Origin: Parerythrobacter lacustris
Lineage (GTDB): Bacteria > Pseudomonadota > Alphaproteobacteria > Sphingomonadales > Sphingomonadaceae
Assembly: GCF_024626475.1 (NCBI RefSeq)
Contig: NZ_JANKHH010000007.1
Span: 310,001 to 374,000, forward strand
Length of the DNA: 64,000 bases
Direction of reading: 5' to 3'
The position numbers and the translations under genes are program-made. Below are positions 1-64,000 of the stretch, one piece after another; within the stretch, counting starts at the first letter, position 1, and each line of letters starts with the position of its first letter. The notes beneath the pieces are model-generated. The model was not told the DNA's origin, made no database searches, and saw only the letters and a program-made list of their open reading frames with translations.

Positions 1-38
1 AAACCGCCGAATGGTACCGCCGCGAAGGCTGGCTTTGA
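1..38 (+). CDS. possible 3' end of a gene entering from the left edge
   Basis: Reading from base 3, an open frame of 11 codons ends in TGA at 36-38 and translates as TAEWYRREGWL. The composition is protein-like and the gene would be convergent with cysH. Too little is present to assign a family, and a chance frame is possible. Confidence 0.25.
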   Translation, partial: TAEWYRREGWL

Positions 39-86
39 TCAAAGGCTACTCCAGCGGATTCCCCTGGTCGATCCACTTCTCCCATC

Positions 87-161
87 CTTGTCATTCCCGC
101 GAACGCGGGAATCCATGGGACAGGTCGCGCCCTGGATCCCCGCCTTCGCGGGGATGACAAG
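87..161. repeat. palindromic intergenic repeat, family A
   Basis: Two inverted modules lie between the cut-off left gene and cysH: a CATTCCCGC/GCGGGAAT arm pair and an ATCCCCGCC/GCGGGGATG arm pair. The outer ends, CTTGTCATTCCCGC and GCGGGGATGACAAG, are themselves near-inverted. The same unit recurs at 50790-50862, and half of it at 52550-52573. It may act as a bidirectional transcript end for cysH. Confidence 0.8.
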
Positions 162-183
162 TCATTACCCCAAGCAGAAAGTC

Positions 184-966
184 TTAGAGAAACGGCTCGT
201 ACCCGGGAGGCAGCCCGGCATCGTCGCCCGGTTGGTGAATGCCGCATTCGGTCTTGTCCCAGCCTTTCCACCGGCCCGAGCGCGGATCCTCGCCCGGTTC
301 GACCTTGTGGGTGCAGGGCGAACAGCCGATCGAGGGGTAGCCCTGCGCGACCAGCGGGTGGCGTGGCAGGTCGTGTTCTTCGAAATAGGCTTCGACATCG
401 GTAGCGGTCCAGTCGATCAGCGGGTTGATCTTGAGCCGCCCCTGCGCATCCGAAGTATCGATCTCGAAGCGCGGCAAATTGGCGCGGGTCGAGGACTGGA
501 ACGCCTTTCGCCCGGTCAGCGTGGCATCATATCCCGCCAGCGCGCGGGTGAGCGGCTTGACCTTGCGGATCTCGCAGCAGCCATCGGGATCGTAGGACCA
601 GCGCAGCCCGCTTTCGTCGCGCATTTCCAGTTCGGCGAGACAGGGGTGGAGGTTGACCAGGTTCTTGAGGCCCAGCCGCTGCACCAGTTCGTCGCGATAG
701 GCGAGGGTCTCGGGAAAATGCTTGCCCGTCTCGAGAAACAGCACCGGCAATCCCGGCGCAACTTCGGCAATCAGGTGCAGCAGAACAGCGCTTTCCGCGC
801 CGAAGCTCGAAACGGTGGCAAGTTCGCCGACCATGTCGTCCTCGACCAGATTGCGCAGCATTTCGCGCGTGTCCTGCCCGCGGAACATGCGGTTGAGGCG
901 CACGGCGTCATCTTCCGAAAAGCGCGGCCCGGTGTCGATCCGGTCGATGGCGCGCAGCTGGCTCAT
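184..966 (-). CDS. cysH: assimilatory APS/PAPS reductase
   Basis: This 260-residue protein reduces adenylylsulfate (or PAPS) to sulfite using thioredoxin. The PP-loop type nucleotide-binding fold begins near the SSFGAES segment (residues 53-59). Cys130-Cys131 and Cys215-x2-Cys218 are the four cysteines that in this family ligate a [4Fe-4S] cluster, which indicates the APS-using type rather than the cluster-free PAPS type of enterics. The C-terminal ECGIH motif (240-244) carries the catalytic cysteine. Its ATG overlaps the stop of the DUF934 gene as ATGA. It is the last gene of the cobA-DUF2849-cysI-DUF934-cysH operon. Confidence 0.95.
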   Translation of the reverse strand: MSQLRAIDRIDTGPRFSEDDAVRLNRMFRGQDTREMLRNLVEDDMVGELATVSSFGAESAVLLHLIAEVAPGLPVLFLETGKHFPETLAYRDELVQRLGLKNLVNLHPCLAELEMRDESGLRWSYDPDGCCEIRKVKPLTRALAGYDATLTGRKAFQSSTRANLPRFEIDTSDAQGRLKINPLIDWTATDVEAYFEEHDLPRHPLVAQGYPSIGCSPCTHKVEPGEDPRSGRWKGWDKTECGIHQPGDDAGLPPGYEPFL

Positions 967-1388
967 GCGTGCCGCTTCGACCAGATCGGTTGGCGACCGT
1001 CGCCGGTCGGCTGGTAGACCTCGGGCCAGCGATCGAGCGCCGCCGCCAGATCGCCCGGGTCGAGCGCCGCATCGGGCTCGAACGCGTCGAAGCCGCAGCG
1101 GCGCATATAGGCGACCTGGTCGACCAGTACGTCACCCACTGCGCGCAGCTCTCCGGTGTATCCGGCTTCGCGCAGGATGCGGGCGGAGGAATAGCCGCGC
1201 CCGTCGCCGAACGCCGGGAAGTTCACTTCGACCAGCTTCAGTTGGGTCAGGTGCGGGATCAGCGCACGCGCATCGTCGCCGGGTTCAACCCTAACGGCAT
1301 TGGCGTTCGACTGGTCAAGAAAGCTGTCGACGGTGACTGCCGGGTGATCGACGGCTTCGTCGTCGCGATAACGGATGAGCTCAGCCAT
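963..1388 (-). CDS. DUF934 family protein of the sulfite reduction operon
   Basis: This 141-residue protein belongs to DUF934, a family found almost always between sulfite reductase and APS reductase in proteobacteria; its biochemical role is not established. The conserved C-terminal half contains GRGYSSARILRE and the RCGFDAFE segment. The longer open frame upstream is a shadow of cysI. The start chosen here (MAELIRYRD) overlaps the cysI stop by 8 bases and the frame ends in an ATGA overlap with cysH, so translational coupling is likely. Confidence 0.88.
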   Translation of the reverse strand: MAELIRYRDDEAVDHPAVTVDSFLDQSNANAVRVEPGDDARALIPHLTQLKLVEVNFPAFGDGRGYSSARILREAGYTGELRAVGDVLVDQVAYMRRCGFDAFEPDAALDPGDLAAALDRWPEVYQPTGDGRQPIWSKRHA

Positions 1389-3012
1389 AGAGCGCCTCCT
1401 TGAAGGGTTCCATGCCGATACGGCGGTAGGTGTCGAGAAAGCGCTCGCCGTCGGAGCGTTCGCGCAGATAGACGTCGGTGGCTTTCTCGACCGCGTCGAC
1501 GATCCCGTCCTCGCTAAAACCGGGGCCGGTGATCTTGCCGAGCGAGGTGTCCGCCGCTTCGCTGCCGCCGAGGAGGAGCTGGTAGTTTTCCGTCCCCTTC
1601 TTGTCGACGCCGAGGATACCGATGTGACCTGCATGGTGATGCCCGCAGGCGTTGATGCAGCCAGAAATCTTGAGCTTGAGCTCGCCCAGCTCGGCGGTCT
1701 TGCCCGTCTCGGCAAAGCGCTCGGAAATCTTCTGCGCAACCGGGATCGAGCGCGCATTGGCAAGGCTGCAATAATCGAGGCCGGGACAGGCGATGATGTC
1801 CTCGATCGTGTCGAGGTTGGGTGCGCCCATGCCCTCCGCCTCGAGCGTCTGCCACAGCGTGTAAAGCTGCGCCTTGCGGACATGCGGCAGGACGATGTTC
1901 TGCGTATGCATCACCCGCAACTCGTCGAACGAATAGGACTTCGCCAGTTCGGCCATCACATGCATCTGCCGCGCGGTCGCATCGCCGGGGATACCGCCGA
2001 CCGGCTTGAGGCTGATCACCGCCGAGACATAGCCCTCGCGCTTGTGCGGCACGGTGTTGCGGTCGACCCACAGCGCGAAATCCGGGTCGCTGCGGTCGAT
2101 CGTGTCGTTTGAAGCATCCTGAAACGCCGGATCGGCGAAATAGGTCTTGATCCGTTCCAGCTCGGCCAACGGTGGTTCGACACCTTGGCCGAGAAGATGC
2201 GCGAATTCTTCCTCGACCTGGCGGGCGTATTCCTCCGCGCCAAGTTCGTGGACGAGGATCTTGATCCGCGCCTTGTACTTGTTGTCGCGCCGGCCGTAGC
2301 GGTTGTAGACCCGCAGGCACGCCTCGGAATAGGTCACCAACTGGTCGAGCGGCACAAAGTCACGGATGCTGGGCGCGACCATCGGGGTACGGCCCATGCC
2401 GCCGCCGACATAGAATGCCGCGCCCAGCGCGTCGTCCCGTTCCACGATCTGGATGCCGATATCGTGCAGCTTCATCGCCGCGCGATCGGTGTCGCTGGCG
2501 ATCACCGCGATCTTGAATTTGCGCGGCAGATAGCTGAATTCGGGGTGGAAGCTCGACCACTGGCGCAGCAGCTCGGCATAGGGGCGCGGATCGACCAGCT
2601 CGTCGGCTGCCGCACCGGCGAAATGGTCCGAACTAATGTTGCGGATGCAGTTCCCGCTGGTCTGGATTGCATGCATCTCGACCTTGGCGAGATCGGCCAG
2701 CAGGTCGGGCGCTTCGGCCAGCTTGATCCAGTTGTACTGGATGTTCTGCCGGGTGGTGAAATGGCCGTAACCGCGGTCGTAGCGGTCGGCGATATCCGCC
2801 AGCGCGTGCATCTGGCGGCTGTCGAGCGTGCCATAGGGAATGGCGACGCGCAGCATATAGGCATGCAGCTGCAGGTAGAGCCCGTTCGTGAGGCGCAGCG
2901 GCTTGAACTGGTCCTCGCTGATCTTGCCGGCCAGCCGCCGCGCGGTCTGGTCGCGGAATTCCTCGACGCGGGTATCGACCATCTGCTGGTCGTATTGGTC
3001 GTATTTGTACAT
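1381..3012 (-). CDS. cysI: sulfite (nitrite/sulfite) reductase hemoprotein
   Basis: This 543-residue siroheme and [4Fe-4S] enzyme carries out six-electron reduction of sulfite to sulfide. The cluster/siroheme ligands are visible as C-P-G-L-D-Y-C followed by C-I-N-A-C in the C-terminal half (SGCINACGHHHAGHIG). Both ferredoxin-like half domains have the expected basic residues around TTRQNIQYNW. Context (cobA, DUF2849, DUF934, cysH) favours sulfite over nitrite. The start overlaps the DUF2849 stop as TGATG. No flavoprotein CysJ is present nearby, so the electron donor is probably ferredoxin or an unlinked reductase. Confidence 0.93.
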   Translation of the reverse strand: MYKYDQYDQQMVDTRVEEFRDQTARRLAGKISEDQFKPLRLTNGLYLQLHAYMLRVAIPYGTLDSRQMHALADIADRYDRGYGHFTTRQNIQYNWIKLAEAPDLLADLAKVEMHAIQTSGNCIRNISSDHFAGAAADELVDPRPYAELLRQWSSFHPEFSYLPRKFKIAVIASDTDRAAMKLHDIGIQIVERDDALGAAFYVGGGMGRTPMVAPSIRDFVPLDQLVTYSEACLRVYNRYGRRDNKYKARIKILVHELGAEEYARQVEEEFAHLLGQGVEPPLAELERIKTYFADPAFQDASNDTIDRSDPDFALWVDRNTVPHKREGYVSAVISLKPVGGIPGDATARQMHVMAELAKSYSFDELRVMHTQNIVLPHVRKAQLYTLWQTLEAEGMGAPNLDTIEDIIACPGLDYCSLANARSIPVAQKISERFAETGKTAELGELKLKISGCINACGHHHAGHIGILGVDKKGTENYQLLLGGSEAADTSLGKITGPGFSEDGIVDAVEKATDVYLRERSDGERFLDTYRRIGMEPFKEALYG

Positions 3013-3308
3013 CAGATCACCCAGTGCCGTGCTTCGGGGTCGGCGGGTTTGAGGGTCAGGTCGGGGCGCACGGTGGGGCCGAGCGCGCGGATGCGGTCCT
3101 TGATATGCGCCGGGCGCACCCTGCCGTCGCGCAGTTCGGCGTCGATCGCATAGGGCGCGTTAACCCGGCGCGCAGCCTCCTCGCGCCGGGCGATCTCGTC
3201 GGCCCGCTCGCCGACATTGACCGCGTCTTCGACATGGAGCGACCAGTCGTGCCCTGTCCACCAGATCACAGCGCCGCTCTTCAGGTCGTTGCCGGTGAGG
3301 ATTTTCAT
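3012..3308 (-). CDS. DUF2849 small protein of the sulfite reduction operon
   Basis: This 98-residue protein matches DUF2849, a family of unknown biochemical function located between cobA/cysG and cysI in Alphaproteobacteria. The N-terminal MKILTGNDLKSGAVIWW is the conserved part, and the protein looks cytosolic with no membrane segment. It overlaps cobA upstream (ATGA) and cysI downstream (TGATG), which argues for strict co-translation. An accessory role in sulfite reductase assembly or electron transfer is inference from context only. Confidence 0.85.
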   Translation of the reverse strand: MKILTGNDLKSGAVIWWTGHDWSLHVEDAVNVGERADEIARREEAARRVNAPYAIDAELRDGRVRPAHIKDRIRALGPTVRPDLTLKPADPEARHWVI

Positions 3309-4117
3309 TGGTTCACTCCGTCATCCCAGCGAAGGCTGGGATCGATATCGAGTTCGCTCATGACCGCCGAACGGTCCCAGCTTTCGCTGGGACGACGACC
3401 GAGGCGATCCGTCACTTCGCCGATCACGATCAGCGCCGGGCTCACGACGCGCTCGCGCTCGATGAGGTCGGGCAAGCCGGCGAGCAGCCCGCGCAGCACG
3501 CGCATGTTGGCGCGCGCGCCGTTCTCGATCACCGCCACCGGCATATCGGGTGCAAGGCCGTCGGCCATCAGCTTCTCGGCGATTTGCGGCGCGGTCTTCA
3601 CGCCCATGTAGATCACCAGCGTGCGGCCCTTGCCCGCAAGGCCAGCCCAGTTCTGGTCGGCCAGTCCCTTGCACTGGCCGGCCACGAAGCTCACAATGCT
3701 CGCTGCGTCGCGGTGCGTGAGGGGAATGCCCGCCGCCGCCGCCGCGCCGTTCGCCGCGCTTACGCCGGGTACGATCTCGACCGGCACGCCCGACGCAAGG
3801 CAGGCCTCCATTTCCTCGCCGCCGCGGCCGAAGACGAACGGGTCGCCGCCCTTGAGCCGCACCACATCGCGCCCGGCTCGCGCTTCGCGCACCAGCAGCG
3901 CATTGATATCGTCCTGCGGCAAGGTGTGCTTCGAACGCTGCTTGGCAACCGAGACCATCAACGCGTCGGGTCGTGCCATGGCGAGGATCGAAGGATCGAC
4001 CAGCCCGTCATGGACGATGATTGCTGCCTGCTCGATCAGCCGCGCGGCGCGCAAGGTCAGGAGGTCCGGATCACCCGGACCCGCGCCGACGAGATAGACT
4101 GTGCCAGATTTTTCCAT
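3305..4117 (-). CDS. cobA: uroporphyrinogen-III C-methyltransferase (SUMT)
   Basis: This 270-residue enzyme methylates uroporphyrinogen III twice with SAM to give precorrin-2, here for siroheme of CysI. The SAM-binding GAGPGDPDLLTLRAARL near the N-terminus, the VVRLKGGDPFVFGRGGEE loop and the VPGVSAANGAAAAAGIPLTHR segment are all intact. It is the first gene of the cys operon. Oddly, about 30 C-terminal residues (from roughly residue 240) are encoded by a palindromic family B repeat at 3319-3396, so the tail is acquired rather than conserved. Ferrochelatase/dehydrogenase activity is not present in this polypeptide; a candidate lies at 23924-24706. Confidence 0.95.
   Translation of the reverse strand: MEKSGTVYLVGAGPGDPDLLTLRAARLIEQAAIIVHDGLVDPSILAMARPDALMVSVAKQRSKHTLPQDDINALLVREARAGRDVVRLKGGDPFVFGRGGEEMEACLASGVPVEIVPGVSAANGAAAAAGIPLTHRDAASIVSFVAGQCKGLADQNWAGLAGKGRTLVIYMGVKTAPQIAEKLMADGLAPDMPVAVIENGARANMRVLRGLLAGLPDLIERERVVSPALIVIGEVTDRLGRRPSESWDRSAVMSELDIDPSLRWDDGVNQ
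3319..3396. repeat. palindromic repeat, family B, inside the cobA coding region
   Basis: Inverted modules TCATCCCAGC-GAAG-GCTGGGAT and GTCCCAGCTTTCGCTGGGAC bracket a short unique loop. The unit is translated as the C-terminal tail of CobA. Sister copies are intergenic at 15547-15628 and 31547-31629. Confidence 0.85.
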
Positions 4118-4181
4118 GCTCCCCTATTCGGGACGCCGGTAGGAAACCGCCAACGAGAATGGCTGGCAGGACAGCAAGTTT

Positions 4182-4195
4182 CGATTTTGAAATCG
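4182..4195. promoter_or_regulatory. candidate operator upstream of the cobA-cys operon
   Basis: A perfect 6-bp inverted repeat with a 2-bp centre (CGATTT-TG-AAATCG) lies about 65 bases upstream of the cobA ATG, in a locally AT-rich patch of the 133-bp gap between mscS and cobA. The position suits a promoter or repressor site for sulfur control. No regulator family can be assigned from the sequence. Confidence 0.4.
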
Positions 4196-4250
4196 GCGCT
4201 TCGCTGCGTGGAAGCAGTAATTTCAGAAGCGGGGCTTGCGCGCCGGGAAG

Positions 4251-5309
4251 CTAGCCTTTCGGCTTGTCTTCCAACCGTTGGGCGATCGCGGCGACGAGCT
4301 GGTCGAGCTGCGCGCTGCTGCGCAGGTGGATATCGTGCTGGGGGTAGGGGATCTCGATCCCGGCTTCCTGGAACAGGTCCCACAGACGCTTGAGCACTTC
4401 GCTGCGGATATTGCCGACGCCTTCTTCCGGGTCGGAGATCCAGCAATGGATGATGAAATCGACCGAGCTTGCCCCGTACTGGTCGAGCCACACGGTCGGC
4501 GGCGGGCTGGCGAGCACGCGCTTGCTGGCCTTCGCTGCTTCGAGCATCAGCTTTTCGGCGATCTTGATGTCGCAGTTGTAGGACACCCCGACCGGGACCT
4601 GTATCCGCACGTTCTTGCTCGAGTACGACCAGTTCTCGACCTGGTTGATCATCAGGTTCTCGTTGGGAATCAGATACTCTTTCTGGTCGCGCGTAGTGAT
4701 CGAGACCGCCCGGATGCCGATCTTGCGGATCTGGCCGAAGGTCGAGACCCCGGCCTGATCCGCCACGGCGATCACGTCCCCCGGCTTGATCGACTTGTCC
4801 ATCAACAGGATGATCCCCGCGATGAGATTGCCGAAGGTCTTCTGGAGGCCGAAGCCGATCGCCAGGCCGAACGCGCCCGAGAACACCGCCAGCGCGGTCA
4901 GGTCGATACCGAGCAGGTCAATCCCAAGGAAGAATGCCGCGCCCCAGATCGCGATGGTGACGATCTTCTCGATCAGCAGCGACTGGGTCTGGTCGAGCCG
5001 ATTCATGCGCCGGATCAATTTCGCGCTCAAGCGGCTGCCGAACCACGCGAGGGCAATGACGAAGAAGATGATGCCGATCATCACCAGACCGTCCCACGCC
5101 GAAATGCGCATGGTCCCGACCTCGATCGCCATCGCATCCATCGTGTCGACGACGCTGCCGAAGGTCTGGCTCTTCGCGCCGACAGCGTCCCTGATGTTTT
5201 CGGAGGCGGTGACCGGATCTCCGGGGACTTCAGTGACAGTGGGCGTTGCGGCCGGAGTTGCAGTGGTGGTCGGCGTATCGGCCGGGGTCTGCGCGGAGGT
5301 TGTCGTCAT
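4251..5309 (-). CDS. small-conductance mechanosensitive channel (MscS family)
   Basis: This 352-residue inner-membrane channel would release solutes on hypo-osmotic shock. A Pro/Thr/Ala-rich N-terminal stretch (about 35 residues) is followed by three hydrophobic segments, the last with the pore-lining pattern SGAFGLAIGFGLQKTFGNLI. Then comes the MscS beta domain (IKPGDVIAV, IRAVSITTRDQKEYLIPN) and the alpha/beta C-terminal cage. The start chosen (MTTTSAQTP) overlaps the metC stop as ATGA; the longer frame upstream is not needed. It is the last gene of sseA-metC-mscS, and its link to sulfur metabolism is unclear. Confidence 0.9.
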   Translation of the reverse strand: MTTTSAQTPADTPTTTATPAATPTVTEVPGDPVTASENIRDAVGAKSQTFGSVVDTMDAMAIEVGTMRISAWDGLVMIGIIFFVIALAWFGSRLSAKLIRRMNRLDQTQSLLIEKIVTIAIWGAAFFLGIDLLGIDLTALAVFSGAFGLAIGFGLQKTFGNLIAGIILLMDKSIKPGDVIAVADQAGVSTFGQIRKIGIRAVSITTRDQKEYLIPNENLMINQVENWSYSSKNVRIQVPVGVSYNCDIKIAEKLMLEAAKASKRVLASPPPTVWLDQYGASSVDFIIHCWISDPEEGVGNIRSEVLKRLWDLFQEAGIEIPYPQHDIHLRSSAQLDQLVAAIAQRLEDKPKG

Positions 5310-6514
5310 GTCTGCTCCATGGCGGCGAACCCTTGTTCCAGGTCGCGGATCAGGTCTTCCGGGTCTTCGAGACCGATCGATAGACGAACGCCTAACCGGT
5401 CGCCTGTATCCCATTCGTTTGGCGGCCAAGGCGTGGCCGTGCGGATCGACGAAGGATCGAACGGGATCACGAGGCTCTCGAACCCGCCCCAGCTATAGCC
5501 GATCCCGAAAAGTTCCAGTGCGTCGATGAACTGCGCGCGCGCTGCTTCGTCGCTGCCCTTGAGCACGAAGCTGAACAATCCGCAGCCGCCGGTGAAGTCC
5601 CGCTGCCAAAGCGCATGATCCGGGGAGCCCGGAAGCATCGGGCACAAGACATGGGCCACTTCGGGCCGCGCCCCCAGCCATTGCGCGATTGCGACGGCCG
5701 AGGCGGTGCTTTTCTCCAGCCGTACGCCCATCGTCCTCAATCCGCGCAGCGCGAGCGAGGCATCGTCGGGCGAGACGACGTGGCCGAGGGCCTGTGCTGT
5801 CTGGCGCAGGCGGCGGTAATACTTCTCGCCCGCACTGGCGCTGCCCATCATCAGGTCGGAATGGCCACCGACATGCTTGGTCAGGCTCATGACGCTGATA
5901 TCGCAGCCGCGCTGAAGAGCGGGGAAGCCGAGCGACGAGGCCCAGGTGTTGTCGAGAATGCTCACCGCGCCGTGCTCGCGCGCGATGGCGGCGAGAGCGG
6001 GGATGTCGCACATTTCCATCGTCAGGCTGCCGGGGACCTCGAGCATGACTGCGCGGGTGCGGTCGCAGAATTCGCCGGGAAAGCCCGTTGTATCGAGCGG
6101 GTCGAAGAAGCGCGCTTCGATGCCCATGTTCCTGAGCAGGCCGAGCGCGGCGAGGCGCGTCGGCTCGTAGGCATTGTCGGTCACCAGGACCACATCGCCG
6201 GGCCTGAGCACCGCCAGCAAGGCACCGACGATTGCCGCCACCCCACTAGGGTAGAGCACCGTCCCGAATGCCCCCGGTTCGATTGCGGTCAGCGCGTCGC
6301 TCAGCGCCCATTGCGTCGGTCCGCCGCGCCGACCGTAGTAGAACCGGCCATCCTCGTTCGGTGCGCCACCCGCCTTGCGTTCCGCCTCGCTGGCATAGAG
6401 ATGCGTACTCGCGCGCCATACCGGCGGGTTGACTACCGGCCCGGTCCATTCCTTGCGCCGCCCGGCGGTGACAAGCCGCGTGCCGGGGCCCTGCTTGTCT
6501 GAGTCCGCCGCCAT
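5306..6514 (-). CDS. metC: cystathionine beta-lyase, PLP-dependent
   Basis: This 402-residue Cys/Met metabolism PLP enzyme would cleave cystathionine to homocysteine, pyruvate and ammonia. The family signature around the Schiff-base lysine is seen as SLTKHVGGHSD, and the C-terminal YSWGGFESL and RLSIGLEDPEDLI motifs are typical of beta-lyases. The start MAADSDKQGP overlaps the sseA stop as TGATG. It sits in an operon with a mercaptopyruvate sulfurtransferase and an MscS channel. A cystathionine gamma-synthase-like activity cannot be excluded from sequence alone. Confidence 0.9.
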   Translation of the reverse strand: MAADSDKQGPGTRLVTAGRRKEWTGPVVNPPVWRASTHLYASEAERKAGGAPNEDGRFYYGRRGGPTQWALSDALTAIEPGAFGTVLYPSGVAAIVGALLAVLRPGDVVLVTDNAYEPTRLAALGLLRNMGIEARFFDPLDTTGFPGEFCDRTRAVMLEVPGSLTMEMCDIPALAAIAREHGAVSILDNTWASSLGFPALQRGCDISVMSLTKHVGGHSDLMMGSASAGEKYYRRLRQTAQALGHVVSPDDASLALRGLRTMGVRLEKSTASAVAIAQWLGARPEVAHVLCPMLPGSPDHALWQRDFTGGCGLFSFVLKGSDEAARAQFIDALELFGIGYSWGGFESLVIPFDPSSIRTATPWPPNEWDTGDRLGVRLSIGLEDPEDLIRDLEQGFAAMEQT

Positions 6515-7365
6515 CAGTCGCGCGCTTCCCCGGTCTCCTTCGGCGTCGCGGGATCGGCACCCCATTCCGCCCAGCTCCCGTCATACAGCGCGCCATGCGT
6601 CTGGCCGAGCAGGCGGTGCGCGAACAGGACCACCGAGGCGGTCATTCCACTGCCGCAGCTCGCGATCATCGGCGCGGCGGGATCGATCCCGGCGGCAGCA
6701 AATTCGGCCGCGAGGTCTTCCCGCGCATTGAATGTCCCGTCTGCGCTGAACAGCTTGCGGAAGAAGAGGTTGCGCGCCCCCGGAATGTGCCCGCCAGCCA
6801 GGCCGTGCACCATATCTTCGCTGGCGGCGGTGAAGCGATCCGCATCGCGCGCATCGACCACTTGCTCGCGCCGGCTCTGGAGGTTGGCAAGCATGTCCGC
6901 CTTGCTGCGGACCCGCTCATCATCGCAGGTCACACAGCCAAAATCCGTCGGCGCGGCCGCAGCCTCGCCTTGCTCGACCGGCCTGCCTTCTGTGAGCCAT
7001 TTCTCGAACCCGCCGTCGAGCAGTGCCAGGTCAGTCACGCACGCCCGGTCGAGCGCGAAAAAGGCGCGCGCCGAGGAACGCAGCAGCGAATGGTCGTAGA
7101 GCACGATCGGCTGGCCGGGCACGACACCCAGCGCCCCGAGCCGCTCTGCGATTTGACTCGCGCGGGGCAAGGCGGAAGGGGCTTCGCTCTCAGGGTCGTT
7201 CAGCGACGCCAGATCGAGGAAACGAGCGCCCGGAATGTGGTGCTCGGCAAATTCGGCCTTCGCATCGCGACCAGCTGCGGGCAGGTGCGCCGAGCAGTCC
7301 AGGATCGCAATGCCACCCCGGGAAATGCGGTCGGCAAGCCATTGGGTTGAAACAAGCAGGTCCAT
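6514..7365 (-). CDS. sseA: 3-mercaptopyruvate sulfurtransferase
   Basis: This 283-residue tandem rhodanese protein transfers sulfur from 3-mercaptopyruvate to thiol acceptors or cyanide. The N-terminal inactive rhodanese domain has HIPGARFLD, and the C-terminal domain repeats HIPGARNL. The catalytic loop ASCGSGMTAS is of the CG[S/T]GVT-like type that separates mercaptopyruvate from thiosulfate sulfurtransferases. It is the promoter-proximal gene of sseA-metC-mscS, which links cysteine catabolism and methionine synthesis. Confidence 0.92.
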   Translation of the reverse strand: MDLLVSTQWLADRISRGGIAILDCSAHLPAAGRDAKAEFAEHHIPGARFLDLASLNDPESEAPSALPRASQIAERLGALGVVPGQPIVLYDHSLLRSSARAFFALDRACVTDLALLDGGFEKWLTEGRPVEQGEAAAAPTDFGCVTCDDERVRSKADMLANLQSRREQVVDARDADRFTAASEDMVHGLAGGHIPGARNLFFRKLFSADGTFNAREDLAAEFAAAGIDPAAPMIASCGSGMTASVVLFAHRLLGQTHGALYDGSWAEWGADPATPKETGEARD

Positions 7366-7404
7366 GCGACTTGCCTAGCGCGCATCGGACGGGCCGTCGA
7401 GCGG

Positions 7405-8583
7405 CTAGCCGAGCGAAGGAGACAATGGCTGCAGCGCGATCTCGCGATAGACTTGCGCCATTTCGTCCAGCCGGAACGGTGTCAGCCTGCCGCTGCGCGC
7501 GCCCTGCTTTTGCCCGACGACGAAAGTCTTGACCACGGGCTCGATCCCGTCGGCATGGATGCGCAGCCGCAGCAGTGGAACATAGAGCGCCGCCTTGCCC
7601 TGCCGGATCAGGCGGATCTGCCCGACCGGCAGGCGGAATTCCCCGCGCGCCTGTTTGGCCGAGCCGGCGGAAAGCTGGTCGATCTGGGCGAGGTCGGGCA
7701 GTTCGGTCGAAGCGCTGGCAAGTTGCTGGTCGACCGGCAGGCTGCTGTGGGCGGTGGTCATGTCGGCCTCGATCCGCAGGTTCTGCAACGGCTTGCCACC
7801 GAGGTTGCTGACCGTGATCGCATAGCTGAGCGTGGCGTTGGCAAAGCTGCGCCCGAGCGAGATCGCCTCGGCCTCGACCCGCAGGTCGGGAGCGGCGCTT
7901 GCGGGGGGAGTGACCACCGGAGCCGCCGCAGCGGGGACGCGCGGCTTTTCGATGACCGGTGCAGGCGCGGCGGCGACCTTGCGCTGCCTGAGCGACCAGC
8001 CGATCAGTCCAAGTGCAATGGCACCCAGTGCGCCTACAAACCACCAGAGCCAGTCTAAGCCGAGCCATCCTGCTCCAAGCCAACCCGTGGCTGATTCGCG
8101 GCCCTCGACATCTGCCGTGCCGTTTGCCGCTGGAGCGACCGACGTCGGAAACGAAAGCGGCGCAGACGTGCTTTCTATGGTTGGCGTAGCGGAACCGTCT
8201 GGCAGAGTACCGTTCGGAAAAGGCTGAGGCGCGGCCTGCCTTGGCTGCTGGATCGACGGCTGCTGTTGTCCGGCAGGACGGGGCACAGTCGATTGCGGCT
8301 GTGCCGGCGCCGGGCGTGCCGCGGTCGTTGAAGGGGTAGGCACGGTGGCGGGGCGTGCCGAAGGTGTCGGTGTCGCAGTAGGGATGACGCGCGGGGCGAT
8401 TACCACCGGACCCTCCCGGTCGACCGGCCCCTCAACCTGCGCGCTCGGCGTCGGTGTCGGCTCGGGCGGCAAGCGGAAATCCTGCACCGATTGCGCGTTG
8501 GCGGCGCTGGCAGCGGCAAACAGGGCCAACAGGGGCAAGGTAGCAAATCGGTGCATTCGTTTTCGTCTGACTACATCTGTCAT
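7405..8583 (-). CDS. secreted or membrane-anchored protein with Pro/Thr-rich linker, function unknown
   Basis: This 392-residue protein has a signal peptide (hydrophobic core LPLLALFAAASAANA), then a long low-complexity linker rich in Pro, Thr, Ala and Gln (about residues 35-150). One transmembrane helix follows (WLWWFVGALGAIALGLIGW), and then a C-terminal globular region. The C-terminal domain (DLRVEAEAISLGRSFANATLSYAITVSN) resembles an immunoglobulin-like fold typical of periplasmic or surface proteins, but I do not recognise the family. The linker is unusually long. The start could also be the ATG at 8556, which directly precedes the signal peptide. It is divergent from queF. Confidence 0.75.
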   Translation of the reverse strand: MTDVVRRKRMHRFATLPLLALFAAASAANAQSVQDFRLPPEPTPTPSAQVEGPVDREGPVVIAPRVIPTATPTPSARPATVPTPSTTAARPAPAQPQSTVPRPAGQQQPSIQQPRQAAPQPFPNGTLPDGSATPTIESTSAPLSFPTSVAPAANGTADVEGRESATGWLGAGWLGLDWLWWFVGALGAIALGLIGWSLRQRKVAAAPAPVIEKPRVPAAAAPVVTPPASAAPDLRVEAEAISLGRSFANATLSYAITVSNLGGKPLQNLRIEADMTTAHSSLPVDQQLASASTELPDLAQIDQLSAGSAKQARGEFRLPVGQIRLIRQGKAALYVPLLRLRIHADGIEPVVKTFVVGQKQGARSGRLTPFRLDEMAQVYREIALQPLSPSLG

Positions 8584-8674
8584 TCATTGCAGGCGGGCGC
8601 GCTGAATAGGCACTGAATTCGCCCGCCGCCAGAGCCGACTTGTGCTGCGCGCGCGATCGGGGCAGATGCGCGGC

Positions 8675-9133
8675 ATGAGCGACACACCCCAACCGCAATT
8701 CCTTGGCCAGCAGACCCCGCTGCCCGCATCGCCCAACGAGGCGGTACTCGACTATGTCCCCAATCCGCGGGAAGGCACACTCTATCTGGTCCGCTTCGCC
8801 GCGCCCGAGTTTACTTCGCTGTGCCCGGTGACCGGTCAGCCCGATTTCGCACACCTCGTGATCGACTATGCGCCCGGCGAAACGATCGTCGAATCCAAGA
8901 GCCTCAAGCTGTTCCTCGGCAGCTTCCGCAATCATGCCGGTTTCCACGAGGACGTGACGGTCGGCATCGGCCAGCGCCTGGCGCAGGAAATGCAGCCGCG
9001 CTGGCTGCGCATCGGCGGTTACTGGTACCCACGCGGCGGCATTCCGATCGACGTGTTCTGGCAAACCGGAGCGCCGCCTGAAGGCTTGTGGGTGCCGGAA
9101 CAGGGCGTAGCGCCCTATCGCGGACGCGGGTGA
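8675..9133 (+). CDS. queF: NADPH-dependent 7-cyano-7-deazaguanine reductase (preQ0 to preQ1)
   Basis: This 152-residue type I (unimodular) QueF reduces the nitrile of preQ0 to the preQ1 amine in queuosine biosynthesis. Visible motifs are [16 protein letters not shown], with the catalytic Cys that forms the thioimide and the Asp, and [15 protein letters not shown] followed by FHEDV. The start MSDTPQ is preferred because the 11 upstream residues are not part of the family. It stands alone and is divergent from the membrane protein gene at 7405. Confidence 0.95.
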
Positions 9134-9211
9134 CGCGACGATCGGTCAGATTGACGGGCGGCCCGGGATATCGCATCGCTGCTCCACTGAGCCTTAGCAC
9201 GGGGGGTAAGG

Positions 9212-9550
9212 ATGGACGAAAATACACGCATGCCGATGATGTTCCAGGCGCAGAAGAAGTCCACGGGAGCGGCGTATCTGCTGTGGTTCTTCCTCGGCGG
9301 TTTCGGCGCCCACCGGTTCTATCTCGGCCAGACCGGAACTGGGATTGCGCAGTTGCTGCTACTGCTGCTCGGCTGGATCCCGCTGTTCCTAGGCTGGCTG
9401 GTGCTGTCGGTCTGGTGGCTGGTCGACGCCTTTCTGATTCCCGGCATCATCCAGCGCGAGGATATGGCGACGATTCAGCGGCTGGGCGGAAACCCGATGG
9501 GCCATCGCCCACTGGCCCCTGCGCAGCCCTACGAACGGCCGCGATACTGA
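9212..9550 (+). CDS. TM2 domain membrane protein
   Basis: This 112-residue protein has two hydrophobic helices joined by a tight turn: LLWFFLGGFGAHRFYLGQ, then a second segment ending WWLVDAFLIPG. Together these form a TM2 domain, a widespread module of unknown function. A GGGGGTAAGG sequence just before the ATG is a strong ribosome binding site. Termini are short and polar. No partner gene is evident; tRNA-Thr follows on the opposite strand. Confidence 0.85.
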   Translation: MDENTRMPMMFQAQKKSTGAAYLLWFFLGGFGAHRFYLGQTGTGIAQLLLLLLGWIPLFLGWLVLSVWWLVDAFLIPGIIQREDMATIQRLGGNPMGHRPLAPAQPYERPRY

Positions 9551-9584
9551 TCGGGATGGTCGGCTGCCCTCCCGTGGTCGAGAA

Positions 9585-9660
<76 letters not shown>

Positions 9661-9688
9661 TTCCCATGCTGGGACGCGGCCCTTTCGT

Positions 9689-10579
9689 TCAAAGCGCGCC
9701 GAAAGTCCAGCCCTCGGTGCGAGCGATTTCACTCGTCAAGCCTGCGGGTGTCCAGAGGTCCTCCCGGTGCGCGACCTTGCGCAGCCAGGCCGCTGCAAGC
9801 AGGGCATCGGACGAATGGTCATCGATCGGGCCTGCGCCGCCGCACGGCAGCGAACCCAATTCGCCCAAGGCAGCGTCGAGGCCTTCCCGCGACCTTATCT
9901 TGCTCAATCCCTTGCGCAACCCGGCATACTGCGCGGCGAAGGTCGTGTAGATTTCGACTATGACGGAGCCGGCATCGGGCAGCGGGTCGATCGGCCATAC
10001 GGGGATGCGCCCGTCGAGCCGGTGGAGCATCCGCATACCGGTAAGGCTCGACTTGCCGACCTGCGCCGCGCCGACGAGGTTGAAATTGGAAACCGGGCGC
10101 ACGCCCTGACTGCGCTGTGCGAGTTCGGCGATGCGGAAACGGCCTTCGCGGGTAGGCTCGCCGGGCAGGAGGAACCGGTCCCCGACATGATCGCGCGAAT
10201 GGCGGAAATAGCGCGACGCTTCGGGGTGGGTCACGAAGCGGTTGGCTTCGAGATGCGGATCAGGCGCGCAGATATCGTCGACCAGCGCCCAAAGCTCTCT
10301 CGCGCTTGCCGGGCTGTCGGACCATGAGGGAAAGTAGGCTCCCGCGTCGGCGAAGGGGAGCGCGATCCCCAAGTCCATCCCGACCAGCGTGTCGTCCGGC
10401 AGGTCTTCGCGCAGCAACACCAGCACGTCTTCACGCGACCATCCGTGCGCGGGCGGTTCGACCAGGACCGGTGGACCGCCCCGGGCGTCGGCTAGCGCTA
10501 TTGCAATGCCCTTGTGTCGCTCGCCCTTCGCACCCGACCAGTCGATGGCGAGGAAATGCCGGAAGTGGTTAGGGCGCAT
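9689..10579 (-). CDS. DUF429-like, predicted RNase H-fold protein
   Basis: This 296-residue cytosolic protein opens with HFLAIDWSGAKGERHKGIAIA and later shows GMDLGIALPF, VEIYTTFAAQYAGL and DDHSSDALLAAAWLRK. The spaced acidic residues match the ribonuclease H-like arrangement of DUF429 proteins, whose substrate is unknown. The start MRPNHF at 10579 is chosen because it overlaps the upstream gene by only 11 bases and begins just before the first conserved strand; a frame extending to 10639 exists. Confidence 0.7.
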   Translation of the reverse strand: MRPNHFRHFLAIDWSGAKGERHKGIAIALADARGGPPVLVEPPAHGWSREDVLVLLREDLPDDTLVGMDLGIALPFADAGAYFPSWSDSPASARELWALVDDICAPDPHLEANRFVTHPEASRYFRHSRDHVGDRFLLPGEPTREGRFRIAELAQRSQGVRPVSNFNLVGAAQVGKSSLTGMRMLHRLDGRIPVWPIDPLPDAGSVIVEIYTTFAAQYAGLRKGLSKIRSREGLDAALGELGSLPCGGAGPIDDHSSDALLAAAWLRKVAHREDLWTPAGLTSEIARTEGWTFGAL

Positions 10580-11294
10580 CGAGTGCCGGGCAAGTATCTC
10601 CGCGCGTGATCTTCCAGCCATCGATGCCACTGGCGACATAGTGGTCCCGTCGCGCGCCCTTCAATTGTTCGTAGTCGTATCCAATTCTTTCGAAGGGAAC
10701 TGCAGAGAGATGCAGGCAGTCCTCGTCATCCCACCGATCAATCCGCCAATCGGCCAGGGAAGGCAGGGCCGTGTCGATATGAACCGGCGCAACGCTGTGC
10801 GGGTAAATGTCATAGACCGCGAATCCCTCGAACCCGCCCCATCCGGCCTCTGACCATTGGATCGTGGAAAAACGCCGACCGCCAGGTGAGAAGACTGGTC
10901 TCGCGCCGGTGTCGATCTCGGTCCCGGTACCTGCAGGGTCGATCAGGACATAGCCCCAAGCTTCGTATCCCGACCAGTCGAAGCCAAAAAACCGGTCACT
11001 GATCCGCTCGAAATTCTCGCCACTGTAATACCAGCCAAGATCGACGCAGAGGGTCGTACCCGATTGCGTGGCGATGGCGAGCCAGTTTTGCGAGTTTGCC
11101 GCCTTGTCGGCCCAATCCGGAGGAATGGCAAAAGCTTCGGCGCGCTGAACCTCGACATCAGGTTCGTTCAGAAGCGCATCGCAATAGGCGATCGAAGGTG
11201 CATTGTCCGGGTGCGCACTCGCAGGTATTGCCGCTGCACCGGCGATCGCAATTGTCAGTCCGCCAGCAATTCGGCGCGTTTTCGCTCCCACCAT
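10569..11294 (-). CDS. secreted protein of unknown function
   Basis: This 241-residue protein has a clear signal peptide (TRRIAGGLTIAIAGAAAIPASA) and a mature domain rich in Trp, Asp and Gly (SGYEAWGYVLIDPAG, IQWSEAGWGGFEGFAVYDIYP). Three cysteines could form disulfides. I do not recognise a family. It overlaps the end of rarA by 40 bases and its own end overlaps the next gene by 11, so it may be co-transcribed from the rarA promoter. No shorter start retains the signal peptide. Confidence 0.7.
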   Translation of the reverse strand: MVGAKTRRIAGGLTIAIAGAAAIPASAHPDNAPSIAYCDALLNEPDVEVQRAEAFAIPPDWADKAANSQNWLAIATQSGTTLCVDLGWYYSGENFERISDRFFGFDWSGYEAWGYVLIDPAGTGTEIDTGARPVFSPGGRRFSTIQWSEAGWGGFEGFAVYDIYPHSVAPVHIDTALPSLADWRIDRWDDEDCLHLSAVPFERIGYDYEQLKGARRDHYVASGIDGWKITRGDTCPALDAP

Positions 11295-12577
11295 TCCATT
11301 CGCTCCTTCACCTGGCGTTCAAACCCCCGCTCGACCGGTTCATAGTAGCTCTGCGGCGTCATCCCTTCGGGCCAAAAGTTCGCGCCCGAGAAACCGCCGT
11401 CCGCGTCGTGATCGTAGGCATAGCCCTTGCCGTAGCCGATGTCCTTCATCAGCTTGGTCGGCGCGTTGAGGATGTTCTGCGGCGGCATCAGGCTGCCGGT
11501 TTCCTTGGCGCTTTTCCACGCCGTCTTTTGCGCCTTGTAAGCGGCATTCGACTTGGGTGCGGTCGCGCAATAGAGGCAGGCCTGCACTATGGCGAGTTCG
11601 CCTTCCGGGCTGCCGAGGAATTCGTAAGCGTCCTTCGCGGCAAGGCACTGGACCAGCGCCTGCGGATCGGCCAGGCCGATGTCTTCGCTCGCGAAGCGGA
11701 CAAGGCGGCGAAGGACGTAGAGCGGCTCCTCGCCTGCGGTCAGCATGCGCGCGAGATAATATAGCGCGGCTTGCGGATCGCTCCCGCGCAGGGATTTGTG
11801 CAGCGCGCTGATCAGATTGTAATGTCCCTCGCGGTCCTTGTCGTAGACCGCCACGCGGCGCTGGAGGAACTGGCCGAGGGCTGCGGAGTCGAGCGGCTCC
11901 GCAATCTTCGCGTTGTACAGCGTTTCGGCCTGATTGAGCAGGAATCGCCCGTCGCCGTCAGCACTGGCGACCAGCGCCGCGCGCGCTTCTGGCGTGAGTG
12001 GCAGCGGGCCTTCCAATTCCTCCGCCCGGTCCAGCAGCTTGCCCAGCGCCTCGGCGTCGAGCCGGTGCAGGATCAGCACCTGCGCGCGGCTGAGCAAAGC
12101 GGCGTTTAGTTCGAAGCTGGGGTTCTCGGTCGTTGCGCCGACCAGCGTCACTGTGCCGCGTTCGACAAAAGGCAGGAAGCCGTCCTGCTGCGCGCGGTTG
12201 AAACGGTGGATTTCGTCCACGAACAGAAGCGTCTTGCGCCCGGCCTGCGCCGCCACATCGGCGGCGGCGAAGGCTTTCTTGAGGTCGGCCACGCCGCTGA
12301 ACACCGCGCTGACGCTCTCGAACCGCATCCCCACCGCATCGGCCAGCAGGCGCGCGATGCTGGTCTTGCCGGTACCTGGCGGCCCCCACAGGATCATGCT
12401 GGAAAGCCGGCCCGCCGCGACCATCCGCCCGATCGCGCCCTCGGGGCCGGTCAGGTGGTCCTGCCCGATAACCTCGGCGAGTGCGCGCGGTCGCAACCGG
12501 TCGGCGAGCGGCGCATCGGTGCGCGGATCGTCGCGAGGTTCGCCTTGCGGCGTGGTCTGGGCGAAGAGGTCGGCCAT
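11255..12577 (-). CDS. rarA: replication-associated recombination protein A (AAA+ ATPase)
   Basis: This 440-residue RarA/MgsA ATPase acts at stalled replication forks. Walker A is GPPGTGKTS, Walker B is LLFVDEIHRF and sensor 1 lies in GATTENPSFELN. The C-terminal tetramerisation region contains the conserved YGKGYAYDHD and FWPEGM segments. Length matches the family. It is the first gene of a minus-strand group with two uncharacterised proteins. Confidence 0.95.
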   Translation of the reverse strand: MADLFAQTTPQGEPRDDPRTDAPLADRLRPRALAEVIGQDHLTGPEGAIGRMVAAGRLSSMILWGPPGTGKTSIARLLADAVGMRFESVSAVFSGVADLKKAFAAADVAAQAGRKTLLFVDEIHRFNRAQQDGFLPFVERGTVTLVGATTENPSFELNAALLSRAQVLILHRLDAEALGKLLDRAEELEGPLPLTPEARAALVASADGDGRFLLNQAETLYNAKIAEPLDSAALGQFLQRRVAVYDKDREGHYNLISALHKSLRGSDPQAALYYLARMLTAGEEPLYVLRRLVRFASEDIGLADPQALVQCLAAKDAYEFLGSPEGELAIVQACLYCATAPKSNAAYKAQKTAWKSAKETGSLMPPQNILNAPTKLMKDIGYGKGYAYDHDADGGFSGANFWPEGMTPQSYYEPVERGFERQVKERMEWWERKRAELLAD

Positions 12578-12676
12578 GGACCCTATCTAGTCGGCGCGCG
12601 CCGGGATTGCCAATTTGCATCCGCAAGCGCAGAATCGGCGGCTCCAAGGGTCGCACCTGAAACGTGGGAGGGGAAT

Positions 12677-13102
12677 ATGAACGCTTCAGCCGGAAAGACG
12701 CCGTGGCACCTTTGGGCGGTCGGTATCGTGACGCTGCTGTGGAACTCGGTCGGGATCATGAGCTATATGATGACCGAGCTCGGTCAGCTGAAGTCGCTCG
12801 GAATGACCGACAGCCAGATAGCGTATTTCGAGACGTTTCCCGCCTGGGCGACGGCGGTCTGGGCGCTGGGCGTGTGGGGCGCGTTCTTCGGCTCGCTGCT
12901 GCTGCTGTTCCGCTCGCGCCTCGCGGTGGTCTCCTTCGCCGTATCGGTCGTGGGATTGATCGGCACGACCTATTTCCAAAATTTCGCGACCGAACTGCCG
13001 GAAGGTATGGCCAATCCGGCCCTCGATGCGGTGATCTGGATCACCACGCTGTTCAGCCTGTGGTATGCGCTAAAGATGCGCCGCGACGGCGTGCTCCGCT
13101 AG
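12677..13102 (+). CDS. four-helix integral membrane protein, function unknown
   Basis: This 141-residue protein has four hydrophobic helices: WAVGIVTLLWNSVGIMSYMM, an ATAVWALGVWGAFFGSLLLLF helix, a VVSFAVSVVGLIGTTYF helix and a C-terminal one ending WYALKMRR. The start follows a GGGAGGGGAAT ribosome binding site. Similar short proteins are common in Sphingomonadales but no activity is known to me. Its TAG stop shares the bases CTAG with the convergent glycosyltransferase. Confidence 0.75.
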   Translation: MNASAGKTPWHLWAVGIVTLLWNSVGIMSYMMTELGQLKSLGMTDSQIAYFETFPAWATAVWALGVWGAFFGSLLLLFRSRLAVVSFAVSVVGLIGTTYFQNFATELPEGMANPALDAVIWITTLFSLWYALKMRRDGVLR

Positions 13103-14247
13103 GCTTTTCGCGCATCCACCAGGCGGAGGTAGGTATCCGCCACCGCCTGGTTGATTGCGTCCCAGTCGTAGTCCTTGCTCCTTGCTTCGCCCGCCGCGCC
13201 ATGTGCGTGGCGCAAGGCGTGATCGGTGCAATAGGGCGCAATCGCCTCGGCGAAGGCAGATGCCGAGCCGGGCGGTACGAGCCGGCCGGTCACCCCGTCC
13301 TGCACCAGGCTCGATGCGCCGGTCGCCCCGGCGGCAACCACCGGCAGGCCGCAGGCCATCGCCTCGAGCGTGACATTGCCGAAAGTCTCGGTGATCGAAG
13401 GATTAAAGAAAATGTCCCCGCTTGCCAGCGCACGGCCGAGGTCGGCGCCGGTCTGGAAGCCGACGAAGGTCCCGCCGGGCAGCGCCTTTTCGAACCAACC
13501 GCGCGCCGGGCCCTCGCCGATCACCAGCACCTTGTGCGGCACCTGCATCTTGCGCAGCTCGATGATCGTATCGGCGAAGACGTCGAGCCCCTTTTCCATG
13601 ACGAGCCGGCCGAGGAACACGATTGCGACATCGTCATCCGCCAGCCCGTTCGCCCGCCGCCATGCGAGATCGCGCTTGTCCGCGGCGAAGACGCTGCGGT
13701 CAACCCCGCGCGACCAGATCGAGATATCGTGGTGCATCTCCTGCTCGCGCAACGTGTCAATCATGCTCTGCGACGGGGCGACCAGCGCATCGCAGCGGCG
13801 GTAATAGCGCCGCATGATCGATTCGAGCAGTGGTTCGGTAAAGCCGAGCCCGTAGTAGCGCGGATAGGTCTCGAACCGCGTGTGCACCGAGGCGAGGATA
13901 GGCATATGCCGCTCCCGCCCCCAGGTGACGAGGGCATGGCCGGTCATGTCGGGCGAGGAGGTGTGGATCATGTTGGGCGCGAATTGCGCCAGATCCTCGC
14001 GGTTGGTTTTGGAGAGGCCGAGCGGGAACTGGTATTCGCTACGCCCCGGGATCGGCATGCTGGGCACCTTAACCAGATCGCCGGTCGGTTCGAAGGCGGG
14101 GGTGTTGGTCGTCGGCGCATAGACCCGCACCGCCGCGCCCTTGCGCAACAGGTAACCCACCAGTCGGTTGAGCGCCTGGTTGGCCCCGTCGCGGACATAG
14201 TTGTAGTTGCCGCTGTTCAGCGCAATGCGAAGGTCGGAAATCTCCAT
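13099..14247 (-). CDS. glycosyltransferase, GT4 family (GT-B fold)
   Basis: This 382-residue retaining glycosyltransferase has an N-terminal acceptor domain (NYNYVRDGANQALNRLVGYL) and a C-terminal nucleotide-sugar domain. The latter carries FLGRLVMEKGLD, VIGEGPARGWFE and the E-x7-E motif within ITETFGNVTLEAMACGLPVV. The overall pattern resembles GDP-mannose-dependent mannosyltransferases and SqdX-type lipid glycosyltransferases; the true substrate is not determinable. The start MEISDL is used because upstream residues are repeat-like and lie outside the domain. It is convergent with the four-helix protein through a shared CTAG. Confidence 0.88.
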   Translation of the reverse strand: MEISDLRIALNSGNYNYVRDGANQALNRLVGYLLRKGAAVRVYAPTTNTPAFEPTGDLVKVPSMPIPGRSEYQFPLGLSKTNREDLAQFAPNMIHTSSPDMTGHALVTWGRERHMPILASVHTRFETYPRYYGLGFTEPLLESIMRRYYRRCDALVAPSQSMIDTLREQEMHHDISIWSRGVDRSVFAADKRDLAWRRANGLADDDVAIVFLGRLVMEKGLDVFADTIIELRKMQVPHKVLVIGEGPARGWFEKALPGGTFVGFQTGADLGRALASGDIFFNPSITETFGNVTLEAMACGLPVVAAGATGASSLVQDGVTGRLVPPGSASAFAEAIAPYCTDHALRHAHGAAGEARSKDYDWDAINQAVADTYLRLVDARKA

Positions 14248-14344
14248 CGCCTGCGCCCATAGTGCGCGAATCCGGGCTTGGCGAGTGCGGCATTGATCTT
14301 GCGGCACGGGCTTTTCACCTACGGGAACGATTGCGCGCTTGACT

Positions 14345-14422
14345 CGCTGCATTGCAACATTATTGCCGCCAGCGGGCCACGCGGTCCCAACGCCGCGCGT
14401 GCTCTCTGCAAGGAGAGAATAC
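14345..14422 (+). promoter_or_regulatory. candidate serC leader RNA motif
   Basis: The 5' region holds two hairpins: GGGCC-ACGC-GGTCC at 14374-14387 and CTCTCT-GCAA-GGAGAG at 14402-14417. The second has a GNRA loop and buries the serC Shine-Dalgarno sequence. A conserved structured element upstream of serC-serA is known in Alphaproteobacteria (the serC motif). The location, two-hairpin layout and occluded ribosome binding site fit it, but I could not align to the consensus. Confidence 0.6.
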
Positions 14423-15544
14423 ATGACTGATATGCCGGCGCTCAAGCCAGAGCGCCCCTTCTTTTCGTCCGGTCCCTGCGCGAAACCGCCGGGCTGGTCT
14501 GCCGACAAACTGGCCACCGAAGTGCTCGGGCGCTCGCACCGCTCGAAGCTGGGCAAGGCGCGGCTGCAATACTGCATCGACCTGATCCGTGACGTGCTCG
14601 AGGTGCCGGAGACGCACCGCATCGGCATCGTCCCGGCATCGGATACCGGCGCGGTCGAGATGGCGATGTGGTCGATGCTTGGCGCGAGGCCGGTCACCAC
14701 GCTGGCGTGGGAAAGCTTCGGCGAGGGCTGGGTGACCGATGCGGTCAAGCAGCTCAAGATCGACCCGACCGTGCTGCGCGCCGATTACGGCCAGTTACCC
14801 GATCTGGGCCAAGTCGACTGGTCTAACGATGTGATCTTCACCTGGAACGGCACGACCTCGGGCGTGCGCGTGCCCGATGCCGACTGGATCGCGGCCGACC
14901 GCGAAGGCCTGTGCATCGCCGATGCGACGAGCGCGGTGTTCGCGCAGGATATCGACTGGGCGAAGGTCGATGTGCTGACCTTTAGCTGGCAGAAAGTGCT
15001 CGGCGGGGAGGGCGCGCACGGCGTGCTGATCCTCGGGCCGCGCGCGGTCGAGCGGCTGGAAAGCTACACCCCCGCATGGCCGCTGCCCAAGATCTTCCGC
15101 ATGACCAAAGGCGGCAAGCTGATCGAAGGCATTTTCACCGGCGAGACGATCAACACCCCCTCGATGCTCGCGGTGGAGGATGCGATCTTCGCGCTCGAAT
15201 GGGGCAAGTCGCTCGGCGGTCTGGCCGCGATGAAGGCGCGGGCCGATGCCAATGCGGCGGCGCTCGATGCCATCGTGCAGGCGCGCGACTGGCTGGGCCA
15301 CCTCGCTGCTGACCCGGCGATCCGTTCCAACACCAGCGTGTGCCTCACGGTCGAGGGTGCCGATACGGACTTCATCAAGAAGTTCGCCGGCCTGCTCGAA
15401 GCCGAGGACGCGGCCTACGACATCGCGGGCTATCGCGATGCCCCGGCGGGCCTGCGCATCTGGTGCGGCGCGACAGTCGACACCGCCGATATCGAAGCGC
15501 TGGGTCCGTGGCTCGACTGGGCTTACGCGACCCTCAAATCCTAG
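14423..15544 (+). CDS. serC: phosphoserine aminotransferase
   Basis: This 373-residue PLP aminotransferase converts 3-phosphohydroxypyruvate and glutamate to phosphoserine and 2-oxoglutarate; the same fold also serves pyridoxine synthesis. The alphaproteobacterial subgroup is recognisable from [13 protein letters not shown] at the N-terminus and the Schiff-base lysine in [14 protein letters not shown]. The ATG sits 5 bases after an AAGGAGAG ribosome binding site that is part of a hairpin. serA follows after a palindromic repeat, so the two form a serine synthesis operon. Confidence 0.95.
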
Positions 15545-15546
15545 AT

Positions 15547-15628
15547 CGTTGTCCCAGCGAAAGCTGGGACCGCGTGCCACAAGGCGCGACCTACCCGACA
15601 GCGATCCCAGCTTTCGCTGGGATGACGG
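15547..15628. repeat. palindromic intergenic repeat, family B, between serC and serA
   Basis: The modules GTCCCAGCGAAAGCTGGGAC and ATCCCAGCTTTCGCTGGGAT are inverted around a short spacer. It fills almost the whole serC-serA gap and would form a stable hairpin in the shared mRNA, which could differentially stabilise the serC part. Confidence 0.88.
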
Positions 15629-15637
15629 AGAATTCAA

Positions 15638-17221
15638 ATGACCAGACCCAAAGTCCTTATCAGCGACAAGATGGACCCCAATGCCGCGAAGATATTCGAA
15701 GAGCGCGGCTGCGAGGTCGACGTGAAGCCGGGCATGACGCCCGAGGAACTCGCGGCGGTGATCGGCGAATACGACGGTCTCGCAATTCGCAGCGCAACCA
15801 AGGTTACCCCTGCGATCCTGGATGCGGCAACCAGGCTCAAGGTCGTCGGCCGTGCGGGCATCGGGGTGGACAATGTCGACATCCCCTACGCCAGCGGCAA
15901 GGGCGTGGTGGTGATGAACACGCCGTTCGGCAACTCGATCACCACTGCCGAACACGCCATCGCGCTGATCTTCGCCGTCGCGCGCCAGATCCCGGAGGCC
16001 GACCGCCGCACGCAGGCGGGCGAGTGGCCGAAGAACGACTTCATGGGGGTCGAGCTGACCGGCAAGACGCTGGGCCTGATCGGCGCGGGCAATATCGGAT
16101 CGATCGTCGCCAGCCGCGCGCTGGGCCTCAAGATGAAGGTCGTCGCCTACGATCCCTTCCTGACCGAGGAACGCGCGGTCGAAATGGGGGTCGAGAAGGC
16201 CGATCTCGACACGCTACTCGCCAAGGCGGATTTCATCACGCTGCACACCCCGCTGACCGATCAGACGCGCAATATCCTCAGCCGTGAAAATCTTGCCAAG
16301 ACCAGGAAGGGCGTGCGGATAGTCAATTGCGCCCGCGGCGGCCTGATCGACGAGGCGGCATTGAAGGACGCGCTCGACAGCGGCCATGTCGCGGGCGCGG
16401 CGCTCGACGTGTTCGAGACCGAACCGGCGAAGGACAGCCCGCTGTTCGGCACGCCGGGCTTCGTCTCGACCCCGCATCTCGGCGCTAGCACCACCGAAGC
16501 GCAGGTCAACGTCGCCTTGCAGGTGGCCGAGCAGATGGCGGATTATCTCGTCAACGGCGGCGTCACCAACGCGCTCAATATGCCGAGCCTCAGCGCCGAG
16601 GAAGCGCCCAAGCTCAAGCCGTATATGGGGCTCGCCGAGAAGCTCGGCTCGCTGGTCGGGCAACTGGCGCACGGCAATCTGACCAAGATCAGCATCGAGC
16701 GCGAAGGCGCGGCGGCTGAACTTTCGGGCAAGCCGATCGAAGGCGCGGTGCTCGCCGGGCTTATGAAGCAGTATTCGGACACGGTGAACATGGTCAACGC
16801 GCCCTATCTTGCCAAGGAACGCGGGCTCGACATCCGTTCGGTCCGCCACGAGAAGGAAGGCGCCTACAACACGCTGGTCCGCGTGACCGTGGCGACCGAT
16901 GCGGGCGACCGCTCGGTGGCCGGCACGCTGTTCGGCAACGAGAACCCGCGGCTGGTCGAGATATTCGGCATCGGGATCGAGGCCGAACTGGCCGGGCACA
17001 TGCTCTACATCGTCAATGAAGACGCGCCGGGCTTCATCGGCCGGATCGGAACCTTGCTCGGCGAGCACGGCATCAACATCGGCACCTTCAACCTGGGCCG
17101 CCGCGACGCGGGTGGGGAAGCGATCCTGCTGCTCAGCGTCGACCAGCCGATCCCCGATACGGTGATCAAGGCTGCCTGTGCGCTGCAGGGGGTCAAGCTG
17201 GTCAAGGCGCTGGCGTTTTGA
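15638..17221 (+). CDS. serA: D-3-phosphoglycerate dehydrogenase
   Basis: This 527-residue enzyme makes the first oxidation of serine synthesis (3-phosphoglycerate to phosphohydroxypyruvate). The Rossmann motif appears as GLIGAGNIGSIVASRA, with catalytic Arg in VNCARGGLIDE and the His region in STPHLGAST. It is the long form: the catalytic core is followed by an intervening domain and a C-terminal ACT domain (YIVNEDAPGFIGRIGTLLGEHGIN is its start), so serine feedback is possible. It is preceded by a family B repeat and serC. Confidence 0.96.
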   Translation: MTRPKVLISDKMDPNAAKIFEERGCEVDVKPGMTPEELAAVIGEYDGLAIRSATKVTPAILDAATRLKVVGRAGIGVDNVDIPYASGKGVVVMNTPFGNSITTAEHAIALIFAVARQIPEADRRTQAGEWPKNDFMGVELTGKTLGLIGAGNIGSIVASRALGLKMKVVAYDPFLTEERAVEMGVEKADLDTLLAKADFITLHTPLTDQTRNILSRENLAKTRKGVRIVNCARGGLIDEAALKDALDSGHVAGAALDVFETEPAKDSPLFGTPGFVSTPHLGASTTEAQVNVALQVAEQMADYLVNGGVTNALNMPSLSAEEAPKLKPYMGLAEKLGSLVGQLAHGNLTKISIEREGAAAELSGKPIEGAVLAGLMKQYSDTVNMVNAPYLAKERGLDIRSVRHEKEGAYNTLVRVTVATDAGDRSVAGTLFGNENPRLVEIFGIGIEAELAGHMLYIVNEDAPGFIGRIGTLLGEHGINIGTFNLGRRDAGGEAILLLSVDQPIPDTVIKAACALQGVKLVKALAF

Positions 17222-17240
17222 GCTAGCGCCCCACCCACCC

Positions 17241-17330
17241 CGTTCGTCCTGAGCCTGTCGAAGGACCGGATTTCCTCTGGAACTGCGCTTGAAAAGCACT
17301 ACGGCCCTTCGACAGGCTCAGGGCGAACGG
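17241..17330. repeat. palindromic intergenic repeat, family C
   Basis: An inverted pair built on CTGAGCCTGTCGAAGG and CCTTCGACAGGCTCAG with outer GTTCGTCC/GGGCGAAC arms. It ends 13 bases before the hisZ ATG. A second copy straddles the 5' end of the L,D-transpeptidase gene at 21018-21099. Confidence 0.88.
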
Positions 17331-17342
17331 ATCGATTGCAAA

Positions 17343-18449
17343 ATGACTGAACCCGACGATCTCCTGCCCGAAGGCCTCGAAGACCGGCTGCCGCGCGAAG
17401 CGGCGGTGCTCACCCGTGCGATGCGCGAGGCGCTGCGCGTGCTCGACAGTCACGGTTACGACCGGGTGCGCCCGCCGCTGGTTGAATTCGAGAGGAGCCT
17501 CGCGGGGCGGATGGAAGGTGTGCGCGCACAGCGCATGTTCCGCTTCGTCGACCCGCACAGCCTGCGCACCCTCGCGCTGCGCAGCGACATCACCCCGCAG
17601 ATCGGCCGCATCGCCGCGACCAGCATGGCCGCCGCGCCGCGCCCGTTGCGGCTGGCCTATGCGGGCGACACGGCGGTGATCCGCTCCGACCAGCTCGACC
17701 CTTCGCGCCAGCGCCTGCAACTGGGCGGCGAACTGATCGGCAGCGACGGCGCGGCGGCGGCGGGCGAGATCGCGCTGGTGGCGATCGAAGCGCTTGAAGC
17801 GGCGGGCGCGAACAACATTCTGATCGACCTGACCCTGCCTGACCTGGTGGACACGCTGGCGGCCAAGGCTCTCCCGCTTGCACCTGACCAGATCGACGCG
17901 GTCCGCCGCGAACTCGACACCAAGGATGCGGGCGGGCTCAAGGCGGTGGGCGGCGAAGCTTACCTGCCGCTGCTCTATGCCGCCGGGCCGTTTGGCGAGG
18001 CGATCGAGAAGCTCGCGGCGATCGATGCAGGCGGAGCGCTTGCCAGCCGGATCGAAGGGTTGCGCGCCATCGCTGCGCGCATCGGCAATCGGGCGCGGAT
18101 CACGCTCGACCCGTCGGAACGCCACGGCTTCGAATACCAGAGCTGGTTCGGCTTCACCCTCTACGCCGAAGGCATTCGCGGCGCGCTGGGGCGGGGCGGC
18201 ACTTACACGATCTCGGGCAGCGGCGAAGTCGCTACCGGCTTCACCCTCTATTGCGACCGGCTGGTCGATGCGGTGGGAGCGGACGAACGCGCGCGCACAG
18301 TCTACCTTCCGCTCGGCCACGACTACGCAGTTGCCGCCCGGCTGCGCGCCGAAGGATGGCGCACCGTCGCGGCGTTGACGGGTGAGGAGGATGCCGCTGC
18401 GCTGGGCTGCACCCACCGGCTCGATCAGGGAAAGCCGGTCACGCTCTAG
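17343..18449 (+). CDS. hisZ: ATP phosphoribosyltransferase regulatory subunit
   Basis: This 368-residue catalytically inactive class II HisRS-like protein partners with a short HisG in the first step of histidine synthesis. The N-terminal DLLPEGLEDRLPREA and LALRSDITPQIGRIA segments match class II motif regions, and the C-terminal GRGGTYTISGSG is the HisZ version of the HisRS binding loop. The anticodon-binding domain is missing, as expected. The ATG at 17343 is chosen; the 18 residues upstream in frame derive from the family C repeat. It shares CTAG with the convergent esterase gene. hisG is not in the window. Confidence 0.88.
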   Translation: MTEPDDLLPEGLEDRLPREAAVLTRAMREALRVLDSHGYDRVRPPLVEFERSLAGRMEGVRAQRMFRFVDPHSLRTLALRSDITPQIGRIAATSMAAAPRPLRLAYAGDTAVIRSDQLDPSRQRLQLGGELIGSDGAAAAGEIALVAIEALEAAGANNILIDLTLPDLVDTLAAKALPLAPDQIDAVRRELDTKDAGGLKAVGGEAYLPLLYAAGPFGEAIEKLAAIDAGGALASRIEGLRAIAARIGNRARITLDPSERHGFEYQSWFGFTLYAEGIRGALGRGGTYTISGSGEVATGFTLYCDRLVDAVGADERARTVYLPLGHDYAVAARLRAEGWRTVAALTGEEDAAALGCTHRLDQGKPVTL

Positions 18450-19492
18450 CGGGCAAACACCCGCTTCAGCCACGAATCGACCACCGCTGTCGCCGGATAG
18501 TCGGGATCGCCGAGCTTGCGGTTGATCTCCATATGGCCGCGCAGCCCTTCGCCCTCGAACTCGCGCCGCTCGACATTGGTACCCGCCGCCTGCAGCGCAG
18601 CCTCCAGTCCTTTCGCCTGCCGCACACCGTCCTGCCGCTGGACATGGATCAGCAGGAAATTGGGCGCGTTCGGAGCAGCGGCGTGGCGGGTGGGGGACAA
18701 TGCCTTCTGCCGTTCGGGATCGGTGCCGAAGGCCTGTTGGTAGGTGTCACCAAGCAGCATCGCGTTCTCGCCCATTTGTGACGGCACATCATAGGCCGCG
18801 CCATCGTTGGGCAGCACACCGGCGATGTGAGACAGCTTGAGATCATGCACCGCAAGATACTGCGGATCGGTGCCCACCAGCGCGACGAGATGTGCGCCCG
18901 CGCTGTGCCCGACGAGAACGATTCGTTCCGGATCGATGCCGAGCGCTTTCGCATTGGTGCGAAAGTGGGCAAATGCTGCAGCGACATCGGCGGCTTGTTG
19001 TTCGACCGTGGCATCGGGCACCAGACGGTAGTTGGCAGAGGCCACCGCATATCCCGCCGCCTGCCAGTGAGGAAGCATGGCGGATGTCGCCATCATCTGC
19101 TTGTCGCCGCGCTTCCACCCGCCGCCATGGACGAACAACACCAGCGGTGCCTTGTCGCCGCTGCCGCGCCAGAAGTCCGTCTTCTGCAGGGCTGCGGAGC
19201 CGTAAGCGACTTCTTGCGCGCCTGACACATCGCGATCCTGCGCGCTTGCGCGATTCCCGATACGATCGCCGACCTGCCGCTGCTGCATCCTTTCGCGCAG
19301 CTCGCCGCGACACTTCTCGCTCAACTCGCTGGCATTCTCGCGCAGGCAGTCGCGCAGTTGTGCGCGGTTGCCGCCGCACAGCTGGCGAATTTCCTGCCGG
19401 CATTCGCGCGGCAGGCGGTCCTGTGCACTGGCGACCGAAACTCCGATCAGGGCTATGGCCCCGGCTCCCATGACCAAAGCAAGCTTGCGCAT
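18446..19492 (-). CDS. secreted alpha/beta-hydrolase (esterase) with N-terminal Cys-rich domain
   Basis: This 348-residue exported protein has a signal peptide (LVMGAGAIALIGVSVASA). A short cysteine-spaced segment follows (ECRQEIRQLCGGN, then DCLRENASELSEKC), resembling Cys-rich repeat modules. An esterase/lipase domain comes next, with the oxyanion HGGGW motif, nucleophile elbow GHSAGAH and a late His in RGHMEINR. It is similar to BD-FAE or carboxylesterase type hydrolases. The substrate is unknown, and the fusion of the Cys-rich piece to an esterase is uncommon. The start MRKLAL gives the best signal peptide. Confidence 0.82.
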   Translation of the reverse strand: MRKLALVMGAGAIALIGVSVASAQDRLPRECRQEIRQLCGGNRAQLRDCLRENASELSEKCRGELRERMQQRQVGDRIGNRASAQDRDVSGAQEVAYGSAALQKTDFWRGSGDKAPLVLFVHGGGWKRGDKQMMATSAMLPHWQAAGYAVASANYRLVPDATVEQQAADVAAAFAHFRTNAKALGIDPERIVLVGHSAGAHLVALVGTDPQYLAVHDLKLSHIAGVLPNDGAAYDVPSQMGENAMLLGDTYQQAFGTDPERQKALSPTRHAAAPNAPNFLLIHVQRQDGVRQAKGLEAALQAAGTNVERREFEGEGLRGHMEINRKLGDPDYPATAVVDSWLKRVFAR

Positions 19493-19707
19493 ATCCGGCT
19501 TCCCCGATTGTCTGTGCCCCGTATTTCCCGGACGAGAGGCCAAGGTCCAGTCGCGAAATGTCGCAGCTGGCCCGCTTGACTCGGCCCCGCCGCACCCTCT
19601 AACCCGCGCCGCGCATCCGGAGCCGTGCCGCTCCGCCCGTTCCGTCCCGAGGTCGAGTCCTGTCGAAGGGCCTTGCGGATCATCCCGGCAGGGGAAAAGG
19701 TGTATCC

Positions 19708-20997
<1,290 letters not shown>

Positions 20998-21017
20998 TGG
21001 CAATCCACTTGCGCCCG

Positions 21018-21099
21018 TGCTTCGACAGGCTCAGCACGAACGGATGAAGGATGTGGCTAACACCGCGAGAACCCCGATCGGCCTGAGCCTGTCGAAGGC
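21018..21099. repeat. palindromic repeat, family C, overlapping the transpeptidase 5' end
   Basis: CTTCGACAGGCTCAGCACGAAC and CCTGAGCCTGTCGAAGG are inverted around about 40 bases. The right arm is translated as LSLSK in the transpeptidase signal region if the 21044 start is used. Confidence 0.85.
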
Positions 21100-21580
21100 C
21101 ATGCTTGGAACTATCGTCTTGCTGGCCGCCTGCGCCCCGGTCGAACGCGCGCCGCTGACCGGTCAGGCCGATTTCGTGCGGGTCGACAAGTCCGACCGGA
21201 CGCTTACGCTCTTTCGCGATGGTCGCGTGCTTCGCGAATACACCGGGTTCGCGCTGGGCGACGCGCCGGAAGGGCACAAGCAATTCGAGGGTGACGAGCG
21301 CACGCCGGAGGGGCGCTACACCATCGACACGCGCAACCCGGCGAGTGCCTACCATCTGAGCCTGCGCGTCTCCTATCCGAACGACACCGACCGCGCTTTC
21401 GCCGAGACACAAGGCCGTTCGCCCGGCGGCGACATCTTCATCCATGGCCAACCCAACGCTTCGCCGATCGAGCGATTGCCGGGCGACTGGACAGATGGCT
21501 GCATCGCAGTGTCCGACGCCGAAATGGACGAACTTTGGGGTGCCATCGCCGACGGCACCCCAATCGAGATTGTGCCCTAG
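21044..21580 (+). CDS. L,D-transpeptidase (YkuD family), probable lipoprotein
   Basis: This 178-residue periplasmic protein would cross-link peptidoglycan stems or attach proteins to them. The YkuD domain includes DKSDRTLTLFRDGRVLREY, the HGQPN motif and catalytic Cys in TDGCIAVSDAEMDEL. LLAAC forms a lipobox, so the protein is probably lipidated. Start choice is uncertain: 21044 gives a basic n-region partly encoded by a repeat, while ATG 21101 gives a very short signal with no charge. Its TAG is the left half of the CTAG into which a MITE has inserted. Confidence 0.85.
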   Translation: MKDVANTARTPIGLSLSKAMLGTIVLLAACAPVERAPLTGQADFVRVDKSDRTLTLFRDGRVLREYTGFALGDAPEGHKQFEGDERTPEGRYTIDTRNPASAYHLSLRVSYPNDTDRAFAETQGRSPGGDIFIHGQPNASPIERLPGDWTDGCIAVSDAEMDELWGAIADGTPIEIVP

Positions 21581-21848
21581 GGTCAGGACCTATTAGTCGC
21601 ACAGGCGTGGCGTCAAAATGACGATGATATCGGGCGGAACTGCCCGCCGGGAAGGCTGGTTGCCTTTCCAAGGGCAGTTGTGATCGAGATCGAAGTCATT
21701 TTGACGTCCCGAAGGGACTTGACCAATTGGCCCCGTTGCAGCGTCGCAGAAGCTTGAAAATGCGCCGCATTTCCTGCGCTCCCGCTCCTCGCTACAGGGC
21801 CAATTGCTTCAAACCACGCTCTGCGCGACTAATAGGTCCTGACCCTAG
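21577..21848. mobile_element. 272-bp MITE-like element with 24-bp perfect inverted ends and CTAG duplication
   Basis: Bases 21577-21600 and 21825-21848 are exact inverse complements over 24 bp; the outermost four bases at each end are CTAG. Removing the element and one CTAG restores a single CTAG that ends both flanking convergent genes. The inferred structure is therefore a 20-bp terminal repeat (GGTCAGGACCTATTAGTCGC) plus a CTAG target duplication. A second internal inverted pair (CGTCAAAATGAC at 21611-21622, GTCATTTTGACG at 21695-21706) is present. There is no transposase. End sequence and CTAG target resemble the IS5 group, which would supply transposase in trans (inference). Confidence 0.85.
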
Positions 21849-22240
21849 CCCTTCTCACCGTCACCCTGCTGCTGGAGCATCGCGACCTGCACCTGCAGCC
21901 GCTTCACCTCGCGCAGGATGGTGAGCATGTTCATCCGTTCGAACATCCACTGCTTGATGAAACCGAGCATGGTCAGCACCATCAGCAGCACGATTGCCCA
22001 GATTGTATGCTCTTCGGCGTTGCCGCCGTGCATGGTCTGGATCACCTGCCACCCCACGGCGAGCATGATGATGCCGAAGGCGACGGCGATGGCGAAGGCG
22101 AACTTCGCCCAACCGCCCATCGGGCCTTGCCAGCTGTCGCCGATCTGGCGGAACAGGCCGCGGTCTTCTTCCAGGCTGGCGAGGAACGCCTTGTCGTCCT
22201 CGTCCAGTGCGCCGCGGATGCGGTCGTCGATATCGGTCAT
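21845..22240 (-). CDS. DUF6768 membrane protein, partner of the adjacent ECF sigma factor
   Basis: This 131-residue protein has a charged cytosolic N-terminus (MTDIDDRIRGALDEDDKAFL). Two transmembrane helices follow (about residues 46-68 and 80-97), and then a C-terminal amphipathic segment RMNMLTILREVKRLQVQVAML likely to be coiled coil. The start overlaps the sigma factor stop as ATGA, so the two are made together. DUF6768 proteins beside ECF sigma genes are recurrent; a role in sigma control is inference. It lacks the zinc motif of classical anti-sigma factors. Its stop is the right-hand copy of the duplicated CTAG. Confidence 0.78.
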   Translation of the reverse strand: MTDIDDRIRGALDEDDKAFLASLEEDRGLFRQIGDSWQGPMGGWAKFAFAIAVAFGIIMLAVGWQVIQTMHGGNAEEHTIWAIVLLMVLTMLGFIKQWMFERMNMLTILREVKRLQVQVAMLQQQGDGEKG

Positions 22241-22812
22241 TGGGTGTCTCCTGTGGTGTCGTCGCCGAGCGCTTGCTTGAGCTGGCGGCGGGCGTGGAAA
22301 AGGCGCGATTTGGCGGTGCCCAAGGGTACGGCCTGCACCTCGGCGATTTCGGCAAGGGTCAGCCCCTCGACGAAGTGGAGATGGGCAGCGAGCCGGTGAT
22401 CGGGCGAGAGCGAAGCGAACGCCTGGCGGATCGCCAGTGCGTCGACCGGGGTGGATGCCGCTTCGATAGTGTCTACCTCGACCTCGCTCGACCGGCTTCG
22501 CGCAGCCGCCGTCTGGCGCAGGTCATCGACGCATTTGCGCCGCACTATGCCGAACGCCCACGGTGCGAAGCGCGCAGGTTCCCGCAACGTCGGCAAGCCG
22601 CGCCAGATCGCCAACCAGCTTTCCTGCGCCGCTTGCCGTGCCGCATCCCCGTCTCCCGTGAGCCGCCGCGCGGTGCGCAGCAGACGCGGATGCCAGCGAG
22701 CGGCCAGCCGATCGCCCGCCGCCCGGTCTCCGCCGAGCACGAGCGTAACGAGCAGTTCGTCGAACGCTGCCTCGGTCGAGAGGGTGGGATAGGGTGGTTT
22801 CGCTGCCATCAC
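22237..22812 (-). CDS. ECF-type RNA polymerase sigma factor
   Basis: This 191-residue protein has sigma region 2 (ARQAAQESWLAIWRGLPTL..FAPWAFGIVRRKCVDDLR) and region 4 (FASLSPDHRLAAHLHFVEGLTLAEIAEVQAVPLGTAKSRLFHARRQL), and lacks regions 1 and 3, as ECF factors do. It is co-translated with a DUF6768 membrane protein. ATG codons at 22812 and 22809 are both usable. The signal it answers to is unknown. Confidence 0.9.
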   Translation of the reverse strand: MMAAKPPYPTLSTEAAFDELLVTLVLGGDRAAGDRLAARWHPRLLRTARRLTGDGDAARQAAQESWLAIWRGLPTLREPARFAPWAFGIVRRKCVDDLRQTAAARSRSSEVEVDTIEAASTPVDALAIRQAFASLSPDHRLAAHLHFVEGLTLAEIAEVQAVPLGTAKSRLFHARRQLKQALGDDTTGDTQ

Positions 22813-22901
22813 CGGGTCAGTCGTCCGGATGGCACGATTGGTTCAATTGCGCTGTGCCGCCGAGACGAATTTCAACCGAATTCTTGACAAAGACCCTTTT
22901 T

Positions 22902-22916
22902 GTTCTACGTCTGTTC
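22902..22916 (+). promoter_or_regulatory. candidate LexA (SOS) box upstream of the winged-helix regulator
   Basis: GTTC-N7-GTTC (GTTCTACGTCTGTTC) matches the direct-repeat LexA operator known in Alphaproteobacteria. It lies 22 bases before the start codon and 12 bases downstream of a TTGACA (-35-like) at 22884-22889, the right place to block transcription. Confidence 0.55.
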
Positions 22917-22937
22917 AGGCTGAATAGGGAATCGAAC

Positions 22938-23927
22938 ATGCAGCAGGATTTCAGTTACGCGCCTGGTGGAGCAGTTGCCGAAGCGGCGAACGATCCGGCC
23001 GGTTTGCCGCTCGTCGTTTCGATTTTTGCCGACCGTGTGCAATTGCGCGACCTGATTGCCGAGGACGCGGCTTCGGTCGGGTTGCGGATTGGTCAGAGCG
23101 GTTCCGTAGCCGATTTGCTCGCGGGCGATGCCTGCGCGCTCGGCGATGTGGTGCTGCTCGATTGCCCGGATGCCAAGGGCGCGACGCTGGCGGCGCTGAC
23201 GCGGCTCGACATGCGCGTCGCGAAGTCTGGTGCGCGGCTGGTCGTGTCGACGTCGCTCGCATCGCTCGACGCAGTGTTCGGCTGTCTCGACCAGTCGAAG
23301 GCACACCTCCTGGTCGACCCGCGACGCGGCGAGCGTGTGATCGCCCTCGGCTCCCTGCTGGCCGGTCTGCCAGGTAAGCGCGTGCGCGAACTGGCGGAAG
23401 AGGACCGGCTGATGCTGCTGCGCCTGACCGAGCAGGTCGGGCAGATTGCGGAGCGCCTCGAACAGCTCGACCAGCGCGGATTGTCGGCCAGCGGCGGGGC
23501 GTTCCGCTTCGAATCGCCCGGCACCGACTACCGCGCCGAAGGCGACGGGACCGCCGGGCTGGTGCGGAGCAAGAAGCCGCCGCTGCCCGATCCCCGACTG
23601 GTCCGCCAGATCATCCGCCAGCGCCGGATGCGCGACATTTTCTTCGATGCCGAGCTGTTCGCCGATCCGGCATGGGACATGCTGCTCGACCTCACGGCGG
23701 CACGGGTCGAGCATGTCCGTGTCTCGGTCAGCTCGCTGTGCATTGCGGCCGCCGTGCCGCCGACCACCGCGCTGCGCTGGATCAACCAGATGGTCGAAGC
23801 GGGGCTGTTCGAGCGGGTTGAGGACGATACCGACCGGCGCCGCGTGTTCATCGGGCTGAGCGATCATGCGGCCAACGCCATGGCTGCCTATTTCGCAGCG
23901 CTGGAAGAAAAGCGGGCGGCGGCCTAG
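22938..23927 (+). CDS. winged-helix (MarR-like) transcriptional regulator with N-terminal receiver-like domain
   Basis: This 329-residue protein has an N-terminal alpha/beta domain (LPLVVSIFADRVQLRDLIAEDA, then GDVVLLDCPDAKG) resembling a response-regulator receiver without a clear phosphorylation pocket. A middle linker with a short coiled segment (LTEQVGQIAERLEQLDQR) follows. The C-terminal winged helix contains VSVSSLCIAAAVPPTTALRWINQMVEAGLFER and the wing DDTDRRRVFIGLS. It is probably a DNA-binding regulator that senses through protein contact rather than phosphorylation. A GTTC-N7-GTTC box precedes it, suggesting damage control. It shares CTAG with the convergent gene. Confidence 0.8.
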   Translation: MQQDFSYAPGGAVAEAANDPAGLPLVVSIFADRVQLRDLIAEDAASVGLRIGQSGSVADLLAGDACALGDVVLLDCPDAKGATLAALTRLDMRVAKSGARLVVSTSLASLDAVFGCLDQSKAHLLVDPRRGERVIALGSLLAGLPGKRVRELAEEDRLMLLRLTEQVGQIAERLEQLDQRGLSASGGAFRFESPGTDYRAEGDGTAGLVRSKKPPLPDPRLVRQIIRQRRMRDIFFDAELFADPAWDMLLDLTAARVEHVRVSVSSLCIAAAVPPTTALRWINQMVEAGLFERVEDDTDRRRVFIGLSDHAANAMAAYFAALEEKRAAA

Positions 23928-24706
23928 CTGCGGTTCGCCCGGCGCAGGACAATCGTGAGGCCGCTGTCCGGCATGGCATCGCAGGGCAGGGCGCGCCGCA
24001 CGGCATCGGCCCGGGCGCGGTTAAGGATCGCTGGCGGCACTTCCGGATCGTAAAGCAGCGTATCGGCCATTCCCAGCAGCCGCGCGTGCCGTAGGGTGAG
24101 GTCTTCGGGGTCTTCGCTGGTTAGCCGGATTTCGACGGTTTCGCCCGCCGATCCATCCCCTGCCTCCTCAAGCCAGTCGCCGATCCGGTCGGCGGATTCC
24201 GCGCACAACGGATCCAGTTCTCCGCCCCGGCCGAGCGCGATATCGAGCGCTTGCCGCCGCGCGCTCGCATCGGGAAAGCGGGTGCGAAGCTGCTCGCGCG
24301 CCGCTTCGAGGCCCGCCGCGAGCCTCCCGAGCGATTGCGGCAGCAGTTCCTCAAGCCGCAGCCGCAGTTGCTTCGCCAGCCCCGCCGACGCACCCGATGT
24401 GCCGATCGCGACGAGCACCGGATCGCGGTCGAGGATGCTCGGGGTGGTGAAATCGCACAACTCGGGGCGGTCGGCCACATTGACCAGCAAGCCCTTCGCC
24501 CTGAGCCGCCGCGCTGCCGCCTCCGCTTCCTTCGGGTCTTCCAGCGCGATAAAGGCGAGCGAGGCGTGATGCGCCTCGGGCTCGCCGCAGGGTATGCCGC
24601 CTGCGCGCTCGACCAGCCGGGTCTTGGCTTCGCCCATCGCGCCCTCACCCACCACCACCACCTTGCGGCCCGATATGCGGTGGAACAGCGGCAACGAGCG
24701 GATCAT
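23924..24706 (-). CDS. precorrin-2 dehydrogenase / sirohydrochlorin ferrochelatase (CysG N-domain protein)
   Basis: This 260-residue protein has the Met8/CysG N-terminal NAD-binding domain: LPLFHRISGRKVVVVGEGAMGEAKTR, NVADRPELCDFTTPSI and VLVAIGTSGASAGLAKQLR. This domain oxidises precorrin-2 and inserts iron to form siroheme. The last 60 residues (DLTLRHARLLGMADTLLYDP, then AILNRARADA) align by eye with the first 55 residues of SUMT but lack its GxGPGDP nucleotide loop, so they are a vestigial methyltransferase fragment. The true methyltransferase is CobA at 3305-4117. The start MIRSLPLF lies 7 bases after the end of lysA. Confidence 0.85.
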   Translation of the reverse strand: MIRSLPLFHRISGRKVVVVGEGAMGEAKTRLVERAGGIPCGEPEAHHASLAFIALEDPKEAEAAARRLRAKGLLVNVADRPELCDFTTPSILDRDPVLVAIGTSGASAGLAKQLRLRLEELLPQSLGRLAAGLEAAREQLRTRFPDASARRQALDIALGRGGELDPLCAESADRIGDWLEEAGDGSAGETVEIRLTSEDPEDLTLRHARLLGMADTLLYDPEVPPAILNRARADAVRRALPCDAMPDSGLTIVLRRANRS

Positions 24707-24713
24707 GCGCGGC

Positions 24714-25976
24714 TCACAGCAACCAGTCGGGCACGCGCTCGGCATCCATGATCGCGCCGGCATCGATACGGTCGGCGACCACCGCAAATCTGTCGTCGTC
24801 GACCAGAACCTCGGCAACGAAACCTCGAGAATTGTAGGAGCTCGCCATGGTCGCGCCATAGGCCCCGGCGGTGCGGAACACCGCCAGATCGCCCGACACC
24901 AGTGCGTCGCATTCGCGGTCGGTGGCGAAGGTGTCGCCGGTCTCGCAGATCGGGCCGACGATGTTCGCGGTCATCCGCTCGCCGCTCGGCGCGACCGCTT
25001 CGAAATCGTGCCATGCGCCATAGAGTGCCGGTCGCGCCAGGTCGTTCATCGCGGCATCGACGATCACGAAAGGCGGGCCGTTGCCGCCGCGCTTCATCCG
25101 GACCACGCGGGTCAGCAGCACGCCCGCATTGCCCGCGATGACGCGGCCCGGCTCGAAGATCAGCTTCACATCCCAGCCTGCCGTCGCGCGGGCAACCATT
25201 GCTCCGTATTCTGCGGGCGAGGGAAGCACCTCGCCCTTGCGATAGGGGACGCCCAATCCGCCGCCGAGATCGACGTGCGTGATCGGGTGACCCGCAGCGC
25301 GAAGGTCCGCAACCAGCGCGCCCACCTTGGCAAAGGCGGTTTCGAGCGGTTCGAGGTCGGCCAGCTGGCTGCCGATGTGGATCGCCACACCGCGCAGGTT
25401 CATGCCTTCCAGCGCGGCAAGCTCGGCAAAGGTTTCGCGCGCGCGCATCAGCGGCACGCCGAATTTGTTCTCCGCCTTGCCGGTCGAAATCTTGGCATGG
25501 GTTTTGGCATCGACGTCGGGGTTCACCCGCAGGCAGGCCTGTGCCTCGATGCCTCGCGATGCGGCGATTTCGGCCAGCTCGTAGCCTTCCTCGCGCGATT
25601 CGATATTGAACTGGCCGATCCGCTCGTCGAGCCCGAGTTGCAATTCCGCGCGGGTCTTCCCCACACCCGAGAACACGATCTTGTCCGGCGCGATGCCTGC
25701 GGCTAGCGCACGGCGCAATTCGCCGCCCGAAACGACGTCCGCGCCGAAGCCCTGCTTTTGCAGGACGTTGAGCACGGCGAGGTTGGGGTTCGACTTCACC
25801 GCGAAAGCGATCAAGGGATCACCCAAAGAAGCGAGCGCCTCGCTGAACACGCGCGCATGCCGTTCCAGCGTTGCGCGTGAATAGACATAGACCGGGGTGC
25901 CGACCTCTTCTGCGATGCGCGGCAGCGGAACATCCTCGGCATAGAGCACGCCGTCCTTGAGTGCGAAATGATCCAT
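24714..25976 (-). CDS. lysA: diaminopimelate decarboxylase
   Basis: This 420-residue PLP enzyme of the alanine racemase/ODC fold III group makes the last step of lysine synthesis. The cofactor lysine is in FAVKSNPNLAVL, the glycine-rich phosphate site in HVDLGGGLGVPY, and substrate/cofactor residues in FEPGRVIAGNAG and CETGDTFA. The start MDHFALKDG is chosen; upstream frame is intergenic. It follows the LptM-like lipoprotein and argH in the order seen in many proteobacteria. Confidence 0.96.
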   Translation of the reverse strand: MDHFALKDGVLYAEDVPLPRIAEEVGTPVYVYSRATLERHARVFSEALASLGDPLIAFAVKSNPNLAVLNVLQKQGFGADVVSGGELRRALAAGIAPDKIVFSGVGKTRAELQLGLDERIGQFNIESREEGYELAEIAASRGIEAQACLRVNPDVDAKTHAKISTGKAENKFGVPLMRARETFAELAALEGMNLRGVAIHIGSQLADLEPLETAFAKVGALVADLRAAGHPITHVDLGGGLGVPYRKGEVLPSPAEYGAMVARATAGWDVKLIFEPGRVIAGNAGVLLTRVVRMKRGGNGPPFVIVDAAMNDLARPALYGAWHDFEAVAPSGERMTANIVGPICETGDTFATDRECDALVSGDLAVFRTAGAYGATMASSYNSRGFVAEVLVDDDRFAVVADRIDAGAIMDAERVPDWLL

Positions 25977-25987
25977 GGGCTCTTGCG

Positions 25988-26227
25988 CTATTCGGGGGGT
26001 GGAAGGTCGAACGGATCGTCCTCGCGCTCTTCGGAGCGGCGGCGCAATTCGACGCTGCGTTCGGGTGCGGCCTGCGCTTCGCGTTCGAGCAGTTCGTCGG
26101 CCGTGGCGGGCGCATCCGCCCCGGTTGGGGCGACCGGAAGCGACTCGCCCGGATAGGTTTCGAGCGGCGCTCGCTGACCGCAGGCGGCCAGCGCAGCGAG
26201 GATGGCGAGGAGGACGAACTTGCGCAT
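25988..26227 (-). CDS. small lipoprotein, LptM-like, between argH and lysA
   Basis: This 79-residue protein has a lipoprotein signal (KFVLLAILAALAAC) with mature sequence CGQRAPLETYPGES. The CG-Q/L-x-PL pattern after the lipidated Cys and the position between argH and lysA match the LptM/YifL group, which helps the LptD outer-membrane translocon mature. The acidic, Arg-rich tail is longer than in enterics. Assignment rests on short sequence plus synteny. Confidence 0.7.
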   Translation of the reverse strand: MRKFVLLAILAALAACGQRAPLETYPGESLPVAPTGADAPATADELLEREAQAAPERSVELRRRSEEREDDPFDLPPPE

Positions 26228-26229
26228 GG

Positions 26230-27603
26230 TTACTCCATTCCAAGCGCGGCCCGCGCTTCGGCTATCCGTGCCTTTACCTGCTCCGGCGCGGTCCCGCCAT
26301 AGGAGACGCGCGAGGCGACCGAGGCATCGACCGACAGCGCGGCGAACACCCGCTGGTCGATCCGCGCATCAATCGCCTTGAGTTCCTCAAGCGACAGCGC
26401 ATCGAGCGCCACACCCTTGCTCTCGGCCAGCTTCACCGCAGCGCCGGTGATATGGTGCGCCTCGCGGAACGGAATGTCGGCTTCGCGCACCAGCCAGTCG
26501 GCAAGGTCGGTCGCGGTGGCATAGCCCAGTTCCGCTGCCTGCCGCATGCGATCGGTGTTGAAGGTGCACTCGGCGACCATCCCGGTCATCGCGGCGATGC
26601 TCAGGGCCAGCAGGCCGGCAGCCTCGAACACCGGTGGCTTGTCGTCCTGCATGTCTTTCGAATAGGCGAGCGGCAGGCCCTTCATGGTCACCATCAGAGC
26701 GGTCGCGCAGCCGACGATCCGGCCTGAATGGCCGCGCACCAGTTCGGCGGCGTCAGGGTTCTTCTTCTGCGGCATGATCGAGCTGCCGGTGCTCAGCGCG
26801 TCGGGCATGCGGACGAAGCCATAGGGCTGGCTCACCCAGATGATCATCTCTTCCGCTAGCCGCGAGAGATGGAGCGAGCATTGCGCCGCGGCCATCAGAA
26901 AATCGAGCGCGAAGTCGCGGTCGGACACGGCATCGAGACTGTTGGCAGTCGGCCGGTCGAAGCCGAGCGCGTCGCTGGTCGCCTGCCGGTCGATGGGAAA
27001 ACCGGTGCCCGCGAGCGCCGCCGAGCCGAGTGGGCACTGGTTCAGCCGCGCCCGCGCATCGGCCAAGCGGTTGCGGTCGCGCCGGGCCATCTCGTAATAG
27101 GCCATCAGGTGGTGGCCAAGCGTGACCGGCTGTGCGGTTTGCAGATGGGTGAAGCCGGGCATGATGCTGGCGGCATTTTCACCCGCGCGGGTGACCAGCG
27201 CCTGCTGGAGCCCGAGCAACCCCGCATCCATCTGGTCGATCGCATCGCGCACCCACAGGCGGAAATCGGTCGCCACCTGATCGTTGCGACTGCGCGCGGT
27301 GTGGAGGCGACCTGCCACCGGGCCGATCAGCTCGGCCAGCCGGCTTTCGGTGGTCATGTGAATGTCTTCGAGGTCCCAGTCCTCGGGCACGCCGTCGGCT
27401 TCGTATTCTGCCGCCACCCGATCGAGTCCGTCGGAAATCGCCCTCGCATCTTCCGCCGTAACAATCCCCTGCTGCGCCAGCATAGCCACATGCGCCTTCG
27501 ATCCGGCGATATCCTGCCGCCACAGCGCCTTGTCGAACGGGATCGAGGCGTTGATTTCGCGCATGATCGCGCTAGGTCCGTCGGCGAACCTTCCGCCCCA
27601 CAT
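26230..27603 (-). CDS. argH: argininosuccinate lyase
   Basis: This 457-residue member of the fumarase/aspartase superfamily splits argininosuccinate to arginine and fumarate. Family motifs are MWGGRF at the N-terminus, [27 protein letters not shown] and the signature [12 protein letters not shown]. The upstream extension of the frame is non-homologous. Its start is only 16 bases from the divergent tlpA-like start, so the two promoters must lie inside each other's coding regions. Confidence 0.96.
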
Positions 27604-27619
27604 CTGGTTGGAGCCGCCC

Positions 27620-28189
27620 GTGCTGTCCCGTTCCCTGCTCACGCTCGCAATCCTGACGCTGACCTTGGCCGCCTGCGATAGGGAAGCGCCGGACACTGCG
27701 CAACAACAGGGCGCGTTGGACGGCGACAAGGCAGGCTTGGCGGGGGAGATCGACCGCAGCCGTGCGGGCGAACTCATGCCGGCGCTCACCGTTACCGATC
27801 CCGATGGCAAGCAGCTCAACCTCGGGGCATTACAGGGCCAGCCGGTACTGCTCAACCTGTGGGCGACCTGGTGCGCGCCGTGCATCAAGGAAATGCCGAT
27901 GCTGGACGAGCTGGCAGGCGAATACGACGGCGCGCTGCGCGTGGTCACCGTCAGCCAGGACAAGCGCGGCAGGGAGGACGAAGTTCGTGCTTTCTTCGAA
28001 CGCGGCAGTTTCAACATGCTCGAACCCTGGCTCGATCCGGAGAATACACTCGATGCGGCAATTTCGGACGGAGTGCTCCCGGCAACCGTGCTCTACGATG
28101 CGAGCGGGCAAGAGGTCTGGCGGGTGGTCGGAGAATACGACTGGTCGAGCGCTGCGGCGCGCGAGGCGCTGTCCGAGGCCGTCGAATGA
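27620..28189 (+). CDS. TlpA-like thioredoxin-fold lipoprotein
   Basis: This 189-residue periplasmic thiol-disulfide protein has a lipoprotein signal [15 protein letters not shown] and a redox site WATWCAPC in [17 protein letters not shown]. The usual thioredoxin cis-Pro region is near [13 protein letters not shown] at 27620 is the likely start; a TTG lies 12 bases upstream. TlpA/ResA-type proteins reduce apocytochromes or other periplasmic thiols. No cytochrome maturation genes adjoin it. Confidence 0.85.
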
Positions 28190-28196
28190 CCGCGAC

Positions 28197-28272
28197 TGGT
28201 GGGCGATGACAGGCTCGAACTGCCGACCCTCTCGGTGTAAACGAGATGCTCTACCAACTGAGCTAATCGCCC
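28197..28272 (-). tRNA. tRNA-Val (anticodon TAC)
   Basis: This 76-nt cloverleaf has acceptor GGGCGAT paired to ATCGCCC, D-arm GCTC-AGTTGGTA-GAGC, anticodon stem TCTCG/CGAGA around TTTACAC giving UAC, a T-loop TTCGAGC, and an encoded CCA. Confidence 0.96.
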
Positions 28273-28358
28273 GCACCAGTCTTGCGGTGCGCTGCACATA
28301 GCGCCGAAAGTTTGAGAATCAATTGCGAATGTCGGCGCGCTTCCTCTAGGGGCTCGGA

Positions 28359-29345
28359 ATGCAAGCGCCGCATATCCGCATCCTCGCCACTGGAGGGACG
28401 ATCGCTGGTAGCGGCGGCTCTGCGTTTGGCAACGGCTATTCGCCGGGGCAGATTTCGGTCGAGGCGATGGTCGCCGAAATACGGGCGCTCGGGATCGATG
28501 CCTCACTCGATCCGATAGAAATCGCCAGCATCGGCTCGCAGGACATCGGCTGGGCGGAATGGGGGCTTCTGCATGCCGAGGTGCTGCGTGCGCAGGCGGA
28601 CGAGACTATCTGCGGCGTGATCATTACCCACGGCACCGACACGGCGGAGGAAACCGCGCTGCTGCTCGACCTGACGCTCGACGCAGGCAAGCCGGTGGTG
28701 CTGGTCGGGGCGATGCGACCTGCCGACGCGGTCGGCAGCGACGGGATGCGCAACTTCGCCAACGGCGTACGCGTGGCGAGCGATCCGGCTTCTGCCGACC
28801 GCGGCGTGCTGGTGGTGATGGGCGACACGGTTTTCGCCGCGCGCGACGTGCGCAAGGCCGCGACCAGCAATATCGATGCCTTCAAGGGCTTCCCGCGCGG
28901 GCCGCTGGCGCGGGTCACGCCGACCAGCCTCGACTGGTTCGGTCCGGCGGCGCGCGTTGGCGAGAAGGCGCGCTTCGCCTGGCCTCAGCGCTTGCCCCGG
29001 GTGGCGATTCTCACCGCTGGGGCGGGGATGGATGCCAAGCCCGTGGAGGCGATGCTCGGGATCGGCTGCGAGGGGATCGTGCTGGCCGGAATGGGGCAGG
29101 GCAATGCCCCGCGCGTGGTGCTCGATGCGCTGGGGGCCGCTGTGCGCTCGGGCGTGCCGGTGGTGCGCTCCAGCCGGGTCGACGAGGGCATGGTCGACCG
29201 CAATGTCGAGGTCGATGACGACGCGCGCGGGCTGGTCGCGGCGCGAGCGCTCGGCCCGGCGAAGGCGCGGATCCTGCTCGCGCTGCTGGTGGCGCAGGGG
29301 ATTACCGATCCTGCGGCGGTGCAGGCCGAATTCGACCGGCGGTAG
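28359..29345 (+). CDS. L-asparaginase (type I/II fold)
   Basis: This 328-residue enzyme hydrolyses asparagine to aspartate and ammonia. Both catalytic threonine signatures are visible: ILATGGTIAGSGG at the N-terminus and GVIITHGTDTAEETA about residue 90, followed by VLVGAMRPADAVGSDG. No signal peptide is evident, so it is probably cytosolic. It stands alone after tRNA-Val and is followed by a palindromic repeat. Confidence 0.94.
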   Translation: MQAPHIRILATGGTIAGSGGSAFGNGYSPGQISVEAMVAEIRALGIDASLDPIEIASIGSQDIGWAEWGLLHAEVLRAQADETICGVIITHGTDTAEETALLLDLTLDAGKPVVLVGAMRPADAVGSDGMRNFANGVRVASDPASADRGVLVVMGDTVFAARDVRKAATSNIDAFKGFPRGPLARVTPTSLDWFGPAARVGEKARFAWPQRLPRVAILTAGAGMDAKPVEAMLGIGCEGIVLAGMGQGNAPRVVLDALGAAVRSGVPVVRSSRVDEGMVDRNVEVDDDARGLVAARALGPAKARILLALLVAQGITDPAAVQAEFDRR

Positions 29346-29353
29346 GTCGCTGG

Positions 29354-29522
29354 GTCCTTCGAGACGCGAACTCAGCCGTTCGGCTTCGATCGCTCCTCAG
29401 GATGAGCGGGAGGGAGATAAAAACCGCTGATCATTGTTCCGCGAAACCAACCCCCTATCCGCCATTTCCCCAACCCGCTCATCCTGAGGAGCGAAGGCGC
29501 AGTCTGAGCGTCTCGAAGGACG
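29354..29522. repeat. long inverted intergenic repeat, family D
   Basis: The left unit (29354-29410, with GTCCTTCGAGACGC and CTCCTCAGGATGAGCGGG) reappears inverted at 29474-29522 (CCCGCTCATCCTGAGGAG, then GCGTCTCGAAGGAC). A 60-base spacer separates them. This accounts for the whole 205-bp gap between the convergent asparaginase and oxidoreductase genes. Confidence 0.88.
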
Positions 29523-29550
29523 AAGAACCACTGCGGCGCGGCGCTGTCGT

Positions 29551-30660
29551 TCACCCCCAGGGCGTAACGAGATACTTCTCGCCGGTCTTCATCGCGCGGT
29601 AATCCATTACCGCATCCTTGGTCAGCATTTCCTCGAGATTTACCTTGCGCTTGTAGCTGCTGGCGAAGGTGCCGGTGATGTTGCTCAGCACCCGCTGGCG
29701 CATCCGCAGCATCGTTTCCATGCCCGCCTGTTGCAGGAACGGGGTCAGCAGCCAGCCCGACAGGGTCCAGCCGAAACCGTAGCTGGGGGTGAGGATGGTC
29801 GGCCCCTTGTCGAGCCGGCCATAGATGAACATCCGCTTCGGCTGGTTCGAGCCATAGCGCGAATATTCGGTCATCTTGCCGACCGCGACCTGTTCCATCG
29901 CCTTGAAGGCAGTGTCGGTCGCCTGACCGCCGCCGATCGGGTCGAAGCCATAGAAAGCGTCGGTCGCGTCGATCGCTTCGCGCAGCTGCTTCATGAAATC
30001 GGGGTCGGAGGAGTTGACCACCCACTTCGCGCCGAGGCCCTTGAGCATCTCGACATGCTCCGCCTTGCGGACGATGTTGACCAGTTCGATGCCGTCTTCC
30101 TGACAAATCTTGACCAGCATCTGGCCGAGGTTCGAGGCAGCGGCAGTGTGCAGGATCGCCTTTTGCCCGTCCATCTTGGCGTTCTCGACAAAGCCCAGCG
30201 CGGTCATCGGGTTGACGAAGGCGCTCGCGCCATCCTCGCAGCTGACATCGCCCAGCGGAAGGCACATCATCGCATCGGCGATGCAATACTGACTGTAGGC
30301 GCTGCCCGGGACGCAGGCGACGCGCTGGCCCATGAGCGCTTTTGCCATGTCGCTGTCGCCCGTGGCGACAACCGTGCCTGCGCCCTCGTTGCCTGCCGGG
30401 AGCTTCGTCCCGTGGCGCGCCTTGGAGCCGCTGTTGAACGGTTCGGGCATGGTGGCGACATATTTGCCGGGCGAATAGGCCGCGTTCTCGAGGTCGGCCG
30501 CGCCGGTCAGGATCGCGAGGTCCGACGGATTGATCGGCGCCGCTTCCATCTTGACCAGCACCTGGTTGCCGGTCGGCTCAGGGAAGGTCACTTCCTCGAT
30601 TCCGACGGTGAGGGTGCCGTCCGCTTGGAGGGTGGTGAAGAGCTGCTTGCCGGTGGTCAT
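29551..30660 (-). CDS. medium-chain dehydrogenase/reductase, quinone oxidoreductase-like
   Basis: This 369-residue protein of the zinc-type MDR superfamily has a GroES-like N-terminal half (APINPSDLAILTGAADLE, then GNEGAGTVVATG) and a Rossmann half (ILHTAAASNLGQMLVKIC). Zinc ligands are not conserved, suggesting an NADPH-dependent enoyl or quinone reductase. It is monocistronic, flanked by family D and family E repeats. The substrate is unknown. Confidence 0.88.
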   Translation of the reverse strand: MTTGKQLFTTLQADGTLTVGIEEVTFPEPTGNQVLVKMEAAPINPSDLAILTGAADLENAAYSPGKYVATMPEPFNSGSKARHGTKLPAGNEGAGTVVATGDSDMAKALMGQRVACVPGSAYSQYCIADAMMCLPLGDVSCEDGASAFVNPMTALGFVENAKMDGQKAILHTAAASNLGQMLVKICQEDGIELVNIVRKAEHVEMLKGLGAKWVVNSSDPDFMKQLREAIDATDAFYGFDPIGGGQATDTAFKAMEQVAVGKMTEYSRYGSNQPKRMFIYGRLDKGPTILTPSYGFGWTLSGWLLTPFLQQAGMETMLRMRQRVLSNITGTFASSYKRKVNLEEMLTKDAVMDYRAMKTGEKYLVTPWG

Positions 30661-30679
30661 GGTCGATTCCTCTCATTTT

Positions 30680-30767
30680 CGTCTTTGCGAGGAGCCGCAG
30701 GCGACGCGGCAATCCAGGGCGTCGAGCGATTCCGATCTGGATTGCTTCGCTACGCTCGCAATGACGG
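30680..30767. repeat. palindromic intergenic repeat, family E
   Basis: The left module (GTCTTTGCGAGGAGCCGCAG, GGCAATCCAG) and right module (CTGGATTGC, CTACGCTCGCAATGACGG) are inverted. It occupies most of the gap between truA and the MDR gene start. Confidence 0.85.
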
Positions 30768-30796
30768 GTTGGCTAGGGTGACCTAACGTCAGGTGG

Positions 30797-31537
30797 CTAA
30801 GGATAAACCGCCTCGACGAAGTAGAGCCCATGCGGAGGGGCATTGAGGCCGAGCGCCTGCCGTTCGCGTGCTTCGAGGGCCTCGCCGACCTGCTCTTCAC
30901 GCCAGCGCCCCATGCCGACGAGTGCAAGGCAGCCGACCATGCTGCGCACCTGATGATGGAGGAAGCTGCGCGCGGCGGCGTGGATCAGCACATGCTCGCC
31001 GTTTCGCTCGACATCGAGCCGGTCGAGCGTCTTGACCGGGCTCTGCGCCTGGCAATGGGCCGAGCGGAAGGTGGTGAAGTCATGGCTCCCGACCAGCGCC
31101 TGCGCCGCGCGGTGCATGGCCTCGTGATCGAGCTCTTGCGGCACCTGCCACGCCCGGTTGAGCTCCAGCGTCAAAGGGCTGCGGCGGTTGGCGATGCGAT
31201 AGATATAGCGCCGCCCGATGCAGCTGAAGCGGGCGTGCCAGTCGTCGGGCACGATCTCACAATGAGTCACCGCGATGGGGGCGGGCCTGAGATGCGCGTT
31301 GAGCGCCTCCATCATGCGGAACGGCGGTAGGCCGGTCTCGACATCGAAGTGGCTGCGCATGGCGAGGGCATGGACCCCGGTGTCGGTCCGTCCGGCGCTG
31401 TGGAGCGTCACTTGCTCTCCTGTCACCGCGTGCGCGGCTTCCTCGACCGCCTGCTGCACGCTCGGCCCATGCGCCTGCCGCTGCAGGCCTTGGAACGGTG
31501 TCCCATCGAACTCGAGGGTGAGGGCGAAGCGAGTCAT
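30797..31537 (-). CDS. truA: tRNA pseudouridine(38-40) synthase
   Basis: This 246-residue enzyme isomerises U38-U40 in the tRNA anticodon arm. The catalytic Asp lies in [15 protein letters not shown], and [14 protein letters not shown] and [13 protein letters not shown] are further family blocks. It lies downstream of fmt on the same strand, separated by a family B repeat. Confidence 0.96.
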
Positions 31538-31546
31538 GCCCAGAAT

Positions 31547-31629
31547 CCGTCATCCCAGCGCAAGCTGGGATCGGTTGCCGAAAGCTCGGCGCTGGCGGGT
31601 AGCGATCCCAGCTTGCGCTGGGATGACGG
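31547..31629. repeat. palindromic intergenic repeat, family B, between fmt and truA
   Basis: CATCCCAGCGCAAGCTGGGATC and GATCCCAGCTTGCGCTGGGATG are inverted around about 35 bases. The repeat fills the fmt-truA gap and ends 8 bases from the fmt stop. Confidence 0.88.
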
Positions 31630-31637
31630 GTATCGGC

Positions 31638-32600
31638 TCATGGCAATACGGTCCCCGCAGCAACCGGAAAACCGCGTAGGAAGTCCTCGAGGTCCATCGA
31701 CGGCTTGCCCGCGCGCTGAAGCCGCTCGGGCCGGATCGCGCCGCTGCCGCAGGCGATGGTGAGCTGGTCGTCCAGCACCGTGCCCCCGCGAAGGCGAGGG
31801 CCTCTGCCGTCCTGGTCGGATGTCTGCTCTTGCGGGCTGAGGTCCCCGCCTTCGCGGGGACACAATACCGCCCGCAGCAGCTTGACCCGCTCCCCCTCGA
31901 TCTCGCACCAGGCACCGGGAAAGGGGGCGAGGGCGTGGATGTGGCGGACCACCTGCTCGGCGGGCTGCGTCCAGTCGATCCGCGCCTCGGCCTTGTCGAT
32001 CTTGGGGGCGTAAGTCGCCTCGTCGTCGTCTTGGGTGACCGGTACATGCTTGCCCAGTTCGCGCAGGGTTTCGACCATCAGGTTCGCACCCAGCTCGGCC
32101 AGTTCCTCGGTTAGCTCGCCAGTGGTCTTGTCATCCACCGGCGTGCGGATCGTCGCCAGCATCGGGCCGGTGTCGAGCCCCGCTTCCATCTGCATGATGG
32201 TGACGCCGGTCACCGGATCGCCCGATTGAATTGCGCGGTGGATCGGTGCCGCCCCGCGCCAGCGCGGCAGGATCGAGGCATGGACATTGAGGCAGCCGTG
32301 CTCCGGCGCATCGAGCACCGGCTGCGGCAGGATCAGGCCATAGGCTGCCACCACCGCGACATCGGCATCGAGCGCGGCGAAGGCCGCCTGTTCCTCCGCC
32401 GACTTGAGCGACCTGGGCGAGCGAACCTCGATCCCCAGTTCCTCGGCCGCTATCTGCACCGGCGAGGGCTGGAGCTTCTTGCCCCGTCCCGCCGGGCGCG
32501 GCGGCTGGGTATAGGCGGCGACCACCTCATGCCCCGCTGCCACCAGCGCGCGTAGCGTCGGCACGGCAAACTCCGGCGTACCCATGAAAATTATCCGCAT
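31638..32600 (-). CDS. fmt: methionyl-tRNA formyltransferase with a repeat-encoded insertion
   Basis: This 320-residue enzyme formylates initiator Met-tRNA using 10-formyl-THF. The N-terminal domain has [16 protein letters not shown], the SLLP-like loop ([16 protein letters not shown]) and the catalytic Asp region ([13 protein letters not shown]). In the C-terminal tRNA-binding domain, residues about 246-272 are encoded by an in-frame palindromic repeat (31783-31861), between KLLRAV and [13 protein letters not shown], which are adjacent or nearly so in ordinary Fmt. The ATG at 32600 is preferred over two upstream ATGs because of spacing from GGAGGA. Confidence 0.95.
31783..31861. repeat. palindromic repeat related to family A, inside fmt
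   Basis: The modules CCCCGCGAAGGCGAGGG and GTCCCCGCCTTCGCGGGGAC are inverted and are read through in frame as part of Fmt, with no stop codon. Confidence 0.85.
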
Positions 32601-32608
32601 CATCATTC

Positions 32609-32707
32609 CTCCCCCCTCCCCGGTGGGGAGGGGCCGGGGGTGGGGGTCGGCGCTCGATAAGGTGCGCCGTACACCCCCACCCGACCTCCCCCTCAAGGGG
32701 GAGGGGT
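32609..32707. repeat. GC-rich palindromic repeat, family F, between fmt and recR
   Basis: A CCCCTCCCCGGTGGGGAGGGG palindrome is followed about 65 bases later by CTCCCCCTCAAGGGGGAGGGG. It lies in the divergent fmt/recR promoter region, so it may influence either promoter. Confidence 0.8.
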
Positions 32708-32749
32708 TTTGGGTTCTCTTTTCTCGCCTGCGCCCCTATCTCCCTGCCC

Positions 32750-33346
32750 ATGGCATCGCAAGAGATCGAGCAGCTGGCTTCCGCCCTCGCGCGGCTCCCT
32801 GGTCTCGGCCCGCGTTCGGCGCGGCGGGCGGTGCTGTGGCTGGTCAAGCGGCGCGACAGCGCGCTGCCCGGCCTGCTCGAAGCGCTGGAGGCGGTGCGCG
32901 GCCGGCTGGTCGAATGCGGCACTTGCGGCAATGTCGATACGCAGAGCCCCTGTGGCATCTGCGCCGACCCGCGCCGCGACCAGCGCTCGCTCTGCGTGGT
33001 CGAGGATGTGGCCGATCTGTGGGCGCTCGACCGGGCCAGGCTCTACGCCGGGCGCTACCACGTGCTCGGCGGCAAGCTCTCGGCTTTGGACGGGGTGCGG
33101 CCGGAGGATCTCAACATCGCCAGCCTGCTCGGCCGGGTCGAGGCGGGCGGGATCGACGAGGTCGTCCTCGCCATGAACGCCACGCTGGAGGGGCAGACTA
33201 CCAGCCACTACCTCGCCGAACGGCTCGAGGGGTTTCCGGTGCGGATCACCCAGCTGGCGCATGGCCTGCCGGTGGGGGGAGAGCTCGACTATCTCGACGA
33301 GGGCACGCTGGCGCAGGCGCTGAGGGCTCGGAGGCCCGTGGGATGA
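32750..33346 (+). CDS. recR: recombination protein RecR
   Basis: This 198-residue RecFOR pathway protein loads RecA at gaps. It has an N-terminal helix-hairpin-helix ([19 protein letters not shown]), a C4 zinc finger ([16 protein letters not shown]) and a Toprim domain ([32 protein letters not shown]). The stop overlaps the next start as ATGA. Confidence 0.96.
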
Positions 33347-33576
33347 GCCCGCTGCGGTCGATACTGGTCGGCATAGTGTTCGGAATTCTGGTCGTGGCGG
33401 CGGTCACGTATCACGACCTCACCGACCCGATCGCAAGAGCGGACATAGAAGGGCTGATTGCTGAGCCTTGGACTCGCGATTTCTACAAGTTGCTCGCGGT
33501 GGAATTCGCGCTCGTTTCGATACCGACTTCCGGTCTGCTCATGTTTATCGGTTTTGTGCGCCGTCCGGGCGATTGA
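33343..33576 (+). CDS. small two-helix membrane protein
   Basis: This 77-residue protein has one hydrophobic helix at the N-terminus ([17 protein letters not shown]) and another near the C-terminus ([15 protein letters not shown]), separated by an acidic linker. The ATG overlaps the recR stop (ATGA), which supports it as a real gene between recR and def. I recognise no family. Confidence 0.68.
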
Positions 33577-33608
33577 TTCCCAAGCGTCCACCCCCTAAAT
33601 TACCGCCC

Positions 33609-34184
33609 ATGGCTATCCGTGAAATCCTTGAAGTGCCGGATCCCCGGCTGAAAGTCGTGTCCGAACCGGTGACGGAGTTCGACGACGAGTTGCGCACGCT
33701 GGTCGAGGACATGTTCGAAACCATGTACGACGCGCCCGGCATCGGCCTGGCGGCGATCCAGGTCGGCGTGCCCAAGCGGGTGCTGGTGATCGACCTGCAG
33801 GAACCGGACTACGATGCCGAGCCGGAAGAATGCGGCCACGACCATGGCGACGGTAAGGGCAGCCACAAGCATTACCCGATCAAGAACGACCCGCGCGTGT
33901 TCGTGAACCCGGAAATCCTCGACCCGGCGGAGGAGCTGGCGACCTACCAGGAAGGCTGCCTCTCGGTCCCCGAGATCTACGCCGATGTCGACCGCCCGGC
34001 GACCTGCACGGTCCGCTACCAAGACCTCGACGGCAAGGTGCATACCGAGGCGATGGAGGGCTTGATGGCGACCTGCATCCAGCACGAGATGGACCACCTC
34101 GAAGGGATCCTGTTCATCGACCACCTCAGCCGGTTGAAGCGCAGCATGGCGCTGAAGAAATTGCAAAAGCTGCGCGCAGCCTGA
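33609..34184 (+). CDS. def: peptide deformylase with a His-rich insertion
   Basis: This 191-residue metalloenzyme removes N-formyl groups from new proteins. The three conserved motifs are intact: [23 protein letters not shown] (metal Cys) and QHEMDHLEG (two metal His and catalytic Glu). Between LVIDLQEPD and [10 protein letters not shown] sits an extra stretch, [16 protein letters not shown], with four His and one Cys that is not part of the usual fold. It is separated from its functional partner fmt by recR. An intrinsic terminator follows. Confidence 0.95.
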
Positions 34185-34201
34185 CGCTGCGAAGCGGGTT
34201 G

Positions 34202-34236
34202 AAAAGGCCGCCGGGGTTCGCTCCGGCGGCCTTTTT
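34202..34236 (+). terminator. intrinsic terminator after def
   Basis: GGCCGCCGG and CCGGCGGCC form a 9-bp GC stem around an 8-base loop, followed by TTTTT. It starts 18 bases after the def stop. Confidence 0.9.
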
Positions 34237-34406
34237 CGTGACCACCGCGGCCGGGCCAACGCCGAAAGGCGACACTAAAGCGACACCAAAAACCTACACG
34301 GCGGCCCATGGATTTGCACGCTGGCGAACGACGATGGGAAAGAGCGAAAGGCGAGGCTAGCAAGCCGGGGCCGTGTAGGAAAATGCTTTTCCCGGCCCCG
34401 CGCGGC

Positions 34407-34805
34407 TCAGGCGTGCTGCAGCATCCCTTCGAGGGCCTTGGTGCAATCGTCGGCGCATTCGCGGCACATCCGCGCGCAGCGGCGGCAGTGGTCGGTGTCG
34501 TGCTTCTCGCATTCTTCCACGCAGGCTTCGCAAGCGGCGATGCAGGTCCGCAGCATGCTCTCGATCACGCCAACGTTGCCGCTCGTCCGCCGGGACGCGA
34601 CGCGGTAGGTAGCGGTGCAGATATCGGCGCAATCCATGCACAGGCGGATGCATGTGCGCATATCCATTTCCTCGGCGCTGCAGGCATCGGCGCAGCTGTT
34701 GCAGATCGCCGCGCAATACATCGCGTGCTTGACCGCCTCGCCCAGATCCTCGTTCCAGTCCGCCCCGACCTGCGGGTGTTCCTTGATCATTTCCTTGATC
34801 GACAT
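34407..34805 (-). CDS. four-helix-bundle copper storage protein (Csp/DUF326 type)
   Basis: This 132-residue protein has 17 cysteines arranged as CxxxC and CxxC pairs along helices (AAICNSCADAC, IRLCMDCADIC, IAACEACVEEC, CRRCARMCRECADDC). This is the layout of Csp proteins, whose bundle interior binds many Cu(I) ions. No signal peptide is evident, so it resembles the cytosolic Csp3 group. An AAGGAGATAT ribosome binding site just upstream of MSIKEM supports the start and suggests strong expression. Confidence 0.88.
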   Translation of the reverse strand: MSIKEMIKEHPQVGADWNEDLGEAVKHAMYCAAICNSCADACSAEEMDMRTCIRLCMDCADICTATYRVASRRTSGNVGVIESMLRTCIAACEACVEECEKHDTDHCRRCARMCRECADDCTKALEGMLQHA

Positions 34806-34880
34806 GGTGATATCTCCTTCTTCGAAAGGAGCGAACGGGGCGGGGGATTGGTTCCGCAAAGGCGCTTGGCGATACGCCGC

Positions 34881-34895
34881 GTTCCGACTATGTTC
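34881..34895 (+). promoter_or_regulatory. candidate LexA (SOS) box upstream of rmuC
   Basis: GTTCCGACTATGTTC fits GTTC-N7-GTTC and ends 5 bases before the rmuC start. The downstream gene's role in DNA recombination makes damage-inducible control plausible. Confidence 0.55.
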
Positions 34896-34900
34896 CACCG

Positions 34901-36244
34901 ATGGACCCCATGCTCTACATCCTCGTTGCCCTGTTCGGCGGGCTCATCCTCGGCGGGCTCGCCGGGTGGTTCGCAGGTTCCCGCCCGGTTGCCGAACTGC
35001 AAACCCGCCTCAAGCAAGCAGAGACCGAAGCGGACGGGCAGGAAGCCGAATTCAAGCGCGCCGTTGCCGAACTCGGCCAGTCGCAGATCGAGCTGGCGAC
35101 GCTCAAGGCCAATGCCGCCAGTTTCGACAAGCAGTTCGAGGCGATGAAGGAAGCGCGCGAGGAGATGCTCGCGCAGTTCAAGGCGGTTGGCGGCGAAGTG
35201 CTCAGCCGCAGCCAGGAGGAATTCCTCAAGCGCGCCGAGGAGCGGCTGGGCCATTCGGAAAAGGCGAGCGAGGAGAAGCTAAAGGCTTTGCTCGCCCCGG
35301 TCGGCGACCGGCTCAAGAGTTATGAGGAACAGGTCAAGTCGCTGGAGGAGAAGCGGGTCGATGCCTTCGGCCAGCTCGCCGGGGTGATCGAGCAGATGCG
35401 GCAGGGGCAGGAGCAGGTCCGGCGCGAGGCGCAGCGGCTGGGCAATTCGCTCACCAATGCGCCCAAGGCGCGGGGGCGCTGGGGCGAGCGGGCGCTGCAG
35501 AACCTGCTCGAGCAATGCGGCCTCGCGCAGCATACCGATTTCGCGATGGAACATTCGATCGATACCGAGGACGGGCGGCTCCGCCCCGATGCGATCGTGC
35601 GGATTCCCGGCGGCAAGATGCTGGTGATCGATTCCAAGGTCTCGCTCAACGCCTATCAGGAAGCGTTCGAAGCCAGCGACGAGGAGGTCCGCGCGCGGGC
35701 GATGGGCGAGCATGTCCGCTCGATGCGCAATCACGTCCAGACGCTCGGCGCGAAGAGCTATCAGAGCCAATTCGAAGAAGCGCCCGACTATGTGGTGATG
35801 TTCGTGCCCGGCGAACATTTCGTCGCCGCCGCGCTCGAACACGACCCCGAGCTGTGGAATTTCGCCTTCGACAAGAGGGTCTTGCTCGCCACTCCTACCA
35901 ATCTGGTGGCGATTGCGCGGACGGTGGCACAGGTCTGGCGGCAGGACGGGCTCGCGCGCGAGGCGCAGGAGATCGGGCGGATGGGTGCCGAACTCTATGA
36001 GCGCCTCGCCACTGCCGCCGAGCACTTGAAGCGCGTGGGCGGCGGGCTTGAGAGCGCGGTGAACAATTACAACAAGTTCGTCGGATCTTTTGAGAGGAAT
36101 GTACTCTCTTCCGGCAAGCGTCTGGCCGAAAAGGGCATCGAGATCGGCAAGCGCGAGATCGACGATGTCCCGCTGGTGGAAAGCGCCCCGCGCTACACTG
36201 CGGCGGATTCGCTGGCCGATGATACCGCTCGGGCTGCCGACTGA
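34901..36244 (+). CDS. rmuC: DNA recombination protein RmuC
   Basis: This 447-residue RmuC family protein limits DNA inversions and rearrangements. It has an N-terminal membrane-anchor helix (LYILVALFGGLILGGLAGWFAG) and a long coiled-coil region (about residues 30-170). The PD-(D/E)xK-like nuclease core follows, with RGRWGERALQNLLEQCGL, RPDAIVRIPGGKMLVIDSKVSL and YVVMFVPGEHFVAAAL. ATG codons at 34901 and 34910 are both possible. An SOS-type box lies immediately upstream. Confidence 0.93.
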   Translation: MDPMLYILVALFGGLILGGLAGWFAGSRPVAELQTRLKQAETEADGQEAEFKRAVAELGQSQIELATLKANAASFDKQFEAMKEAREEMLAQFKAVGGEVLSRSQEEFLKRAEERLGHSEKASEEKLKALLAPVGDRLKSYEEQVKSLEEKRVDAFGQLAGVIEQMRQGQEQVRREAQRLGNSLTNAPKARGRWGERALQNLLEQCGLAQHTDFAMEHSIDTEDGRLRPDAIVRIPGGKMLVIDSKVSLNAYQEAFEASDEEVRARAMGEHVRSMRNHVQTLGAKSYQSQFEEAPDYVVMFVPGEHFVAAALEHDPELWNFAFDKRVLLATPTNLVAIARTVAQVWRQDGLAREAQEIGRMGAELYERLATAAEHLKRVGGGLESAVNNYNKFVGSFERNVLSSGKRLAEKGIEIGKREIDDVPLVESAPRYTAADSLADDTARAAD

Positions 36245-36319
36245 CGGCGCGCAAGGCGGAACGGGTGAGTTGCGGTTTCGTTGGGTGGAGGAACGCACAG
36301 GGGATACGGGAGAAATACC

Positions 36320-37036
36320 ATGCGCATGATCCGATCTTCGGCGATGTGGCTTGTGCCGGTTGCCTTGGCGACGCTGGCTGCCTGTTCGGGCTCCGACCCG
36401 GCAGCGACCGCATCCGGCCAGCCGTCCGAAGGTGTGTTTCCCGACCAGCCGGAACCCGCACCCGCAGGCCGCTTCGCACCGCGCAACGAATGCGTCGAGC
36501 TGCCGGGTGCCAAGCTGTTCTTCGTCGATCTGGGCAAGGCCGTGCGCGATCGCGATGTCGATGCGCTGCTGAAACTCACGGCCGCCGATGTGAAGCTGGA
36601 TTTCGGCGGCGGCGGCGGGCTGACCACCTTCAAGGAGCGCCTGGCCGACAAGGACGGCAAGCTGTGGGAAGAACTCGACAAACTGCTCGATCTCGGCTGT
36701 GCGGTGGATGAAGGCGGGGACATGGTCCTGCCTTGGCTGTTCGCGCAGGACCTTGGCGTGGACGATCCGTTCTCCACCATGGTCACGCTCGGACCCGATG
36801 TCGTCATGCGCGAGCGTCCCGAAAAATCCGCCCCTGTGGTGGAGACGATCGCGTGGGATACGGTGCAGCTGGCCGATGGCTTCGATCCCGCGGCGGAATT
36901 CGCCGCCGTGACCAGCCGCAGCGGCAAGCCCGGCTTCATCGCCAATGCCATGCTGCGCTCGCCGGTCGACTACCGGTTGTACATCGCGCGCAATGGCGAG
37001 CGCTGGCAGATCGTCAGCTTCGTCGCGGGCGACTGA
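36320..37036 (+). CDS. lipoprotein of unknown function
   Basis: This 238-residue protein has a lipoprotein signal (WLVPVALATLAAC, then SGSDP), a Pro/Ala-rich linker and a globular domain. The C-terminal half (PDVVMRERPEKSAPVVETIAWD) resembles a bacterial SH3-like module that often binds peptidoglycan. The upstream part (VDALLKLTAADVKLDFGGGGG) has no recognised family. The start follows GGGAGAAATACC. It may be co-transcribed after rmuC. Confidence 0.72.
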   Translation: MRMIRSSAMWLVPVALATLAACSGSDPAATASGQPSEGVFPDQPEPAPAGRFAPRNECVELPGAKLFFVDLGKAVRDRDVDALLKLTAADVKLDFGGGGGLTTFKERLADKDGKLWEELDKLLDLGCAVDEGGDMVLPWLFAQDLGVDDPFSTMVTLGPDVVMRERPEKSAPVVETIAWDTVQLADGFDPAAEFAAVTSRSGKPGFIANAMLRSPVDYRLYIARNGERWQIVSFVAGD

Positions 37037-37124
37037 TCCGACCGCGGGGCCTTTGGCGCAACCCATCATATGATAAGGTGGACCCGATCCCGGTCGCTAT
37101 AAGGCGCGGCTCGGGAGACAACGA

Positions 37125-37343
37125 TTGCGACACTATACTCTGACTTATCGGACGCCGGACGGGACCGGGAATATGGAACATGCCTTCGAAGCCGTGTCGC
37201 TCGACGGCGCGCTCGAGGTCGCCAAGCGGCTTGTGGTGAGCGAATGGGCCGAGTTGCACGAGGACGGCGTCGAGGTCTGCCGCATGCAGCTGGTCGACAG
37301 CAACGGGCTGTGGCGGATCGTGGGTGCGAACCGCAGGAAGTAA
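37125..37343 (+). CDS. small cytosolic protein of unknown function
   Basis: This 72-residue protein begins at a TTG 7 bases after a GGGAGA ribosome binding site. The sequence (MRHYTLTYRTPDGTGNMEHAF, then GALEVAKRLVVSEWAELHEDGVEV) reads as a compact beta-alpha fold of the kind seen in short DUF proteins. An ATG start at NMEHAF would remove the first strand. There is no clear partner. Confidence 0.55.
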   Translation: MRHYTLTYRTPDGTGNMEHAFEAVSLDGALEVAKRLVVSEWAELHEDGVEVCRMQLVDSNGLWRIVGANRRK

Positions 37344-37473
37344 CGGCCAGGCAGGCGTCCCAGTTGCTCGATGTTCGAGACAGAGGTCGATGGAAGCAGT
37401 CCTAGCGGGCCGCCTCGTCGGTCTCGCCCCGCCGGGAATCCACCATCCTGGCGGGGCAAACACCGGTTCTGGT

Positions 37474-38205
37474 TCAGACGTCTTCGGTGAACCACCCGAG
37501 ATCGAGATCCGCATACCGGTCGGTGAACTGGCCGATCTCGATCAGGGCGGGTTTGTCGAGAATCTCGATCGCCTTGCCATGGCGGGAGATCGTGCCTCCT
37601 TCGACCAGTTCCCTAAGCAAGCGGTTCACCTGGACATCGGTCAGCCCGATCGCATCGGCGATCTGTGCCTGTGTGAGGCCTAGCGAGAACCGGCTGCCCG
37701 GCGGCGTGTGCAGCAGGCCTTGCCGCGCATCGATCTCGAGGATCAGCGCCGCAAGTCGCGCCAGGCCGCGCGTCCGCCCGACCGACACCAGCCGGTCGGT
37801 CAGGATGGCATTCTCCATCGCCGCAAAGGTATAGAACACGGCGGCGATCCGCGGCATGGTCGAAAACGCCTCCACCAGCTTGCGGCGCGGAAAAATGAAC
37901 AGGTCGGCGGCCGAGCTGGTGGTGATGTTGTGGGTCGCGCGATCGAAAGGGATGTTCGCGGTCCCGACAATATCGCCGGGAAAGTAGAGGCGGGTGATTG
38001 CGCGGTCTCCGCCCGGCAGATCGACCGAAGCGAACAGGCAGCCCTTGTCGACGATGAAAAGCTGGTCGGGTTCGTCGAGCTCGCCGATGACGAGCGCGGT
38101 CCCCGCGGCGTAATGCCGCTTGGTGGTGGACAGGTTGCGGATCGTCGCTTCCTCGTCGGGCCGCAGGGGCACGATCCTGCCATACTTCGCCAGCACGTCC
38201 CGCAT
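37474..38205 (-). CDS. Crp/Fnr family transcriptional regulator
   Basis: This 243-residue protein has a cyclic nucleotide-binding-like domain (GTALVIGELDEPDQLFIVDKGCLF, then LYFPGDIVGTANI) and a C-terminal helix-turn-helix (SLGLTQAQIADAIGLTDVQVNRLLREL). It lacks the N-terminal Cys cluster of Fnr, so it is not an oxygen-sensing Fe-S protein. The start at 38205 has an AAGGGG ribosome binding site; a TTG start at 38292 would overlap the upstream gene but has none. The target genes are unknown. Confidence 0.85.
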   Translation of the reverse strand: MRDVLAKYGRIVPLRPDEEATIRNLSTTKRHYAAGTALVIGELDEPDQLFIVDKGCLFASVDLPGGDRAITRLYFPGDIVGTANIPFDRATHNITTSSAADLFIFPRRKLVEAFSTMPRIAAVFYTFAAMENAILTDRLVSVGRTRGLARLAALILEIDARQGLLHTPPGSRFSLGLTQAQIADAIGLTDVQVNRLLRELVEGGTISRHGKAIEILDKPALIEIGQFTDRYADLDLGWFTEDV

Positions 38206-38288
38206 TTTTCGACCCCTTCGCAAGCGCATTCGCCAGCCTGACGATGACGCTTTCCCAGCGTGAGCGATAATCCGATCGGTGAGGCTGT

Positions 38289-39107
38289 TCAATCCGTTGC
38301 GGGCAATGTGGCGAGGACTTCATACGCCAGCACCGCTGCCGCGACGGCGGCGTTGAGGCTGTCGGCCCGCCCGCGCATCGGCATTGTCACGCGCAGGTCG
38401 CTGGCCAGCTCGTACTCCTCGGGCAAACCTTGCGATTCGTTGCCGACAAGGATGAAACACGGCGCGGCGTAGGGCGCGCCGCGATAGGGGACCGCGTCGC
38501 GCAGCGAGGCGGCGACCAGCTGGCCTGTTTCCGCCCGCAGCCACGGTAGGAATTCCTCCCACCGCGCCTGCGCGATGGCCTGGGTGAACACCGCACCCAT
38601 GCTGGCGCGCACCGCTTCGACCCCGAACGGATCGGCGCAATCGTCGATCAAAATCAGCCCGCCTGCGCCGACCGCATCGCCGGTGCGCAGCATGGTTCCC
38701 AGGTTGCCCGGGTCCCTCAGTGCCTGGGCGACGAGCCAGATATTTGAACGCGAACGGTCGAGCGCGGCGAGCGAGGTGTCGAATTCGGCGAACACGCCCG
38801 CCACCGCCTGCGGATTGTCCTTGCCGGTGATCTTGGACAGGATGTCGGTGGAGGTCTCGATCACTTCGCCTCCGGAATCGAGGACCGCCGCTTCCAGCGC
38901 GGCCAGCAGCGGATGCGGATCGCGCTTTTCGGCCATCACCAGCATTTCGGGCACCCGGCCGCATTCGCGCGCATCGGTCAGCAGGCGCAAGCCTTCGGCG
39001 AGGAACTTGCCCGCCGCCTTGCGATGCTTCTTCTCGCGCAGGGAGCGCAGGTATTTGACCGTGGGGTTCGAAAAGCCGGTGATCTGCCTCCGGCGGGGGT
39101 CGGGCAT
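38289..39107 (-). CDS. TrmH/SpoU family RNA 2'-O-methyltransferase
   Basis: This 272-residue protein has an N-terminal substrate-binding domain (NPTVKYLRSLREKKHRKAAG, FLAEGLRLL) and a SPOUT knot domain with the three motifs RDPGNLGTMLRTGDAVG, ILVGNESQGLPEE and MPMRGRADSLNAAVAAAV. It methylates a ribose in rRNA or tRNA; the exact site cannot be told. The ATG at 39107 overlaps the ptsH stop as TGATG, which places it in the PTS operon. Confidence 0.9.
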   Translation of the reverse strand: MPDPRRRQITGFSNPTVKYLRSLREKKHRKAAGKFLAEGLRLLTDARECGRVPEMLVMAEKRDPHPLLAALEAAVLDSGGEVIETSTDILSKITGKDNPQAVAGVFAEFDTSLAALDRSRSNIWLVAQALRDPGNLGTMLRTGDAVGAGGLILIDDCADPFGVEAVRASMGAVFTQAIAQARWEEFLPWLRAETGQLVAASLRDAVPYRGAPYAAPCFILVGNESQGLPEEYELASDLRVTMPMRGRADSLNAAVAAAVLAYEVLATLPATD

Positions 39108-39385
39108 CACTCTTCGCCGAAGCCGTTCTCTACCAGGGCGGCGAGGTCTGCCAGAACCGTCTCGGCATTGTCGCCCGAAACGATCACCTCGACGGTGTCA
39201 CCCTTGGCTGCGCCGAGCATCATCAGGCCGAGAATCGAGCCGCCACCCGCCTCGTTCGCGCCTTTGGCCACGCGGACCTGCGTCGCCCCGTCAAGCTCCG
39301 CCACCGCGCCGACGAACTTGGCACTGGCGCGCGCATGCAGGCCGCGCTGGTTGACGATGGTGATAGTCTTGCGCTGCTCGTTCAT
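39107..39385 (-). CDS. ptsH: phosphocarrier protein HPr
   Basis: This 92-residue HPr has the active-site histidine in VNQRGLHARASAKFV and the regulatory serine region near GGGSILGLMML, the site used by HPr kinase. No sugar permease is nearby, so it belongs to a regulatory PTS. It overlaps the EIIA gene (ATGA) and the methyltransferase gene (TGATG). Confidence 0.95.
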   Translation of the reverse strand: MNEQRKTITIVNQRGLHARASAKFVGAVAELDGATQVRVAKGANEAGGGSILGLMMLGAAKGDTVEVIVSGDNAETVLADLAALVENGFGEE

Positions 39386-39810
39386 CCAGCAGCCCCGCCG
39401 GCCTTTTTGGTATCCTGCCCGAGCAGCTCGGAGGCGACGGTGATATAGGCGCGGCCCGCCTCGCGCGCGGCGCAGACGGTGGTGTAGACATCGTTTTTCT
39501 GGCGGGCACCCGCGAGCCTGATCAACATCGGCAGGTTGATCCCCGCGATCACCTCGATCCGCCCGGCATCGAGCAGCGAGATCGCGAGGTTGGACGGGGT
39601 GCCGCCGAACAGGTCGGTCAGGATGATCGCACCCTTGCCGCTGTCGACCTGCTTGATCGCATTGGCGATATCCTTGCGCCGCTTTTCCATGTCGTCGCTC
39701 GGCCCGATGCAGACCGTGGCGATGGCTTCCTGCGGGCCGACGACATGCTCCATCGCGTGGACGAATTCGTCGGCGAGATTGCCGTGGGTGACGAGAACCA
39801 GTCCGATCAT
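39382..39810 (-). CDS. PTS EIIA component, mannose/fructose family (regulatory)
   Basis: This 142-residue protein of the EIIA-Man fold has the phospho-accepting His in GLVLVTHGNLADEF and the conserved LTDLFGGTPSNLAI loop. As in other Alphaproteobacteria, it accompanies HPr and a short HPr kinase with no IIB/IIC permease, so it probably signals carbon or nitrogen state rather than transporting sugar. It ends in an ATGA overlap with ptsH. Confidence 0.93.
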   Translation of the reverse strand: MIGLVLVTHGNLADEFVHAMEHVVGPQEAIATVCIGPSDDMEKRRKDIANAIKQVDSGKGAIILTDLFGGTPSNLAISLLDAGRIEVIAGINLPMLIRLAGARQKNDVYTTVCAAREAGRAYITVASELLGQDTKKAGGAAG

Positions 39811-39877
39811 AGGTTGCTTTGCTTGATACCCCGGGTGCTTAACCTTCCCTGAGCGCGGAGCGGGAAGCCAGCCATCC

Positions 39878-40816
39878 TCATGCCTTGGGTCCTTCGATTT
39901 CGTCAGCCGCGCGTGAACCCAGATTGCGGTGTATGACCGTGGGCGAAAATCCTTCCTTGCGCAAGGCCTCGTCCATTTTCGCGGCGGCGAAAACCGACCG
40001 ATGTCTCCCGCCGGTACAGCCGAAGGCGATGTGGACGTAGCTCTTGCCCTGGGCCCGGTAACGCGGGAGCAAGGTGAGGAGCAGCTCGCGAATCTGGCGA
40101 AACGCGGTGTCGAAGGCCGGATCCTGCTGGATGTGCTCCGCAACCGGAGCGTCGAGCCCGGTCTGTTCGCGCAGCCCCTCGATCCAGTGCGGATTATCGA
40201 GAAAGCGCATGTCGAACACCAGATCGGCCAGCGGTGGGGTGCCCCTCGCGAAGCCGAAGCTGGACAGAATGACCGACATATCCTGCGGCGCGCCGGCGGC
40301 AAAGCCTTCGCGGATCGCCTGCTGCAGATCGTTGCTGGTGTAATCGGTGGTGTCGATTACCGCATCGGCCCAGCGGCGCAGCGGCTCGAGCAATTCCCGC
40401 TCGGCATGGATGCCGACATGGACCGGACGACCCGATGCCATGGGGTGGCGGCGGCGGGTTTCGTTGTAGCGGCGCTCGAGCTCGCCGCTGCCGCAATCGA
40501 TGAACAGGGTGGTGATCAGCAGGTCGGGGCGCTGCGACAGCTTCTTGACCCGATCGATGATGGACGCAGGGACGAAACCGCGGGTGCGCGAATCGAAGCC
40601 GATAGCCAGTGGCCCGGACTGACCTTGTTCGCCTTCGCTGCCGAGCAGGCGGCCCAGCAGGCGGATCGGGAAGTTGTCGATCGCTTCCCAGCCGAGGTCT
40701 TCCAGTACGCGCAGCGCCGTGGTCTTGCCCGCGCCCGAGACGCCGGTCACCAGCAGGATCCGCTGGCGTCCGTCGGCCTGCTGCCCCGCTTCGGTCAAGG
40801 ACGAATCACCCGCCAT
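39878..40816 (-). CDS. rapZ: RapZ-family nucleotide-binding protein (RNase adapter)
   Basis: This 312-residue protein has a P-loop (VTGVSGAGKTTALRVLEDLG), the FDSRTRGF motif and the C-terminal FGCTGGRHRSV segment typical of RapZ/YvcJ. In enterics it guides RNase E to the GlmZ RNA and senses GlcN6P; the alphaproteobacterial role is less known. It lies between hprK and the EIIA gene. Confidence 0.94.
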   Translation of the reverse strand: MAGDSSLTEAGQQADGRQRILLVTGVSGAGKTTALRVLEDLGWEAIDNFPIRLLGRLLGSEGEQGQSGPLAIGFDSRTRGFVPASIIDRVKKLSQRPDLLITTLFIDCGSGELERRYNETRRRHPMASGRPVHVGIHAERELLEPLRRWADAVIDTTDYTSNDLQQAIREGFAAGAPQDMSVILSSFGFARGTPPLADLVFDMRFLDNPHWIEGLREQTGLDAPVAEHIQQDPAFDTAFRQIRELLLTLLPRYRAQGKSYVHIAFGCTGGRHRSVFAAAKMDEALRKEGFSPTVIHRNLGSRAADEIEGPKA

Positions 40817-40877
40817 TGCGAGCGGGTTTGCGCGCTAACCACGGCGGTGAAAAGGGGGCATTTCGGCCTGCCCCCGC

Positions 40878-41294
40878 TCACATCCGGAGCCCGTGCAGCG
40901 CCAGCGCCTGCTCGACCCGGATCGCATCGGCAGGGTTGCCCAGCCGCATCCGCAGAAGAGGCAGCGCGATTCCCTCTATTTCCAGCCGATCTGCTTGCTC
41001 GACGAAACGCGGGGCATCGTCGTCGCAGCGGATCACCAGTGCGACCGGGGCGGAGCGGCAAGGCAACCGTACCAGCCCAACATTGCGGATTTCGAGCAGC
41101 CCGGCGGTAGCTTCCGGCGCGCTGGCGATCAGCCTTTCCCGCTCGACGTGCAACCCGACCCCGTCGTCGCCCACCAGCACGGCACCGCGATCGGTCAACA
41201 TCAAAGCGAGGGATGACTTGCCGCATCCGGGAGGACCTTCGATCATGACCGCCCGCCCGCCGATCGCGACTGCAGTGGCTTGCCGGAGCCTCAC
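40878..41294 (-). CDS. hprK: short HPr kinase/phosphorylase
   Basis: This 138-residue protein consists only of the catalytic domain of HprK. The P-loop is MIEGPPGCGKSSLAL, with GDDGVGLHVE and the later PADAIRVEQAL segments. The N-terminal domain of the Firmicute enzyme is absent, as is normal in Alphaproteobacteria. The GTG start lies 21 bases after the chvG stop. It would phosphorylate HPr on serine and so tune the regulatory PTS. Confidence 0.9.
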   Translation of the reverse strand: MRLRQATAVAIGGRAVMIEGPPGCGKSSLALMLTDRGAVLVGDDGVGLHVERERLIASAPEATAGLLEIRNVGLVRLPCRSAPVALVIRCDDDAPRFVEQADRLEIEGIALPLLRMRLGNPADAIRVEQALALHGLRM

Positions 41295-41315
41295 CCTGTC
41301 ACCCGCACGGCCGGG

Positions 41316-42896
41316 TCACGCGATGCGCCGGGTCGCGCGCGGCAGGCGTAGCACCAGCTTCGCGCCCGGTCTGCACTTGTCGCGTGCCATCGCGACCAGC
41401 GCGCCATCATGCGCTTCGGCAATGGTGCGTGCTATCGCCAAGCCCAGTCCCGAATGGTGGCCGAAATCCTCCGCATCAGGCCGGATCGAATGAAATCGCT
41501 GGAACACCTTCTCGCGCGAATCTTCGGGAATACCCGGTCCCTCGTCCTCGATCACCAGCGCGACAAATTCGTCATCCATAGTAATGTTGATGTCGATCTG
41601 GCCCTCTACGGGCGAGAAGGACACCGCATTGTCGAGCAGGTTCTCGATCACCCGTTCGATCCGTGCAGGGACGATGCGGACCACGGCGCGGCCCAGCGGC
41701 TTGTTGAGGGCGATGCGGCGGCCACCGTTCTCGCCCCGGTTTTCGCGTCGCTCGATGATCGCTTCGGTCAGCGCGCCGAGATCGACTTCTTCCAGCGTGG
41801 CACGCGATATCTCCGCGTCGACCCGGCTGGCATCGGAAATCTCCGTCACCAGCCGGTCGATCCGCCGGACATCGTGCGACGCGATGTCGAGCAATTGTTC
41901 GCGCAGGGCCGGATCCTCTACGCGCCCGAGCGATTCCACTGCGCTGCGCAGCGATGCGAGCGGATTCTTGATCTCGTGCGCGACATCGGCGGCGAAATGC
42001 TCGACCGCATCGATCCGGTCGCGCAGCGCGTCGGTCATGTCGGACACGGCGCGCGCCAGCAGGCCGATCTCGTCCCGGCGATGCGGCAGGCGGGGCACTT
42101 CGACTTGCCGGTCGCGACCCAGCCGCACGCGCTGCGCCGCGTTGGACAGGCTGCGCAGGGGTTGGACGATCGTGCGCGCCAGATAAAGCGACAGCAGGAT
42201 CGAGGCGACCAGCGCCATCGTCACCGCAAGCCCGAGCGAAGAACGGGCGCTGCGCACCGCTTCGGTGATATCCACCGCGTTGCGCGTCGTGAGCAGAGTC
42301 GCGCCGTTGGTTCCGACCGGCGCAGCGGCGGTAATCACCGGCGATCCGTCCGGCCAGTCGCGCAGCTGGATCTGGCTCAGTCCGGTTTCGCGCGCGCGGG
42401 CGAGTTCGGGCCAGGCATCGGCGATGTTGGCTTCGGGCTCGATGTAGTCTTCCACCGGCTCGGCGGAAACGACGGTATCGACGATCCGGTCGAGGGTCTG
42501 CGCCCAATCCTCGCCCCATCCGTCCATCGAAGTGTCGGCGAATGTGAACGACGGTTCGGCCAGCGCGAAGCTATCGGCCCACAGATTGCCTTCGGCATCG
42601 AACATGCGCACGCGCATCCGCTGCTCCTTACCGATCTGCACCAGCAGCGCCTCCTGCCGCTGCCGTGTCGCCCCGGCGAGTGCTTCGGCGGTGATCTGCG
42701 CTTCGATGCGGGCCAGCTTGTAGCGTTCGCTGAGCAACTGCTTGCGATAGCCGTCGAGATAGAACAGCCCCCCGCCAAGCAGCGCTAGCGGCAGCAGGTT
42801 GACTGCGAGGATGCGCGAGGTGAGCGATAGCCGGTTGGCCCAACTGAGCCGCTCGAGCCCGGCACCGAAACGGCCCGATCTGGCGCTCTCAGCCAT
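41316..42896 (-). CDS. chvG: sensor histidine kinase, ChvG type
   Basis: This 526-residue inner-membrane kinase has a first transmembrane helix ([20 protein letters not shown]), a periplasmic sensor domain of about 190 residues and a second helix ([18 protein letters not shown]). HAMP, the phospho-acceptor region [17 protein letters not shown] and ATP-binding N and G boxes ([30 protein letters not shown]) follow. ChvG/ExoS kinases respond to acid or envelope stress in Alphaproteobacteria. The start MAESARSG overlaps chvI by 8 bases; a longer frame to 42920 exists. Confidence 0.92.
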
Positions 42897-43638
42897 CGGT
42901 GAAGCTGTAACCCGCCCCATAAAGGGTCTCGATCGCTCCGAAGGTCGGATCGACCGAGCGGAACTTGCGCCGCATCCGCTTGATGTGGCTGTCCACCGTC
43001 CGGTCGTCGACGAAGATATCGTCAGGGTAGGCGGCGTCCATCAGCTGGTTGCGCGACTTGATCACCCCGGGGCGCACCGCGAGCGCTTCGAGGATGAGGA
43101 ATTCGGTAACGGTCAGTGAAACCGGCATGCCGCCCCAGCTGACGAAGTGGCGGGCCGGATCCATCAGCAGCCTGCCGCGCGTGGCGATCGCGTTCTCGTT
43201 GCCATCTTCGCCCGAACCGTCGTCGATCTGGACCATCGCCAGCGCATCGCTGCGGCGCAGGATCGCCCGAATGCGCGCGGTCAGCAGGCGGATACTGAAG
43301 GGCTTGGCGATGTAATCGTCCGCCCCGAGTTCCAGCCCCGCTTCCTCGTCCTGCTCGTCGTCCTTGCTGGTGAGGAAGATTACAGGGAGGGCCGAATTCT
43401 GACGCAGGCGCCGCAGCAGTTCCATCCCGTCCATCTTGGGCATCTTGATGTCGAACACCGCGAGATCGGGCGGATTCTCGAGCAATGCCTTCAATGCCGC
43501 TTCGCCATCGGAATAGAGCCGCGTGGCATATCCCTCCGCCTGCAAAGCGATCGACACAGTGGTGAGGATATTGCGGTCATCATCGACCAGCGCGATAACT
43601 TGCTGGCCGTCCGTCGATTCCGCCAGTTTGTCGGACAT
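42889..43638 (-). CDS. chvI: response regulator, ChvI type (OmpR family)
   Basis: This 249-residue regulator has receiver acidic residues in [10 protein letters not shown] and phospho-Asp in [17 protein letters not shown], a Lys in YIAKPFSIR, and a C-terminal winged helix ([20 protein letters not shown], then [17 protein letters not shown]). It is co-translated with chvG and divergent from pckA, the arrangement conserved across Alphaproteobacteria. pckA is a plausible target. Confidence 0.94.
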
Positions 43639-43877
43639 GCTTGCTCCGCATTTCAGGGTCGTGTTCCTGGGCAGCCGACGCTAGCCGCCCTTGCTCCAAT
43701 AGACAACGCGGCAACGCGTTTTGCGCCCGGCCCGGCTTCGCCGCGCATATTCCCGCGAGTGCGGATTTGACGCGACGGCGGCGCGAGATTATGCGCAGCC
43801 GCAATTCCCCGTGCATAGGTATGCATGCGACTCGGCCTGCGCCCCCCATGCAGGCCAGACACCGCCAGGAGATACTC

Positions 43878-45488
43878 GTGACGATCGCGCTTTCCCATCC
43901 GCTCGAAGCCCAGGGCATTGCCACCCGGGCCACCATCCACCCCAACCTCGGCACTGCTGCGCTGGTCGAGCACGCGCTCAAGAAAGGTGAGGGCGAACTG
44001 ACCAAAGATGGTGCGCTGCTGGTCGATACCGGCAAGTTCACCGGGCGCAGCGTCAAGGACAAGTACATCGTCCGCGACACGATGACCGAGAACACGATCA
44101 ACTGGGGGGCGATCAACCAGCCGATGGACCCCGCGCACTGGGCCAATCTCAAGGCCGATTTCCTTGCCGCAGTGCAGGATCAGGACGAACTCTATGTCGC
44201 CGATCTGTTCGGGGGTTCGCAGCCGGAATACCGGGTCAACGTGCGGGTCATCAACCAGATGGCGTGGCACAACCTGTTCATCCGCACGCTGCTGGTCCGC
44301 CCGAGTGCGCAAGAGCTGGCCGGATTCATCCCCGAATACACGATCATCAACCTGCCCGGCTTCAAGGCCGATCCTGAGCGTCATGGCTGCCGCAGCGACA
44401 CTGTGATCGCGGTCAACTTCACCGACAAGCTCATCCTGATCGGCAACACCGAATATTCGGGCGAGATGAAGAAGGGCGTGTTCGGCCTCTTGAACTACCT
44501 GCTTCCCGCGCAGGGCGTGATGCCGATGCATTGCAGCGCCAATATCGGCGCGGACGGCAAGAGCGCAATTTTCTTCGGCCTCTCGGGCACCGGCAAGACG
44601 ACTCTTTCCGCCGATGCCAGCCGTACGTTGATCGGCGATGACGAGCATGGCTGGTCGGACCAGGCGGTGTTCAACTTCGAAGGCGGCTGCTATGCGAAGA
44701 TGATCAACCTCTCGGCCGAAGGCGAGCCGGAAATCTACGCCACGACCAGGATGTTCGGCACGATTCTCGAGAACGTGACGATGGATCCCGAAACCCGCGC
44801 ACTCGATTTTACCGACGGCAGCAAGACCGAGAACACCCGCGGGGCCTATCCGATCGAATACATCCCGAACACCTCGGACAAGAACCTCGGCCCGGCACCG
44901 GCCAACGTCATCATGCTCACCGCCGATGCCTTCGGCGTTCTGCCCCCGATCGCGCGGCTGACGCCCGATCAGGCGATGTACTATTTCCTCAGCGGCTACA
45001 CCGCCAAGGTTGCCGGGACCGAAATCGGCGTGACCGAGCCCGAGGCGACCTTCAGCACCTGTTTCGGTGCCGCCTTCATGCCGCGTCACCCTTCGGTCTA
45101 CGGTAACCTGCTGAAGGAACGCATCGCCAAGGGCGGCGTCCAGTGCTGGCTGTTCAACACCGGCTGGACCGGCGGCAAGTACGGCGTGGGCCAGCGCATG
45201 CCGATCAAGGCCACCCGCGCGCTGCTCAACGCCGTGCTCGACGGCAAGCTGGACGGGGTGGAATTCCGCAAGGACGCGAATTTCGGCTTCGATGTGCCGG
45301 TTTCGGTCCCCGCGCTGGCCGAAGCGGGCATCGACCAGACGCTGCTCGATCCGCGCGCGACCTGGGCCGACAAGGACGAGTACGACCGCACGGCGCACAA
45401 TCTGGTGCAGCTGTTCGTGGCCAATTTCGCCCAGTTCGAAAGCCATGTCGACGAAGGCGTCCGGCGGGCGGCCCCGCAAGCGGCCTGA
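43878..45488 (+). CDS. pckA: phosphoenolpyruvate carboxykinase (ATP)
   Basis: This 536-residue enzyme converts oxaloacetate and ATP to PEP, the entry to gluconeogenesis. Motifs are [20 protein letters not shown] leading to the kinase P-loop [11 protein letters not shown], metal-binding GDDEHGWSD and the [14 protein letters not shown] segment. A GTG start at 43878 with AGGAG six bases upstream gives the normal family length; the longer frame upstream is non-homologous. A terminator follows. Its location opposite chvI suggests shared control of carbon flow. Confidence 0.96.
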
Positions 45489-45510
45489 CGCGCAATTCAC
45501 GGTTGGAGAG

Positions 45511-45545
45511 GGGCCCCCGGCCGGGAAACCGGACCGGGGGCTTTA
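45511..45545 (+). terminator. intrinsic terminator after pckA
   Basis: GCCCCCGG and CCGGGGGC form an 8-bp stem with an internal CCGG..CCGG stem in the loop, followed by a short TTTA tract, 24 bases after the pckA stop. Confidence 0.75.
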
Positions 45546-45611
45546 TCGTTTCCGGACCGCGCCGGGATGCTGTATCCAGCCGGAGAGAATCGCACCAATC
45601 GGAGGCAGGGC

Positions 45612-45968
45612 ATGAGCTTTTTCGACGGAATCCTGAAGAACATCGGCGGCGCGCCGGACGATGTGAAGAACCTTGCCGCCAAGATCGGCATTCCGCCCGA
45701 AATGGCGGAAAAGGCGATCGCCGCGCTCGGCCAGGGTCACCAGGCGGAAGGCGACACTGTGGAATTCGCCGCGGCCAAGACCGGGCTGGGTACGGGCACG
45801 CTCAAGCAGATCGTCGAGCAGATCGGCGGCGAAGGCTCGCTCACCGAATTCGCCAACGCGATCAAGAACGACCCGGCCAGCATCGGCAAGTTGTTCGACA
45901 AGGACGGCGACGGCAATCCACTGAACGATCTTGCCGGAATGGCCAAGGGACTGTTCGGGAAGAAATAG
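45612..45968 (+). CDS. small cytosolic protein with Asp-rich loop, unknown function
   Basis: This 118-residue protein starts after GGAGGCAGGGC. It contains helical segments (PPEMAEKAIAALGQGH, then GTLKQIVEQIGGEGSL) and a C-terminal DKDGDGNPLNDL that resembles a calcium-binding loop, although position 12 is not acidic. It is followed by a DUF937 gene 31 bases downstream, so the pair is probably co-transcribed. I do not recognise its family. Confidence 0.68.
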   Translation: MSFFDGILKNIGGAPDDVKNLAAKIGIPPEMAEKAIAALGQGHQAEGDTVEFAAAKTGLGTGTLKQIVEQIGGEGSLTEFANAIKNDPASIGKLFDKDGDGNPLNDLAGMAKGLFGKK

Positions 45969-45999
45969 CCCCGCGGACAAAATCAGGGAGAAGGTCGCA

Positions 46000-46584
46000 A
46001 TGAGTCTCGCACAGGTATTGCAGCAGAGCGGGGTCATCACGTCGATGGCACGCGAATTGGGGATCGATGAACAGACCGCGCGGGTCGGGGCCGGTGCCCT
46101 GCTTCCGGCGATTGTTGCCGGTCTCGGCCGTCAGACAACGGCCGCACCGGCCAGCGGCGGCGGCGGTCTGGCCGATATTCTCGGTTCGCTGGCTCAGAGC
46201 GGACTTGGCGGCACGGCCCCGCAATCTGGCGGCGGGGGTCTTGGCGGCGGATTGGGCGGTGGTTTGGGCGGCGCGCTGGGCGGCATCCTGCTCGATGCGG
46301 TGCTGAAACAGGAACCGACCCCAACCCAGCCCGGCAATGACATTCTCGGTCAGATCTTCGGCAGCAAGGATGTCAGTCGGGGCGTTGCCGAGGAAGTCGC
46401 GGGATCGACCGGGATCAGCTCGGACATCCTCAAGAAAATGCTTCCGATCCTCGCCATGGCGGTGGTCGGCTATATGATGAACAGGCAGCAAGGTGGTGCC
46501 CAGGCGGGCGATAGTGGTGGCGGCGGATTGGGCGGTGCGCTCGGCGGCATCCTGACGCAGGTCGTGGCCGGGATGGTTCGCTAG
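46000..46584 (+). CDS. DUF937 domain protein, glycine-rich
   Basis: This 194-residue protein begins MSLAQVLQQSGVITSMARELG and AGALLPAIVAGLG, matching the DUF937 (YidB-like) helix bundle. A glycine-rich linker (GGGGLGGGLGGGLGGALGG) and a second helical block (TGISSDILKKMLPILAMAVVGYMM) follow, then another Gly-rich tail. Function is unknown. The ribosome binding site is GGGAGAAGG. The glycine tracts could be hot spots for slippage. Confidence 0.78.
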   Translation: MSLAQVLQQSGVITSMARELGIDEQTARVGAGALLPAIVAGLGRQTTAAPASGGGGLADILGSLAQSGLGGTAPQSGGGGLGGGLGGGLGGALGGILLDAVLKQEPTPTQPGNDILGQIFGSKDVSRGVAEEVAGSTGISSDILKKMLPILAMAVVGYMMNRQQGGAQAGDSGGGGLGGALGGILTQVVAGMVR

Positions 46585-46921
46585 CGGTCCGGGCACAGGA
46601 ACGGGCGGGCTGCGTTGGCAAACCCGCGCTGCCGCTCTATCGGCGGAGGGGCAGGCGTGACGCGGTGATATTCTCCCTGCCGTAGCACGGTCCCCAGCGG
46701 CCGGAGCGCCATGCGGGGTTGCCGGGAAACCGGGCGGGAGGCCCCGCCGCCTGCACTGGCGCGCCCCGATCGGGTGCCATAGACCCGCCCAGGCCCCACC
46801 TCATGGGGAGGTGAGGTGAGGCTGCGAACGACTGCGACATTCGACCCTGCGACAAAGCCCTTCCCGTGGGGGAAAAGGGTCGGGATGGGGGTTCGGCCCC
46901 GGCGGTGCGCGGACCTGCCGC
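46585..46921. other. 337-bp gap without a recognised gene
   Basis: The stretch between the convergent DUF937 and methyltransferase genes is very GC-rich. It holds short inverted repeats (CCCCACCTCATGGGGAGGTG near 46795; CCCTTCCCGTGGGGGAAAAGGG near 46858) but no tRNA, no clear promoter and no open frame with protein-like sequence. Short frames on the minus strand (for example 46637-46855) are low-complexity and look non-coding. Confidence 0.6.
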
Positions 46922-48613
46922 CTACAGCAGCTTGCCCTGCTTGCCCGTCTCTTCCCGCTTGGCGCGCTTTTGCGACGACGTGTCCACCCACGGGATATCG
47001 GGCCGCTTGTTCTGGAACAGTTCGGCGAGGGTAATGATTTGCAGGCGCGGGTGCTTACGCCCGGTGTATTCGTTTTCCCACACGCCGACCGCCGCCGCGT
47101 CGCGCTCCATCGCGCGGGTCGGCAATTGCGCGGTGATCAGCACGCCGATCTTCGCGCCTTCGCGCTCCATCACCTGCGCGAGGCGGCCGACATCCTTCAC
47201 CCCGGTGGCTCCGCCCTTGACCTCGACGATCGCCTTCTCGGTCTTTTTGCCGTCGGGCTTGAACCAGATGATCCCGTCGATCCCGCCGTCCGGCCCCTTG
47301 CGCCCGCCCTTCCACGGGTCGGCATCGACCACGGAGAGCGCCCACAGTTCGAACTGGTGCTTGTCGCGCTTGGCCAGGTCTTCCGCCGCCTTGAGCGATT
47401 GCGGGCGGCCCTTCACCTCGAAGGCGAGACCGGGGAAGGCATCCTTCATCCGCTTCTCGATCAGGCCGATGGCGAGATGGGTGACATCGATCCCGACCCA
47501 CTGCCGCCCCAGCTTCTGCGCCGCATGGACGGCGGTGCCGCAACCGCAGAACGGATCGAGCACCACGTCGCCCTCGTTCGAGGAGGCCGCGATGATGCGT
47601 TCGAGGAGTGGAACTGGTTTTTCAGTAGGATAGCCGAGTCGTTCATGTGCTTGGAGCGGTCGAATGTCGGCCCAAAGGTCTTGAAGTGAAACGCCCGGCA
47701 TCTCATCAAGGAAACGCTTGTACTCCGGCATTCCATCGAAGGTATGTCGGAGCCTCCCCTCAAGGGCAAACTTCCGCATATTGTCCTGAGAGTAAGCCCA
47801 ATATCGACCGCTATAGGGCCTAGTGGCCTTATATTCCCAACCCTCTCGCGGATGAAGATGCTCCTCGTCCAAATCTGCGACCCAACGCTCCTTTTGATCG
47901 GAACGCTTCTTCACCCGCCAATCATAACTTGTATCCCCGCCGCCTTTGGCAGCGGTTAGATCGCCCCGCCGAAAGCGACGCCCAGTTTCTTCATCGACCA
48001 ATTTGTAATCACGGCCAGTGTATTCTTCCTCATATGGCGTAAATTGATGGCTCCACGTCCAGCTCGAACCCTTTGAGTAGAAAAAGATGACGTCATGAAT
48101 GTGCCCATAATTTGCCAAGCCCTGTTTGGCATCGTTATGCGCACTTGATCTCTTCCATACGATTTCGCTGCGAAATGCTCTCGCCCCAAACACCCCGTCC
48201 AGCAGCAGCTTGAGGTAATGGCTCGCGGTCGGGTCGCAGTGCAGATAGAGCGAGCCGGTCGGCTTGAGCACCCGGTGCAGTTCGATCAGCCGCACCGCCA
48301 TCATGGCGAGATAGGCCATCATGTCGTTGTCACCCAGGAACTCGCGCATCGCCCTAAGGAGCGTGAAGGCGTCGGTGTTCCCGCTGCGCATCACCTCGTC
48401 GAAGGCATCCTCCGCGCTGTCGTTCCAGTGCCAGGTGTCCTCGAACGCCTCGATCTGGCTTTCGCTGTTGTCGCCGTCGGGCGATCTGAACAGGATGTTG
48501 TAATTGGCATTCGAATTGAACGGCGGGTCGAGATAGATCAGGTCCACGCTCTCGCTCGCGATGTGTTCGCGCAGCACATGCAGGTTGTCGCCGAAATAGA
48601 GCGTGTTGGGCAT
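46922..48613 (-). CDS. adenine-type DNA methyltransferase fused to a PD-(D/E)xK nuclease domain
   Basis: This 563-residue protein carries the catalytic motif IV early (DLIYLDPPFNSN, about residue 25-34) and the SAM-binding motif I late (VLDPFCGCGTAVHAAQKLG, about residue 350). This is the beta-class order of Type III Mod-like enzymes. A C-terminal domain from about residue 410 shows GPDGGIDGIIWF and KAIVEVKGG, the D..ExK pattern of Mrr-like nucleases. It may be a single-chain restriction-modification enzyme or an orphan methylase with a decayed nuclease. The middle third (about 47610-48160) is distinctly lower in GC, at the expected target recognition region. Confidence 0.85.
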   Translation of the reverse strand: MPNTLYFGDNLHVLREHIASESVDLIYLDPPFNSNANYNILFRSPDGDNSESQIEAFEDTWHWNDSAEDAFDEVMRSGNTDAFTLLRAMREFLGDNDMMAYLAMMAVRLIELHRVLKPTGSLYLHCDPTASHYLKLLLDGVFGARAFRSEIVWKRSSAHNDAKQGLANYGHIHDVIFFYSKGSSWTWSHQFTPYEEEYTGRDYKLVDEETGRRFRRGDLTAAKGGGDTSYDWRVKKRSDQKERWVADLDEEHLHPREGWEYKATRPYSGRYWAYSQDNMRKFALEGRLRHTFDGMPEYKRFLDEMPGVSLQDLWADIRPLQAHERLGYPTEKPVPLLERIIAASSNEGDVVLDPFCGCGTAVHAAQKLGRQWVGIDVTHLAIGLIEKRMKDAFPGLAFEVKGRPQSLKAAEDLAKRDKHQFELWALSVVDADPWKGGRKGPDGGIDGIIWFKPDGKKTEKAIVEVKGGATGVKDVGRLAQVMEREGAKIGVLITAQLPTRAMERDAAAVGVWENEYTGRKHPRLQIITLAELFQNKRPDIPWVDTSSQKRAKREETGKQGKLL

Positions 48614-48710
48614 GGCGCGAATACTGGCGCGCAGGGCGCAAAAGGCAAGCCGGGGTGTGTCCGTGGCGGGGGATGAGTCGCGGGTGCTGTTTCTTGCCGA
48701 CCCAGCTTCT

Positions 48711-48804
48711 ACCCGTCACCCCGGCCTGCGAGCCGGGGTCCCGCTGTCCTTCAAGCACGGCGCCAAAGGCAGCGGGACCCCGGATCAAGTCCGGGGTGAC
48801 GGGT
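48711..48804. repeat. palindromic intergenic repeat, family G
   Basis: The outer arms ACCCGTCACCCCGG and CCGGGGTGACGGGT enclose CCGGGGTCCCGCTG and CAGCGGGACCCCGG, giving nested inverted repeats. A second copy is at 54445-54534. It lies between the methyltransferase promoter and the end of the DUF885 gene. Confidence 0.85.
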
Positions 48805-48821
48805 GAGTTGTCGTAAGTGCC

Positions 48822-50684
48822 TTAGCCCTGCGCCCCTGCGATATACCGCCCGACATTCTTCGCCAGCACGTCCATCGGTACGTTGCCGCCGAGGATCACC
48901 GCGTCGTTGAACGCTTTGAGGTCATAGGCCGAGCCAAGCTTGGCCTGTGCCTCCGCGCGCAGGCCGGTGATACGGCTGTGGCCCAGCTTGTAGCCGGTCG
49001 CCTGGCCCGGCCAGCTGCAATAGCGGTCGACCTCGCTGGCGACTTCCTCCGCCTTCGACCCGTTGCGCTGGACGAAGAAATCGACCGCCTTTTGCCGGCT
49101 CCAGCCCTTGGCGTGGAGGCCGGTGTCGACCACCATGCGGCAGGCGCGGAAGGCGAGGGACTGGAGATAGCCGAGCCGCCCGACCTTGAACTCGTCGTAG
49201 GCGCCAAGCTCGTCCGCCAGTTGCTCGGCATAGAGCGCCCAGCCTTCGGAGAAGGGGTTGAAGGCGAGGATCGAGCGGATCAGCGGCAGGCGGTTGGAAT
49301 ATTCGCCTTCCCACACATGGCCGGGGATCGTCTCGTGGTAGGCGAGATCGGCGAGATCGTATTTGCGGTGCAGGTCGGTGGTGCGCAGATTGATCCACAT
49401 CCGCCCCGGAATGCTGCCGTCCTTGCTGCCCGCGCCGCCATAGGCGCCGGGCGCGCCGGGTTCCTCGGCCAGGGGCAGGCGGCGGATTTCCATCTTCGGA
49501 TTGACCAGCGTGTTGAACGCGCGCGGCATCTGCGCCTTGATCCATGCCACCCGCTCTTCGAGGAAGGCCATGATCTCGGCCCGGCCGGGATCGCCCTCGG
49601 CGAATTTGTAGCGCTCGTCCTGCGCCAGCCCCTGCATCCGCTCGCCGACGCTGCCGGTGGTGTAGCCGATCTCGCCCAGGATCGGGTCCATCCGCGCGTG
49701 GAGCGATTCGAGCTCCTCCAGCCCCTGGCGATGGATGTCGTCCGGGGTGAGGCTGGTGGTGGTGCTGGAACGCAGCGCCCAGGCGTAGAACTCCTCGCCG
49801 CGCGGGCGGGCGTAGATGCCGGGGTCGGAAGCGGCGACCTTCTGCTCGGCGTAAAGCTCGGCCAATTGCGCCTCCAGGGCGGGGGCGATCCTGGTCTTCA
49901 CGATGTCGAGCGCCCGGTTCACATTGATCCGCGCGACGCCGGGATAGTTCAGCGATTCACGCAGCACGGGTTCGGCCAGCGCGCCGCCTTCCATCGCGTC
50001 CTTGATTGTCGCCTGCATCGCGCCGATCGCCTTGGCGAGCAGGAAATCGGGCGGCACCACGCCCATCGCGCGGGCTGCCTGCATCCGTTCGAGTTCGCCC
50101 GCCAGCACGCCGGGGATTGCCTCCAGCCGGGCAACATAGGCCTCGGCATCGTCGTCGGTCTTGAGCGGATGGGTCGAGTCCATGAAGCGCGGCAGGTCGA
50201 GATAGCTGCCAACGTTCTGGATCACGACATAGGGCGCGGTGCGCCAGCTGCCGACCGGCACATCGCCATAGGGCAGGGCAAATCCCTGCAGCGCGATATC
50301 GTAGCAGCTCTCGACCACTTCGAGATGGGTCAGTGTATCGGTATCCAGCCCGTCGCGCGACCAGCCGCGCACCGTGGCGAGATCCTGCCGCAACGTGGCA
50401 GCAAGCGCATTCTGTCCGGCAATGCTCTGGTCTTCCAGCTTCGACCGGAGACCGGCATAGGCCCCGGTGTCGACCCCGAGCGAGGTCGCCCGCTCCGGCT
50501 CATGCGCGAGCAGGTTGTAGCCAACCTTGTCGAGCATGGCATTGGCCGCGTCGATCCTGAGCGGGTCGGCGCTACCGGTGGCGATGGTCCCGGCGGGAAC
50601 ACATCCGGCAAGCGTGAGTGCGGTCGTCGCGCCGAGCCCGGCGAGGGCGTTGCGGCGGGTGATGCTGAAGGTCTGAGTTGTCAT
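48822..50684 (-). CDS. DUF885 family exported metallopeptidase-like protein
   Basis: This 620-residue protein has a Tat-type signal (SITRRNALAGLGATTALTLAGC) that also ends in a lipobox Cys, so it is probably a Tat-exported lipoprotein. The long helical body is typical of DUF885. The zinc-peptidase-like pair HETIPGH and, about 30 residues later, SEGWALYAEQL are both present, so catalysis is plausible. The natural substrate is not known; peptide hydrolysis is inferred from the motif. Confidence 0.88.
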   Translation of the reverse strand: MTTQTFSITRRNALAGLGATTALTLAGCVPAGTIATGSADPLRIDAANAMLDKVGYNLLAHEPERATSLGVDTGAYAGLRSKLEDQSIAGQNALAATLRQDLATVRGWSRDGLDTDTLTHLEVVESCYDIALQGFALPYGDVPVGSWRTAPYVVIQNVGSYLDLPRFMDSTHPLKTDDDAEAYVARLEAIPGVLAGELERMQAARAMGVVPPDFLLAKAIGAMQATIKDAMEGGALAEPVLRESLNYPGVARINVNRALDIVKTRIAPALEAQLAELYAEQKVAASDPGIYARPRGEEFYAWALRSSTTTSLTPDDIHRQGLEELESLHARMDPILGEIGYTTGSVGERMQGLAQDERYKFAEGDPGRAEIMAFLEERVAWIKAQMPRAFNTLVNPKMEIRRLPLAEEPGAPGAYGGAGSKDGSIPGRMWINLRTTDLHRKYDLADLAYHETIPGHVWEGEYSNRLPLIRSILAFNPFSEGWALYAEQLADELGAYDEFKVGRLGYLQSLAFRACRMVVDTGLHAKGWSRQKAVDFFVQRNGSKAEEVASEVDRYCSWPGQATGYKLGHSRITGLRAEAQAKLGSAYDLKAFNDAVILGGNVPMDVLAKNVGRYIAGAQG

Positions 50685-50789
50685 GCCCTTGTGTGACGCG
50701 GGCGGGGGCGCGTGTCAAAGCTGCAAAGCGGTGGCGTCGGTGCCATTATCAACATGGCCCACCCGTGGCAAACCGCTCCTGCCCTTCTC

Positions 50790-50862
50790 TGTCATTCCCG
50801 CAAAGACGGGAATCCATCGGACGAAACCCGCCATGGATCCCCGCCTTCGCGGGGATGACAAG
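50790..50862. repeat. palindromic intergenic repeat, family A
   Basis: Modules CATTCCCGC-AAAG-ACGGGAATCCAT and ATGGATCCCCGCC-TTC-GCGGGGATGACAAG, nearly identical to the right-hand part of the copy at 87-161. It lies upstream of the DUF885 gene. Confidence 0.88.
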
Positions 50863-50920
50863 CAGAGGAGGAAATCGGAGCACACAGGTGCCTTGTCTTT
50901 GCAATGACCTGCTCGGCAAA

Positions 50921-50953
50921 AGGAAAGGGCGGACCTTGCGGCCCGCCCTTTGC
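50921..50953 (-). terminator. intrinsic terminator after the DUF3597 gene
   Basis: On the minus strand AAAGGGCGG pairs with CCGCCCTTT (9 bp), followed by a T-rich CCTTTTG. It lies 23 bases beyond the DUF3597 stop. Confidence 0.75.
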
Positions 50954-50975
50954 GATGTTGATTTCGACAGGTGGA

Positions 50976-51353
50976 TCAGTCGAGGAATTCGGCCGGAACC
51001 TTGCCGCCGTTCTTGGCGATTTCCTGCATCGTCTTCTTGTGCAGCCAGATGTTCTCGTCTGCGGAGCCGGAATAATTCGTATCCCCCAGCTCGCCGGCCA
51101 GTTCCTTGCGGTTGGCGAAGCTCGGGTCGAGGCCGAGCAGCTTCATCAGGTCGACGATCGAAGTGCGCCAGTTGAGCTTGTCCGCGCCCTCCATTGCGTC
51201 GAGGCGCGCGGCAACGTCGAGTTCGGAAATGGCAGCCGGCTTTGCCGGAGCGGCGGGGGCGGTGGCGGTTGGCGCTGGTGCTGCGGGTTTGACCTCGGCC
51301 GCCTCTGCCTTCGAGCCGAAAATCGCGTTCTTGATGCTGCTGAAAATACCCAT
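50976..51353 (-). CDS. DUF3597 family protein
   Basis: This 125-residue protein starts MGIFSSIKNAIFG, followed by an Ala/Pro-rich linker (about residues 18-45). A C-terminal DUF3597 domain follows (DVAARLDAMEGADKLNWRTSIVDLMKLLGLD, then RKELAGELG). The family is cytosolic with no established function; the fold somewhat resembles LysM-associated helical modules. A good AAGGAGCGGG ribosome binding site supports the start. It is monocistronic with its own terminator. Confidence 0.85.
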   Translation of the reverse strand: MGIFSSIKNAIFGSKAEAAEVKPAAPAPTATAPAAPAKPAAISELDVAARLDAMEGADKLNWRTSIVDLMKLLGLDPSFANRKELAGELGDTNYSGSADENIWLHKKTMQEIAKNGGKVPAEFLD

Positions 51354-51457
51354 GTGCCCGCTCCTTGTTGTTGCTGGATCGACAATGGAGCTAGTCCTCA
51401 TTTGTTTCGAATGAAAGGCTCTTTTCCGCACCGGGATTAGCGAATAGTCCTGCGAAA

Positions 51458-51676
51458 ATGGATACCGTGCTTTCGCTTGTCGTGCTCGCCGCCATCGTGC
51501 TGGTCGGTGCCGCGATCTTCGCCTTCCGTCGCGGCGCGCGCCAGCAGGCGGTGCTGATGCTGGTGCTGGCCGCCGTCGGGGTCGTCAACGTGCTGATCTG
51601 GACCGTGCCCGATGCAGCGGGGACTTCGCCGGCCGAGAAGCTCGAGACGGCGAAGTCCGAAGGTGCGGCCCGATAG
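51458..51676 (+). CDS. small two-helix membrane protein
   Basis: This 72-residue protein is mostly two hydrophobic helices (LSLVVLAAIVLVGAAIFAF and AVLMLVLAAVGVVNVLIW) with a short basic turn between and a charged tail (SPAEKLETAKSEGAAR). It is divergent from the DUF3597 gene and convergent with tonB, with only 6 bases between stops. The family is not recognised. Confidence 0.62.
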   Translation: MDTVLSLVVLAAIVLVGAAIFAFRRGARQQAVLMLVLAAVGVVNVLIWTVPDAAGTSPAEKLETAKSEGAAR

Positions 51677-51682
51677 GCTAGC

Positions 51683-52369
51683 CTATTCGGGCAGTTCCCA
51701 ACGCACCGAATTGGCGTAGCTGCCGGGCATCTTGAGGCCCTTGCCGTCGCGCGCGGCGGTGAATTTCGCGCGCTGGCGAACCAGGCGGCAGGTCGCATCG
51801 TCGAGCTCGCCGAAGCCGCTCGACCGGGTCACGCGGCAATCGCTGACCCGCCCGCTGGCATCGACCTGAAGCGAAAAGCTCACCACGCCCTGCATTTCGC
51901 GGCGGACCCAGGCCGGCTTGTAATCCGCATTGGTCACCCAGCGACCGGGGGCGTTCGACGGCTTGGCGAGGATCGGGTCGAAGGTCGGTTCGGGCGTCGG
52001 CGTGGGCTTGGGGCCGGATTCGACCAGACCGCCAGACGCGGTGTTCTCATAAACGAAGGTGTCTTCGGTGGGCTGCTGGTCGGTTGTGGTGACATCCGTA
52101 GCGGTGTCGAACTTGAACGGATTGTCGGGAACGAAGATATCCTGCTTTTGCGGCTTGTAGGGCGTCTCTAGATCGGGGATTTCGGTCGGTTCCGGCGGGT
52201 CGAGCGGAACTTCGATATTTCCGCCGGTCAGCGGCGGCTCTTTGGTCACGAGCGGAATGACGGTCGACAATCCGGTCACCACCACCGTGCCGAGCACCGC
52301 ATGGATCGCGACAACGCCGATGATCCCGGCCTTCCGGCTGCCCTGCATATTCTGGTCCACATAGGCCAT
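51683..52369 (-). CDS. energy transducer TonB family protein
   Basis: This 228-residue protein has a short cytosolic N-terminus and one transmembrane helix (GIIGVVAIHAVLGTVVVTGL). A Pro-rich periplasmic spacer (PPEPTEIPDLETPYKPQK, TPTPEPTFDP) and a C-terminal TonB domain (GVVSFSLQVDASGRVSDCRVTRSSGFGELDDATCRLV) follow. It energises outer-membrane receptors with ExbB/ExbD, which are not in this window. The start MAYVDQ is chosen over an upstream ATG. A Zur-like palindrome lies about 50 bases upstream, suggesting zinc control. Confidence 0.9.
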   Translation of the reverse strand: MAYVDQNMQGSRKAGIIGVVAIHAVLGTVVVTGLSTVIPLVTKEPPLTGGNIEVPLDPPEPTEIPDLETPYKPQKQDIFVPDNPFKFDTATDVTTTDQQPTEDTFVYENTASGGLVESGPKPTPTPEPTFDPILAKPSNAPGRWVTNADYKPAWVRREMQGVVSFSLQVDASGRVSDCRVTRSSGFGELDDATCRLVRQRAKFTAARDGKGLKMPGSYANSVRWELPE

Positions 52370-52420
52370 GGCTTGCTCTCCTCGTTCCGGCACCGCTCTG
52401 CGGCAATGCTCCGACTCGGA

Positions 52421-52441
52421 GAATGTTACAACATAACATTC
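52421..52441. promoter_or_regulatory. candidate Zur-like operator upstream of tonB
   Basis: GAATGTTA-CAACA-TAACATTC is a perfect 8-bp inverted repeat with a 5-base centre. Its AATGTTA/TAACATT arms and spacing match the Zur operator consensus of proteobacteria. It lies in an AT-rich promoter patch 52 bases before the tonB start. Confidence 0.6.
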
Positions 52442-52549
52442 ATAGCAAGCGATTTCGCGTTTCGAACGGCTACCGATCGGCAGCGGTGCGCCGCTGAAGT
52501 GGCGGGGGCCTCAATAGGGAATGACTGGAATGTCGAGCGGGTGGCCCGA

Positions 52550-52573
52550 GATCCCCGCTTTCGCGGGGATGAC
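52550..52573. repeat. half copy of the family A palindromic repeat
   Basis: GATCCCCGC-TTTC-GCGGGGATGAC corresponds to the right module of family A; the left module is degraded. It abuts a separate long hairpin at the end of the hydrolase gene. Confidence 0.7.
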
Positions 52574-52613
52574 GCAAAGCTAAGCGCCGCCTGCGGCGGC
52601 TGAGCTTTGCGTC
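52571..52613 (-). terminator. hairpin at the end of the hydrolase gene
   Basis: GACGCAAAGCT and AGCTTTGCGTC form an 11-bp stem, with a further GCCGC/GCGGC stem inside. The structure includes the hydrolase stop codon and lacks a U-tract, so it may be an mRNA-stabilising hairpin rather than a classical terminator. Confidence 0.5.
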
Positions 52614-53268
52614 ACTTGATCGGGCAGGCCGGGTCGAGGCGGAAATCGAGGTAGTTGTCGACCGAACCCATCAGATCCTCGATCTCGTTCTCGAAGAAGT
52701 GGTTGGCGCGGGGAATTTCCTCGTGGTGGATGGTGATGTGCTTCTGCGTGCGCAGCTTGTCGACCAGCTTCTGCACCGCGACCGGTTGCACCACCGTGTC
52801 CGCCGCGCCCTGCACGAAGATGCCGCTCGCGGGGCAGGGTGCGAGGAAGCTGAAATCGTACATGTTGGCCGGCGCCGCGACCGAGATGAAACCGCGGATT
52901 TCCGGGCGGCGCATCAGCAGCTGCATGCCGATCAACGCGCCGAAGCTGACCCCGGCGACCCAGGTCACCTGCGCTTCGGGATGGATCGACTGGACCCAGT
53001 CGAGCGCCGACGCGGCATCGGACAGCTCGCCGACCCCGTTGTCGAAGCTGCCCTGGCTGCGGCCCACGCCGCGGAAATTAAACCGCAGTGTGGCGAATCC
53101 GCGATCGACGAAGGTCTTGTAAAGGCGCTGGGTGATCCGCTCGTTCATCGTGCCGCCGCCCTGCGGGTGCGGGTGGAGGATCATCGCGACCGGCGCGCGC
53201 GGGCGCGGCGGCGGGGAGAAACGACCTTCGAGGCGGCCTTCGGGGCCGGGGAAAATCACTGTGGGCAT
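52612..53268 (-). CDS. alpha/beta-hydrolase, KANL3/Tex30-like
   Basis: This 218-residue cytosolic protein has an oxyanion region (LHPHPQGGGTMNERI), strand-turn RFNFRGVGRSQGSFD, nucleophile elbow WVAGVSFGALIG and a late HHEEIPRANHFFE with the presumed catalytic His. The family is common next to Fe-S biogenesis genes in Alphaproteobacteria, and here it is divergent from the desulfurase pair. The substrate is unknown. Confidence 0.85.
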   Translation of the reverse strand: MPTVIFPGPEGRLEGRFSPPPRPRAPVAMILHPHPQGGGTMNERITQRLYKTFVDRGFATLRFNFRGVGRSQGSFDNGVGELSDAASALDWVQSIHPEAQVTWVAGVSFGALIGMQLLMRRPEIRGFISVAAPANMYDFSFLAPCPASGIFVQGAADTVVQPVAVQKLVDKLRTQKHITIHHEEIPRANHFFENEIEDLMGSVDNYLDFRLDPACPIK

Positions 53269-53382
53269 CGGGGCGGGCCTATCAGAACAGGGTTGCCGCG
53301 CGGGTGGCGCGCGCGAAGTAGCGGGCTATATAGTGTCTGTTCGACAAATCGCAATCGCGCTAACCATCCACGGGACGCCGCC

Positions 53383-54444
53383 ATCTCACGCCGCATCTAC
53401 CTCGACCACGCCGCCACCAGCCCGCTGCGCCCCGAAGCGCGCGCGGCGATGGAGGAAGGCTTCCGCATCTGGGCCAATCCCAGCAGCCCACACGCCGAGG
53501 GCCGCAAGGCCAAGGCCGCGCTGGAGGATGCGCGCGAACGCGTGAAACGCGCGCTGGGGTGGGAGGGCGAGGTGATCTTCACCTCGGGCGCGAGCGAGGC
53601 AGCGGCGTTGGCGTTGCGGAACGCGGTAGGCGGAAAGCGAATTGTGACAGAGGTCGAGCACGATTGTGTGCTGCAAGCTGCAACGGGAGCGGATCATGTC
53701 CCCGTGTTGCCGGATGGACAGGTCGACCTTCACGAACTCGCTTCCGCGTTGAAGTGCGATCGACCGGTCGTCGCTATTCAGGATGTAAATTCAGAAACTG
53801 GCAATCGCCAAGTGATTTCCTTCATTCAGGATATGGTGGCGGAAGCGGGCGGAATGCTCATCGTCGACTGCGCGCAGTCGGCAGGCAAGATGAACATCGA
53901 CTCTCCTGAGATGGCCATCATTTCTGCACACAAATTCGGGGGGCCGATCGGGGTGGGAGCGTTGCTGGTGAAGGACTTTGCCCTGCTCAAGCCGGAGGGC
54001 GGCCATGAGCGCGGGTACCGGCGCGGCACCGAGAATCTGCCAGCGATACTTGGCATGGCGGCTGCAATCGAACTGTCGGAGTCATTTGCAGATGAGGATA
54101 CACTCAGGGCGTTTCATTCAATGGACCAAGTTGTTCGCGAAGCCGGCGGTGACTGGCTTTCCGACCGGTTATCCTCCGACACCGCATTCATTTCTGCAAT
54201 CTCCATGCCTAGCATTGGGGCAAGCGCGCAGGTCATGCGCTTCGACATGGAAGGCATATCGGTCAGCCAGGGTAGCGCCTGTTCGAGCGGGACGATGAAG
54301 GTTAGCAGGGTCCTGAGGGCCATGCAGGTTGAACCGGAAATCGCTGCGAATACGATCAGGGTCAGCGTCGGTTGGTCCACCACTCCCGACGATATTGAAC
54401 GTTTTTGCGAGACTTGGCTGGCGATGGCCAAATCCTCCGTTTGA
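53383..54444 (+). CDS. cysteine desulfurase (class V, IscS/NifS-like), start codon ATC
   Basis: This 353-residue PLP enzyme would transfer sulfur from cysteine. IYLDHAATSPLRPEAR opens the fold, the cofactor lysine is in IISAHKFGGPIGVGAL and the catalytic Cys in SQGSACSSGTMK. There is no ATG, GTG or TTG at the expected start: the codon before SRRIYLDHAATSP is ATC at 53383, and the nearest in-frame alternatives are TTG 53293 (90 bases upstream) or an internal ATG that would remove the N-terminus. From about 53634 to the stop, GC content is plainly lower than in the first third and the neighbours. A second desulfurase follows. Confidence 0.8.
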   Translation: MSRRIYLDHAATSPLRPEARAAMEEGFRIWANPSSPHAEGRKAKAALEDARERVKRALGWEGEVIFTSGASEAAALALRNAVGGKRIVTEVEHDCVLQAATGADHVPVLPDGQVDLHELASALKCDRPVVAIQDVNSETGNRQVISFIQDMVAEAGGMLIVDCAQSAGKMNIDSPEMAIISAHKFGGPIGVGALLVKDFALLKPEGGHERGYRRGTENLPAILGMAAAIELSESFADEDTLRAFHSMDQVVREAGGDWLSDRLSSDTAFISAISMPSIGASAQVMRFDMEGISVSQGSACSSGTMKVSRVLRAMQVEPEIAANTIRVSVGWSTTPDDIERFCETWLAMAKSSV

Positions 54445-54534
54445 CCCGTCACCCCGGGCTTGACCCGGGGTCCCGCTGCCTTGGGTCCAGCGCCGGAAGA
54501 AAAGCGGGATCCCGGATCAGGTCCGGGATGACGG
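54445..54534. repeat. palindromic intergenic repeat, family G, between the two desulfurase genes
   Basis: Outer arms CCGTCACCCCGG and CCGGGATGACGG with nested GGGGTCCCGCTG and AAGCGGGATCCC. It begins at the stop of the first desulfurase and fills most of the gap to the second. Confidence 0.85.
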
Positions 54535-54565
54535 ATGGAGTTGGTTGGGCCATAGAGACAACGCC

Positions 54566-55651
54566 ATGATCTACCTCGACTACCAGGCCACCACACCGCT
54601 CGCGCCCGAGGCGCGGGAGGCGATGCTGCGCTGGCTTGGCGGGCCGGAGGGCGACAATTTCGGAAATCCGCACAGCCCGCACCGGATGGGCCGGATGGCC
54701 GCCGCAGCGGTCGAGGTGGCGCGCGAGCAGGTTGCTGCGCTGTTCCCGAGCGGGGGACGGGTGATCTTCACCAGCGGCGCGACCGAGGCGATCAATCTTG
54801 CAATCAAGGGCTGCGTCGCGCTGCGTGCGGGCGAGCGCGTCGCCTTCAGCGCGATCGAGCATGCGGCCGTGATCGACAGCTGCAAGGCGGTGGGCAACTG
54901 GGCGGAATTGCCGGTCGACCGCGAGGGGCTGGTCGACCTGTCGCAGCCGTTCCCCGCGCGCATCGGGCTGATGGCGGTGATGCAGGTCAACAACGAGAGC
55001 GGCACGATCCAGCGGTGGGACGACCTCGTCCCGCTGGCCCGGGCGGAAGGCGCGCTGGTGTTGTGCGATGCGGTGCAGGCGGCCGGCCGCATGCCGCTGT
55101 TCGAAGCCGACATGATCGCGGTCAGCGCGCACAAGCTGCACGGTCCCAAAGGCATCGGCGCGCTGTGGCTGCGCGACGGGGTCAAACTCGTCCCGCAGTC
55201 GGATGGCGGCGGGCAGGAACAGGGCCTGCGCTCGGGCACGCTCAGCCCCGCGCTGTGTGCCGGGTTCGGCGCGGCGGCGGCGCTGGCGGTAAGCCGGATG
55301 AAAGAGGATGCCGCGCATGTCGAGACGCTATGGACCCGCGCGCGCGACCTGTTCGCCGGGTGGACGCTCAACGGCAGCGCGGAGGAGCGCTGGCACGGCA
55401 ATCTCAACATGCGGCGGGACGGCCTCGACGTCGCCCGCCTGATGAGCGATTGCCGCGACGTCATGTTCAGCGCGGGCAGTGCATGCGCCAGCGGGTCGGG
55501 CCGCCCGAGCCATGTGCTGCGGGCGATCGGCCTCTCCGACCGCGAGGCGAAAAGCTCTATCCGCCTGGGTTTCGGGCGCTACACCACGCTGGAAGAGATC
55601 GAACAGGCGGCGCGTGCGATCAACGCCGCAGCGGAGGCACAGGGCCTGTGA
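54566..55651 (+). CDS. cysteine desulfurase (class V), second copy
   Basis: This 361-residue paralogue has MIYLDYQATTPLAPEAR, HIS-type IEHAAVIDSCK, PLP lysine in VSAHKLHGPKGIGALWL and the Cys loop SAGSACASGSGRPSHV. It is as GC-rich as the surrounding genome, unlike the first copy. Divergence from the upstream copy is large, so this is not a recent duplication. It ends in a GTGA overlap with a ferredoxin gene, so sulfur transfer and electron supply are co-produced. Confidence 0.92.
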   Translation: MIYLDYQATTPLAPEAREAMLRWLGGPEGDNFGNPHSPHRMGRMAAAAVEVAREQVAALFPSGGRVIFTSGATEAINLAIKGCVALRAGERVAFSAIEHAAVIDSCKAVGNWAELPVDREGLVDLSQPFPARIGLMAVMQVNNESGTIQRWDDLVPLARAEGALVLCDAVQAAGRMPLFEADMIAVSAHKLHGPKGIGALWLRDGVKLVPQSDGGGQEQGLRSGTLSPALCAGFGAAAALAVSRMKEDAAHVETLWTRARDLFAGWTLNGSAEERWHGNLNMRRDGLDVARLMSDCRDVMFSAGSACASGSGRPSHVLRAIGLSDREAKSSIRLGFGRYTTLEEIEQAARAINAAAEAQGL

Positions 55652-55998
55652 GCATCGGGATTGTGAGCATCGGGATTACCTTCGTCACCGAGAAGGGCGA
55701 GCGGGTCGCCGCGACGGGCGAGCCGGGCATCCCGCTGCTCGAGGTCGCGCAGGCCGCCGGGATGCCGCTCGAGGGGACCTGCGAGGGCCAGATGGCGTGC
55801 TCGACCTGCCATGTGATCGTCGCGCCCGAATGGTTCGCCCGCCTGCCCGAACCGAGCGAGGAAGAGGAAGACATGCTCGACCTCGCCGCCGGCGTCCAGC
55901 GCCACAGCCGCCTCAGCTGCCAGATCGTGCTGACGCCGGAACTGGACGGCATCGAAGTCCGCATCCCGTCCGAGAGCAGGGATATGAGCGGGTTTTAG
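55648..55998 (+). CDS. 2Fe-2S ferredoxin (adrenodoxin-type)
   Basis: This 116-residue protein has the ISC-type cluster pattern Cys45-x5-Cys51-x2-Cys54-x36-Cys91 (TCEGQMACSTC, then LSCQI). Such ferredoxins feed electrons to Fe-S assembly or P450s; beside cysteine desulfurases the former is likely. The first 15 bases from the GTG start are tandemly duplicated (55648-55662 and 55663-55677), giving VSIGIVSIGI. Translation could begin at either GTG. Confidence 0.93.
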   Translation: MSIGIVSIGITFVTEKGERVAATGEPGIPLLEVAQAAGMPLEGTCEGQMACSTCHVIVAPEWFARLPEPSEEEEDMLDLAAGVQRHSRLSCQIVLTPELDGIEVRIPSESRDMSGF

Positions 55999-56007
55999 CC
56001 AACTGAT

Positions 56008-57060
56008 TTACGCAGGAACCTCGTCGATCCGCTCGCCGATGCCGCGCGCCAGACGACTGCCCGGACGACCCAGCTTGCGCCAGCCGATCACCGCCAACCA
56101 TGCCAGCAGGGCAAGCGGACCCAGCACCGTCACCAGCCGGATAAGGGCTGCCAGCAGGTAGCCGAGTGTGCTGCCCGCCGAGCTGAACGCCTCACCAACC
56201 GGGGCGGAGAAGCCGCCGACTTCCGGGGCGACTTCGCCCGCCGAATAATCGATCCGCACTTGCGCGAATTCGACACGCCCGCGCATTTCGCTGAGCCAGC
56301 TCTGCGCGCGGTCGATCTCCTCGTTGACCTGCGCCACGCCGCGCTCCGCCTCGATCAATTCGGTCACCGTTCCGCGCCGGTTCTCGAGCACGTCCATCAG
56401 CCGGTCGCGCAGCAGGGTCCGCGCGCGCAGGCGGGCCTGGGTATCGACGATATTCTTCGACAGGTCCTCCCCGTCGATCGAGGATGAAACCAGTTCGGCC
56501 TCCGCCCCCTCGGCGCTCGACGTCAGATCCTTCCCAAAGGCGCGCGCAACGGGGCTGGCGACCGCCAGCTGCAGGCTCCCGGTGGCGTATCCGCCTTGCC
56601 CGTCGGACTGCTCCATCGCGATGATGCGGCAGACGTTCGAGCCGCGAGCCTCGCACATGTCGGCGTGGCGTTCCTGCAGGCTCTTGATCGCGTTGCCCGG
56701 CAGGCGGAACCCATAGCCGAAGCGATAGGCGATCTTCGGACCCGAATTTGCATCGAAGCTGCCGTTGCCGGTCTTGAGTTCCTCGATTGCTTCGCTCACC
56801 GCGCCGACTTGCGACATGTCGGGGTCCTGATTGTCGGGCATGAGCATCGGGGCGGCAGCATTGCGGGGCGACGGTTCGCGCGAGACTTCGTAATCTGGTG
56901 CAATGTATGCAGACGAGGCGGTAGCGGGGTCTTCTACGCTCGCCGAAGTGAGCTTCTCGGTTACGTTCCTCGCCTCATCCGGCCGGAACGCTTCCGACAG
57001 GGCGAAACCCAGCAATCCAAGCGTGACGACGCAACTGGCAGCAAGAGCCTTGTAGTTCAT
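56008..57060 (-). CDS. DUF4349 membrane protein, downstream paralogue
   Basis: This 350-residue protein has an N-terminal hydrophobic signal or anchor (AASCVVTLGLLGFALSEAF). The DUF4349 core contains CEARGSNVCRIIAMEQSDGQGG, TGSLQLAVAS, VVDTQARLRARTLLRDRLMD-like coiled coil and VRIDYSAGE. A C-terminal transmembrane helix (VLGPLALLAWLAVIGW) and a basic tail follow. The family has unknown function. Compared with its upstream paralogue it has no lipobox. The start follows GGAGGAGAAGG. It is convergent with the ferredoxin. Confidence 0.82.
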   Translation of the reverse strand: MNYKALAASCVVTLGLLGFALSEAFRPDEARNVTEKLTSASVEDPATASSAYIAPDYEVSREPSPRNAAAPMLMPDNQDPDMSQVGAVSEAIEELKTGNGSFDANSGPKIAYRFGYGFRLPGNAIKSLQERHADMCEARGSNVCRIIAMEQSDGQGGYATGSLQLAVASPVARAFGKDLTSSAEGAEAELVSSSIDGEDLSKNIVDTQARLRARTLLRDRLMDVLENRRGTVTELIEAERGVAQVNEEIDRAQSWLSEMRGRVEFAQVRIDYSAGEVAPEVGGFSAPVGEAFSSAGSTLGYLLAALIRLVTVLGPLALLAWLAVIGWRKLGRPGSRLARGIGERIDEVPA

Positions 57061-57091
57061 GGCCTTCTCCTCCGTTTCCCAAGCCATGCCT

Positions 57092-57133
57092 ACCAGCAAT
57101 CATGTAATGTAACAACATCACATGATTGCTGGT
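57092..57133. promoter_or_regulatory. 14-bp perfect inverted repeat between the DUF4349 genes
   Basis: ACCAGCAATCATGT (57092-57105) and ACATGATTGCTGGT (57120-57133) are exact inverse complements around a 14-base AT-rich loop. It lies 32 bases upstream of the downstream DUF4349 start. It could be an attenuator or terminator hairpin, or an operator; no U-tract is evident. Confidence 0.55.
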
Positions 57134-57240
57134 GTCCCGCAGTTGCGCAAGTGGGGGCGAAGGGGTGCCATCGGGGGAGACAACGAGTGGGGCACCCCTT
57201 CGCGGGTCGCCGCCGGAGGAGGGGGCGGCGACCAGTCGGG

Positions 57241-58194
57241 TCAGGCTTCGGCCGGGGCCGGTTCCGGCCGGCGGTTCATCCGGCGGTTGATCGCGCGGCC
57301 GCCGAAGACCACGCCGGCGATCGGCATCAGCACTGCGGCGAGCAGGATCAGCGCCGCGATCACCACGCCCAGCACCGAGCCGAGCGAGCCGAGCGCGCCC
57401 TTGATCGGGGCGAGGAAGTCGCTCGCCACCGGGGTGCTCGATTCGTAGCTGATGTCGAGCCGGGTGAAGGCGACGCGGGTCTTCATTTCGCTGACCCACG
57501 CGCGCGCCTGATCGATCTCTTCATTGACCTGCGCGACGCTGCGTTCGGCTTCTACCAGTTCCGCGACGGTCCCCTTGCGGGTGCGCAGTACCTCGAGCAG
57601 CCGGTCGCGCAGCACCGTGCGCGCCTCGACCCGCGCTTCGGTGTCGACGATCTGCTTGGACAGGTCCTCGCCGGAGATCGAATGCGTCGTCTGCTCGGCT
57701 TCGAGCATCTCGGCCTCGCTGCCGAGCAGATTGCCGAAGGCGCGCGCCTTGTCCGACGCGACCGCGAGCTGCAGCGTGCCGCTGGCATAGTCGCCGCCTT
57801 CGCCCGAGTGGTCCATCCCGATGATGCGGCAGGAATAGGGGCCCTGCTGTTCGCACAGGTCGGCATGTTCCTGCTGCAGCTTGGCGATGTTCTCGCCCGG
57901 CAGGCTGAAGCCGTAATTGTAGACATAGGCGATCTTGGGCAGCGACAGGGGGATGTCGGCCTTGGGGATTTGCGGGCCGACCGGATCGGCGACCTCTTCC
58001 CGCGCAACCGCGTCTTCTGCCGGAGCGGCTTCGGCCATTTCGGCGGAGCTTTGCGTGCTGTCGGCTGCCACCTCCTCGCCGGTTCCTTCAAAGCCGCTTT
58101 CGGCCGAATTGTCCGAACAGCCTGCCAGGAGGCTCGCCGCAGCAACCGCTGCCAGCAAACCCGATTTCAATCCTCTCGCCTTCATTTGCCTCAT
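57241..58194 (-). CDS. DUF4349 lipoprotein, upstream paralogue
   Basis: This 317-residue protein has a lipoprotein signal (LLAAVAAASLLAGC, mature SDNSA), an acidic linker and the same DUF4349 core as its neighbour (CEQQGPYSCRIIGMDHSGEGG, YASGTLQLAVAS, VDTEARVEARTVLRDRLLE). A C-terminal transmembrane helix follows (GSVLGVVIAALILLAAVLM). AAGGAGG lies 6 bases before the start. The two genes are tandem paralogues. The predicted coiled coil and membrane anchor suggest an envelope scaffold, but function is unknown. Confidence 0.82.
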   Translation of the reverse strand: MRQMKARGLKSGLLAAVAAASLLAGCSDNSAESGFEGTGEEVAADSTQSSAEMAEAAPAEDAVAREEVADPVGPQIPKADIPLSLPKIAYVYNYGFSLPGENIAKLQQEHADLCEQQGPYSCRIIGMDHSGEGGDYASGTLQLAVASDKARAFGNLLGSEAEMLEAEQTTHSISGEDLSKQIVDTEARVEARTVLRDRLLEVLRTRKGTVAELVEAERSVAQVNEEIDQARAWVSEMKTRVAFTRLDISYESSTPVASDFLAPIKGALGSLGSVLGVVIAALILLAAVLMPIAGVVFGGRAINRRMNRRPEPAPAEA

Positions 58195-58264
58195 TTTGGC
58201 CTCCTTTGTGCCTTATTTTCGCCATAATCATGACGCGGCGGCCACATTCGTCAAGCGGGAAATG

Positions 58265-58299
58265 CAAAAGGCCCCGCCGCATCGCTGCGGCAGGGCCTT
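58265..58299 (-). terminator. intrinsic terminator after the PfpI-like gene
   Basis: On the minus strand AAGGCCCTGCCGCA pairs with TGCGGCGGGGCCTT (one mismatch), followed by TTTTG. It begins 25 bases after the stop at 58324. Confidence 0.82.
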
Positions 58300-58323
58300 C
58301 AACTATCTGTTTTCAGGCGATAA

Positions 58324-58863
58324 TCAGGCCGCTTGGCGGACCTTCCCGCCGAGCTTTGCGATCAGCGCTTCGGAGAAGGCAGGGATGTCGTCGGGGTTGC
58401 GACTCGTGATCAGATTGCCGTCTTCGGCCACTTCGCGGTCGACCACATTGGCGCCCGCGTTGCCCAGATCGGTGCGGATCGACGGCCAGGCGGTGACGGT
58501 TTTGCCTTCCACGATGCCCGCTTCGGCCAGCAGCCACGGGGCATGGCAGATCGCCGCGATCGGTTTGCCAGCCGCGTCGAATTCGCGGACGATTTCGATC
58601 GCGCGCTCGTTCATCCTCAGGATATCGGGGTTCATCTGACCGCCGGGCAGCAGCAGCGCGTCGTAATCGCCCGCCGAGACCTCGTCCACGGTCAGGTCGA
58701 CCTTGACGCTGTCGCCCCAGTCCTTGTCCTTCCAGCCCTTGATCTCGCCTTCGTCGAGGCTGGCGACGACGGTTTCGAATCCGGCTTTTTCGAGATTGGC
58801 CTTGGGGTCCATCAGTTCGGATTGTTCGAAACCGTCGGTGGCCATGATGAGGACGCGCGTCAT
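58324..58863 (-). CDS. DJ-1/PfpI family protein (intracellular protease or glyoxalase-like)
   Basis: This 179-residue protein starts MTRVLIMATDGFEQSELMDP, with the conserved acidic residue in FEQSEL and the nucleophile Cys in IAAICHAPWLLAEAG. The later NLITSRNPDDIPAF is typical of the YhbO/PfpI branch. Members act as stress-induced deglycases, glyoxalases or proteases; sequence does not decide which. It is monocistronic with its own terminator and divergent from parC. Confidence 0.9.
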   Translation of the reverse strand: MTRVLIMATDGFEQSELMDPKANLEKAGFETVVASLDEGEIKGWKDKDWGDSVKVDLTVDEVSAGDYDALLLPGGQMNPDILRMNERAIEIVREFDAAGKPIAAICHAPWLLAEAGIVEGKTVTAWPSIRTDLGNAGANVVDREVAEDGNLITSRNPDDIPAFSEALIAKLGGKVRQAA

Positions 58864-58973
58864 AGTGTATCTCCTGTGAGGGGATTGGTGTTGGGGTGTG
58901 CCGGTTGAATGCGTGGGGATAGGCGTAGGTTCCGCCCTTCTAGCCGGGCCGGGGCGGTGATAGGGCGAGCCGC

Positions 58974-61292
58974 ATGGCCGCCAACGACACCACCCTCGAC
59001 AGCGAGAAAGACCCGTTCGACGCGATCGTCGATGCCCCCTTCGATAGCGCGCTGTCGGAGCGCTATCTGGTCTATGCTCTGTCGACCATCACCGCGCGCT
59101 CGCTTCCCGACCTGCGCGACGGGCTGAAGCCGGTCCACCGCCGCCTGCTGTGGACCATGCGGCAATTGAAGCTCGACCCGACCAATGCGTTCAAGAAAAG
59201 CGCGCGCGTGGTCGGCGAGGTGATCGGCAAGTACCACCCGCATGGCGATGCCGCCGCCTACGACGCGATGGTCCGCCTCGCGCAGGATTTCGCGCTGCGC
59301 TATCCGCTGGTCGAGGGGCAGGGCAACTTCGGCAATATCGACGGCGATAACGCTGCCGCCTATCGCTACACCGAGGCGCGGCTGACCCGCACCGCGATGA
59401 ATCTGATGGCCGGGCTCGACGATGGCACGGTCGATTTCATCCCGACCTACAATGGCGAGGAACAGGAACCCGAGCTGATGCCCGGGCTGTTCCCCAACCT
59501 GCTGGCCAATGGCGCAAGCGGGATCGCGGTCGGCATGGCGACCAATATCCCGAGCCACAACGTCCACGAGATCATCGACGCGACGCTGGAACTGATCGAC
59601 AACCCGCATGTCGAACATGCGCGGCTGATGGAAATCTTCAAGGGACCGGACCTGCCGACCGGCGGGCTGATCGTCGACAGCCCCGAAGCGATCTCCAGCG
59701 CCTACGCCAGCGGTCGCGGCAGCTTCCGCATCCGCGGGCGCTTCCATGCGGCAGAAGCGGGGTCCGAGGCCGACCGCGAGGCCGGGATCGAGCGGCTCGG
59801 CGGAGGGCAATGGCAGCTGGTGATCAGCGAGATTCCCTACCAGGTGCAGAAGGGCAAGCTGATCGAGCAGATCGCCCAGCTGATCGCCGACCGCAAGCTG
59901 CCGATCCTCGAGGACGTGCGCGACGAGAGCGACGAGAAGATCCGCCTGGTGCTGGTGCCCAAGAGCCGCAATGTCGATCCCGAACTGCTCAAGGAATCGC
60001 TCTACAAGCTGACCGACCTGGAGGTGCGTTTCGGGCTCAACCTCAATGTGCTCGACCATACGCGCACGCCGATGGTGATGGGCTTGAAGGAGCTGCTGAC
60101 CCACTGGACCGCGAGCCAGATCGACATCCTCCAGCGGCGCGCCCGGCACCGACTCGAGCAGATTGCGCGGCGGCTGGAGCTGGTGGAGGGCTATATCGTC
60201 GCCTTCCTCAACCTCGACCGGGTGATCGCCATCATCCGCTACGAGGACGATCCCAAGGCGGTGATGATGGAGGAATTTTCCCTCACCGACCGGCAAGCCG
60301 AGGCGATCCTCAACATGCGGCTGCGCAGCTTGCGCAAGCTGGAGGAAATGGAGCTGCGGCGCGAGAAGGACGAACTGCTGAAAGAGCAGGACGAGCTCGA
60401 CAAGCTGCTCGCCTCGCCCGCCCGCCAGCGCACGCGGTTGAAGCGCGATCTGGCCAATCTGCGCAAGGAATATGCCGAGGATACCGCGCTGGGTGCCCGC
60501 CGTACGACCATCGCCGAAGCCGCCCCGACGGTGGAATTCAGTATGGACGCGATGATCGAGAAGGAACCGATCACCGTGGTGCTGAGCCAGAAGGGCTGGG
60601 TGCGCGGCGCCAAGGGCCATGTCGATCTCGCCGCCTCGGCCGACGGGATGGGCGATTTCAAATACAAGGAAGGCGACGGCCCGGCTTTTGCATTGCACGC
60701 GCAGACCACCGACAAGCTGTTGATCGCCGCCGACAACGGGCGCTTCTACACCCTCGGCGGGGACAAGCTGCCCGGCGCGCGCGGCTTCGGCGAGCCGATC
60801 CGCAATATCCTCGATATCGATGCCGACGCGGCGATCGCGGGGCTGGTGGTGCACCGGCCCAAGGCGCAGCTGCTGCTCGCCGCGACGACCGGCAAGGGCT
60901 TCGCCGCCGAAACCGACGAGATTCTCGCCGAGACGAAGAAGGGCCGGCAGGTGGTCAATCTGAAGGGCGATGCAAAGCTGCGCGTGGTGCGCGAAATCCC
61001 TTCCGGGCACGATCATGTCGCGGTGGTGGGCGACAACCGCAAGCTGATCGTGTTCAACCTGGAGGAACTGCCAATGCTCGCGCGCGGGCAGGGGGTGACG
61101 TTGCAGCGCTACCGCGACGGTGGGCTTGCCGACGCGATCACCTTCACGCTGGCGGACGGGCTGAGCTGGCAGATGGGCGGCAAGGGCGACCGGACCCGGA
61201 CCGAGAGCGACATCTGGCAATGGAAGGTCGCGCGCGGCGCGGCAGGCCGGATGCCGCCGCAGGGTTTTCCGCGCGACAATCGCTTTGGGTAA
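58974..61292 (+). CDS. parC: DNA topoisomerase IV subunit A
   Basis: This 772-residue subunit cuts and rejoins DNA during decatenation. The catalytic Tyr is Tyr132 in YRYTEARLT. DGLKPVHRRLLW and KYHPHGDAAAYDAM define the winged-helix region, and the C-terminal part contains the beta-pinwheel repeats with divergent GyrA-box-like motifs. It is assigned ParC rather than GyrA from the short C-terminal domain and sequence style. At the site equivalent to E. coli Ser80 the residue is Ala93, and Glu84 is Asp97. Confidence 0.94.
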   Translation: MAANDTTLDSEKDPFDAIVDAPFDSALSERYLVYALSTITARSLPDLRDGLKPVHRRLLWTMRQLKLDPTNAFKKSARVVGEVIGKYHPHGDAAAYDAMVRLAQDFALRYPLVEGQGNFGNIDGDNAAAYRYTEARLTRTAMNLMAGLDDGTVDFIPTYNGEEQEPELMPGLFPNLLANGASGIAVGMATNIPSHNVHEIIDATLELIDNPHVEHARLMEIFKGPDLPTGGLIVDSPEAISSAYASGRGSFRIRGRFHAAEAGSEADREAGIERLGGGQWQLVISEIPYQVQKGKLIEQIAQLIADRKLPILEDVRDESDEKIRLVLVPKSRNVDPELLKESLYKLTDLEVRFGLNLNVLDHTRTPMVMGLKELLTHWTASQIDILQRRARHRLEQIARRLELVEGYIVAFLNLDRVIAIIRYEDDPKAVMMEEFSLTDRQAEAILNMRLRSLRKLEEMELRREKDELLKEQDELDKLLASPARQRTRLKRDLANLRKEYAEDTALGARRTTIAEAAPTVEFSMDAMIEKEPITVVLSQKGWVRGAKGHVDLAASADGMGDFKYKEGDGPAFALHAQTTDKLLIAADNGRFYTLGGDKLPGARGFGEPIRNILDIDADAAIAGLVVHRPKAQLLLAATTGKGFAAETDEILAETKKGRQVVNLKGDAKLRVVREIPSGHDHVAVVGDNRKLIVFNLEELPMLARGQGVTLQRYRDGGLADAITFTLADGLSWQMGGKGDRTRTESDIWQWKVARGAAGRMPPQGFPRDNRFG

Positions 61293-61298
61293 GGGGCT

Positions 61299-62171
61299 TT
61301 AGCCCAGGTTCGCCGGTATCCGTTCGAAGCAGTAGTTCGACGGGCGCAGCCGGGTTTCGGTCATATGGACCTCGGCCATGATGTCATGCGCCGGCCGCTT
61401 GCGGTCGCGCGCATTCGGTTCGCGCTGGCGCGGTTTGAAGCAGCCCGCCGCAGGGAATGTCTCGCGCCGGTAGCGCCGCGCGGCGAACAGCAGCCGACGC
61501 CGGTTCTCGACGAATTCCCTCGGGTAGAGGTCCTCCCCCAGCACCAGTTCGGTCGAGAGGAACACGAGGTAGATCACCCGCCGCAGGCTGTTGCCCTCCA
61601 TCGGTTCGGAGCTGTGCGCGGTCATCATGTCGTGGATGATCACGTCGCCCGCCTTCGCCGGGACCTCGACCGCCGGCATCCGGGCGAGCTGGTCGATCGG
61701 TTCGCTGCGCAGGTGGCTGCCGGGAACGAAACGCAGCGCACCTTCGCCCGCGTCCGCATCGTCGAGATAGAGCCCCATGGAGAGGGCAGGCGCGCTGCGC
61801 CCATGCACCATGTCCTGATGCCACAGCACCGGCGTGGCATCGCCGCGGTGCTTGATCACGGCGAATTCCTGCACGCTGAACAGATTGTCGCCGCAGATCG
61901 CCGAGGCGACGTTCATGATCTCCGGCACGGCGAGCAGTTCGAGCACCGCCGGATCGCCCCAGCTGAGCAGCTGGTCGATATTGGTCACCACCTTGCCGTC
62001 CGGCGCATCGGCGATCGCCTTGCCGGGCACGGTGTCGGCGACCAGCATCGGCTCGAAGAACTTGCGCAAGCGTTCGAGCACCGGCGGCGGGATCAGCCCA
62101 GGCAGGCGGCAAAAGCCCAAAGTATCGTATTCGCGGCGTTGTTCGGCGCTCAACACAGGCTCAATTCCCAC
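61299..62171 (-). CDS. phytanoyl-CoA dioxygenase family protein (Fe(II)/2-oxoglutarate)
   Basis: This 290-residue protein has the facial triad of PhyH enzymes: the HxD motif in VLWHQDMVHG and the distal His in IIHDMMTAHSSEP, then Arg in SLRRVIYLVF for 2-oxoglutarate. It is likely a hydroxylase of a small molecule; bacterial members act on diverse substrates. A GTG start at 62171 with GAGGAA upstream overlaps the stop of the nucleotidyltransferase gene, so it is co-translated downstream of it. A GTG at 62156 is an alternative start. Confidence 0.85.
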   Translation of the reverse strand: MGIEPVLSAEQRREYDTLGFCRLPGLIPPPVLERLRKFFEPMLVADTVPGKAIADAPDGKVVTNIDQLLSWGDPAVLELLAVPEIMNVASAICGDNLFSVQEFAVIKHRGDATPVLWHQDMVHGRSAPALSMGLYLDDADAGEGALRFVPGSHLRSEPIDQLARMPAVEVPAKAGDVIIHDMMTAHSSEPMEGNSLRRVIYLVFLSTELVLGEDLYPREFVENRRRLLFAARRYRRETFPAAGCFKPRQREPNARDRKRPAHDIMAEVHMTETRLRPSNYCFERIPANLG

Positions 62172-63342
62172 GTGCCAATTCCTCATCGAGCATGGCTTCG
62201 ACCCGCGTGCGATCGGGAAAGCCCTCTTCCACCCAGCGCGCTTCGACCGCGCGCAGCATCCGCGCGACCTGTGGGCCCGCTTCGACCCCTCGGGCAACGA
62301 TCTCGCCGCCCTTGAGCGGCAATTCGGGCACCTGCCACCCCGCGAGTGGAGAGGTCTCAGCCCCGGCCAGCAGCAGCCGATCGAAGGCGCAGGCCATGCC
62401 CTCGCGATAGGCCAGCCCATGCGGGGCTGCGGCATCCGAGGGCTTGCGCTCGGCGGCGCAGACCAGCCGGTCGCGCTGGGCGCGCGAAAGGCGCAGGCGG
62501 GCAGCCACTGTCTCGACCACAGGCGGCAAGGCGGGAAGCAGCGCAGCGAGGCGGCGAACCGGGTCGGGTGCGATGCCTTCGCGTGCCTCGGCTGCGACCA
62601 GCCTTTCCAGTTCGCCGATTTCGTGTGCACCGGCCTCCGGCAACACCACCGGCAGCACGCCCAGCGCGCGCATCCGCGCCACTGTGGGCGCGGGGTCGGG
62701 CAGCGTGAGGAGATTGAGCAGTTCCATCGCCACCCGCTCGCGGCTCAGGCCCTTGAGCGTATCGGCCAGTTCGCTGCACGCGGCCTCCGCAGCGGTATCC
62801 AGCTCCGCCCCGAACCGCGCCTGAAAGCGAAAATAGCGGAGAATGCGTAGGTGGTCCTCGCGAATTCTTTCATGAGGATTGCCGATAAAGCGAACACGGC
62901 GGGATGAAAGGTCCCTCAGCCCGCCGAAATAGTCCGAGACGGCGAGCGTTTCGGAATGCGCGTAGAGCGCATTGATCGTAAAATCCCGCCGCGCGGCGTC
63001 CTCTTCCCAATCCCCGGAAAAGGCAATCGTCGCGCGGCGGCCATCGGTCGCGACATCCTTGCGCAGCGTGGTCACCTCGACCGGGCCGCCCGGCAGAATT
63101 GCGGTGACGGTGCCGTGCTCGATCCCGGTTGGGACGGTGCGGATGCCCTTGGCCGTGCAGAGTTCGATCACCCGTTCGGGCAGATGGGTTGTCGCCGCGT
63201 CGACATCCTTCACCGGCATGCCGAGCAGCGTATCGCGCACCGCGCCGCCGACCCAGCGCATATATACCGCCCCGAGCGCGGCGACCAGTTGCGCAAGGTC
63301 CTCGCGCTGCGTCCAGGGTGCGGGGGGCAATCTCTCTTCCAT
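62161..63342 (-). CDS. CCA-adding enzyme / poly(A) polymerase family nucleotidyltransferase
   Basis: This 393-residue class II nucleotidyltransferase has the GGAVRD motif (YMRWVGGAVRDTLLG), catalytic carboxylates in VKDVDAAT, RRDFTINALYA, and the tRNA/RNA-binding helical body (EDHLRILRYFRFQARFG). In Alphaproteobacteria this gene with Nudix and DUF1285 neighbours is annotated as the CCA tRNA nucleotidyltransferase; sequence alone cannot separate CCA addition from polyadenylation. The start MEERLPPAP is preferred over a TTG at 63381. Confidence 0.9.
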   Translation of the reverse strand: MEERLPPAPWTQREDLAQLVAALGAVYMRWVGGAVRDTLLGMPVKDVDAATTHLPERVIELCTAKGIRTVPTGIEHGTVTAILPGGPVEVTTLRKDVATDGRRATIAFSGDWEEDAARRDFTINALYAHSETLAVSDYFGGLRDLSSRRVRFIGNPHERIREDHLRILRYFRFQARFGAELDTAAEAACSELADTLKGLSRERVAMELLNLLTLPDPAPTVARMRALGVLPVVLPEAGAHEIGELERLVAAEAREGIAPDPVRRLAALLPALPPVVETVAARLRLSRAQRDRLVCAAERKPSDAAAPHGLAYREGMACAFDRLLLAGAETSPLAGWQVPELPLKGGEIVARGVEAGPQVARMLRAVEARWVEEGFPDRTRVEAMLDEELARGN

Positions 63343-63364
63343 CGCGCGCTGATACTCGCTCGCG

Positions 63365-63958
63365 TCAGTCGAGCCAAGCAAGCCGGCGCGAGAGGTTGGC
63401 GATGATCGCCGCGGTCACCCCCCAGATGCGGAAGCCGCCGTGGTGCAGCTCGAGATACTGCCGCATCGCGCCGTTCCAGAACACCTCGTGCTCGGTCCAG
63501 TTCTCGCGCCGCAGCAGCAGGTCGAGCGGGGCCTCGAACCACGCCTCGACCTCGCGCGGGTTGGGGGTGAGGTCGAGATCGGGCGGGATCACGCCGAGCA
63601 CCGGGGTGATGTCGAACCCGGTGCCGGTCTGGTAGCGATCGGTGGTGCCGACCAGCCGCACATGGCTGCGGTCGAGCGCGAGCTCTTCCTCCGCCTCGCG
63701 CAGCGCGGCCGCCACCGCATCCTCGCCCGGGTCGAGCTTGCCGCCGGGGAAGGCGACCTGGCCCGGGTGGTCACGCAGCGAATCGGGGCGTTTGGTGAGG
63801 ATGATGCCCGGTTCCTCGCGGTCGGTGACGGCGATCAGCACTGCCGCATCGGCGGTGCGTGCCGCATCGGCAAAGCGCGCGTCGCTCATCAGGTCGGGGA
63901 TGTCCTGCGCGTGCCCGTCCTCGAACAGCCGCTGCAACCGGTCGAACAATGCACTCAT
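63365..63958 (-). CDS. Nudix hydrolase, CoA pyrophosphatase type
   Basis: This 197-residue protein carries the Nudix box GGKLDPGEDAVAAALREAEEELAL and, before it, LTKRPDSLRDHPGQVAFPGG, the pattern of the UPF0035/NudL group that hydrolyses CoA to phosphopantetheine and ADP. It overlaps the upstream gene's stop as ATGA. It clusters with the CCA-adding enzyme gene, as in other Sphingomonadales. Confidence 0.92.
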   Translation of the reverse strand: MSALFDRLQRLFEDGHAQDIPDLMSDARFADAARTADAAVLIAVTDREEPGIILTKRPDSLRDHPGQVAFPGGKLDPGEDAVAAALREAEEELALDRSHVRLVGTTDRYQTGTGFDITPVLGVIPPDLDLTPNPREVEAWFEAPLDLLLRRENWTEHEVFWNGAMRQYLELHHGGFRIWGVTAAIIANLSRRLAWLD

Positions 63959-64000
63959 GCGGGCAGCAGCGAGAAGGTTTCGCCGAGGCTCGAAACCGTC
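63955..64000 (-). CDS. 3' end of a gene cut by the window edge, probably DUF1285
   Basis: The frame ends in TGA at 63955-63957, overlapping the Nudix start as ATGA, and the last residues visible are TVSSLGETFSLLPA. In related genomes a DUF1285 gene precedes the CoA pyrophosphatase and CCA genes, so this identity is inferred from synteny; too few residues are present to confirm it. Confidence 0.5.
   Translation of the reverse strand, partial: TVSSLGETFSLLPA

Follow-up and report, generated by a model that had tools for sequence, protein, structure and literature searches.

The 272-bp feature at 21577-21848 of the window, the 64,000-nucleotide stretch of the Parerythrobacter lacustris genome analyzed here, is a MITE, transposase-less and non-autonomous, inserted exactly at a stop shared by two convergent genes. 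Among its relatives, insertions at the ends of genes are in genuine excess by a factor of about two, and those at shared ends by a factor of about three. The likeliest identity is an IS427-type MITE with copies lasting best at gene ends: to the reading that this is an IS5-family, IS427-type MITE, moved in trans, whose excess at stops is mostly due to survival, we give a probability of roughly 0.6. The presence and exact placement of the feature were verified in the sequence, and the locus is organized as follows:

21017-21580, plus strand: L,D-transpeptidase (YkuD) gene, 187 aa, YkuD match at E 3e-21, TAG stop at 21578-21580
21577-21600, plus strand: left terminal inverted repeat, 24 bp perfect, CTAG counted in
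21578-21579: left TA target duplication, which with the first G of the element forms the L,D-transpeptidase TAG stop (21578-21580)
21580-21845: element proper, 266 bp if the duplication is TA, with boundaries from the junctions of 27, then 135 copies
21825-21848, minus strand: right terminal inverted repeat, 24 bp perfect
21846-21847: right TA target duplication, which with the last C of the element forms the minus-strand DUF6768 TAG stop (21847-21845)
21845-22240, minus strand: DUF6768 gene, 131 aa, DUF6768 match at E 7e-26, TAG stop at 21847-21845

The element ends with CTAGGGTCAGGACCTATTAGTCGC on one side and its exact reverse complement on the other, perfect over 24 bp and matching at 96% over 28 nt. 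The element proper starts with GGGTCAGGACC and finishes with GGTCCTGACCC. When the terminal 20-mer was searched with up to 3 mismatches, only these two ends matched within the window (shuffle mean 0.01). No ORF of at least 60 aa lay wholly inside the 266-bp element, and two such ORFs crossed an edge. A sequence-only reading had described a 272-bp element with 24-bp perfect inverted ends and outer CTAG and had called it a MITE; the sequence matches this description, and the classification agrees with the short length, the lack of a transposase gene, the inverted repeats, the target duplication and the existence of other copies.

For the window copy by itself, a duplication of CTAG and one of TA look the same, and it was the other copies which revealed TA. 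The targets of 135 insertions were CTAG (70), TTAG (21), CTAA (19), TTAA (15) and others (10). With few exceptions, TA was preceded by C or T and followed by A or G, in all combinations, whereas the ends of the element were constantly G and C. Insertion is therefore at the TA of a YTAR tetramer, TA alone is duplicated, and the G of both TAG stops comes from the element. A 4-bp CTAG duplication was ruled out, as junctions such as C-TA..TA-A and T-TA..TA-G exclude a 4-bp copy and neither CTAA nor TTAG was copied on both sides. The earlier idea of a CTAG-targeting element, for which flanks lacking CTAG had been named as the refutation, fails in its strict form because 65 of the 135 insertions lie at other tetramers. 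The related idea that the target duplication gives each gene its own stop survived in part: each gene does have its TAG, but the duplicated sequence is TA and not CTAG. YTAR is also the set of tetramers able to end two convergent genes at once.

The stops of both flanking genes sit in the CTAG found at the two edges of the element. With G as the first base of the element and C as the last, a gene coming from either side still finds a TAG after an insertion at its stop, and its protein keeps every amino acid. Both proteins are intact here, which supports the earlier claim of an insertion without coding cost. In the other two frames, reading into the element ends at a stop after 5 or 14 codons on the left side and after 5 or 18 on the right. 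That excision would restore one tetramer shared by both stops was corroborated by empty sites at the same convergent gene pair in related genomes. DUF6768 relatives were present in 12 of 57 genomes, and the three best besides P. lacustris were inspected: two had an element-free shared tetramer, CTAG in one and TTAG in a congeneric species, and the third a longer convergent overlap. Among 80 titled public loci with an L,D-transpeptidase, which include at least 2 of the genomes already inspected for DUF6768 relatives, a recognisable convergent DUF6768 gene occurred in 18; a 4-bp YTAR stop overlap without the element was found in 11 of these 18, with CTAG in 4. None of the 80 loci had the exact 13-base tip, in its GG or its GC form, within the 120 bases past the transpeptidase stop. 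On the other side of the locus (21845-22812), the DUF6768 gene directly follows a sigma-70-family (ECF-like) gene with a 4-bp overlap, and DUF6768 may be a partner of this adjoining gene.

Other genomic copies, which the sequence-only reading had proposed to look for, do exist. The P. lacustris genome (3.06 Mb, 12 contigs) contains four, with identities of 100, 96, 95 and 97%, the last over 143 bp alone because this copy is internally deleted to about 160 bp; the search listed 13 matches, among them inverted ends matching each other. Three of the four copies lie on convergent shared stops:

Shared-stop copy of the window: YkuD gene facing the DUF6768 gene
Shared-stop copy: amidohydrolase gene (Pfam match reaching residue 609 of 610), opposite a DUF418 gene
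Shared-stop copy: aldo/keto reductase gene (match reaching residue 307 of 308), opposite an ORF of 435 codons that has no Pfam match
Remaining copy: at the end of an ORF of 99 codons that has no Pfam match

The automatic gene caller was unstable at these sites: copies 2 and 4 of our numbering were called as shared with short flanks and as single with longer ones, and were settled by ORF reading and Pfam, with a Pfam match in 3 of their 4 ORFs. For this reason, we relied mainly on a test of ORF length which is independent of gene calls. Base rates were taken from 464 kb of the genome (400 kb and the window), where a simple gene caller placed the 575 YTAR sites in intergenic regions (252), within genes (249), at one stop (68) or at shared stops (6). 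The same sample held 80 convergent gene pairs, 6 of them with a four-base overlap; all 6 overlaps were CTAG, and TTAA, CTAA and TTAG were not found among them. A single element on a shared stop would be unremarkable, as 6 of the 123 non-coding CTAG sites in the sample are shared stops. However, the chance of at least three shared stops in four copies lies between 2.5e-5 and 4.5e-4 according to the base rate used, and the excess over pooled copies replicates in a hold-out set (below); a coincidental placement is thus highly improbable.

Elements with paired tips were detected in 20 of 397 genomes of the family and 18 of 396 genomes of the order, two sets which overlap, while a reversed control pattern matched in neither. 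Phage records gave no match to the element, and plasmid records matched in 4 of 72,556 cases; where the annotation was usable, 1 of 3 plasmid copies was at an annotated stop and 2 of 3 elsewhere. One genome carried 17 similar copies, 5 of them ending ORFs of 150 codons or more; the coordinate of one of these 17 agrees with a plasmid record of Sphingopyxis alaskensis RB2256.

In the discovery set, drawn from the family and order searches plus earlier searches, 33 of 60 insertions ended an ORF of 150 codons or more; the other YTAR sites of these loci did so in 61 of 416 cases. The statistic was then fixed before the hold-out, for which new copies were collected from two genera, one with matches in 21 of 195 genomes and the other in 26 of 80; both were partly represented in the discovery set, which already included some of the matches. 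There, 34 of 75 insertions ended such an ORF against 52 of 251 controls (p 5e-5), and 8 of 75 did so on both sides against 6 of 251 (p 0.005). With stratification by locus, 62 of 124 insertions ended an ORF of 150 codons or more, where 31.5 were expected, and 14 of 124 were both-sided at 130 codons or more (4.6 expected); 0 of 10,000 draws reached either count. The hold-out alone gave 31 of 67, with 15.7 expected. Based on gene calls with coding sites excluded, the counts were 56 of 119 against 73 of 397, and the hold-out alone was weaker (25 of 65 against 33 of 144, p 0.03). The estimate of the excess moved from an odds ratio of 7 at first to one of 3 in the hold-out.

These counts are to be read with their samples. 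The stratified tests cover 124 of 135 sites, as 11 had no control tetramer. Loci without paired ends were dropped from the boundary set (17 of 44) and the IS set (7 of 47), and 1 of 61 was dropped from the intergenic-orientation set. The hold-out used 77 of 81 new copies, of which 2 were dropped at contig edges, and a small number of listed copies are missing from the discovery set, such as 3 of the 8 from a single genome. The hold-out copies lay at unrelated sites, with no alignment spanning the insertion site among them. Single gene ends were hit far more often than shared stops. Of the earlier suggestion that convergent stop overlaps serve as safe sites, the excess above chance stands, while survival as its cause is the likeliest explanation but is unproven.

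An autonomous IS5-group relative, also suggested by the sequence-only reading, was recognized in a co-resident IS. The 18-bp tip TAGGGTCAGGACCTATTA occurs at four contig ends of P. lacustris as well, where it leads into what, read by eye, appears to be the start of a transposase gene; a fifth contig end shows a right end of the same kind with an apparent transposase C-terminus, also read by eye. Tips at contig ends suggest an IS in several copies at which the assembly broke. In the P. lacustris genome, where some small contigs read as N and the full IS is unreadable, a transposase search at E 1e-30 gave no match. Sequences 75-85% identical to the end of the co-resident IS were found in other genomes, and six copies of these relatives from five genomes measured 844-869 bp. 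Two overlapping ORFs were present in all three that were read. Parts of one relative match PF13340 and PF01609, as well as the IS5 family model NF033580, its N-terminal part alone being under the NF033580 cut-off. Judging from the transposase of these relatives, the partner IS would be of the IS427 type within the IS5 family. In the portion of the published description matched here, IS427-group elements of Paracoccus are 832-865 bp long with 2-bp repeats in nearly all, and two overlapping ORFs are noted in some of them (PMC3281130). The TA duplication of the element agrees with the 2-bp (to 4-bp) direct repeats expected of this group. Elements of the IS630 type also duplicate TA and prefer CTAG; an IS630-type origin was dropped as elements with these tips carry IS5-type transposases.

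We propose that the MITE would be moved in trans by a transposase, probably from the co-resident IS, into the TA of a YTAR tetramer, with duplication of TA only. An insertion at a stop would provide TAG to a gene from either side and leave the proteins whole. Copies within genes and at many intergenic places would be lost, and those at gene ends would persist. The other explanation of the excess is that the transposase moving the MITE favours gene ends, for example through a feature near stops or terminators; this target choice is a credible possibility, which we do not prefer. To compare the two, 40 autonomous ISs with similar tips were considered, half of them from one genome of lower GC and most with TAGGCTC rather than TAGGGTC. 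These ISs ended an ORF of at least 150 codons in 3 of 40 cases against 28 of 864 controls (p 0.15) and one of at least 100 codons in 5 of 40 against 36 of 864 (p 0.03), and were both-sided at 150 codons in 2 of 40 against 0 of 864 (p 0.002). The two latter results speak for target choice, whereas the excess is not significant at 150 codons, with gene calls (p 0.34) or at CTAG sites alone (1 of 27 against 3 of 89). The ISs (3 of 40) are no clean negative control: an excess, if slight, exists among them too, and with base rates considered they do not differ significantly from the MITEs, which shifts some weight from survival to target choice. The raw contrast between MITEs and ISs (p 6e-7) is inflated by the greater number of chance ORFs in the GC-rich MITE loci. 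Against their own controls, the odds ratios were 4.8 for MITEs and 2.4 for ISs (p 0.30), and 3.9 and 1.6 with gene calls (p 0.13). Across tests they did not differ significantly (p 0.13 to 0.56), a point on the side of target choice, and so the ISs do not decide between filtering and target choice.

Two observations lean to filtering. A smaller share of the MITEs than of the ISs lay within called genes (16 of 135 and 13 of 40, respectively, p 0.004), and the 13 intragenic ISs also speak against a transposase choosing gene ends. Moreover, copies without a near-identical sister were more often at stops than the others (46 of 82 against 20 of 51, p 0.075). The latter, recent near-identical copies are nevertheless still at ORF ends in 39% of cases, which counts against survival and for target choice. 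Intergenic copies away from stops lay in divergent (9), co-directional (7) and convergent (7) regions; the absence of a shift away from divergent regions counts against a simple account by promoter avoidance.

The interior of the element has its own claim to attention. An alignment of 35 distinct copies from ten genera (284 columns) gave a consensus fold of 95 pairs, derived from this same alignment, in which a closing stem made of the tips is combined with two long hairpins. In the window copy, with positions converted by hand from alignment columns, these parts are:

21579-21610: 5' side of the closing stem, pairing with 21814-21846 (columns 2-34 with 250-283)
21611-21706: hairpin A (columns 35-130), with a conserved GAA/GAA internal loop
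21718-21813: hairpin B (columns 142-249)

Pairing was kept in 97.2% of cells, and double changes occurred in 58 of the 95 pairs, against at most 25 in a slid control with partners shifted by one to three columns. The window copy folds with an MFE of -160.9 kcal/mol (z -13.2). The three opposing positions of the GAA/GAA internal loop were kept in 30, 34 and 32 of the 35 copies, and opposing mismatches were conserved within covarying helices at columns 47-49/116-118, 53/112 and 70/95. By eye, a short ORF was also made out in hairpin A; covariation of the helices could account for its conservation. This interior recurs with at least three different end sequences, among them a variant tip in a relative. 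At 1473-1740 of a Sphingopyxis indica plasmid, it stands at CTAG between quite different inverted tips (GGTCGTAAACTCATAAA...), and the CTAG of the element edge holds position 1475, where an annotated L,D-transpeptidase-family gene ends. Such an interior between different tips indicates that the interior, and not the tips alone, is conserved and exchanged. On the same plasmid, an annotated IS5-family transposase gene with tips of its own starts at the right CTAG of this copy, and the tip TAGGGTCAGGACC comes next.

This fold leads to a further, tentative reading, which we consider rather doubtful: the element could be a putative portable, bidirectional 3'-end module whose fold acts in the RNA of the gene or genes it terminates, by 3'-end protection or by structure-helped termination, so that copies at stops would be kept as useful. 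Its use would be greatest between convergent genes having no intergenic space for a terminator. The strength of the fold, its covarying pairs, the conserved GAA/GAA loop, the interior shared by several end sequences and the excess at stops are all consistent with it. Other results are less favourable, as a consensus scan for a stem followed by a U run (intrinsic terminator) found 0 in 21400-22050, and no Rfam family reached its gathering score over the element, a mir-2 match being below threshold (19.9 against 45.5 bits). A scan of the element region likewise found no promoters. No clear bias was seen in orientation relative to the gene (12 B-end, 5 A-end), copies away from stops make up about half, and the fold could as well serve transposition or stem from copying between arms. 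The latter process, quasi-palindrome correction, is an established mutational mechanism and would produce compensatory changes without selection on the fold; it is nonetheless an unlikely source here, because several opposing mismatches are kept and not corrected within covarying helices, which argues against mere arm-to-arm copying. A wider and speculative form of the 3'-end idea, on which we would not insist, is that Sphingomonadales harbour a structured module of roughly 225 bp with exchangeable IS5-type ends, preferentially kept as the immediate 3' end of genes. This would be a mobile bidirectional 3'-UTR element, serving two convergent genes when on shared stops, with its target YTAR being the convergent-stop tetramer.

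The element can be compared with several known systems. With the IS427 group of the IS5 family it shares the TA repeat and near-identical tips, the IS relatives having the length, the two overlapping ORFs and the PF13340 and PF01609 domains described above; unlike them, the MITE has no transposase gene, and ISs are more often inside genes. Other bacterial MITEs (e.g., MITEAba12, RUP, BOX, Correia and Nezha) are also short, non-autonomous and of near-fixed length, with inverted ends that match a resident IS. The present element differs by its excess at stop codons and shared stops, and by an extensive covarying fold maintained across ten genera with exchanged tips. No report of an excess in stop-codon placement or of such a fold appeared among the matches listed from the open-licence literature. 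REP/BIME repeats are palindromic and structured, and lie near 3' ends and between convergent genes. The element resembles them in palindromic structure and in its 3'-end and convergent sites, but is larger (266 bp) and has IS5-type tips and a target duplication. Tn7 inserts at attTn7, a harmless site at the 3' end of a gene, using a dedicated targeting protein and one site; the element shares the harmless gene end, with a 4-bp target and many sites. Thus, this is an ordinary kind of element with an unusual, replicated placement and an unusually well kept fold.

These data link the target motif of a common IS type with the tetramers at which convergent genes overlap at their stops, two matters mostly considered separately, and predict at which places of compact genomes such elements pile up. 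Deep covariation combined with an exchange of tips also offers a testable case of a mobile-element interior selected for its structure, possibly as a ready-made 3' end. A second MITE group has the same tips and a different interior, in 13 copies. At one further locus, two inverted tips stand back to back with a single common CTAG, as if a second element had targeted the edge of the first.
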